From the IMG/VR virus record IMGVR_UViG_3300030329_001717, positions 1 to 30,118 of that record: 30,118 nt of DNA. One strand, given 5' to 3'. The notes beneath the pieces were generated by a model. It saw nothing but the letters and a program-made list of their open reading frames with translations, did no database searches and was not told where the DNA came from. This DNA is from a virus. Of the stretch, positions 1 through 30,118 are shown piece after piece. Numbering within the stretch: position 1 is the stretch's first letter; each line of letters starts with the position of its first letter. Both the position numbers and the translations under genes were made by a program.

Positions 1-2
1 AT

Positions 3-277
3 CTATCACCTTCCTGCACAGCTAGGAGTACTCCCGCATGTCAGATTTGAAAATCACAGTGCTGCATCACAAAGACCCTGGTGCGGGCAATGAGGTGAGG
101 ATATGCATGGAGAGTCCAGACCAATCGGTATTGGATACAGGAATTGTGTCATATTTTGAGCAGTATCACCCAAGCGGATACATGACCCACGTTCTGTCAA
201 GATATAGTGTGCCAGGAGGGGAGAGGGCCATAATTAGTAGGCTGGCAAGCTGCGAGTAGAAGTGCCTATCACCTTCC
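3..277. repeat. 12-bp direct repeat pair (CTATCACCTTCC) flanking the first gene
   Basis: The identical 12-mer CTATCACCTTCC occurs at 3-14, before the first gene, and again at 266-277, just after its stop codon. A shorter related string (CACCTTCCC) recurs at about 1762, inside the integrase gene. No function is evident. Regulator or integrase binding sites are possible, and so is chance. Confidence 0.4.
38..259 (+). CDS. Small hypothetical protein (73 aa)
   Basis: I do not recognise this protein. The ATG at 38 is preceded by an AGGAG ribosome binding site at 24-28 with 9 bases of spacing, which supports both the start and the reality of the gene. The product is 73 residues, mixed in composition, with no transmembrane segment or signal peptide visible. 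It lies at the left edge of the accessory block upstream of the integrase and is bracketed by a 12-bp direct repeat. The position corresponds to the early region of T7-like phages, where small host-takeover proteins are common, but nothing in the sequence assigns such a role. Confidence 0.6.
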   Translation: MSDLKITVLHHKDPGAGNEVRICMESPDQSVLDTGIVSYFEQYHPSGYMTHVLSRYSVPGGERAIISRLASCE

Positions 278-320
278 CAAAGCGCACCCTTGACTCCCTC
301 CAACCAGTATGTGACAATAT

Positions 321-977
321 ATGTGTGGCCTAGTAACATGGAGCGTGGTAGGGAATATGAGCAGTTGGGAATCTGTATCTGTCACTTGGGAACAGAAAAT
401 AGGCATAGCCCTGCATTATTGCATCGAAGGGCGTATCCTAATTTTGACGGCAAAGTCGCTTAATCCTGCCGCTTACAAACAGTTAACGTCTACCATCACA
501 AATCTCAGCCAAAGAAACATACAATTAGCTTTGGATTTGGCGCTTCCCAAAAATGTCATAGAATATGTTACGCAAGGCGCGGCCAACATACATACCAAAA
601 AAGAATACAACTTCGAGGTCGAACTGGTTTCGGAGTTACTCGCAGATTACGAAGAGGTAATGGGGGAGCCCCACGCACTAGACGCTGTATTACCAGTGCT
701 GCGAAACACAGTAAGCAGCTTGACATTTTCTGACACTGACTTCGATCCAACTGGAGCGGAGCTAGACTCCATCTTATTAAAGTCTCGGCCTGCCTATGAG
801 GTGAGCCGTGCGAACATTTCCAATTTTGTATGCACGCAAATTGGTCTTGGATCAGGGGCTATTTTGAGGAGTCTAGGGTATACTCCTGATCTGACATTTG
901 CTGACACTTCGCGGTCAAATTTTCTACCATCATACTTCTCCCCTCGCACAGGGATAGGGGAATATGCAGGCTATTAG
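321..977 (+). CDS. Hypothetical protein (up to 218 aa)
   Basis: I do not recognise the family. The frame is open for 218 codons from the ATG at 321, but no ribosome binding site precedes that codon. The in-frame ATG at 357 has AGGG just upstream (350-353, short 3-base spacing) and would give 206 residues, so the start is uncertain. The product looks soluble, with an aliphatic helical centre (an LALDLALP stretch followed by a Glu-rich helix) and a Ser/Tyr/Gly-rich C-terminus. The stop overlaps the start of the next gene by 14 bases, suggesting an operon with the MarR-like gene. A regulator or early takeover protein is conceivable, but this is only inferred from position. Confidence 0.6.
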   Translation: MCGLVTWSVVGNMSSWESVSVTWEQKIGIALHYCIEGRILILTAKSLNPAAYKQLTSTITNLSQRNIQLALDLALPKNVIEYVTQGAANIHTKKEYNFEVELVSELLADYEEVMGEPHALDAVLPVLRNTVSSLTFSDTDFDPTGAELDSILLKSRPAYEVSRANISNFVCTQIGLGSGAILRSLGYTPDLTFADTSRSNFLPSYFSPRTGIGEYAGY

Positions 978-1290
978 AAGACTAAGGACTCTGACCAGAT
1001 ATCTCAGGTCGCTAGATAAATCCATGACGATGTTTCAGATCGAAGCCTTTCTGATCGTCGCGGATGACCCAGGGATAACAATGCGTGACGTTGAGGAGAG
1101 GATGGGTGTCGCCAACGCTACGACCTCTCGCAACATAAACTACTGGTGCAAGTGGCGACGGTTTGAAACACCCGGCATGGACTTTTTGTCCATCGATCCA
1201 GACCCAAGGGACAGGAGATATAAGATTGTCACTGTGACGCCAAAAGGCGAGGCGTTCCTGTCGAAGGTCAATGAGCTTATGGGGGATTAA
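964..1290 (+). CDS. MarR-like winged helix-turn-helix DNA-binding protein (108 aa)
   Basis: This is a probable transcription regulator. Residues 38-61 read as a helix-turn-helix (GITMRDVEERMG, then a recognition helix with TTSRN). Residues 78-95 form the wing typical of MarR proteins: a DPxDRR-type turn followed by a VTPKG strand. At 108 residues it is shorter than usual MarR proteins (about 140), so the N- and C-terminal dimerisation helices are reduced. The ATG at 964 is preceded by AGGGGA with good spacing and overlaps the preceding gene by 14 bases. Lying three genes before the integrase, it is the only recognisable DNA-binding regulator of the putative lysogeny block, with no CI or Cro-like protein seen. 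Repression of lytic or integrase genes is an inference. A PadR-like wHTH is an alternative. Confidence 0.75.
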   Translation: MQAIRRLRTLTRYLRSLDKSMTMFQIEAFLIVADDPGITMRDVEERMGVANATTSRNINYWCKWRRFETPGMDFLSIDPDPRDRRYKIVTVTPKGEAFLSKVNELMGD

Positions 1291-1296
1291 CCACAC

Positions 1297-1689
1297 ATGA
1301 GTTTTAAAGCCTATTTGGTTGAGCTAAAAAGCAAAGACGATATCGCATATTTAGATAGCTACCTGAGTGAGCCTGCCTTGGACGGTGTTGCGTGGCTAGA
1401 TCACATATACAGGGCGGATACGAAGCTGCCTGGATTCTCCAAGCACACATTGGTAGCAGCACTGACAGCCGACAGGGCAGACCTTGCCTCATCGATGGAG
1501 GATGAGGCGGGACTCGCCCCTAGACCTTTGAACATCCAGAGGCTGGATAATTTGCCAGATCACTGCAAGACATTGGAGGATCACGGGTGCAGCATTAAAG
1601 GGTGGACAGTCCCTAAATGGACATATGACACTTGGGTGCAGGAAGCCACACGGTACATTATGACTGTCCCATACGGAGCGCGCTTATGA
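1297..1689 (+). CDS. Hypothetical protein translationally coupled to the integrase (130 aa)
   Basis: I do not recognise this protein. It begins six bases after the MarR-like gene stops, behind a GGGGGA sequence, and its TGA (1687-1689) overlaps the integrase ATG (1686-1688), so the two are probably translated together. The product is 130 residues, soluble, mixed alpha/beta, with several Trp and Cys residues in the C-terminal half (GCSIKGWTVPKW). No clear helix-turn-helix or winged-helix is visible, so calling it an excisionase or directionality factor would be a guess based only on its position next to int. Confidence 0.65.
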   Translation: MSFKAYLVELKSKDDIAYLDSYLSEPALDGVAWLDHIYRADTKLPGFSKHTLVAALTADRADLASSMEDEAGLAPRPLNIQRLDNLPDHCKTLEDHGCSIKGWTVPKWTYDTWVQEATRYIMTVPYGARL

Positions 1690-2816
1690 GCATAACACAA
1701 CGCGGGAAAAGCTGGCGTGTTGCAGTGCGTGATCCGCTCCAGCAGCGGGTGATCACAGGCACCTTCCCAAACAAAGATCAGGCGGAAGCCTTCAGTCATT
1801 TATGCGCGCTCCACAAGGCGCAAGGCATCGCCTATCCAGATGCTCACACAGTGCAGGTTGGTGGCTCTGCGAGCTATTGGCTAAAGGCACACGATACTAT
1901 TTGGGGCAAGACCAAAAGCGATGTAGACATGCTCCGCATGACGCATAACTTGGTCAAAACTTTTGGAGCAAACACACCAATTACTGCGATATCCACTGCG
2001 AGAATTGTACAGTTTGTGGATGATTGCAAGGCTAGGCGTAACACAAATGCCACGATTAACCGGAAACTTAGCTGCTTGTCGCAGCTTTTGAAACACTGCA
2101 AAAGTGTGGGCATTATTACACGACTCCCCGATATTCCTCGCATGAAGGAGAGCCAGGGACGCATAAGGTTTCTGACAAAAGACGAGCAAGCCTTGTTACT
2201 ACAAACTTTCAAATTGTTTGGAGATGATGTCTCTTACCATGTGACAAGGTTTTTGCTGGCACAAGGTAACAGGTGTGGGGAGATCATGCAGACACCTCGC
2301 AATAGCGGGGAGGGATACCCCATCGAATGGAAGGATATCTCAGCGCCTTGGGGGACAGGTCCACAGGCTACGCATGTTGATCCAAAGACAGGGGCCAAGA
2401 CTCAGTACCCGGTTGTGACCTTCTGGTACACAAAGAACGGTCGCCCTCGCACTCAGCCGCTACTTAGGCCAGCCCAAGAGGCGCTGGCGTATTTCAAATC
2501 GCTTGGCTGGTCGAAACCTTTCGAGGGGATCAGCTACAAGAGCTACTACCACCGCTTTGTGCGTGCGCAGAAACATATAGGGCTGGGCGACGATCCAGAT
2601 TTTGTCCCGCATGTATTGCGCCACACAGTTGCCAGCGAATTCGTTATGCAAGCCAAAGATTTGAAGCGCGTGCAGGAGTGGATGGGGCACCTGACGATCC
2701 AGACGACAATGCGCTACGCACACCTCGCACCTTCCTCGCTGTTCTCGATGATACCCACAGATGATATTTTGCAGAGCGATGCTGGACGCGCACCCCACCT
2801 TACGCTAGTAAGCTAA
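1686..2816 (+). CDS. int: Tyrosine recombinase / phage integrase
   Basis: Site-specific integrase of the tyrosine recombinase family, which would join the phage attP to a host attB. The 376-residue product has an N-terminal arm-binding-like region (residues 1-45), a core-binding helical domain (about 60-150) and a C-terminal catalytic domain. The catalytic set is visible: R196 in NRCGEI, K250 in YTKNGR, H309 and R312 in HVLRH, H335 in WMGHL and Y344 in RYAHL. The start at 1686 is preferred over an in-frame ATG at 1632 because it forms an ATGA overlap with the previous stop, has GGAG upstream, and begins with the usual arm-domain strand (QRGKSWRV). A complete tRNA-Ser gene lies 10 bases downstream, as expected for an integrase next to its attachment site. 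Confidence 0.96.
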   Translation: MSITQRGKSWRVAVRDPLQQRVITGTFPNKDQAEAFSHLCALHKAQGIAYPDAHTVQVGGSASYWLKAHDTIWGKTKSDVDMLRMTHNLVKTFGANTPITAISTARIVQFVDDCKARRNTNATINRKLSCLSQLLKHCKSVGIITRLPDIPRMKESQGRIRFLTKDEQALLLQTFKLFGDDVSYHVTRFLLAQGNRCGEIMQTPRNSGEGYPIEWKDISAPWGTGPQATHVDPKTGAKTQYPVVTFWYTKNGRPRTQPLLRPAQEALAYFKSLGWSKPFEGISYKSYYHRFVRAQKHIGLGDDPDFVPHVLRHTVASEFVMQAKDLKRVQEWMGHLTIQTTMRYAHLAPSSLFSMIPTDDILQSDAGRAPHLTLVS

Positions 2817-2826
2817 TGCTGCGTTT

Positions 2827-2913
2827 GGAGGGATGGCAGAGTGGTAATGCAGTGGATTGCTAATCCATCTACCCGATAGGGTAGCGGGGGTTCGAGTCCC
2901 CCTCCCTCCGCCA
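2827..2913 (+). tRNA. tRNA-Ser (anticodon GCU), with encoded CCA
   Basis: A complete class II tRNA cloverleaf folds here. The acceptor stem is GGAGGGA (2827-2833) with TCCCTCC (2903-2909). The anticodon stem GTGGA/TCCAT (one G-T pair) holds the loop TTGCTAA with anticodon GCT. The long variable arm is CTACCC-GATA-GGGTAG, the hallmark of serine tRNAs, and the T arm is GGGGG-TTCGAGT-CCCCC. The discriminator is G2910 and CCA (2911-2913) is encoded. Only 10 bases separate it from the integrase stop, so it is probably cotranscribed with int. It could be a working lytic-phase tRNA, the attP identity segment, or both. Confidence 0.95.
2857..2913 (+). other. Candidate attP core (tRNA-Ser anticodon loop to 3' end)
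   Basis: Tyrosine integrases of phages commonly recombine within a tRNA gene, with the phage supplying the 3' part so the host tRNA is rebuilt. The full 3' half of a tRNA-Ser lies directly after the integrase gene. The 10-mer TTGCTAATCC from the anticodon loop (2857-2866) recurs at 3023-3032 in the following gap, giving a second possible core. The crossover point cannot be fixed from one sequence; this call is inference from position. Confidence 0.45.
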
Positions 2914-3073
2914 GCTAACTTGTTGATAGTTAATGGTAACAGGGATGGTGCAAAAACGTACCATTTGGTGTTATCAAAACCCTAATATGCTGTAATTAAA
3001 CAACAAATAGAGGTATAACGGTTTGCTAATCCGCTTCTAAACTAAGCATGTTTGGTAGTAAATACCTGTAAGG

Positions 3074-3105
3074 GTGCCTAAGCCCTTGTGGCTACGGCAC
3101 TTTTT
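3074..3105 (+). terminator. Rho-independent terminator upstream of RNA polymerase
   Basis: GTGCC (3074-3078) pairs with GGCAC (3096-3100). Inside, AGCC pairs with GGCT across a 2x2 internal loop and a CTTGT loop, and five T residues follow directly (3101-3105). It would end transcripts coming from the int-tRNA block and insulate the RNA polymerase gene. Confidence 0.75.
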
Positions 3106-3112
3106 AATGGCT

Positions 3113-3166
3113 TAATGCATACCAAACAGTATCCAATACAGTTAATCTGTTACCAATCTGGAGAGG
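3113..3166 (+). promoter_or_regulatory. Degenerate copies of the phage promoter motif ahead of RNA polymerase
   Basis: TAATGCATACCAA at 3113-3125 matches the first 13 bases of the clear phage promoters at 5664 and 9452 at all but one position (treating the variable C/T as a match), but the GGGAC initiation block is absent. A second, looser copy follows at 3143-3156 (TAAT, four bases, TACCAA) with GGAGAGG near the expected position, which is also the ribosome binding site of the polymerase gene. They may be weak promoters, a polymerase autoregulation site, or decayed copies. Confidence 0.4.
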
Positions 3167-3173
3167 CCACTCA

Positions 3174-5666
3174 ATGATTAAAGCAGCGCAGCTTTTGCAG
3201 GAACAAAAAGAACTGGAAGGCGATTCCTACGTTCAAACTCTTCGTCGCTACCACAAAATGCATGACAAGGCATCTCGGCGGAACGACTACTCTAGCTCCC
3301 ATTGCGGCAGGGCAGTAGTCGAGCATTGCATTCGTCCTTTTGAAATCGCCATAGAAAATTTCATCGAAGAAAGCAAGGCAGGGAAGCCTGGAAGGCGCAG
3401 TCAGGTCGCTGATTTGCTGGTGCAGTTAGATGTACCCACGGTTGCCTATCTGTTCTCTAAGGCAATTTTCAATTTTGTCCCTATTCATATTAAGGAGGGA
3501 AAAACAGCAGCAGCCAGTGCAGTTGCCATCAAATCCAGCCAGATGCTTCACGACGAATTGAGGATGCGCTGGTTCCACGCAAATTATCGTGCGTACACCA
3601 AAAAGATGCTGCGATCCTTCGACGCGGACAACCTTTCCCGCCATCGTCGCCGCGACATCGTGCAGCGCAAGTTCCGCCAGATGGAGATGGAGTGGAAAAT
3701 CTGGTCCACAGCGGAGATGGTCAAACTAGGCGTCAAGTTATTGGAGCTATTCCGCGACAGCACTGGAATGATCCAGATCGTCCAAGTCGCAGAACAAAAG
3801 CGGCGCAGGAAGATTGTGCAAGCAACCCCTGCACTCCTTGAGAAGATAGGCGAAAGGATGGCTGCTAACGAGTCGATCTTTTCGGTATATCAGCCAATGA
3901 TTATACCGCCAAAACCTTGGGAGGAGGGAGGACTTTATGGAGGAGGTTACTACACAGACAAGGTTAGTCGATATCCGTTGATCAAAGGTGTCAAGCGAAC
4001 CTTCTTAGAAGAACTGAACAACGTCGATATGAGTAGAGTGCTTCGCGCAATTAACGCGATCCAAGAAACACCTTTCCGCGTGAATCCAATTGTTGTCGAT
4101 TTGCTGGAACACATTTTTGAAAGCAATCGTGAGATTGCAGAGGTGCCTCTTTACGAGCAAGAGCAAATACCGGAAGCCCCGCTTGGCGCGGATAAGCCAG
4201 GGCCGATCAAGGATCAGTACAGGCGCGACTGCTACGCGGTCCATGACAGAAATCGACGGCGTATCAGCAAGCGCCTGATGGTCGCACGGTCAATCAACGT
4301 AGCCAGAAAATTTTCAAAATACGAGCGAATATACTTCCCGCTGCAAGCGGACAGTCGAGGTCGCTTGTACCCTGTGCCAGCAATATTCAACACCCAGGGT
4401 CCAGACTTCATTCGCGCCATGATCGAATACGCGGAAGGCAAGCCCATCGACAACGAAGAGGCTGCTGCTTGGCTGGCAATCATTGGTGCCAATCACTGGG
4501 GCGAAGATAAGGTCAGTCTCCAAGCGCGTGTTGATTGGGTGATGGACAACCAGCAGATGATCTTGGAGATAGCAGCCGATCCTTTTGGTGATCTGCGATG
4601 GACTGAGGCAGATGAGCCTTTCCAGTTCGTTAGGTGGGCGATGGCTTGGAGCGAGTTTCGCGCTGAAGGTTATGGCTACGTTTGTCACTTGCCCGCAAAT
4701 GTAGATGCCACTTGCTCAGGGATGCAGATTTTCTCAGCAGCACTAAAAGACAGGGAAGGTGCGCGGTGGGTCAACCTAACAAACAACCAGCAGCGTCAGG
4801 ACATTTATCAAGCTGTCGCAGACAGGGCGATGGACCATATGCGCGCAGAAACAGACCCTGAGAAAATGCCGTATGCGAAAGCGGCAGTAGATTTTGGTGT
4901 ATCCAGAGCTATGACCAAACGTCCGACGATGGTCGTGCCCTACAGTGGAACCTTCCACGCATGTATGAAGTATACGCGGGATGGCATCCAAGAGCGTCTG
5001 AAAAAAGGCGAGCCTCACCCTTGGCCGCATGACAAGAACGATGGCAAATTCATTGCTTATGTTGCTGGTGCAATCTGGCAAGCAATTGATGATACGATAC
5101 CTGCTGCTAGGGAGTGCATGCGGTGGTTACAGGCTGCTAGCAGGCTTATCAGCAAGAGCGAGACACCGTTGCCTATGATCTGGTGGACACCGGATGGCAT
5201 GCCAGTGCAGCAAGCTAGGTATGTTCAGACAACAGAGCGTGTCAGCACCTTCCTAGACGGCTCAAGGGTACGCCTAGACATCCACCATGACACAAAGGCA
5301 CTGGACCCTAAGCGGATGGCGTCCAGCGTTGCTCCAAACTGGGTACATAGCCTAGATGCCTCAGTGATGCGAGAGGCAGTCAACCATGCCTTGGAGATTG
5401 AAGACGGAACAGGGCGAGGGCGGATGTATTTCAACATGATCCATGACTCTTTTGGAGTACATGTCTCTGACCTGCCTGACTTTTTAAATAAATGCATCAA
5501 GCCAGCGTTCGTCAAAATCTTTGGCGACGACGATGTGATAGACAACTTTGAGCGAGAGGTGAGGAGCATCCTTGACGATGACCAGCAAGACAAACTTCCA
5601 CCAGCGCCAGTGCGCGGTGACTTCGACATCAGGGAGGTGATCAACAATGATTTCTTTTTCTCCTAA
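3174..5666 (+). CDS. T7-like single-subunit DNA-directed RNA polymerase
   Basis: Phage RNA polymerase that transcribes the middle and late genes from phage-specific promoters. It has 830 residues against 883 in T7. Catalytic landmarks are all present: D511 in VDATCSGMQ (T7 D537), K582 and Y590 in the AMTKRPTMVVPYSG segment (T7 K631/Y639, same spacing of 8), and D758 in IHDSFG (T7 D812). The C-terminus ends in aromatic residues (FFFS) rather than the T7 FAFA, the same general character. The ATG at 3174 follows GGAGAGG with suitable spacing. It is the first gene after the intergenic region and terminator, matching T7 gene 1 order. Its promoter-recognition loop must read the motif seen at 5664 and 9452 if those are its sites. 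Confidence 0.98.
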   Translation: MIKAAQLLQEQKELEGDSYVQTLRRYHKMHDKASRRNDYSSSHCGRAVVEHCIRPFEIAIENFIEESKAGKPGRRSQVADLLVQLDVPTVAYLFSKAIFNFVPIHIKEGKTAAASAVAIKSSQMLHDELRMRWFHANYRAYTKKMLRSFDADNLSRHRRRDIVQRKFRQMEMEWKIWSTAEMVKLGVKLLELFRDSTGMIQIVQVAEQKRRRKIVQATPALLEKIGERMAANESIFSVYQPMIIPPKPWEEGGLYGGGYYTDKVSRYPLIKGVKRTFLEELNNVDMSRVLRAINAIQETPFRVNPIVVDLLEHIFESNREIAEVPLYEQEQIPEAPLGADKPGPIKDQYRRDCYAVHDRNRRRISKRLMVARSINVARKFSKYERIYFPLQADSRGRLYPVPAIFNTQGPDFIRAMIEYAEGKPIDNEEAAAWLAIIGANHWGEDKVSLQARVDWVMDNQQMILEIAADPFGDLRWTEADEPFQFVRWAMAWSEFRAEGYGYVCHLPANVDATCSGMQIFSAALKDREGARWVNLTNNQQRQDIYQAVADRAMDHMRAETDPEKMPYAKAAVDFGVSRAMTKRPTMVVPYSGTFHACMKYTRDGIQERLKKGEPHPWPHDKNDGKFIAYVAGAIWQAIDDTIPAARECMRWLQAASRLISKSETPLPMIWWTPDGMPVQQARYVQTTERVSTFLDGSRVRLDIHHDTKALDPKRMASSVAPNWVHSLDASVMREAVNHALEIEDGTGRGRMYFNMIHDSFGVHVSDLPDFLNKCIKPAFVKIFGDDDVIDNFEREVRSILDDDQQDKLPPAPVRGDFDIREVINNDFFFS

Positions 5667-5814
5667 CACATACCAATTGGCATGGGACGATGAACAGGAT
5701 TTGTTGCCCTTATTAGATATACAGAAGGATTTGAGAGGACGAGCAATGGAAAAATATGATGATCTAGATGACTACGAGGTCCAGCAAGAGTTAGCAGAGT
5801 TTGGAGTATCGTAA
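5647..5814 (+). CDS. Small acidic protein (55 aa, internal restart possible)
   Basis: I do not recognise this protein. The ATG at 5647 has a strong AGGGAGGT ribosome binding site (5631-5638) and overlaps the end of the RNA polymerase gene by 20 bases. The 55-residue product is acidic, ending in a Glu/Asp-rich helix. The stop TAA (5812-5814) overlaps the next ATG (5814-5816), the TAATG arrangement used by other genes here, which supports it being real. An in-frame ATG at 5746, with GAGAGGA before it, would give a 22-residue version. A phage promoter lies inside the ORF at 5664-5690, so transcripts starting there could carry only the short form. Confidence 0.55.
   Translation: MISFSPNTYQLAWDDEQDLLPLLDIQKDLRGRAMEKYDDLDDYEVQQELAEFGVS
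5664..5690 (+). promoter_or_regulatory. Phage RNA polymerase promoter (copy 1)
   Basis: The 27-base element begins TAACACATACCAA, continues TTGGCAT, and ends GGGACGA. It is nearly the same as the element at 9452-9478 (TAATACATACCAA ... GGGACAA), including the 12-base distance from ACC to GGGAC. Both start with TAAYAC like the T7 promoter and end with a G-rich initiation block. Both also overlap the TAA stop of the gene before. Transcription probably starts at the GGGA block near 5684 and runs into the replication genes. Confidence 0.7.
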
Positions 5815-6083
5815 TGGATGATGAGCGCGAGCTACCAACAAATGTGGTGCGTCTTTTCGCTGATGTTGATAACGACACTGAGGATGATTCTTCCCCCTTG
5901 AATACTGTCCTTTACGCTGGTCCTACAGGAATTTTTATCCAGCAAGAAGGAACACTTTCTGAAAACGACACTGATTGTGTTGCACTAACTTGGCCGCAGG
6001 CCCAGACAATGATTGCAAACCTTATCGGTGTCCTAGGCAACAAGTTTCAAATGGAGGTATTTGACTTTGGCACAAAACACTAG
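5814..6083 (+). CDS. Hypothetical protein (89 aa) preceding SSB
   Basis: I do not recognise this protein. The ATG overlaps the preceding stop (TAATG), so translation is probably coupled. The 89-residue product has an acidic, Asp-rich N-terminal half (residues 17-26), a central beta-rich stretch (TGIFIQQEGT) and a hydrophobic helix near the C-terminus (MIANLIGVLG) too short and interrupted to be a clear membrane segment. The gene overlaps the SSB start by about 17-23 bases. Unknown small genes at this position are common in T7-like phages. A role in early DNA metabolism is only inferred from its neighbours. Confidence 0.7.
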   Translation: MDDERELPTNVVRLFADVDNDTEDDSSPLNTVLYAGPTGIFIQQEGTLSENDTDCVALTWPQAQTMIANLIGVLGNKFQMEVFDFGTKH

Positions 6084-6681
6084 TCCGCGATTGGTTACTC
6101 CGTTGGGAGAGGCAGTATATCCTGCATTGAAGGAGGGTGACAAAAAGTACAACGACTTAGGTACATACCGGGCATCGGTGAGGGTGTCCGAGAAAAGTGC
6201 GAAAGGGCTGATTAAGTCCTTAGCAACGATGTATAAAGATCACGTTGGAGAAAACATTGACCTAGTCAAAAATCACCTGTGGAAACAGGAAATTGACGAG
6301 GATGGAAATCCCACGGGCAATGTGATCTTCAAAATTGAGGCGAAAAATATTTTGCGGAAAGACGGCAAGGTTTGGGACCGTCGCCCAAAGATTTTCGACA
6401 CAAGCACGCCCCCGAAAATGGTGGATTTGGACCCCTACGGCGGCACAAAAATGAAAGTAGCATTCACAGTCTATGCGTATAACAGTCCCATGAAAGGATT
6501 GAAACTTCAACCTGTCGCCGTGCAAGTCTTTGAGTTGGTAGAGCGAGGCGAAAACGCACCGGATGATTTTGGATTCACAGGCGAGGAATCAGGATACAAA
6601 GTTACTAATGAGGAAGAAAAAAGCCCGTTCGATTTCAACGAAACGGAAGGCACCTACGAGGACGACCAAGAAGAATTCTAA
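6067..6681 (+). CDS. Single-stranded DNA-binding protein (T7 gp2.5-like)
   Basis: Probable phage SSB that coats single-stranded DNA at the fork and contacts polymerase and helicase. The product is about 204 residues against 232 for T7 gp2.5. It has a beta-rich OB-fold-like body and a long acidic C-terminal tail ending in phenylalanine (DDQEEF). The terminal Phe behind acidic residues is a known functional element of T7 gp2.5. No ATG fits. TTG at 6067 is preferred because GGAGG (6053-6057) lies 9 bases away, whereas TTG at 6061 leaves only 3. Position directly before endonuclease I matches the T7 order. Sequence identity to gp2.5 is low by eye, so the call rests on tail, size and context. Confidence 0.85.
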   Translation: MAQNTSPRLVTPLGEAVYPALKEGDKKYNDLGTYRASVRVSEKSAKGLIKSLATMYKDHVGENIDLVKNHLWKQEIDEDGNPTGNVIFKIEAKNILRKDGKVWDRRPKIFDTSTPPKMVDLDPYGGTKMKVAFTVYAYNSPMKGLKLQPVAVQVFELVERGENAPDDFGFTGEESGYKVTNEEEKSPFDFNETEGTYEDDQEEF

Positions 6682-6700
6682 AAAAAGCGTAGGGCTGCGA

Positions 6701-7084
6701 TTGGGATTTAGAAGCGGTCTTGAGGAAAAAATAGCGGACCAACTCAAGACCGCTGGAGTCCCTTTTCGCTATGAAGCTAAGGAAGACAAAATTGAGTACA
6801 TAAAACCCCAGAAGGTTTCGAGGTATTCCCCAGATTTTGTGCTTCCCAACGACATCATAATTGAAACAAAGGGGAGATTTGTCACTGCGGACAGGCAAAA
6901 ACATTTGTTGATTAGAGATCAACGCCCAGAACTAGACATAAGGTTTGTCTTTTCAAATTCTAGGCAAAAAATTTCTAAGCAAAGCAAAACAACTTACGCC
7001 ATGTGGTGCGACACCCACGGGTTCATTTTTTCAGACAAAGCTATACCGGAGGAGTGGCTTAGAGAAGCAAGGAAAACAAATTGA
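6701..7084 (+). CDS. Endonuclease I, Holliday junction resolvase (T7 gp3-like)
   Basis: Junction-resolving nuclease of the T7 endonuclease I family, which trims branched DNA before packaging and helps degrade host DNA. From TTG 6701 the product is 127 residues (T7: 149). The PD-(D/E)xK site is intact: E8 in FRSGLE (T7 E20), D45 in SPDF, E55 and K57 in IETKG, with the same spacing as T7 D55/E65/K67. The HLLIR and ELDIR motifs also match. TTG 6701 is chosen because AGGG (6691-6694) lies 6 bases upstream and the long overlap with the SSB gene is avoided. In-frame ATGs at 6608 and 6563 would add a very basic N-terminus, probably a by-product of reading the acidic SSB tail in another frame. Confidence 0.93.
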   Translation: MGFRSGLEEKIADQLKTAGVPFRYEAKEDKIEYIKPQKVSRYSPDFVLPNDIIIETKGRFVTADRQKHLLIRDQRPELDIRFVFSNSRQKISKQSKTTYAMWCDTHGFIFSDKAIPEEWLREARKTN

Positions 7085-7491
7085 CTAAGAAAAGAACAAG
7101 CACCGAGTACATAGTAGTCCATTGCGCTGCTACACCTTCCACGATGGACATTGGTGCAGACGAGATCAGGCGATGGCACAAGGAGCGAGGCTGGATCGAC
7201 ATTGGATATCACTTTGTCATTCGTCGCGACGGTACTGTTGAAAAGGGCCGCGACATCGATGCCATTGGCGCACACGTTCGCGGCGTCAATCAAATATCGA
7301 TAGGCATCTGTTTGGTTGGCATCGATGAATTTAAGGTTGCCCAATACGAATCACTAAAAGAGTTAATTGTGTCCCTATTAGATGAGTACCCTGATGCTCA
7401 AGTCAAAGGACACAGGGACTTCCCAAACGTCAAAAAGGAATGCCCAGGATTTGACGTTCCAAAATGGTGGAAACTAGAAATGGAGAAGTAG
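7081..7491 (+). CDS. N-acetylmuramoyl-L-alanine amidase (T7 lysozyme gp3.5-like)
   Basis: Zinc amidase that cuts the amide bond between muramic acid and the stem peptide in peptidoglycan. The T7 homologue also binds and inhibits the phage RNA polymerase. The 136-residue product (T7: 151) shows the zinc ligands H14 in VVHCAAT, H111 in KGHRDF and C121 in KECPGF, plus the catalytic Y43 (IGYHF) and K119. The REDGT-type strand and GRD motif are conserved. TTG at 7081 overlaps the previous TGA (7082-7084) and is preceded by AAGGA, so the non-ATG start is well supported. It has no signal peptide, so export for lysis needs a holin or other route not seen in this window. Confidence 0.95.
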   Translation: MTKKRTSTEYIVVHCAATPSTMDIGADEIRRWHKERGWIDIGYHFVIRRDGTVEKGRDIDAIGAHVRGVNQISIGICLVGIDEFKVAQYESLKELIVSLLDEYPDAQVKGHRDFPNVKKECPGFDVPKWWKLEMEK

Positions 7492-9129
7492 ATGCAATCT
7501 CGCGAATCATCAGAATTTGTAGCGCATGAGCCGTGTCCAAAATGTGGTTCGCGAGATAATCTAGGAGTTTATGATGATGGGCATTCATGGTGTTTCGGGT
7601 GCCAGACATACACGCACCCGCCGAAACAGAATGGCGGCGGCGTTAAGATCAACCTTGTTCAGACAACGAAAAATAAAAAACAAGAAGATTTATTCACGCA
7701 AGGGAAAATCCAAGCGATTGCAACGCGAGGACTGACAGAACAAACCTGTAAGTTTTTTAGCTACAAGGTATCAGAGTTGTACGGTGATGAAATTCAGATT
7801 GCAAATTATGTTGTAGATCGAAAGGTAGTTGCCCAAAAGATACGAACAGAAGGAAAAGAATTTTTTAGCAGAGGCGACATAGCTAACGCCGGATTGTTTG
7901 GTCAGCATCTGTTCCAGCAAAAAGGCAAGATGGTTGTTGTCACAGAGGGCGAAATTGATTGCATGTCAGTCTCGCAAATCCAAAACCATAAGTTTCCTGT
8001 GGTATCCATCAGCATGGGTGCAGGATCAGCGGCTAAGGTGGTTACGAAAAACCTAAATTATTTCTCTGGTTTTGAATCAGTTATTCTGATGTTCGATATG
8101 GATGATGCTGGTCAAAAGGCTGCTGAAGAAGTGGCGCAGTTGTTTGCCCCCGGCAAAGCTAAGATTGCTTCTCTTCCTTTAAAAGATGCCAACGAAATGC
8201 TTCTCGCAAATCGTGGGGCAGAAGTCATCGATGCGATTTGGAAAGCGAAAGAGTACACCCCTGGCGGAATTGTTGTTGGGGCAGACCTTTGGGATGAGTT
8301 TATCCGCCAAGACGATGCAGACAGTATCGATTACCCTTGGGCTGGACTGAACGAAAAGACGCGAGGGTTGCGTAAAAGAGAGCTTACAGTCTTTACGGCA
8401 GGATCAGGCATTGGAAAGTCTGCAATAGTCAGGGAGATAGGACACCATCTGATAAGTGAGGGAGAAACTATTGGCGTTATCATGCTTGAAGAAAGTGTTC
8501 GCCACACTCTCAGAGCATTCGTGGGTCTACAGCTTAACAAACGCCTTACGCTGGACATGGATGATGTTCCTGAGTGTGACCTACGCGATGCTTTTGATAC
8601 TGTTGTTGGCACCGGTCGCCTATATCTCTTCGATCATTTTGGTAGCGTCGGCAGCGACAATCTTATCCAAAGAATCCGTTATCTCTCAGCCGTGGGTTGT
8701 TCCTACATTATTCTTGATCACCTTAGCATCGTTGTCAGTTCTGGGCTATCTGAGGGGCTGGCATCGGCTATAGGCAGCAATGAGCGTGTCCTTATCGACA
8801 GCATTATGACACGACTGAGAAGCCTCGTAGAGGAGACAGGGATAGGCTTGATACTTGTTAGCCATCTAAAGCGTCCAGAGGGTAAGAGCCATGAGGAAGG
8901 CGCAGCAACATCCCTTGCACAGCTTCGCGGCTCTGGGGCGATTGGACACCTAGCAGACATGGTTTTTGGCGCGGAAAGGAATCAACAATCAGCAGAGGAT
9001 GTTCATAAGACTAAAATCAGAGTGTTGAAAAATAGACACTGTGGCGAAACAGGATTGGCTTGCACGTTAGAATATAACACTGAGACAGGACGGCTCTTGG
9101 AGGTTGACCCTGATGCAGCAGATTTCTGA
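7492..9129 (+). CDS. Bifunctional DNA primase-helicase (T7 gp4-like)
   Basis: Replicative primase and 5'-3' hexameric helicase in one 545-residue chain (T7 gp4: 566). An N-terminal zinc finger has C15, C18, C34 and C37. The TOPRIM primase core shows E152/E154 in TEGEID and D202/D204 in FDMDD. The RecA-like helicase domain has Walker A GSGIGKS at 304-310 and a Walker B-type strand ending LDHLS, followed by SHLKRPEG. The C-terminus is acidic and ends DAADF; T7 gp4 likewise ends in acidic residues and Phe, which dock on the DNA polymerase. ATG 7492 follows the amidase stop directly. The 3' end overlaps the next gene. Confidence 0.97.
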   Translation: MQSRESSEFVAHEPCPKCGSRDNLGVYDDGHSWCFGCQTYTHPPKQNGGGVKINLVQTTKNKKQEDLFTQGKIQAIATRGLTEQTCKFFSYKVSELYGDEIQIANYVVDRKVVAQKIRTEGKEFFSRGDIANAGLFGQHLFQQKGKMVVVTEGEIDCMSVSQIQNHKFPVVSISMGAGSAAKVVTKNLNYFSGFESVILMFDMDDAGQKAAEEVAQLFAPGKAKIASLPLKDANEMLLANRGAEVIDAIWKAKEYTPGGIVVGADLWDEFIRQDDADSIDYPWAGLNEKTRGLRKRELTVFTAGSGIGKSAIVREIGHHLISEGETIGVIMLEESVRHTLRAFVGLQLNKRLTLDMDDVPECDLRDAFDTVVGTGRLYLFDHFGSVGSDNLIQRIRYLSAVGCSYIILDHLSIVVSSGLSEGLASAIGSNERVLIDSIMTRLRSLVEETGIGLILVSHLKRPEGKSHEEGAATSLAQLRGSGAIGHLADMVFGAERNQQSAEDVHKTKIRVLKNRHCGETGLACTLEYNTETGRLLEVDPDAADF

Positions 9130-9454
9130 AGACGCCCTATTTGAACGTGCTGAGAAACTGGCCTTACTAGCAGTAAAAAATTCTAAGTACGTTTTTGAGT
9201 ATGAAGAGATTATGACAAAGGTCCAACAAATCGAAGGAGGGTTTAAGATGAAAAGTGGAGCAAGCCAGAATGCACGCATTTTGAAGCATCTTCAAAGCGG
9301 CAAGTCCATATCGCCATTAGAGGCAATGGGTGTGTTTGGAGTCTATCGATTGGCAGCGAGAGTGTATGAGTTGCGTCAGGATGGGCATGAGATTGTCAAG
9401 AAAATCAAAGACGATGGACAAGGACGAACATACGCAGAATACAGTTTAGCTTAA
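9113..9454 (+). CDS. Helix-turn-helix protein (113 aa) with strong internal start
   Basis: Small putative DNA-binding protein. The C-terminal 68 residues (46-113) match the phage HTH domain pattern of ILKHLQSG, SISPLEAM, a YRLAARVYELR recognition segment and a GHEIVKK strand with YAEYSL at the end. The first 45 residues are helical and charged, with no recognised domain. ATG 9113 has GGAGG (9099-9103) 9 bases upstream. A TTG at 9104 would leave no spacing. A second in-frame ATG at 9248 has an almost perfect AAGGAGGG (9234-9241) with 6 bases of spacing, so a short HTH-only product may also be made. The gene overlaps primase-helicase by 17 bases and its stop lies inside the next promoter. Confidence 0.8.
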   Translation: MQQISEDALFERAEKLALLAVKNSKYVFEYEEIMTKVQQIEGGFKMKSGASQNARILKHLQSGKSISPLEAMGVFGVYRLAARVYELRQDGHEIVKKIKDDGQGRTYAEYSLA

Positions 9455-9478
9455 TACATACCAACTGTCGGGGGACAA
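9452..9478 (+). promoter_or_regulatory. Phage RNA polymerase promoter (copy 2)
   Basis: The element TAATACATACCAA, then CTGTCGG, then GGGACAA repeats the one at 5664-5690. TAATAC is identical to the first six bases of the T7 consensus. The TAA stop of the HTH gene is the first codon of the element. If transcription begins in the G run (9470-9474), the DNA polymerase ATG at 9483 lies only about 9-13 bases into the transcript, giving an extremely short leader. Confidence 0.72.
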
Positions 9479-9482
9479 TGAA

Positions 9483-11261
9483 ATGTGGATATTAGATATC
9501 GAAACTAACGGACTGTTAGATAAACTAGATACGATCCACTGCATTGTCCTTCGATCAGTTGAAACGGATGAAGTAGAAAGTTTTGGCCCAGACGAAATTG
9601 AAGCTGGGCTGAAATCTGTGATGTCGAAAAGCTATTTAATTGGTCACAACATCATTGCGTTTGACATCCCAGCAATTCAAAAAGTTTTCCCTGATTTCAC
9701 TGTGGACAGGGAAAAGGTGATAGACACTCTGGTCTTGTCTCGTTTGGTCTTTGGTGATCTAGGAGTGGAGGATGCCAAAAGACGACAGGGCTTACCCAGC
9801 AAGCTCAAAGGCTCACACAGTCTGGCCGCGTGGGGACAACGACTAGGGTGTCTTAAAGGGGATTACCAAGGCGGCTGGGAGTGCTTCAGTCAGGAGATGC
9901 TTGACTATTGCGAACAGGACACTGCCGTCACTTCAAAACTGTGGCAGAAAATTCGATCTGAAAAGAAATTGTCGCGACAATCCGTAGAACTGGAACATCA
10001 GGTTCAGTGGTTGATTACGAAACAGGAGCAGCACGGCTTTCTTTTTGATGAAAGCAAGGCATACAGTCTATGCCACACGCTAACTCGTAGACGCGCAGAG
10101 ATCGAACAAGAGCTACAGGCAGTGTTCGCGCCTTGGTGGACTGATCTGGGAGTAGTGGTCCCAGAGCGTACTGTAAATTATAAGAATCCAAAACGAGCAT
10201 CCATAGTTAAAAACGCAGCCTACACAAAGTGCATCTTGAATGTTTTTAACCCAGGCTCAAGACATCACATTAGAAACAGGCTTGAGAAAAAGGGCTGGGA
10301 GCCTTCGATAAAAACACCAGAGGGGCATCCAAAATTAGATGAAAAAATTTTGGCGGAACTGGACTACCCAGAAGCTGCACTGCTATCCGAATATTTCATC
10401 CTACAAAAGCGTCTAGGCATGCTAAGTGAGGGAAAGCAATCTTGGCTATCCCATATTAGGAACACTAAAAGAATCCACGGCAGTGTACTTACCTGTGGCA
10501 CTGTAACAGGCCGCGCTTCTATGCGTAATCCAAATCTACAGCAAGTGCCGTCTTGCTCCTCTCCATACGGAAAGGAGTGCAGAGAACTGTTCACAGTGCC
10601 AGAAGATAAGACACTAGTTGGCGTGGATATGTCAGGAATCGAGTTACGGCTTTTGGCACATTACACCCACAGGTTTGATCAAGGAAGATACGCAAAGGAA
10701 GTGATTGATGGAGACATTCATTCGTCTAACCAAAAGGCTGCTGGTTTGCCTAGTCGCAACGTTAGTAAATCTTTTATATACGCTATGGTATACGGTGGAG
10801 GAACTAATCGATTGGCAGCGGTTGCCAATATTGGAAAAAAAGAAGCAGCTAATGCGAAGAAAAGATTATTGGCAGCAAACCCTGGACTTAAAAAACTTAT
10901 GGCAGCGGTTGAAGAAGCTGTTATCAACAAAGGGTATCTGACTGGTCTGGATAAAAGACACCTACAGATCAGGGAAAGCTATCGCGCTCTTAATGTCTTA
11001 CTTCAATCTGCTGGTGCAATCACAGCAAAGCAATGGCTAGTGGAGTTTGACAGAGAGATTGAAAAGAGAGGATGGCGAGATCGTGTACAGCAAGTATGCT
11101 GGATACACGATGAAATCCAAATAGAAGCCGATACTGATATTGCTGAGTTAGTTGGGAAAGTAGCAGTAGATGCTATTGCTTCCGCTGGCGAATATTTCAA
11201 ATTAAATGTGCCGTTAACGGGGGAATATAAACTTGGAAAAACATGGGCAGAAACACATTAG
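9483..11261 (+). CDS. Family A DNA polymerase with 3'-5' exonuclease (T7 gp5-like)
   Basis: Replicative DNA polymerase of 592 residues (T7 gp5: 704). The exonuclease domain is intact: D5 and E7 in LDIETNG, D61 in GHNIIAFD, and Y142/D146 in YCEQD. The polymerase domain has D382 in VDMSGIELR (T7 D475), R425, K429 and Y433 in RNVSKSFIY with the same spacing as T7 R518/K522/Y526, and D543-E544 in WIHDEIQ (T7 D654/E655). The product is about 110 residues shorter than T7, and the thumb region looks too compact for the thioredoxin-binding loop, so processivity may not depend on host thioredoxin (inference). ATG 9483 starts directly after the promoter, with GGGGGA as ribosome binding site. Confidence 0.97.
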   Translation: MWILDIETNGLLDKLDTIHCIVLRSVETDEVESFGPDEIEAGLKSVMSKSYLIGHNIIAFDIPAIQKVFPDFTVDREKVIDTLVLSRLVFGDLGVEDAKRRQGLPSKLKGSHSLAAWGQRLGCLKGDYQGGWECFSQEMLDYCEQDTAVTSKLWQKIRSEKKLSRQSVELEHQVQWLITKQEQHGFLFDESKAYSLCHTLTRRRAEIEQELQAVFAPWWTDLGVVVPERTVNYKNPKRASIVKNAAYTKCILNVFNPGSRHHIRNRLEKKGWEPSIKTPEGHPKLDEKILAELDYPEAALLSEYFILQKRLGMLSEGKQSWLSHIRNTKRIHGSVLTCGTVTGRASMRNPNLQQVPSCSSPYGKECRELFTVPEDKTLVGVDMSGIELRLLAHYTHRFDQGRYAKEVIDGDIHSSNQKAAGLPSRNVSKSFIYAMVYGGGTNRLAAVANIGKKEAANAKKRLLAANPGLKKLMAAVEEAVINKGYLTGLDKRHLQIRESYRALNVLLQSAGAITAKQWLVEFDREIEKRGWRDRVQQVCWIHDEIQIEADTDIAELVGKVAVDAIASAGEYFKLNVPLTGEYKLGKTWAETH

Positions 11262-11907
11262 TTCTACTGTAGACCTTATTGACTATATGGGTACAGACAA
11301 GACTGTTGTAGACGCGGCGCGGGTGTCATTCAATAAGCAAACAACGTGGGACGAAAAGAAAGACACCAAACTTATACGGTATTTGGCAAAGCATAAACAC
11401 TGGTCGCCGTTTTCCCACGCTTTTGCAACATTTAAAATTAAGGCACCAATATTCGTAGCTAGGCAGCTTGTCAAACACCAAGTCGGATTAGCGTGGAATG
11501 AAGTCTCCCGTAGATATGTAGATTCTGAAGTAGAAATTTATACCCCTGGAATATGGCGGGGGCGTCCCTTAAATGCCAAGCAGGGAAGCGGAGATGCACT
11601 TCGATCAAAGGATCAAATCCTCGACTACGTTTATAATGACAGCACTAAACACGCTAAATCTTCATATGAATATTTGATTTCTCATGGGGTAGCTCCAGAA
11701 CAAGCCAGGGCTGTCCTGCCGTTATCAGCCATGACTGAGTGGTACTGGTCAGGAAGCCTTTACGCCTTTGCCCGTGTGTGCGCTCTAAGGCTCGCTAAGG
11801 ATGCTCAGAAAGAAACAAGAGATGTAGCAGAGGGAATCAATAGTTCTCTTTGTAGGTTATTCCCTGTTAGCTGGAAGGAATTGATGAATGTCAACAGTGC
11901 TGATTGA
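11233..11907 (+). CDS. thyX: Flavin-dependent thymidylate synthase
   Basis: Makes dTMP from dUMP using methylene-tetrahydrofolate, NADPH and FAD, supplying thymidine for phage replication. The 224-residue product shows the ThyX pattern HWSPFSHAFATFKIKAPIF (residues 56-74), then RQLVKHQ and a signature at 81-94 (KHQVGLAWNEVSRR). The canonical signature is RHRxxSxNExSxR; here the Arg-His-Arg is replaced by Lys-His-Gln and one extra residue lies before NE, while the NExSxR half is kept. A Cys-Ala-Leu-Arg-Leu helix and LFP motif near the C-terminus also fit. The TTG start at 11233 has GGGGGA upstream and overlaps the DNA polymerase gene by 29 bases. No ATG is available near the start. Confidence 0.95.
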   Translation: MEKHGQKHISSTVDLIDYMGTDKTVVDAARVSFNKQTTWDEKKDTKLIRYLAKHKHWSPFSHAFATFKIKAPIFVARQLVKHQVGLAWNEVSRRYVDSEVEIYTPGIWRGRPLNAKQGSGDALRSKDQILDYVYNDSTKHAKSSYEYLISHGVAPEQARAVLPLSAMTEWYWSGSLYAFARVCALRLAKDAQKETRDVAEGINSSLCRLFPVSWKELMNVNSAD

Positions 11908-12667
11908 TGCAGACATAGTTGTATATCAAGTTTCTGCTGCTGGAGAAGAAGCAGTTAATTTTGATACAGACACAGTGGTTGCATGGGCAGATTTAGACCA
12001 GCTAACACATGTCGCAGTTAATATGGTTACTGATATCCAAAGGGAAACTAATTGCAACGATGCTATCCTTTGTTTCAGTGACAATGAAAATTTTCGGAAA
12101 AAAATATTAGAGACTTATAAAGGGAACAGGTCAGGTTCTAGGAAGCCGATAGCTTATTCCGGTTTGAAAAAGAAACTGAGTTCATGCTTCGACAGTTATC
12201 AAAAGCCCTCACTAGAAGGGGATGACCTGCTAGGCATCTTAGCAACCCACCCAACTATAGTAAGTGGGAAGAAGATTATCTATTCACAGGATAAAGACCT
12301 AAAACAAATCCCTGGTAGACACTTTAACATCAAAGAAAAGGCTATTGAGGAAGTCACTGAGGAACAGGGAGATAGGTTTCATTACCTACAGACGCTCTCA
12401 GGGGACCGTACAGACAACTACTTTGGGTGTCCCGGCATTGGCCCAAAAAGGGCAGAAACATTGTTGGACAAGAGTGATGATCCTTGGTCTGCAATAGTGG
12501 GTGCATATGAAAAGGCGGGACTTACTGAACAGGACGCCTTGGTACAAGCACAGGTAGCTAAAATTTGCAGGCATACAGAATATAACTTTGAGACAAGGAA
12601 GCCCATCTTATGGAAGCCAATCACCAGTTCTATTCAGCACAAAGAAGCCCAGATTACAGCTACATGA
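11888..12667 (+). CDS. 5'-3' exonuclease, FEN/RNase H-like (T7 gp6-like)
   Basis: Removes RNA primers, helps process concatemers and degrades host DNA for nucleotides. The 259-residue product (T7 gp6: 300) carries the metal-binding acidic residues of the FEN superfamily: D7/D9 in LIDADIVVY, E110/D112/D113 in EGDDLLG, D135/D137 in SQDKDLKQIPG and D173/D176 in SGDRTDNY. The helix-three-turn-helix loop is GCPGIGPKRA (180-189). ATG 11888 has AAGGA upstream and overlaps thyX by 20 bases. It sits after DNA polymerase in the T7 order, with thyX inserted between them. Confidence 0.95.
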   Translation: MSTVLIDADIVVYQVSAAGEEAVNFDTDTVVAWADLDQLTHVAVNMVTDIQRETNCNDAILCFSDNENFRKKILETYKGNRSGSRKPIAYSGLKKKLSSCFDSYQKPSLEGDDLLGILATHPTIVSGKKIIYSQDKDLKQIPGRHFNIKEKAIEEVTEEQGDRFHYLQTLSGDRTDNYFGCPGIGPKRAETLLDKSDDPWSAIVGAYEKAGLTEQDALVQAQVAKICRHTEYNFETRKPILWKPITSSIQHKEAQITAT

Positions 12668-12930
12668 GTAGGCGTATGCAAGAAGAGATTGAAAAGGATT
12701 TGGTTAAATGTCCTGACCATTATTCCAGATGGAAAATTGAACCCATCACATACATCATGCGGAACGGAATGGAGTTCTGGCGAGGAAACATCATCAAATA
12801 TGCTTCACGGGCTGGATATAAAAGTTACCCAGGAATGGATAAATCAGAATCAGAGATAACTGATCTAAGGAAAGTCATTCGATATGCGGAGATGCGTATT
12901 AACCAATTAAAGGGAGAGGTAGACCTATAA
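12610..12930 (+). CDS. DUF3310 protein (106 aa)
   Basis: Small protein with the DUF3310 pattern: DHYSRWKIEPITYI (36-49), FWRGNIIKYASRAGYK (57-71, strongly conserved GN-IKY-RAG) and a C-terminal DLRKVIRYAEM helix. The domain also occurs in T7 gp1.7, described as a nucleotide kinase, so a role in nucleotide metabolism fits the thyX/nrdJ surroundings, but no Walker A is present. ATG 12610 has AAGGAA with 9 bases of spacing and overlaps the exonuclease gene by 58 bases. ATG 12664 would form an ATGA overlap with the exonuclease stop and leave the domain whole, but lacks a ribosome binding site. The stop overlaps the nrdJ start (TAATG). Confidence 0.85.
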   Translation: MEANHQFYSAQRSPDYSYMSRRMQEEIEKDLVKCPDHYSRWKIEPITYIMRNGMEFWRGNIIKYASRAGYKSYPGMDKSESEITDLRKVIRYAEMRINQLKGEVDL

Positions 12931-14627
12931 TGCTGGCGTCCAATCAACACTACGGCATGTCGCTGCCCATCAGTGACGAAATTGATACAATTAAATATAG
13001 GCAAACAGGTGAAGACTTTTACAGTAAAGTAGTGAGGATTGCAGACAGCCTAAAAGACACGCCAGATCATTTTGAAGAATTCAAAGATATCCTGCGATAT
13101 CTAAGGTTCCTACCTGCCGGTCGCGTACAGAACGCAATGGGAAGCATTAGGCAAACCACTGCGTATAATTGTTTTGTCAGCGGCATAATTAACGATTCCA
13201 TGAACAGCGTCATGGAGCGTGCTTCAGAGGCTGCTGAAACTATGCGAAGGGGAGGGGGAATTGGTTATGACTTCTCGCGCATTCGCCCTCGCGGAGAAAT
13301 GATCAAGTCTCTGGAGAGTAAAGCCAGTGGACCTGTCAGCTTTATGCAAATCTTTGACGCTGTGTGCCAGACGATAGCATCCAGCGGACACCGTAGAGGC
13401 GCACAGATGGGCGTCCTTCGCATTGATCATCCAGATATACAAACCTTTTTGTCATGTAAGCATAACGAACATTTCCTGACAGGATTTAATATTTCGGTAG
13501 GGGTTACCGATAAATTTATGAAATGTCTGGAACAGAAGAAACCTTTTCCTCTTGAGTTTGGTGGGAGGGTGTATGAGGAGATCGATCCTGTAGCATTGTG
13601 GGATCAAATAATGCGTAGCACATGGGATTGGGCTGAACCTGGGGTGCTATTCATCGATACTATCAACAAAATGAATAATCTTTGGTACGCAGAAACTATT
13701 GAAGCTACTAACCCTTGTGGAGAACAACCGCTTCCGCCTTATGGAGCGTGCCTGCTAGGAAGTTTTAATCTAACGAAATATGTAGATGGGGGACGCTTTG
13801 ATTTTGAGTTGTATAAGAACGATATTCCTGTTGTTGTTCGCAGCATGGATAATGTTATTGACCGTACAACCTATCCTCTGACTGCCCAAGAAGTAGAAGC
13901 AAAAAACAAAAGAAGGATGGGCCTAGGAATTACAGGGCTTGCTAACGCTGCTGAAATGTGCGGATACCCTTATGGTTCCCCCAAATTTATGAAGTTTACT
14001 GCTAAGGTTATGCGAGAGCTACGGGATAATTGCTACTCAGCTAGTGCAGACCTCGCGTTAGAAAAGGGCAGCTTCCCATTGTTCGATAGCGAGAAGTATC
14101 TGCAATCAGGATTTGTAAAGACCCTTCCTCAGTATATAAGAGATAAGATTGCACAGCAGGGCATACGAAATAGCCATCTAACATCTATTGCTCCCACGGG
14201 TACAATCTCTTTAACTGCTGACAATGTAAGTAGTGGTATTGAACCCCCATACTCTTTGTTTTACGACAGGACCATTCAAAACTTTGATGGGCATACTGTA
14301 GAACGTGTTGAGGATTATGCGTACAGGCAAGGGGTGAACGGCAGAACTGCTAACGAGATATCTGCGGAGGACCATGTCGCTGTGCTTTCGTTGTGTTCTA
14401 AGTATATCGACAGTGCGGTTTCAAAAACCTGTAACGTAGGAGACACAGTTACTTACGACGAATTCAAAGACCTGTATCTTACTGCTTGGAAGAAAGGGTG
14501 TCGAGGGATCACGACTTTTCGAGCTTCTGGAAAGAGATATGGAATCTTAAATGAAGTGAAAGAAGAAGAGCCAAAAGCAGAAGCGTGTTTTATCGATCCT
14601 GCAACTGGACAAAAACAATGCGATTAA
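12930..14627 (+). CDS. nrdJ: Class II (adenosylcobalamin-dependent) ribonucleotide reductase
   Basis: Reduces ribonucleotides to deoxyribonucleotides using a cobalamin-generated thiyl radical. The 565-residue product is short for the class II family. The active site is visible: N261, C263 (thiyl) and E265 in NPCGEQ, redox pair C81 (TTAYNCFVSG) and C274 (YGACLLGSFNL). The 11-residue gap between C263 and C274 is typical of NrdJ, not of class I NrdA. The APTGTISL phosphate-binding loop is present, and the C-terminal tail ends with two cysteines (CFIDP...QCD) that would relay electrons. No radical-generating small subunit or activase is encoded nearby, as expected for class II. ATG 12930 overlaps the previous TAA and has GGGAGAGG. 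It depends on host cobalamin. Confidence 0.95.
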   Translation: MLASNQHYGMSLPISDEIDTIKYRQTGEDFYSKVVRIADSLKDTPDHFEEFKDILRYLRFLPAGRVQNAMGSIRQTTAYNCFVSGIINDSMNSVMERASEAAETMRRGGGIGYDFSRIRPRGEMIKSLESKASGPVSFMQIFDAVCQTIASSGHRRGAQMGVLRIDHPDIQTFLSCKHNEHFLTGFNISVGVTDKFMKCLEQKKPFPLEFGGRVYEEIDPVALWDQIMRSTWDWAEPGVLFIDTINKMNNLWYAETIEATNPCGEQPLPPYGACLLGSFNLTKYVDGGRFDFELYKNDIPVVVRSMDNVIDRTTYPLTAQEVEAKNKRRMGLGITGLANAAEMCGYPYGSPKFMKFTAKVMRELRDNCYSASADLALEKGSFPLFDSEKYLQSGFVKTLPQYIRDKIAQQGIRNSHLTSIAPTGTISLTADNVSSGIEPPYSLFYDRTIQNFDGHTVERVEDYAYRQGVNGRTANEISAEDHVAVLSLCSKYIDSAVSKTCNVGDTVTYDEFKDLYLTAWKKGCRGITTFRASGKRYGILNEVKEEEPKAEACFIDPATGQKQCD

Positions 14628-14653
14628 CAAAAAGCGTCCAATAAATGCACTTT

Positions 14654-14679
14654 AGGGGGATTAATTTCCCCCTTTTTTT
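14654..14679 (+). terminator. Rho-independent terminator after nrdJ
   Basis: AGGGGGA (14654-14660) pairs with TCCCCCT (14667-14673) across a TTAATT loop, followed by a seven-T tract (14673-14679). It separates the metabolism block from the virion block. Confidence 0.88.
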
Positions 14680-14710
14680 CAATAAGTCGGCCATATTAGA
14701 AGGAAACCTG

Positions 14711-14893
14711 ATGATTGCTCCCCCAATTACACAAGAACTTATCGATTACCTTAGCGACAAGTTTCCAGATCAATGCCCTAGAGTATCATTTACAGACAGG
14801 CAGATTTGGGTGTCAGTGGGAAACGCAGATGTAGTTAAACATTTGCGTAGAGTTAAAGAAGAACAGGAAGAAAACATTCTCACCAACCTATAA
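14711..14893 (+). CDS. Small hypothetical protein (60 aa) before the virion genes
   Basis: I do not know its function. ATG 14711 has AGGAAA 4 bases upstream. An in-frame ATG at 14645 lies before the terminator hairpin and is unlikely to be used. The 60-residue product starts with ITQELIDYLSDKFPDQCP, a pattern I associate with small conserved proteins near the connector genes of marine podoviruses, and ends in a charged helix (VKHLRRVKEEQEEN). No membrane segment is seen. It is the first gene after the terminator, so it starts the virion module. Confidence 0.75.
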   Translation: MIAPPITQELIDYLSDKFPDQCPRVSFTDRQIWVSVGNADVVKHLRRVKEEQEENILTNL

Positions 14894-14906
14894 GGATTAA
14901 CAGTAA

Positions 14907-15128
14907 ATGTGTGGTTCCTCGCCTAGCCCTCCTCCACCGGCTCCCCCTCCTCCTCCAGTTGCACCTCCTCCCGTCCTTGAACAGATTGTGCCGGAACGCG
15001 CAGAAGACCAGACAGTCGCTAAGAAACAAAAGAAGAAATCGGTAGGGACTAAGAAGTATCAGACGGCGTTGTCAATTAACAAATCAGGCTCTGGTTCAGA
15101 TGGGTCTGGCGTGAATGCTCCGGTGTAG
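14907..15128 (+). CDS. Proline-rich small protein (73 aa), possible virion/tail assembly protein
   Basis: The product starts MCGSS and then has a proline tract (residues 6-22, broken only by Ser, Ala and Val), a lysine-rich middle (AKKQKKKSVGTKK, about 38-50) and a Ser/Gly-rich end. I do not recognise a domain. Its small size, basic character and place just before the portal resemble T7 gp6.7 and gp7.3, which are small virion or tail assembly proteins; this comparison is by position and composition only. There is no hydrophobic signal segment before the Cys, so it is not a lipoprotein. AAGGA lies upstream of the ATG. Confidence 0.75.
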   Translation: MCGSSPSPPPPAPPPPPVAPPPVLEQIVPERAEDQTVAKKQKKKSVGTKKYQTALSINKSGSGSDGSGVNAPV

Positions 15129-15130
15129 CC

Positions 15131-15328
15131 ATGTGTATGGGCGGACGAACCACATATGTACAGCCAGAAAAACCTAGGACAGATACTACCTACGCTTATC
15201 TGGATAAAATTCCAGTGGACCCAATCGATAGGGTGAAAAATGACAAGGCAGCTTCAAAATCTGCTCCTAAGACTAAGCCCAAAAATTCTGATCCTGTTAA
15301 AACAGAGACATCATTAAATATAGCGTAG
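15131..15328 (+). CDS. Basic small protein (65 aa) upstream of portal
   Basis: I do not recognise this protein. It starts two bases after the previous stop and also begins with Met-Cys (MCMGG). The C-terminal half is low-complexity Lys/Ser/Pro/Thr (KSAPKTKPKNSDPVK). The N-terminal half has a YAYLDKIPVDP segment. No good ribosome binding site is visible, so it is probably coupled to the gene before. As with its neighbour, a minor virion or assembly role is inferred from position between the terminator and the portal. Confidence 0.7.
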   Translation: MCMGGRTTYVQPEKPRTDTTYAYLDKIPVDPIDRVKNDKAASKSAPKTKPKNSDPVKTETSLNIA

Positions 15329-15337
15329 GATAAATAA

Positions 15338-16975
15338 ATGTATGGTCAGGGAACTTGCGCTAGTCAATATGAAAAGTTGGCACAGGAGCGAGAGACATTT
15401 CTCAACAGGGCTAGGGAATGTGCTAAACTCACGATACCAGCGTTAGTCCCTGACAGTGGGCATTCTTCTACAACCACATTACTAACACCGTATCAGGGCA
15501 TAGGGGCTAGGGGTGTCAACAACCTTGCATCTAAATTGTTGTTAAGTTTGTTGCCCCCTAACACTCCTTTCTTTCGGTTTGTTATGGATGATTTTACAGC
15601 ACAGGAATTAGCTCAACAGGATGGCGCACGGGCGCAAGTAGATGAAGCACTTAATAAGATTGAGCGTGCTGTACAATCTGAATTAGAAACTACTAATCTA
15701 CGTTCTCCTATATTTGAAGCTCTGAAGCAGCTTATTGTAGCTGGAAATGTATTAATTTATTTCCCAAAGAAATCAGGAGCGCGTGTATACGATCTTCGAC
15801 GTTACGTTGTTAAGCGCGATCCATCAGGAAATCCGCTAAGGATTATTACAAAAGAATCTATTTCTCCAATGGTCTTGGATGATGATATCCGAGAGTTAAT
15901 TCTTAAAACTGCAAACCCAGCAGAGCAAAAGGATATTTTTGATCGATCCGTAGATGTCTACACAGCTATGTATCGTGAGGGAAACCGCTGGAAACTTCAT
16001 CAAGAAATCAATGGAGTAATTGTTCCACGGTCTGAAGGCTCTTGGCCTATAGATAAGTCGCCTATGTTAGCTTTGAGGTGGACTGCGATAGACTCTGAGG
16101 ACTATGGCCGGGGCTATATTGAGGAATACAAAGGCGATTTAATCAGCCTAGAAGGCATCAGCAAGGCCATATTAGAAGCCACAGCAGCATCTGCTAAAGT
16201 AGTTTTCCTTGTAAACCCAAATGGTTCTACGAGGGCTAGGGATATTGCAGAGGCACCAAATGGTGCAATTGTCAGCGGCAACGCAAATGAAGTGACTACT
16301 CTTCAGACTGAGAAATACAACGATATGCGGGTTGCCCGCGAGACAATGAACGACATAACACAAAGATTGTCGTTCGTTTTCTTGATGAATACCGCTGTCC
16401 AGAGGGACGGGGAAAGAGTCACAGCCACTGAAATCCGACGTATGTCACAAGAATTGGATGATGCCCTTGGCGGCACTTTTAGCTTGATGTCTGAAGAATT
16501 CCAACTCCCTCTTGTAAATCGAATAATCGATAGGATGACCAAACAGAGGAAGCTGCCAGCCCTTCCAAAGGGTGTGGTTAAGCCAGCCATTGTGACAGGC
16601 TTGGAAGCCCTCGGTCGAGGACACGATCTTGAGAAACTAGATATGTTCCTCACGGGTCTACAGGCGCTTCCGCCAGAAGTCTTAGCGGAACACCTCAACA
16701 TTTCAGACTACATCAAACGTCGAGGTACGAGCCTTGGCATCGACATGGATGGATTGGTGAAGTCCGCTGAACAACTTCAGCAGGAACAAATGCAAGCACA
16801 GCAGATGCAGCAACAGCAAATGCAGCAACAAGGCATGATGGATATGGCCGGTAAAGCTGTGGCAGGCGGCACAGGCCCGGCAATCAATGCAGCATCTGAC
16901 ATGGCGCAGGAAGCCGATCCAGAACAGGCAGAGCAAATAGCACAACAAATACAACAAGCTATGGGACAGCAATAA
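15338..16975 (+). CDS. Portal / head-tail connector protein (T7 gp8-like)
   Basis: Forms the dodecameric portal through which DNA is packaged and ejected and on which capsid and tail assemble. The 545-residue product (T7 gp8: 536) has the family pattern: an N-terminal helical segment with RARECAKLTIPALVP, the TPYQGIGARGVNNLASKLLLSLLPP segment (about 50-74), RWTAIDSEDYGRGYIEEYKGD in the middle and the VTATEIRRMSQELDDALGG long helix (about 364-382). The C-terminus is very rich in Gln and Met (about 480-505) and ends in a Glu/Gln-rich helix. AGGAT precedes the ATG. It sits directly upstream of the scaffold, as in T7. Confidence 0.97.
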   Translation: MYGQGTCASQYEKLAQERETFLNRARECAKLTIPALVPDSGHSSTTTLLTPYQGIGARGVNNLASKLLLSLLPPNTPFFRFVMDDFTAQELAQQDGARAQVDEALNKIERAVQSELETTNLRSPIFEALKQLIVAGNVLIYFPKKSGARVYDLRRYVVKRDPSGNPLRIITKESISPMVLDDDIRELILKTANPAEQKDIFDRSVDVYTAMYREGNRWKLHQEINGVIVPRSEGSWPIDKSPMLALRWTAIDSEDYGRGYIEEYKGDLISLEGISKAILEATAASAKVVFLVNPNGSTRARDIAEAPNGAIVSGNANEVTTLQTEKYNDMRVARETMNDITQRLSFVFLMNTAVQRDGERVTATEIRRMSQELDDALGGTFSLMSEEFQLPLVNRIIDRMTKQRKLPALPKGVVKPAIVTGLEALGRGHDLEKLDMFLTGLQALPPEVLAEHLNISDYIKRRGTSLGIDMDGLVKSAEQLQQEQMQAQQMQQQQMQQQGMMDMAGKAVAGGTGPAINAASDMAQEADPEQAEQIAQQIQQAMGQQ

Positions 16976-16978
16976 TAT

Positions 16979-17758
16979 ATGGTTGAACAGGTAACTGCAT
17001 CAGTGCAGGAGGAAACATCAGGGCCAACGCTGGAAGAGCAAGCCAAGGAGATGGGCATCGATGTCAATGCATCTGATACGAGCGATGGAAATGATGAGCG
17101 GCCAGATTGGCTACCAGAAAAATTCAAATCACCAGAAGATATGGCGAAAGCATATGGTGAACTTGAGAGGCGACAAGGACAGCAATCCCAACAGGCACAG
17201 CCACAAAAGGATACAGCAGAGGCTGCTAGGGAAACTGTTGAGGCCGCTGGCGTCGATTTCGATGCGCTGACCGCTGAATACGCTGAGAACGGCGAACTCG
17301 CGGCTGAGAGTTACGAGATGCTGGAGAAATCTGGCATACCTCGTAACCTCGTAGACAACTATATTGAGGGTCAGGAACAGATCGTCGCCCAAGCGCAATC
17401 CAGGGTGTATGAGTCTGTCGGAGGAGAGGATGCCTACAGGGCGATGATCGATTGGGCAGGCGAGAATTTGTCCGAATCTGAGATTGATGCTTATAACACT
17501 GCCGTCAATAATCGCGATTTTGCATCCGTGGAACTCGCAGTTAATGGTCTGAAGGCACGATACGCATCTGAGCAAGGTGCGGAACCCTCTCGTATTGTCG
17601 AGGGAGGTGTCGCAAATAACTCTGGAGGTGTCTATCGATCTCTTGCAGAGCTTATGACCGACATGCAATCTCCTCAGTATCGGGACGATTCAGCCTTCCG
17701 AAACGATGTTGCCCAGAAGCTAGAGCGATCTGACATCTTGGAATCCAGGCGAGGATAA
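16979..17758 (+). CDS. Capsid assembly scaffolding protein (T7 gp9-like)
   Basis: Internal scaffold that guides procapsid assembly and leaves before maturation. The product is 259 residues (T7 gp9: 307) and acidic, with low-complexity N-terminus, the scaffold hallmark RPDWLPEKFKSPEDMAKAY (residues 41-59), a Gln-rich linker, a long helical middle and a C-terminal basic-ended helix. It begins four bases after the portal stop and ends just before the HNH-like gene. Order portal-scaffold-capsid supports the call more than sequence identity does. Confidence 0.93.
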   Translation: MVEQVTASVQEETSGPTLEEQAKEMGIDVNASDTSDGNDERPDWLPEKFKSPEDMAKAYGELERRQGQQSQQAQPQKDTAEAARETVEAAGVDFDALTAEYAENGELAAESYEMLEKSGIPRNLVDNYIEGQEQIVAQAQSRVYESVGGEDAYRAMIDWAGENLSESEIDAYNTAVNNRDFASVELAVNGLKARYASEQGAEPSRIVEGGVANNSGGVYRSLAELMTDMQSPQYRDDSAFRNDVAQKLERSDILESRRG

Positions 17759-17759
17759 T

Positions 17760-17975
17760 ATGGCAAGGAATTACGCCAAGGAATACCGTGACTACCACGG
17801 TAAACCGGAGCAACGTAAAAGGCGTTCTGGGCGTAATAAAGCCAGACGATTGATGATCAAGAAAGGTGCTAAAGTTGCTGGAAAGGATGTCCATCATAAA
17901 GATGGGAACCCTAATAACAATTCCAGCAGCAACCTTTCTATAATGTCCAAATCTAGAAATCGCTCTATTAAATAA
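17760..17975 (+). CDS. HNH-like small protein between scaffold and capsid (71 aa)
   Basis: A 71-residue basic protein. The N-terminal half is an Arg/Lys-rich helix (KPEQRKRRSGRNKARR). The C-terminal half carries an HNH-type pattern: H45-H46 in VHHKDGN, N50, then NNNSSSNL and a final SKSRNRS. The layout (DHxxGNxxDNxxxNLxxxxxxxN) is that of HNH nuclease motifs in many phages; the usual first DH is HH here. Whether it cleaves DNA is unknown. It may be a conserved head-region nuclease, as HNH proteins beside capsid genes often are, or a reduced homing-type element. The TAA of the scaffold gene is just before the ATG, and CGAGGAT serves as ribosome binding site. Confidence 0.8.
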   Translation: MARNYAKEYRDYHGKPEQRKRRSGRNKARRLMIKKGAKVAGKDVHHKDGNPNNNSSSNLSIMSKSRNRSIK

Positions 17976-18000
17976 CGTCGCTCCTCTTTAGGAGGGCGTT
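17974..18000 (+). other. Hairpin upstream of the capsid gene
   Basis: AACGTC plus CTCCT (17974-17985, one bulged G) pairs with AGGAG plus GGCGTT (17990-18000) around a CTTT loop. No T tract follows, so it is unlikely to be a terminator. It could be an RNA processing site or an mRNA stabiliser for the capsid message, as RNase III sites are in T7. The rest of the gap to 18125 holds no gene, only the AAAGGA ribosome binding site near 18110. Confidence 0.5.
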
Positions 18001-18125
18001 ACAGGCGACGGCTTGTAAGAGTCTCTAGATAACTTGAACGAATGGACCCCTTACGAGGGATAATCCTTTCTATGGAAGTTGTTGAGACAGTTACTTTTCA
18101 ATTCCATTAGAAAGGACAGAAGCGA

Positions 18126-19094
18126 ATGGCTAATGCCACTCCATCACGCCTAGGTCTAGTCGAAGCGACAGGCACTGGGTATGATGCTCTTTTCTTGAAG
18201 GTTTTCAGTGGTGAAGTTATGGCTACGTTTAATGCCGCCACTGTAATGAAAGAAAGGGTGCGTCAACGTAACATTTCGTCAGGGAAGTCGGCCCAATTCC
18301 CCGCCGTGGGCAAAAGTGCTGCATCTTATCACTCCCCTGGTGCAGAAATTGTCGGCACTGCAATCAAGCATAACGAGAAAGTGATCACCATTGATGATCT
18401 TCTTATCTCGCACGCCTTCATTGCAAATATCGATGAAGCTAAGAATCACTACGATGTCCGTAGTGAATACAGCACTCAATTGGGTCAGGCTCTTGCACAG
18501 ACCTACGACCGTAATCTTCTGTCTATGGCAGTTAAAGATTGCGCCACTCCTCCGACAGCTATTGCTGATCAAGGCACATCTGAACAAATCCTTCAGTCGT
18601 CTGCCTTGAATATGGGTACTGCCGCTGACGTTACCACTCTTGTGGGTCAGATTTACACAGCAGCCCAGAAACTGGACGAGAAGAACGTACCGAAAAATGA
18701 CAGGTATGTCTTCCTAACTCCAGCAGCTTACTACGGTATTGTCCAGAACGACAAGATTGTGAACCGCGACTTTGGCGGGACCAATGGTGTCTACAGTGAC
18801 GGTACTGTAATCAACGTTGCTGGAATGCAGGTTGTTATGACGAACAACCTTGCTCTTAACCATCCGACGGTTACTACGGATACCTCTGCTAACAAGTATG
18901 GCGTAAATGCCAGCAGCTACCTTGCTGTTGTTATGCAGAAACAAGCCCTAGGAACCGTCGAGCTTCTTTCGATTTCGTCTGAAGCTGAGTATGATATTCG
19001 CCGCCAAGGTACTTTAATGGTGTCGAAGATGGCAGTCGGTCATGGAACCTTGCGTCCAGAGTGCATGGTCGCCATCAAGAATGCTACTTCGTAA
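18126..19094 (+). CDS. Major capsid protein (T7 gp10-like, HK97 fold)
   Basis: Main shell protein, 322 residues against 345 for T7 gp10A. The pattern fits the T7 capsid family: LFLKVFSGEVMATFNAATV (about 23-41), GKSAQFPAVGKS (53-64), TIDDLLISHAFIANIDEAKNHYD (about 87-110), LAQTYDRNLL and the C-terminal VSKMAVGHGTLRPE. AAAGGA with good spacing precedes the ATG. It lies in a transcriptional unit with a hairpin before and a strong terminator after, as expected for the most highly expressed gene. No slippery sequence near the stop suggests a gp10B-like frameshift product. Confidence 0.97.
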   Translation: MANATPSRLGLVEATGTGYDALFLKVFSGEVMATFNAATVMKERVRQRNISSGKSAQFPAVGKSAASYHSPGAEIVGTAIKHNEKVITIDDLLISHAFIANIDEAKNHYDVRSEYSTQLGQALAQTYDRNLLSMAVKDCATPPTAIADQGTSEQILQSSALNMGTAADVTTLVGQIYTAAQKLDEKNVPKNDRYVFLTPAAYYGIVQNDKIVNRDFGGTNGVYSDGTVINVAGMQVVMTNNLALNHPTVTTDTSANKYGVNASSYLAVVMQKQALGTVELLSISSEAEYDIRRQGTLMVSKMAVGHGTLRPECMVAIKNATS

Positions 19095-19121
19095 TAAGTA
19101 GTCATTCATAGGAAATAACCA

Positions 19122-19160
19122 AAGGGATGCCTCAGTTAATTCTGGGGTATCCCTTTTTTT
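19122..19160 (+). terminator. Rho-independent terminator after the capsid gene
   Basis: A 14-bp stem (AAGGGATGCCTCAG with CTGGGGTATCCCTT, two G-T pairs) with a TTAATT loop runs into a seven-T tract (19154-19160). It corresponds in place to the T7 late terminator T-phi, which follows gene 10 and lets only part of transcription proceed to the tail genes. Confidence 0.92.
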
Positions 19161-19180
19161 CGTTTTTACAGGACTGATAT

Positions 19181-19801
19181 ATGATTGTTCTCCCAACGAC
19201 TGAACTAGAAGCGGTCAATGTAATGCTATCCAATATAGGAGAAAGCCCTGTAAATACATTAGAAGATGATAACGTAGTAGATGCCACAGTAGCCAGGACT
19301 ATTTTAAAAAGCATTTCCAGAGAAGTGCAATCTCTTGGATGGAATTTTAACACTGATGTCGGCTACACGATAACCAAAGACAGCAATAATAAATTCCCAG
19401 TGCCTGCCAACACTGCAAAGATTGATACTGTAGATACTAAAAGCACAAGTTCTGGAACGGACTTCGATGTGACATTACGAGGGAAGTATCTATACGACAG
19501 GAAAAACCATACATTTAATATTGATACTGACTCTGTAACAGTTGACCTAGTTGTATTGTTGGATTTTGAAGACCTACCAGAGACAGCCCGTAGATATATC
19601 ACTCTGAGAGCGGCTAGAATCTTCCAAGAGCGTCACCTAGGTGCGGCAGAGCTATCTCAGTTTAACGCACAGGACGAAGCACGGTCGTTAGCTGCAATGC
19701 GTAATGATGAGGTCTGGCAGTCTGACGTTAACATGATTTCCGGTAGCGATACCCCATTGTCAATCGTAACTAGGTTTGGATTCGACAGAGGAATTTGGTA
19801 A
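19181..19801 (+). CDS. Tail tubular protein A (T7 gp11-like)
   Basis: Adaptor or gatekeeper ring between portal and nozzle. The 206-residue product (T7 gp11: 196) has the family pattern: an N-terminal LEAVNVMLSNIGESPVNTL helix (about 9-27), ARTILKSISREVQSLGW (38-54), WNFNTDVGYT, and the C-terminal ITLRAARIFQERHLG helix followed by a DEARSLAAMRNDE segment. ATG 19181 has an AGGA upstream (near 19170). The TAA stop overlaps the ATG of tail tube B (TAATG). Confidence 0.95.
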   Translation: MIVLPTTELEAVNVMLSNIGESPVNTLEDDNVVDATVARTILKSISREVQSLGWNFNTDVGYTITKDSNNKFPVPANTAKIDTVDTKSTSSGTDFDVTLRGKYLYDRKNHTFNIDTDSVTVDLVVLLDFEDLPETARRYITLRAARIFQERHLGAAELSQFNAQDEARSLAAMRNDEVWQSDVNMISGSDTPLSIVTRFGFDRGIW

Positions 19802-22125
19802 TGCCTTTGGTTTCATCGTCATTGCCAAACATGACAAATGGGGTAAGCCAGCAGCCAGCCCCTATACGGTTGCCTACCTCATGCAAGGAAATGATAAATG
19901 CGTTTCCCAGCGTTATCACAGGGCTACAGAAGCGCATAGGAACGTCTTACATAGCAACTCTGGCTACAGGCATGACTGTGCCAGATGATGCAGCTATCCA
20001 CCTTGTCGAACGGGATTCCACAGAACAGTACATTATTGTATGTGTTAATGGTGATCTTGAGGTGTACGATCTTGCGGGGAACAAAAAGACAGTCTCTTTT
20101 CCTGATGGTAAGACATATCTCTCAACTTCCACACCTAATAATGATCTCAGGTTTCTATCGGTAGCCGATCAGACATGGGTACTGAACAAGTCTGTCACTA
20201 CAGCGGCTGCTAATACGACTGAAAGCAGAACAAATCCTCAGACCCAGGCGACCATATACATATTCCAAGCTGTCGCTAATAAGACATATGCTGTCTATAT
20301 AAACAATACCCTAAGAGCCTCTCATACTACCCAAACTAATACTTCTGCATCTACAGCATTGGAGGGGACTGATGAGATTGCCACTCAATTAAAGAACGCT
20401 CTTGTTACCGCTGGATACACAGCAACGACTGAGAATTCCGCTGTATGCATCAGTGGGCTGTCTACCTCAGACACTGTGGAAGTCACTGAGGGATACGGTG
20501 GACGTTCTATGCGAGTCTTTAAGGATGAAATTCAAAAGTTTTCAGACTTGCCGCCCCAGGACGTTGACGGGCGTTTAGTAAAAGTAAAAGGGGATGTTGA
20601 AGAAAGTGGGGACGATTATTGGGTCACTTACGGCAATAACGTATGGACTGAAACTGTCGGTTATAATGCTGGTCGTCAGTTTACTGATACAACAATGCCA
20701 CATACTTTGGTCAGGAATGCCAACGGAACGTTCACGTTCAGTAAGGATGTCTGGAAAGCTAGAATCGCTGGTGATGACAATACCAATTCAGACCCAAGTT
20801 TTATTGGAAACAAATTAAACGATTTATTCTTACATCAGGGGCGGATGGGGTTCCTGTCAGGCGAGAATATAATTCTTTCAGAAAGTTCTGAGTTTGAGAA
20901 TTATTATAGGACAACTACAGTACAGCTATTAGACACTGAGCGCATTGATGTTGCGTCTACGACAAACAGAATTTCTACGCTGTACCATGCAATCCCATAC
21001 AATAAGACACTACTGTTGTTTTCTGACAGAGTCCAGTTTGAAGTAGATGACGCTGAAGGCACACTGTCCCCTGCAACGATATCACTTGATGTTGTTACCA
21101 GCTTTGATGCTGCTGTAAATGCATCTCCTACAGCAGTTGGACCTAATATATTCTTTCCTGTAGATGGTACGTCCCATGCGAATATCCGAGAGCTTTTCGT
21201 AACTTCAGAAACTGACAATAAAGACAGTACTGAGATAACAGTACAGATTCCTAGGTATATCCCTGCGAACATTGTCAAGATGGCGTCTTCTACCACAGAA
21301 GATATCATGGCGGTGCTTAGTTCTGGAGACAGGAACTCATTATATATTTATAAATGGTATTTCTCTGGTAATGAAAAGATACAGAGTTCTTGGGGAAAAT
21401 GGACGTTCCCCACTGGATACCAAATACTTACAATGGAGTTCTTACAAGAAAGCCTGTACATAGTTTACAAGTCAAATGGTGGGCTTCATATCGATAAAAT
21501 CATAATTGATGAAGGCGAGGGAGTCGATGGGACGCCTAACGATATACTCCTAGACAGAAAAGTCTCTAATAGTAACTGCACAATATCCCATAACTCCACA
21601 ACTGGTGTATCAACAGTAACCGTGCCTTACACTGAGGCTGCTACAAAGCAGCTTGTGTTATCTGATGGCAGCATACCAACAATTTCATCTCAAACATCCA
21701 CTCAGATACTAGTAGAACAGGACTTGTCATCTGCTACGTTTGAGGTAGGAGTCCCTTATACATTTGAATACCATTTCTCTACCCAGTATCTGAGGGAAGG
21801 CGAAAAGGGCGCACAGGTTGCTATACAGGATGGACGCCTAGAGCTACGATATTTTTCTTTGCTATTTATGAACTCAGCAAATTTTACAGTAGAAGTTTCT
21901 CCTGTAAACAAAGGCTCTAATGTCTACAGGTTTACAGGACGAGTATTAGGGTCTAACTCAAACACTTTGGATTCCACAGGATACGACACTGGTGAATTTA
22001 GGTTTCCGGTGTTCAGTAAAAATGATCAGGTCAATATTGTAATCAAAAATGACTCTCCATTCACTAGCTCGTTCAGTTCCACTGAATGGGAAGCCTTCTA
22101 TTACCCAAAAACCAAACGAGTATAG
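19801..22125 (+). CDS. Tail tubular protein B, nozzle (T7 gp12-like)
   Basis: Forms the hexameric nozzle and carries the fibres with gp11. The 774-residue product (T7 gp12: 794) begins with the family motif SLPNMTNGVSQQP, then INAFPSVITGLQKR. It is beta-rich throughout, with an FLHQGRMGFLSGENIILSES segment (about 342-361) typical of the family and a C-terminal TGRVLGSNSNTLDSTGYDTGEFRFPV. ATG 19801 is chosen over an in-frame TTG at 19795 because of the TAATG overlap with gp11 and because it begins at the conserved N-terminus. Confidence 0.96.
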   Translation: MPLVSSSLPNMTNGVSQQPAPIRLPTSCKEMINAFPSVITGLQKRIGTSYIATLATGMTVPDDAAIHLVERDSTEQYIIVCVNGDLEVYDLAGNKKTVSFPDGKTYLSTSTPNNDLRFLSVADQTWVLNKSVTTAAANTTESRTNPQTQATIYIFQAVANKTYAVYINNTLRASHTTQTNTSASTALEGTDEIATQLKNALVTAGYTATTENSAVCISGLSTSDTVEVTEGYGGRSMRVFKDEIQKFSDLPPQDVDGRLVKVKGDVEESGDDYWVTYGNNVWTETVGYNAGRQFTDTTMPHTLVRNANGTFTFSKDVWKARIAGDDNTNSDPSFIGNKLNDLFLHQGRMGFLSGENIILSESSEFENYYRTTTVQLLDTERIDVASTTNRISTLYHAIPYNKTLLLFSDRVQFEVDDAEGTLSPATISLDVVTSFDAAVNASPTAVGPNIFFPVDGTSHANIRELFVTSETDNKDSTEITVQIPRYIPANIVKMASSTTEDIMAVLSSGDRNSLYIYKWYFSGNEKIQSSWGKWTFPTGYQILTMEFLQESLYIVYKSNGGLHIDKIIIDEGEGVDGTPNDILLDRKVSNSNCTISHNSTTGVSTVTVPYTEAATKQLVLSDGSIPTISSQTSTQILVEQDLSSATFEVGVPYTFEYHFSTQYLREGEKGAQVAIQDGRLELRYFSLLFMNSANFTVEVSPVNKGSNVYRFTGRVLGSNSNTLDSTGYDTGEFRFPVFSKNDQVNIVIKNDSPFTSSFSSTEWEAFYYPKTKRV

Positions 22126-22576
22126 CGTAGTAAATTGTAATCTGGAACATATCAAGTATGTAGCTGATAACATACGACAGGCAGATAAGGAAGAGTTGTA
22201 TTCTGCCAGTGGCAAGTTTCCACTTCACGCTTTATTACATGGGTATGTTTGTTCTGACAAAATAAAAGCAGGATGTGTCAACGACATTCCTGTATGCATT
22301 TTTGGAACTGTGCCAGTACTAGAACACACAGCATTAGTTTGGATGGCGGGAACTGACGAAATTGAGAGAGTATCCATAAGGTTCCTGAGAGAAAGCAGGA
22401 AATATGCTGATGAAATGCAGGATAAATATGACCTTCTTTGGAACTATGTAGATGCAAGGAACACTGTTCATCACAGATGGCTACGCTGGCTAGGGTTTAA
22501 ATTAATACGAAAGATCAAACATGGTGTGCATGACTCTGACTTTTACGAATTTGCAAGGATAAAAGAGCATGTGTGA
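22049..22576 (+). CDS. Internal virion protein A (T7 gp13-like, DUF2833); start uncertain
   Basis: Small protein related to T7 gp13, with a GNAT-acetyltransferase-like fold pattern: an N-terminal AD..RQADKEELY segment, then an LHALLHGYVCSD helix, a VCIFGTVPV strand, an HTALVWMAG strand and an FLRESRKYADEM helix. The first recognisable family residues fall near position 24 of the longest frame, right where the nozzle gene ends (22125). The only upstream start codon is the ATG at 22049, which overlaps the nozzle gene by 77 bases and has no clear ribosome binding site. No ATG, GTG or TTG lies at the natural junction. Either the long overlap is used or translation starts at a non-standard codon. 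Confidence 0.82.
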   Translation: MTLHSLARSVPLNGKPSITQKPNEYSVVNCNLEHIKYVADNIRQADKEELYSASGKFPLHALLHGYVCSDKIKAGCVNDIPVCIFGTVPVLEHTALVWMAGTDEIERVSIRFLRESRKYADEMQDKYDLLWNYVDARNTVHHRWLRWLGFKLIRKIKHGVHDSDFYEFARIKEHV

Positions 22577-23144
22577 GCCAACAACAGCAATAGCCATAGC
22601 ATCCGCAGCAGCAGGACTTGTACAGGCACAAATTGCTGCAAACGAACAGAATGCAGAGATTGCTTATAAAAACTCCATTCGACAGCAGAATAGAGCCAGG
22701 GCGCACCAAACTGCAAACGAACAGATAGCGCAGACACAAGCTGTACTACAACAAGAAGTACAAGATGAGCTAGATGCTGGATTTGAATCTGCGCTAATAG
22801 GTAGGCAAAAGGAGTCTGAAGTGCTTAACGCTGCTGCTGGCGCTGGCGTTGCCGGTGTTAGCGTATGGGAGGTAACTGATGACATTAACGCTGCCACAAC
22901 TAGACAGCTTTTAAACACTGCTGGAAGCGTTGATACATTACAGACGCAGGCAAGATGGGACTTAGCAGCAATTGAAGATCAGAGGTTTGCTAATATTCAA
23001 TCAAATCGTGATGAAATGAAGGTAGCTGGTGTTGGTGCAGGAGACTTCGCTGCCGCTGCTGCCAAAGTGGGAGGAAGCGTTGCCAAAACAGGGGAAAAGA
23101 AAGGATGGTGGGGACAGCCTACCGTCAGATATAAGGGACGCTAA
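22569..23144 (+). CDS. Internal virion protein B (T7 gp14-like)
   Basis: Ejection protein expected to enter the host envelope first and form part of the DNA channel. The 191-residue product (T7 gp14: 196) starts with Met-Cys and an Ala-rich hydrophobic segment (AIAIASAAAGLV, residues 7-18), then a long helical coiled region rich in Gln, Ala and Asn, and ends in a basic GWWGQP...RYKGR tail. An Ala/Gly-rich hydrophobic patch lies at 87-97. AAGGA stands upstream, and the ATG overlaps the previous gene by 8 bases. Confidence 0.9.
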   Translation: MCEPTTAIAIASAAAGLVQAQIAANEQNAEIAYKNSIRQQNRARAHQTANEQIAQTQAVLQQEVQDELDAGFESALIGRQKESEVLNAAAGAGVAGVSVWEVTDDINAATTRQLLNTAGSVDTLQTQARWDLAAIEDQRFANIQSNRDEMKVAGVGAGDFAAAAAKVGGSVAKTGEKKGWWGQPTVRYKGR

Positions 23145-25723
23145 TGTCTAGAGCTAAGATTGATCCGATATCCGTTGGGCGTGGCAGAAGCGCACAGCTT
23201 CAAGCTGTAGCTAGGTTTAACCCTATAAGAAGTTTACCATCCTTAAACCTTCAAGGTGCTGAAAGAGCAAAGGCATTACAAAAAGCATTAAATTTAGCTT
23301 CGTTAGAGTGGGACGAATATCAGAAAGTAGTGGATGCTAGACAGGAAAATATTGATAAACGAAATGCGGAAGCACAGTATTTTGCAGACCAACTATCTAT
23401 AGCCAACGCAAAAGACACATTCGATGTAGATGACAGCGGAGAGGCAGTAGAAAATTTTCAGACTGTCGAAGAAGCCCATTTAAAAGCTGCCGAAAAATTC
23501 AATGCCCAGAGCTATGTATGGAAAGCAACTTACTCTGATTTACAAGGGCAGAACGCAGCTACCAACGCTATTACAGAACTGAATGCCCAGTTAATGGCTG
23601 CTACCGCTAGTAACGATTTGGAAGCCCTTGAAGCATTTAGAGATGTTTACAAGAATACCCGTAATAAGATGTTTGAGGACGCACAAGGAGATACTTTTTA
23701 TATTGGGGGGCTAAACTCACAGTGGAGACAGGCTGATAATAATATACCAACACAATTGGCGAAATCTATACAAAACGTTAGGAAAGCCAAGCTAAATGAT
23801 CAGGTAGCTACAAACGCAGGTTCGATCTTTGATGCTGCTAATGACCCTTCCAAAACACGCTCAGTAAACGCGCACGAAAAAGTAGCAGCCGTAAATGCTA
23901 AAACCCAAACCTTACAATCAATGGGGCTTGGTACTGGAATAGAGGCTAGGGAAAATCTTGTATCCTACACAATAAAGGCAGCAGAGTCTGAAGAAGATAT
24001 GGCAATAGGAGGGTCGTACATTGAAGCTCTTATTGCCGCACATAATCAAGGAACCCTGGCAAGGGCAGACGGGCAACCTTTAAAACTTACAGATGAACAA
24101 TTAGTCCAACTTCAAGATGCTCAAGATGGCCTGACAGACGCACACTGGAAAGAGATTGAGCGAAACCAAAAAATCAAGAATCAAGCAACTTCAGATTTAA
24201 ACATCGCAATCGAAAACGTGGTGTTTGAATATGTCTCGGAACACGGTGCGATAAAACCTGGAAAAATCAAGGAAATTGCAGAGAAATTGCAAAACTCAGA
24301 AAGATTTAAAGGAACCGGGGCAACTGTAAATTATGGCAATATACGAGCAACCGCAAATAAAATTCACGCCGATATATCAACAGCAACGTATAATGCTAGA
24401 TTCCCAACCCCAGAAGCACGGGGGCAACATTGGGCAAAGGTGTTAGTAGACGCGGATAATGCAGTTCAAAACAATAACAAAGCAAAGACACCACTATCCG
24501 CATCAAACCTTACCCAAATATTGGGCAAAAAGCATGATCTAGATGCCACTCAAATTGCAAATCTGTACACACATATTAGGAGATTAGAAACAACAAAAGA
24601 GTCTTGGTTTACAGCCGTGCGCGAAGTTAAGGGAGAAAAAGGCGCACTTGCTTTCTTTGGTACAAATCCGGCAGGAATGCCGAATAAAGACTCAAAGGTA
24701 TTTAGTGCAAAATATAACAATTTTATAGCACAATTTGTTATGAATGACGCAAAATTGGCTGATGGTACAGTACTGAATTTTAAAAACCCTAAATCAGCTA
24801 TTATACTAGACAAATTTGCCACTGGTCATGCATTGGAAGCAATGTTGGTAAGTGGTGCATTAGATAAAATATTAAAAGGGCCTCCCGATCCTAACGATAA
24901 GGTCGCATGGAGACGTTGGTCAGACACTGGCTTCCAAAATGTTGCTTCACCCCAACAACTATGGGAATTCATTGTAGCTAACTACCATGTAAGTCCTGAA
25001 TCAATTCCCGATGGTTTAAAAAAGATTATTGAACCCCATCTACAAAAGACAGTTTCTGGATCAGGTTCTGGATCAGGTTCTGGATCAGGTTCTGGATCAG
25101 GTTCTGGATCAGGTTCTGGACAGCCTTTACCAGTTATAGACCCAAGCCAAGTAGGAAATTTAAATGCGGCGTTGAACAACACTCCTCCACCTCCTCAACC
25201 GCCAACTGTCGATCCTGCTGCATCGTCTGTCGTATCAACATTTAATGACCCTAGCGATCTTTCGTTTGTTCCTGGCGCATCTGCTGTACCAGTGTCTCCT
25301 GATCATACGTTAGCAGGTGTTGAAAGAGGCAGGGTGTTACGAGATGCAGTAGCCAACATGGGCGGTCCTGCTAGAAAAGCCCCAGAGGCAATGGACGTTG
25401 CCAAGCTAGATGCAGCGATATCTAATTTAGACCCCTCTGCCAATAGGAGGGGACTTGATAAATTACGCATAGTTGAAGATGTACCAGATAAAGATGGATA
25501 CTTAGTCAGGCAACTCTTGCCAGAACTACAGGACTCTGTGTCTGGCTTTATTGAGGAACTCTTAGTCAAAAATGTAATTCCACAAGATGTATCTCTTAAT
25601 GACATTAAAAATATAATTATGAAATATTTTGGACTGTCTGACAATGTTCCTTTGGATTGGCTGGACAATACAGCAGCCGATATCAAAGCATCTCTTGGCA
25701 CCACAGACAGATATGAAGAATAA
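23144..25723 (+). CDS. Internal virion protein C (T7 gp15-like)
   Basis: Ejection-core protein of 859 residues (T7 gp15: 747). The N-terminal about 630 residues are helical and repeat-like (SLEWDEYQKVVDARQENIDKR, then many LEALE/ETNAI-type helices), consistent with the gp15 core. At about residues 638-659 there is a Ser-Gly repeat, followed by a proline-rich stretch and then a distinct C-terminal domain of about 140 residues (FIEELLVKNVIPQDVS and following). The linker makes the C-terminus look like a separately acquired module. The ATG overlaps the gp14 stop, and the TAA overlaps the gp16 ATG (TAATG). Confidence 0.88.
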   Translation: MSRAKIDPISVGRGRSAQLQAVARFNPIRSLPSLNLQGAERAKALQKALNLASLEWDEYQKVVDARQENIDKRNAEAQYFADQLSIANAKDTFDVDDSGEAVENFQTVEEAHLKAAEKFNAQSYVWKATYSDLQGQNAATNAITELNAQLMAATASNDLEALEAFRDVYKNTRNKMFEDAQGDTFYIGGLNSQWRQADNNIPTQLAKSIQNVRKAKLNDQVATNAGSIFDAANDPSKTRSVNAHEKVAAVNAKTQTLQSMGLGTGIEARENLVSYTIKAAESEEDMAIGGSYIEALIAAHNQGTLARADGQPLKLTDEQLVQLQDAQDGLTDAHWKEIERNQKIKNQATSDLNIAIENVVFEYVSEHGAIKPGKIKEIAEKLQNSERFKGTGATVNYGNIRATANKIHADISTATYNARFPTPEARGQHWAKVLVDADNAVQNNNKAKTPLSASNLTQILGKKHDLDATQIANLYTHIRRLETTKESWFTAVREVKGEKGALAFFGTNPAGMPNKDSKVFSAKYNNFIAQFVMNDAKLADGTVLNFKNPKSAIILDKFATGHALEAMLVSGALDKILKGPPDPNDKVAWRRWSDTGFQNVASPQQLWEFIVANYHVSPESIPDGLKKIIEPHLQKTVSGSGSGSGSGSGSGSGSGSGSGQPLPVIDPSQVGNLNAALNNTPPPPQPPTVDPAASSVVSTFNDPSDLSFVPGASAVPVSPDHTLAGVERGRVLRDAVANMGGPARKAPEAMDVAKLDAAISNLDPSANRRGLDKLRIVEDVPDKDGYLVRQLLPELQDSVSGFIEELLVKNVIPQDVSLNDIKNIIMKYFGLSDNVPLDWLDNTAADIKASLGTTDRYEE
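25055..25120 (+). repeat. 12-bp tandem repeat encoding a Ser-Gly linker
   Basis: The unit TCTGGATCAGGT occurs 5.5 times without a mismatch (25055-25120) inside the gp15-like gene. It encodes alternating Ser-Gly. The perfect match at DNA level points to recent expansion by slippage, and length variation between related genomes is expected. Confidence 0.95.
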
Positions 25724-28700
25724 TGGAAGAACAGCAATTGTCGCAATGGGAAATACACCGACAAGGGCTTATAAATAATCCAGACATACTAGACAAGTTC
25801 AATGCTGTATATGGCGAAGGTGCTGGAGAAAAGGTTCTAGAGCAAAGCAAAGCACCCACAATAGAACCTGTGAGTGACAATAAAATAGAACCTGTGAGTG
25901 ACAATAAAGAAGACAAAGACGATTCAGAAATCTGGAATACCTGGGAAGTTATAAAGTCTCCCGTAGTTGGCGCTATGAAAGCTGTAGATGCCACAGGGGA
26001 TTATTTGACGAGATTTACTGGTGATATAAATATTCCTAGGGATGCCAAGGGTGACCTAGATTGGGCAAACTGGAAATACCATACTCCTTCAGAGATTACT
26101 AAACTACAGGACGAAGGCACATACAAAAATGTGTACGGGAACTTGCATGATAATCTTGGAGTTGCTGAAGCAAAGTCTGTAATCGGCAAAGGTGCTGAAG
26201 GAATATCCCAGTTTGCTGTTGGATTCTGGACAGGCGGAAAAATAATACAAGCCGCTAAAGTTACAGCAGCTACAATTAAGGGACAATTGGCACTCGGCGC
26301 GGTCAAGGGGTTTTCATCAGATTTCCTAGCATTCAAAGGTGATGAAGGTAACATCACCGAAATGTTAAATTCTATGGGAATAGACCCTTTAGTATATGAA
26401 CCGTTGCTAAAAGACCCTGATGATTCTGAAAATGAGAAGCGACTAAAGAATGCCCTAGAAGGAGTTGTCTTAGGAGGGGCTGTAGACGGTCTGTTCGCTA
26501 TTGTAAAAGGCTTTGCCAAGCTGAGAAAAGGCAAAACAGAAGAAGCTGCTGAACTATTAGAAGAGGGTTCTGAGACTGCTGGGGCGGCGATGAAAGGTGC
26601 CGTGGATGATGCAGAGTCTACTGGCAGAGGTTGGAAAACAGAAACAGATTCTACTGAACCAAGGATGACTGATGGTCAGTATGAAATGTTTGAAGAGACA
26701 GCAGAGGAAGCTGCTGAAAGGGCCAGGAGAGAAACTGAACTTGGAGCTAAATACGAAGAGGCTCTGGAGAGCGGCGAGAATACTCTATTCAAAATCACAA
26801 ATGACATTGTTGATGACCTCATACATGGCGCTGCACGGATTAAAGAGGATACAGCACAAGGAATAGAAGAGTCTGCTGCTGGAGATTTATTTGGAGTTTC
26901 CAGAGAAACCGTAGCTTCCCTTAATCCTAAAGACATATTTGGCAGAAATCTAAATGCTATCGATGAGCCAGAAAAGATAGCATTTGTAATTCGATCTTTA
27001 GCAGATAAGTTTAGAGAGGGAGAACTTCACGGGGCATTTGTTTCTGCCCGTGGGGGACTGAAGAAGTCTTGGGTGCAAGTGCAACAGCAGGCAAATGGCG
27101 CTTTTGTAGCCCTTCACCGGCAATATAAGGGAGAAGACGCTGCTGAGTTTCTAAAACAGTTTGCTGTAACCCCTGGATCAAAAGATTACCGTATTATGGA
27201 CGCGGAAGTCCTGGCACGGGCAATGCTATTAAACCGCGTAGCCCAGCAAGTAGATTACTTAGGCGATCTCGCTATTAGGGTTGCAGATAATGTAGCGGGA
27301 GCGGAAGAACTCGCTAGGCATGGATTTGCGAGTTTTCAAGAATTCGATAATGCTCTGAGGATGCAAATTGAAATATTTGCCAATATTGAAAATTTATTTC
27401 TAGGACAACAGGCTGCTGTGGGCAGGGCGCTGCGCATCATGGCGAAGGTTAATAAAGCTGGACGCGCCCCCACTCATTCAGAAATAGTAGAAATAGGTAC
27501 TTCTAGAAGTGCTCTTTTAGCGTACATAAAGAAAAGGAAAGCAGCACAAGCCAACGGAACTAAACTTCCTACAGCGAGCAATATTGGTAGTTTTTGGGAC
27601 CGTCTTAATAGCTTCAGAATTAACATGATGCTGTCTGGACCCAATACCCAGATTATCAACTTCAATAGCAACATTATACAGCAGCTAACCTTGATAAGCG
27701 AACAGATGTTAGGAGGGGCTGCTAGAAGTTATTCGGCAGAGGGTAGGCAAGAGTTTTTAAGGGGAGCGCATCAGCTTTATTACACGTTTGCCTATATGGG
27801 GGAAGCGTTAGAAATGGCTGGTAAAGCAGCTAAGTATGATCGTGCATTTCTAGATAGCATGGGTGGAAAAATAGAAATGGACGGGGAGACTATGAATGTA
27901 TTTGGAGGGGATAAATTACATTTTAAATCTAAAAAGGAAATTAGAAGAGAGGGGATTTCTTTAGGATATAAAGGTAGAGAATTAAAAAACTATATTTCTA
28001 CAGAATCTAAAAGAGGAAGAAACGTAAGAGGTGCTGCGAACCTCTTGGCTACTGTTCCGTCTAGATTGCTTCTTACTTCTGACGAGTTCTTCAAGCAGAC
28101 AGCGTTTAGAGCGAAAGTACATGCAGATTTATATGCTAAAGGGAAACAAAAGGGTCTTTCTGGGAATGACTTAAAAAATTACATCAAAGAAAACTTTAAA
28201 AAAGCTGTAGATGAAACAGGGTCAGCAGCTATAAATGGAACGGATGATGCCGCTGAAGCAGCACGGGCGGCGTTAGATTTCTCTAGGGAAGCTACCTTTA
28301 CTACAGAATTGGATGGCTTTTTTGCAAAAATACAAGCATTAGCAGTCCAATACCCTGCAATTAGATTTATTCTCCCCTTTGTTAAGACGCCAACGAACCT
28401 ATTACTAGCTACGTTCGACAGAATGCCGGTAGTAAATCTATTTCACGAAAAATATAGAGAACAATTTTTTAGTAAAGACCCGAATATCAGAGCCGCTGCG
28501 ATGGGAAAGATGCTGTCTGGGATTGCAGTCGGTTCTACTGCTGCTGTGTTAGCAAGTACTGGGACAATAACAGGCTCCGGTCCTAATAATCCAAAAACAA
28601 AAGCTGCATGGATGGCAACAGGATGGCGTCCTTATAGCGTCAGGGTCCAGCTAGAAAATGGCGATACAGCGTATATATCATACCAACGCTTTGAGCCATT

Positions 28701-29607
28701 TGGGAACTTTTTAGGAATTGCAGCGGATGTTTTTGAAACTGTTAATGAGGCCGAACTAGAAGGACTTAACCCAAATGAAGAGTCCTATCTTATCAGCGGA
28801 ATGCTTACAGCAGCAGTAGAAAACACTATTAACAAAACATATATGAGAGGGCTGTCTGATACTTTAACAGCTTTTGCTAAACCAGAGCCTTACACAAACG
28901 AGAGAACCGCTGCCGCTGCGCTTGCTAGTTTTCTACCTAATGTTATTTCCCAAACAAACGGGGATGAAGCGTTACGAGAAACTAGAGGGATGTTAGATCA
29001 GATTAAGTCTAGATTACAATCTGACCTTGGAACAGGAATACATGCTTCTCCTAAACGTAATGCAGTGGGGGAAGTAATTCTACGGCAAACCTCAAAATGG
29101 CATCCGTTTGATTGGTCTGTCCAAAATAAACAAGATGTCGTTTTGATGGAACTAGCAAACCAAGGGTATGTCTCTAATCGTCCACATGCCGCTAGTGACA
29201 ATAGACTTATGGGAACCTTTGAAGACTTCTCAAAGATAGAATACAAAGACGGCCAATCGATCCTAGACAGGTTTCTAGAATTATCAGGGACAATCACCCC
29301 ATCTCCTGGGGGACCAAATCTCAGGGAAGCTCTAGATTTACTAATTTCGGACCCAGCATACAATACCCTTCCTATTGGTTCGCGAGATAACCCAGACTCT
29401 CCTAGAAACCTAGCAATCGCAAGAGTTATTAAGCCTTATAGAGAAGCAGCAAAGTCAGCAATGCTTCAAGAGGGGCTAACTGCGCCAGAAGGAAGCGGAT
29501 TGCGTAAATTCTACGAAGAATTTAACAAGAAACGAATAAAAAAATACGAGGAATGGGGGCAATATACACCAAAGAATCTTCATCATATGCTTACGGGAAA
29601 ACAATAG
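25723..29607 (+). CDS. Internal virion protein D (T7 gp16-like)
   Basis: The largest virion protein, 1294 residues (T7 gp16: 1318), part of the ejection core that reaches through the host envelope. The N-terminal 60 residues contain a duplicated EPVSDNKI segment. Then comes a region with an FAVGFWTGGKIIQAAK segment (about 165-180) and DFLAFKGDEGN (about 200-212), known from ejection proteins of marine podoviruses. A charged coiled stretch follows (260-390), and the large C-terminal part has FIEQLTLI-type and FILPFVKTPTN hydrophobic segments (about 880-895). I see no lytic transglycosylase signature (ES..NP..S) near the N-terminus, unlike T7 gp16. The ATG overlaps the gp15 stop. Confidence 0.88.
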   Translation: MEEQQLSQWEIHRQGLINNPDILDKFNAVYGEGAGEKVLEQSKAPTIEPVSDNKIEPVSDNKEDKDDSEIWNTWEVIKSPVVGAMKAVDATGDYLTRFTGDINIPRDAKGDLDWANWKYHTPSEITKLQDEGTYKNVYGNLHDNLGVAEAKSVIGKGAEGISQFAVGFWTGGKIIQAAKVTAATIKGQLALGAVKGFSSDFLAFKGDEGNITEMLNSMGIDPLVYEPLLKDPDDSENEKRLKNALEGVVLGGAVDGLFAIVKGFAKLRKGKTEEAAELLEEGSETAGAAMKGAVDDAESTGRGWKTETDSTEPRMTDGQYEMFEETAEEAAERARRETELGAKYEEALESGENTLFKITNDIVDDLIHGAARIKEDTAQGIEESAAGDLFGVSRETVASLNPKDIFGRNLNAIDEPEKIAFVIRSLADKFREGELHGAFVSARGGLKKSWVQVQQQANGAFVALHRQYKGEDAAEFLKQFAVTPGSKDYRIMDAEVLARAMLLNRVAQQVDYLGDLAIRVADNVAGAEELARHGFASFQEFDNALRMQIEIFANIENLFLGQQAAVGRALRIMAKVNKAGRAPTHSEIVEIGTSRSALLAYIKKRKAAQANGTKLPTASNIGSFWDRLNSFRINMMLSGPNTQIINFNSNIIQQLTLISEQMLGGAARSYSAEGRQEFLRGAHQLYYTFAYMGEALEMAGKAAKYDRAFLDSMGGKIEMDGETMNVFGGDKLHFKSKKEIRREGISLGYKGRELKNYISTESKRGRNVRGAANLLATVPSRLLLTSDEFFKQTAFRAKVHADLYAKGKQKGLSGNDLKNYIKENFKKAVDETGSAAINGTDDAAEAARAALDFSREATFTTELDGFFAKIQALAVQYPAIRFILPFVKTPTNLLLATFDRMPVVNLFHEKYREQFFSKDPNIRAAAMGKMLSGIAVGSTAAVLASTGTITGSGPNNPKTKAAWMATGWRPYSVRVQLENGDTAYISYQRFEPFGNFLGIAADVFETVNEAELEGLNPNEESYLISGMLTAAVENTINKTYMRGLSDTLTAFAKPEPYTNERTAAAALASFLPNVISQTNGDEALRETRGMLDQIKSRLQSDLGTGIHASPKRNAVGEVILRQTSKWHPFDWSVQNKQDVVLMELANQGYVSNRPHAASDNRLMGTFEDFSKIEYKDGQSILDRFLELSGTITPSPGGPNLREALDLLISDPAYNTLPIGSRDNPDSPRNLAIARVIKPYREAAKSAMLQEGLTAPEGSGLRKFYEEFNKKRIKKYEEWGQYTPKNLHHMLTGKQ
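25861..25908 (+). repeat. 24-bp tandem duplication in the gp16-like gene
   Basis: Two identical, adjacent 24-base units (25861-25884 and 25885-25908) encode IEPVSDNK twice in a charged, probably disordered N-terminal linker. The identity at DNA level suggests a recent duplication. Confidence 0.95.
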
Positions 29608-30118
29608 ATGGCTAACGCATCGACGACCATAACAGCTACTGGTAATGAGAATAAGTTATTCACAATACCATTCAGCTACATTAGCGAAAGCCATCTGAAG
29701 TTTTATGTAGATGGTGTTGATACTAGCTCTGGATCGTCACTATATACTGCTACAGTGCAGACAGGCGGAACACAGGTAGAAATCAAACTGACATCTGATA
29801 ATTCTACCCCTGTAGCTGGTACTGTTGTTAAACTCGAACGTAACACTCCTATAAGCACAGCCAGTGTTGTCTTCTCAAATTCCTCTACACTTAAAGCGTC
29901 TGATCTAAACACTAGTAATAATCAGTGGCTCTACGCAGTCCAAGAAGCCGCTGACGATGCTGCGCTGACCATCCGCCTAGACGCTGCCGGGGTGTACGAC
30001 GCCAATAGTACAAAAATAACAAATGTAACTGATCCTACATCCGCCCAAGACGCTGCGACGAAAAACTATGTGGACACTGCTGGCGACTCTAAGGTCGCGC
30101 AGGCCGCCGCCAGTGCAA
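29608..30118 (+). CDS. Tail fibre protein, N-terminal part (T7 gp17-like), cut by window end
   Basis: Receptor-binding fibre, of which 170 residues are present before the window ends with the frame still open. The N-terminal domain matches the T7 fibre attachment domain: ITATGNENKLFTIPFSYI at the start, HLKFYVDG (about 31-38), VVKLERNTPIS (about 82-92) and NTSNNQWLYAVQEA (about 106-119). It docks on the nozzle/gatekeeper ring. An ITNVTDPTSAQDAATKNYVD repeat-type segment (about 139-158), common in tail fibres, marks the shift to the variable shaft. It starts directly after the gp16 stop (TAGATG). The DNA becomes clearly more GC-rich from about 29930, a sign of mosaic exchange. Confidence 0.92.
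   Translation, partial: MANASTTITATGNENKLFTIPFSYISESHLKFYVDGVDTSSGSSLYTATVQTGGTQVEIKLTSDNSTPVAGTVVKLERNTPISTASVVFSNSSTLKASDLNTSNNQWLYAVQEAADDAALTIRLDAAGVYDANSTKITNVTDPTSAQDAATKNYVDTAGDSKVAQAAASA

Follow-up and report, generated by a model that had tools for sequence, protein, structure and literature searches.

A MarR-integrase lysogeny module with a probable tRNA-Ser attachment site upstream of the RNA polymerase gene of a T7-like virus

Genes and features of the lysogeny module

The viral DNA analysed here, the full 30,118 nucleotides of IMG/VR record IMGVR_UViG_3300030329_001717 (hereafter the window), carries near its 5′ end a lysogeny module of a temperate T7-like virus of bacteria. A MarR-like gene and a tyrosine integrase gene are located 5′ of a T7-like RNA polymerase gene, all on the same strand, and a tRNA gene and a proposed attachment site lie between the integrase and polymerase genes. 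Re-examination of the open reading frames (ORFs) established the gene order and confirmed all genes, coordinates and overlaps of the initial annotation, the latter comprising 14 bp between 321-977 and 964-1290 and 4 bp between 1297-1689 and the integrase gene. The features are:

38..259, + strand: 73-aa ORF, no assigned function; found only in close relatives (41-62% in L013, L014, L016 and L017)
321..977, + strand: 218-aa ORF, no assigned function; its 182-aa counterpart at this position in L014 is 28% alike
964..1290, + strand: MarR-like winged-helix protein, 108 aa (PHROG 9665; AlphaFold fold)
1297..1689, + strand: 130-aa ORF, no assigned function; absent from (replaced in) L014, 3′ of the integrase gene in L019
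1686..2816, + strand: tyrosine integrase, 376 aa from the ATG at 1686; catalytic residues R196, K250, R312, H335 and Y344
2827..2913, + strand: complete tRNA-Ser(GCT), CCA encoded, part of the block; proposed to stand in for the host tRNA that integration breaks
2932..2973, + strand: three degenerate repeats, AATGGTAACA, GATGGTGCAA and TTTGGTGTTA, proposed integrase-side arm sites; distances between starts of 12 and 20, shared with relatives
3020..3032, + strand: proposed attP core GGTTTGCTAATCC, which duplicates the anticodon stem-loop of tRNA-Ser; 10 bp identical to the tRNA
3049..3057, + strand: proposed arm site TGTTTGGTA; exact inverted match to 3120-3128
3070..3105, + strand: probable terminator from folding, a hairpin followed by TTTTT, between the attP core and the polymerase gene
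3120..3128, - strand: proposed polymerase-side arm site (+ strand TACCAAACA), partner of 3049-3057
3147..3155, - strand: proposed arm site (+ strand CTGTTACCA); inverted copy of TGGTAACAG (2934-2942)
3174..5666, + strand: T7-like RNA polymerase, first gene beyond attP (PHROG 414; E-value: 1e-218)

The listed integrase residues are invariant in the integrase alignment and the catalytic set is complete. Every recognised gene is encoded on the + strand, and the block holds no divergent repressor/Cro-type pair of the kind that marks a CI-type switch. A scan of the window for sigma-70 promoters was uninformative (8 sites; 6.9 expected). The initial annotation described one short MarR-like winged-helix protein and three unrecognised genes; the structural model discussed below supports the former, and the 73-, 218- and 130-aa proteins have no meaningful match in Pfam, PHROGs or NCBIfam. 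For the 218- and 130-aa ORFs, profile and viral scans furthermore retrieved no relatives, apart from the L014 and L019 copies seen in their genomic context. The block does not travel among relatives as a fixed set of five genes: wide recurrence is limited to MarR and the integrase, and the other ORFs are patchy. The separation of MarR from the integrase gene by the 130-aa ORF is unusual among MarR-integrase modules.

The MarR-like protein

The 108-aa protein matches a family annotated as ‘transcriptional regulator’ (PHROG 9665; 1.4e-20), while its Pfam MarR_2 score falls under the curated cut-off (21.4 vs 27 bits), and by sequence it is placed in a divergent phage branch, that of PHROG 9665. 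The best solved-structure matches of its AlphaFold model (pLDDT: 94.9) are MarR proteins (3bpx; TM: 0.70), MarR chains are also retrieved by its sequence profile (3.6e-6), and a MarR winged-helix fold is predicted. The recognition helix (residues 51-60) contains S55-R56, and residues S55, R56 and G95 align with S66, R67 and G106 of pMarR of phage P-SSP7. R56 and G95, which correspond to the DNA-recognition arginine (R67) and dimer-contact glycine (G106) of pMarR, are invariant in the MarR alignment, a scan of which yielded no sufficiently conserved stretch. The protein has no further helix beyond helix 5, most of the matched solved MarR chains are longer (about 130-150 residues), and the small-molecule control envisaged in the initial annotation finds no support.

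Linkage of MarR and integrase among relatives

The linkage of MarR with the integrase is established in relatives, where MarR is found together with the integrase in 26 of the 29 virus clusters that bear an integrase, as opposed to none of the five clusters that do not (Fisher p: 2e-4), and in 16 of the 18 genomes that have T7-like polymerases. The initial annotation had named absence of MarR from most integrase-bearing relatives as the outcome that would speak against its lysogeny module; the opposite is observed and the module is borne out. Annotations of cyano-, pelagi-, roseo-, rhizobial and Pseudomonas T7-like phages show the order MarR-integrase-polymerase, and the integrase gene directly follows MarR in each MarR-bearing cultured phage examined, cyanophages included. 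MarR without this integrase occurs in three loci from Vampirovibrionales and cyanobacterial metagenome-assembled genomes (MAGs), with one to three copies directly 5′ of the polymerase gene. L013, one of the two nearest relatives (polymerase 85% identical; same 80% polymerase cluster), has kept the integrase and is without MarR, the tRNA and the attP-bearing gap between the integrase and polymerase genes.

Neither a MarR operator, in the form of a palindrome near its own or a target promoter, nor a motif common to the marR and polymerase upstream regions was found in the window. Two candidates were rejected as too weak, namely a general palindrome 5′ of the polymerase gene (z > 2 in 8/47 MarR phages vs 9/116 phages lacking MarR) and the motif TTACn4-8GTAA (9 hits with MarR, 2.5 expected, vs 7 hits without, 4.2 expected). 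Integrase-less MarR-bearing relatives have palindromes 5′ of marR and both 5′ and 3′ of the polymerase gene, which are clear in L119 and L151 and fit MarR control of the polymerase gene.

The proposed attachment site

Of 17 integrase loci in which a tRNA adjoins the integrase gene, 14, including the window and L014, carry a second copy of the anticodon loop (8-14 bp) in the integrase-polymerase gap. The complete tRNA-Ser gene was set aside as attP itself in favour of this copy, following the split-tRNA prophages described below. Gap repeats are present as three copies with fixed spacing in four relatives, and CTGTTACCA at 3147-3155 is the sole other exact copy, inverted, of TGGTAACAG within 30 kb. 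Within individual phages, hand-chosen segments on the two sides of the att core share 7-mers at 4.4 vs 1.45 per 1e4 (p: 4e-4). Similar repeats are also found 3′ of the integrase gene where no gene follows and, as arm-like repeats, in L109, where MarR was not detected; MarR-bearing loci without an integrase do not have them. As the repeats occur 3′ of the integrase gene without a regulated gene, match across the core and are present without MarR, those at 2932-2973 and 3120-3155 are, by sequence, better read as putative integrase arm sites than as MarR operators, which were ruled out as the main reading; MarR binding at 2914-3173, one of the places where the initial annotation suggested looking for it, finds no support. 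The joint loss of repeats and MarR in L013 is uninformative, because attP was lost too. The hairpin at 3070-3105 folds with -19.1 kcal/mol (z: -1.6), equalled by 13 of 200 shuffles, and its L014 counterpart has a z of -2.95.

Prophage order and split host tRNA genes

Prophages of relatives are represented by integrated genomes carrying MarR-integrase and polymerase genes. In ten integrated prophages, which establish the prophage order, MarR-integrase and the polymerase gene are 37-44 kb apart, and integration therefore severs the polymerase gene from the early region. The prophages in P. putida, Methylovorus and Marinicella have att repeats of 55-60 bp directly 5′ of the polymerase gene and directly 3′ of the integrase gene, and a hairpin with T-run precedes the polymerase gene in seven of the ten (1.8 expected). 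Since attP is placed between these two genes, integration would open the phage circle at that point, and gene order by itself suggests that the polymerase may be silenced by severance from the early promoters.

In three of the ten, from a member of the Rhizobiales (G012), Aminobacter (G013) and Litchfieldella (G018), the anticodon loop is the point at which the host tRNA-Leu(TAG) is interrupted, no tRNA is present at either prophage junction and the joined flanks restore tRNA-Leu(TAG). The short core does not rebuild the host tRNA, and the only intact tRNA-Leu(TAG) found is borne by the prophage, the other Leu copies found being CAG or GAG. The layout of the window is the same, with tRNA-Ser(GCT), and tRNA-dependent lysogeny is probable for this phage, as judged from its sequence. 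Its target would be tRNA-Ser(GCT), because the anticodon loop of the phage tRNA matches the core, and the phage gene most likely replaces the host copy broken on insertion. No host genome with the window phage integrated was found.

Proposed mechanism and alternatives

We propose that host RNA polymerase would transcribe the early genes, MarR and the integrase, and that the integrase would recombine attP, which has its core at about 3020-3032 between arm repeats, with the host tRNA-Ser(GCT) gene at the anticodon loop. Of the two prophage ends, about 40 kb apart, one would carry the polymerase gene, preceded by the broken host tRNA and by the terminator hairpin, and the other would carry MarR and integrase together with the early genes, parting the polymerase from the early promoters. 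The phage tRNA-Ser would substitute for the broken host gene and MarR, expressed from the integrase end, would most likely hold down polymerase transcription, an action we infer. Taken whole, this mechanism seems to us slightly on the probable side of even.

Counted against it were the missing window operator and integrated host genome, the activation of a host gene by pMarR (PMC9692554), the integrase of L013 without MarR or gap, and a window terminator only modestly better than shuffles.

MarR could instead be an early host-takeover factor, unconnected with lysogeny, that redirects host transcription (for example of RNase E). The P-SSP7 protein, whose S66, R67 and G106 are matched in the window, binds DNA, contacts the alpha subunit of host RNA polymerase and activates rne (PMC9692554), and the MarR of HTVC022P is expressed early (PMC12753301). 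A takeover factor would, however, be expected in strictly lytic phages too, whereas MarR accompanies the integrase in all MarR-bearing cultured phages examined and in none of the integrase-less clusters, which number only five; we regard this role as rather unlikely. Many excisionases are winged-helix proteins, and a directionality or accessory factor of the integrase, binding the repeats around attP, would agree with the strict adjacency of MarR and integrase in phage and prophage order and with repeats on both core sides. Against this decidedly unlikely role stand the fold match to MarR repressors, the arm-like repeats of L109, and the three Vampirovibrionales and cyanobacterial MAG loci, with palindromes instead of repeats.

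Lysogeny genes could also be remnants in a phage that is now lytic, in line with the losses of L013 and the lack of stable lysogens from LUZ100 (PMC10134795), but the window and L014 retain all integrase catalytic residues, the tRNA, the core and the repeats, and such decay is improbable. A ligand-responsive MarR repressor acting as the lysis-lysogeny switch through operators at 2914-3173 might draw on the TGGTAACAG/CTGTTACCA repeats at both gap ends and on the repression of the polymerase promoter proposed for LUZ100 (PMC10134795). The distribution of the repeats, described above, and a protein ending after helix 5, for which nothing supports ligand control, render it very improbable indeed.

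Relation to known systems

T7-like phages were long regarded as strictly lytic. A MarR-based switch in this group is not new, contrary to the initial annotation: a passage of the LUZ100 paper proposes lysis-lysogeny control by MarR, citing Boeckman 2022 and Zhao 2019 (PMC10134795). In this Pseudomonas T7-like phage, MarR likewise lies 5′ of the integrase and then the polymerase gene, the latter its proposed target, with a terminator 3′ of the integrase gene and a tRNA beside it (PMC10134795). However, MarR identity is only about 32%, and LUZ100 has tRNA-Leu between MarR and integrase while the window tRNA is 3′ of the integrase gene. Imprecise excision was the published explanation for the LUZ100 tRNA, taken to be a relic (PMC10134795), whereas the present prophages suggest that such a tRNA takes the place of a host copy that has been broken. 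P-SSP7 shares the gene order (gp0.7/pMarR-int-gp1) and a homologous MarR with the same essential residues, but pMarR activates host rne and its binding is enhanced by Ca2+ (PMC9692554), while the window MarR is known from sequence and model.

Experimental proof of tRNA-dependent lysogeny so far comes from actinobacteriophages (Fionnbharth, cluster L), with a core of about 10 bp that lies in a host tRNA and does not restore it, a phage tRNA of the same isotype and arm-type sites around the core (PMC10865867). That case is proven with mutants, whereas tRNA dependence in T7-like phages is suggested by prophage ends and, for the window, by layout alone. As in integration-dependent immunity, integration itself would alter the arrangement of regulatory genes; there a repressor gene is restructured to its active form (PMC10865867), whereas here, going by gene order only, the polymerase would be parted from its promoters. 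What is newer here is the severance of the polymerase gene in ten prophages and the split tRNA-Leu(TAG) in three.

We tentatively suggest, at rather less than even odds, that integration is the switch in T7-like phages: it may disconnect the polymerase, with a phage tRNA allowing the host to tolerate the break in its own and MarR doing no more than maintaining the state, and the window would be the tRNA-Ser version. The prophage ends offer a concrete, testable answer on lysogeny control in temperate T7-like phages, and they predict clearly what knock-outs should do in phages such as LUZ100. Several lineages would depend on a tRNA supplied by the phage itself and, if true, tRNA-dependent lysogeny would extend beyond actinobacteriophages, a question left open by its authors (PMC10865867).

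Genes of the lysogeny region

The left end of the window (30,118 bases of an IMG/VR virus record) carries five forward-strand ORFs followed by a T7-like RNA polymerase (RNAP) gene, and the features relevant here are as follows:

964-1290, +: MarR-like protein of 108 aa (PHROG 9665 'transcriptional regulator', 1.4e-20)
1686-2816: tyrosine integrase (int)
2827-2913: complete tRNA-Ser(GCT)
2932-2973: degenerate copies of the int-RNAP gap repeats of the related loci L014-L017
3020-3032: proposed attP core, GGTTTGCTAATCC, repeating the tRNA-Ser(GCT) anticodon loop
3174-5666, +: T7-like RNAP, downstream of the five ORFs

The genes listed in the initial annotation are present, and the MarR-like identity of the 108 aa protein is backed by its PHROG 9665 match and a confident MarR-type model (AlphaFold; pLDDT 94.9), while its Pfam MarR_2 match falls below the family cut-off. 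The model comprises helices at residues 2-17, 23-34, 40-47 and 51-60, a beta wing and a helix at 93-105. Its top matches among solved structures are MarR proteins (3bpx; TM 0.70), and the viral protein it resembles most is cyanophage P-SSP2 Gp0.7 (TM 0.89). Residues S66, R67 and G106 of the P-SSP7 pMarR, which are required for the Ca2+ effect, DNA binding and self-interaction, respectively (PMC9692554), align with S55, R56 and G95 of the window protein. The integrase residues R196, K250, R312, H335 and Y344 are all present. The sequence ATCACCTTCC occurs ahead of early ORFs in the window (5-14 and 268-277) and its relatives L014 (2-11) and L013 (1729-1738).

Linkage of MarR and integrase

Loci surrounding T7-like RNAPs, 80 from viruses and 80 from bacterial genomes, were searched with RNAP, integrase and MarR profiles and clustered at 80% RNAP identity. 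MarR travels with the integrase: of the virus clusters that place int ahead of RNAP and have sufficient sequence, 26 have it adjoining int and three do not, while it occurs in 0/5 of the small group of integrase-less clusters (Fisher p 2e-4). Likewise, 16/18 whole genomes with T7-like RNAPs have a MarR match immediately upstream of an integrase of the same kind. The window's own cluster was scored as MarR-less because L013, the member with the most upstream sequence, has none; the window and L014 nonetheless carry MarR. In L013 (IMGVR_UViG_3300047669_001012, 1654-3395; RNAP 85%, int 64%), a close relative lacking both MarR and the tRNA, int overlaps the RNAP start codon and the entire attP gap is missing. 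The MarR-int pair of L135 (14909-16324) lies several kb downstream of the T7-like RNAP rather than upstream, and therefore moves as a unit. The 100 kb L019 record (IMGVR_UViG_3300030329_001736) has a T7-like module near 11 kb and, at ~62-80 kb (L204), a replication module on the opposite strand (DNA polymerase, primase-helicase and ribonucleotide reductase, by eye) that looks like that of another phage; the record is possibly a chimera.

Gene order in the integrated form

Clustered bacterial loci rarely have int upstream of RNAP, since, as a whole-genome search revealed, MarR-int sits at the opposite end of the prophage. MarR-int occupies 638.7-640.0 kb of P. putida HAI-2, with the start of RNAP at about 600.4 kb. 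The two are arranged likewise, 37-44 kb apart, in Methylovorus, Litchfieldella, Polynucleobacter, Reyranella, the proteobacterium G007, the Rhizobiales isolate G012, Aminobacter, Rhodopseudomonas and Marinicella. The prophages of P. putida, Methylovorus and Marinicella end in 55-60 bp direct repeats within tRNA-Leu(TAG) or tRNA-Phe, one immediately upstream of RNAP and the other immediately downstream of int. These positions place attP in the int-RNAP gap, so that on integration RNAP is parted from MarR, int and the early region. This separation from the early region may silence RNAP. A 40-kb contig of the isolate genome of Chelatococcus sambhunathii DSM 18167 (L104) retains the phage order, with MarR, int, tRNA and RNAP together, and is perhaps excised or circular phage DNA.

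Split tRNAs and proposed replacement copies

In the Rhizobiales isolate, Aminobacter (G013) and Litchfieldella (G018), the whole common core is 12-14 bp of the tRNA-Leu(TAG) anticodon stem-loop. No tRNA is encoded at either junction, while the joined host flanks yield tRNA-Leu(TAG), a complete copy of which lies inside each prophage. The remaining Leu tRNAs recovered by similarity search have CAG or GAG anticodons, and the phage copy is therefore the only intact TAG copy detected, although a more divergent host copy is possible. Rhodopseudomonas (G016) presents a similar picture for tRNA-Leu(TAA), seen without a resolved right junction. The pattern in the former three is that of tRNA-dependent lysogeny in actinobacteriophages, whose spread outside that group needs study according to its authors (PMC10865867).

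A second anticodon-loop copy of 8-14 bp is located in the int-RNAP gap of 14/17 integrase loci with an int-adjacent tRNA (shuffled mean longest match ~2 bp or less, matches <8 bp being scored as zero). It is 14 bp long in L014 and on the opposite strand in the Limnohabitans phage. LUZ100 and HTVC119P are among these 14, and the LUZ100 tRNA, taken by its authors as a product of imprecise excision (PMC10134795), is better explained as a replacement. In the window, the tRNA-Ser(GCT) anticodon loop and its copy at 3020-3032 both match GGNTTGCTAATCC with zero mismatches, a layout that fits the split-tRNA and replacement pattern. As neither a host nor attB was found for the window phage, its use of tRNA-Ser as target is one that we infer.

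The L014-L017 gaps contain three 8-10 bp repeats (TGTGACAC or AATGGTCA) with starts 12 and 19-20 apart. In the window, TGGTAACAG has just two exact copies in 30 kb, one at 2934 and the other, inverted, at 3147; this is weak evidence alone as 1/100 shuffles also reaches two. In distant phages and prophages, comparable repeats flank the core on both sides with a motif that differs from phage to phage, 7-mer sharing across the core being three times higher within than between phages. Such repeats accompany int in L109, where MarR was not detected, and are absent from L106, L119 and L151, which carry MarR without this integrase. We read them as candidate integrase arm sites, like those around actinobacteriophage cores.

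Putative MarR targets

In L119, the palindrome TATCANNTTCTGATA is found upstream of the second marR copy and both upstream and downstream of RNAP (9 matches with <=2 mismatches; 0.48 expected), while TTCAATTTTGAA is similarly placed in L151 (17; 3.7 expected). These motifs point to marR and the polymerase gene as likely targets of control by phage MarR proteins in this lineage; a search of the window found no counterpart. Tandem MarR genes immediately upstream of a T7-like RNAP occur in a Vampirovibrionales MAG, with three copies in L106 (5319-6722) and two in L119 (5883-6719). Palindromes of 15 bp lie upstream of the second marR copy in both and flank RNAP on both sides in L119.

Between the window core and RNAP, a hairpin with T-run (3070-3105) resembles terminator T4 of LUZ100. 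Such hairpins precede RNAP in 13/40 MarR-int phages (4.5 expected) and 7/10 prophages (1.8 expected), but also in 8/25 integrase-less viruses (2.2 expected), and are thus not specific to lysogeny.

Relation to described phages

The MarR-type lysis-lysogeny switch had been put forward as a possible new kind in T7-like phages. This reading is right in part, but its main idea has already been published in outline (PMC10134795). A MarR-type gene directly upstream of int, with RNAP farther downstream, occurs in the Roseobacter phages CRP-403, CRP-804 and CRP-118, the closest named phages to the window, and in LUZ100, HTVC119P, HTVC022P, P-SSP7, S-TIP37, S-CBP2, S-CBP3, RHEph21, the Limnohabitans phage and Mycobacterium phage jiawei, being annotated as hypothetical in the latter two. 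What is new here, with some reserve as to the novelty of the permuted prophage order, is how the genes are arranged in the prophages and that a replacement tRNA is carried, points that are firm for the relatives and that we infer for the window phage.
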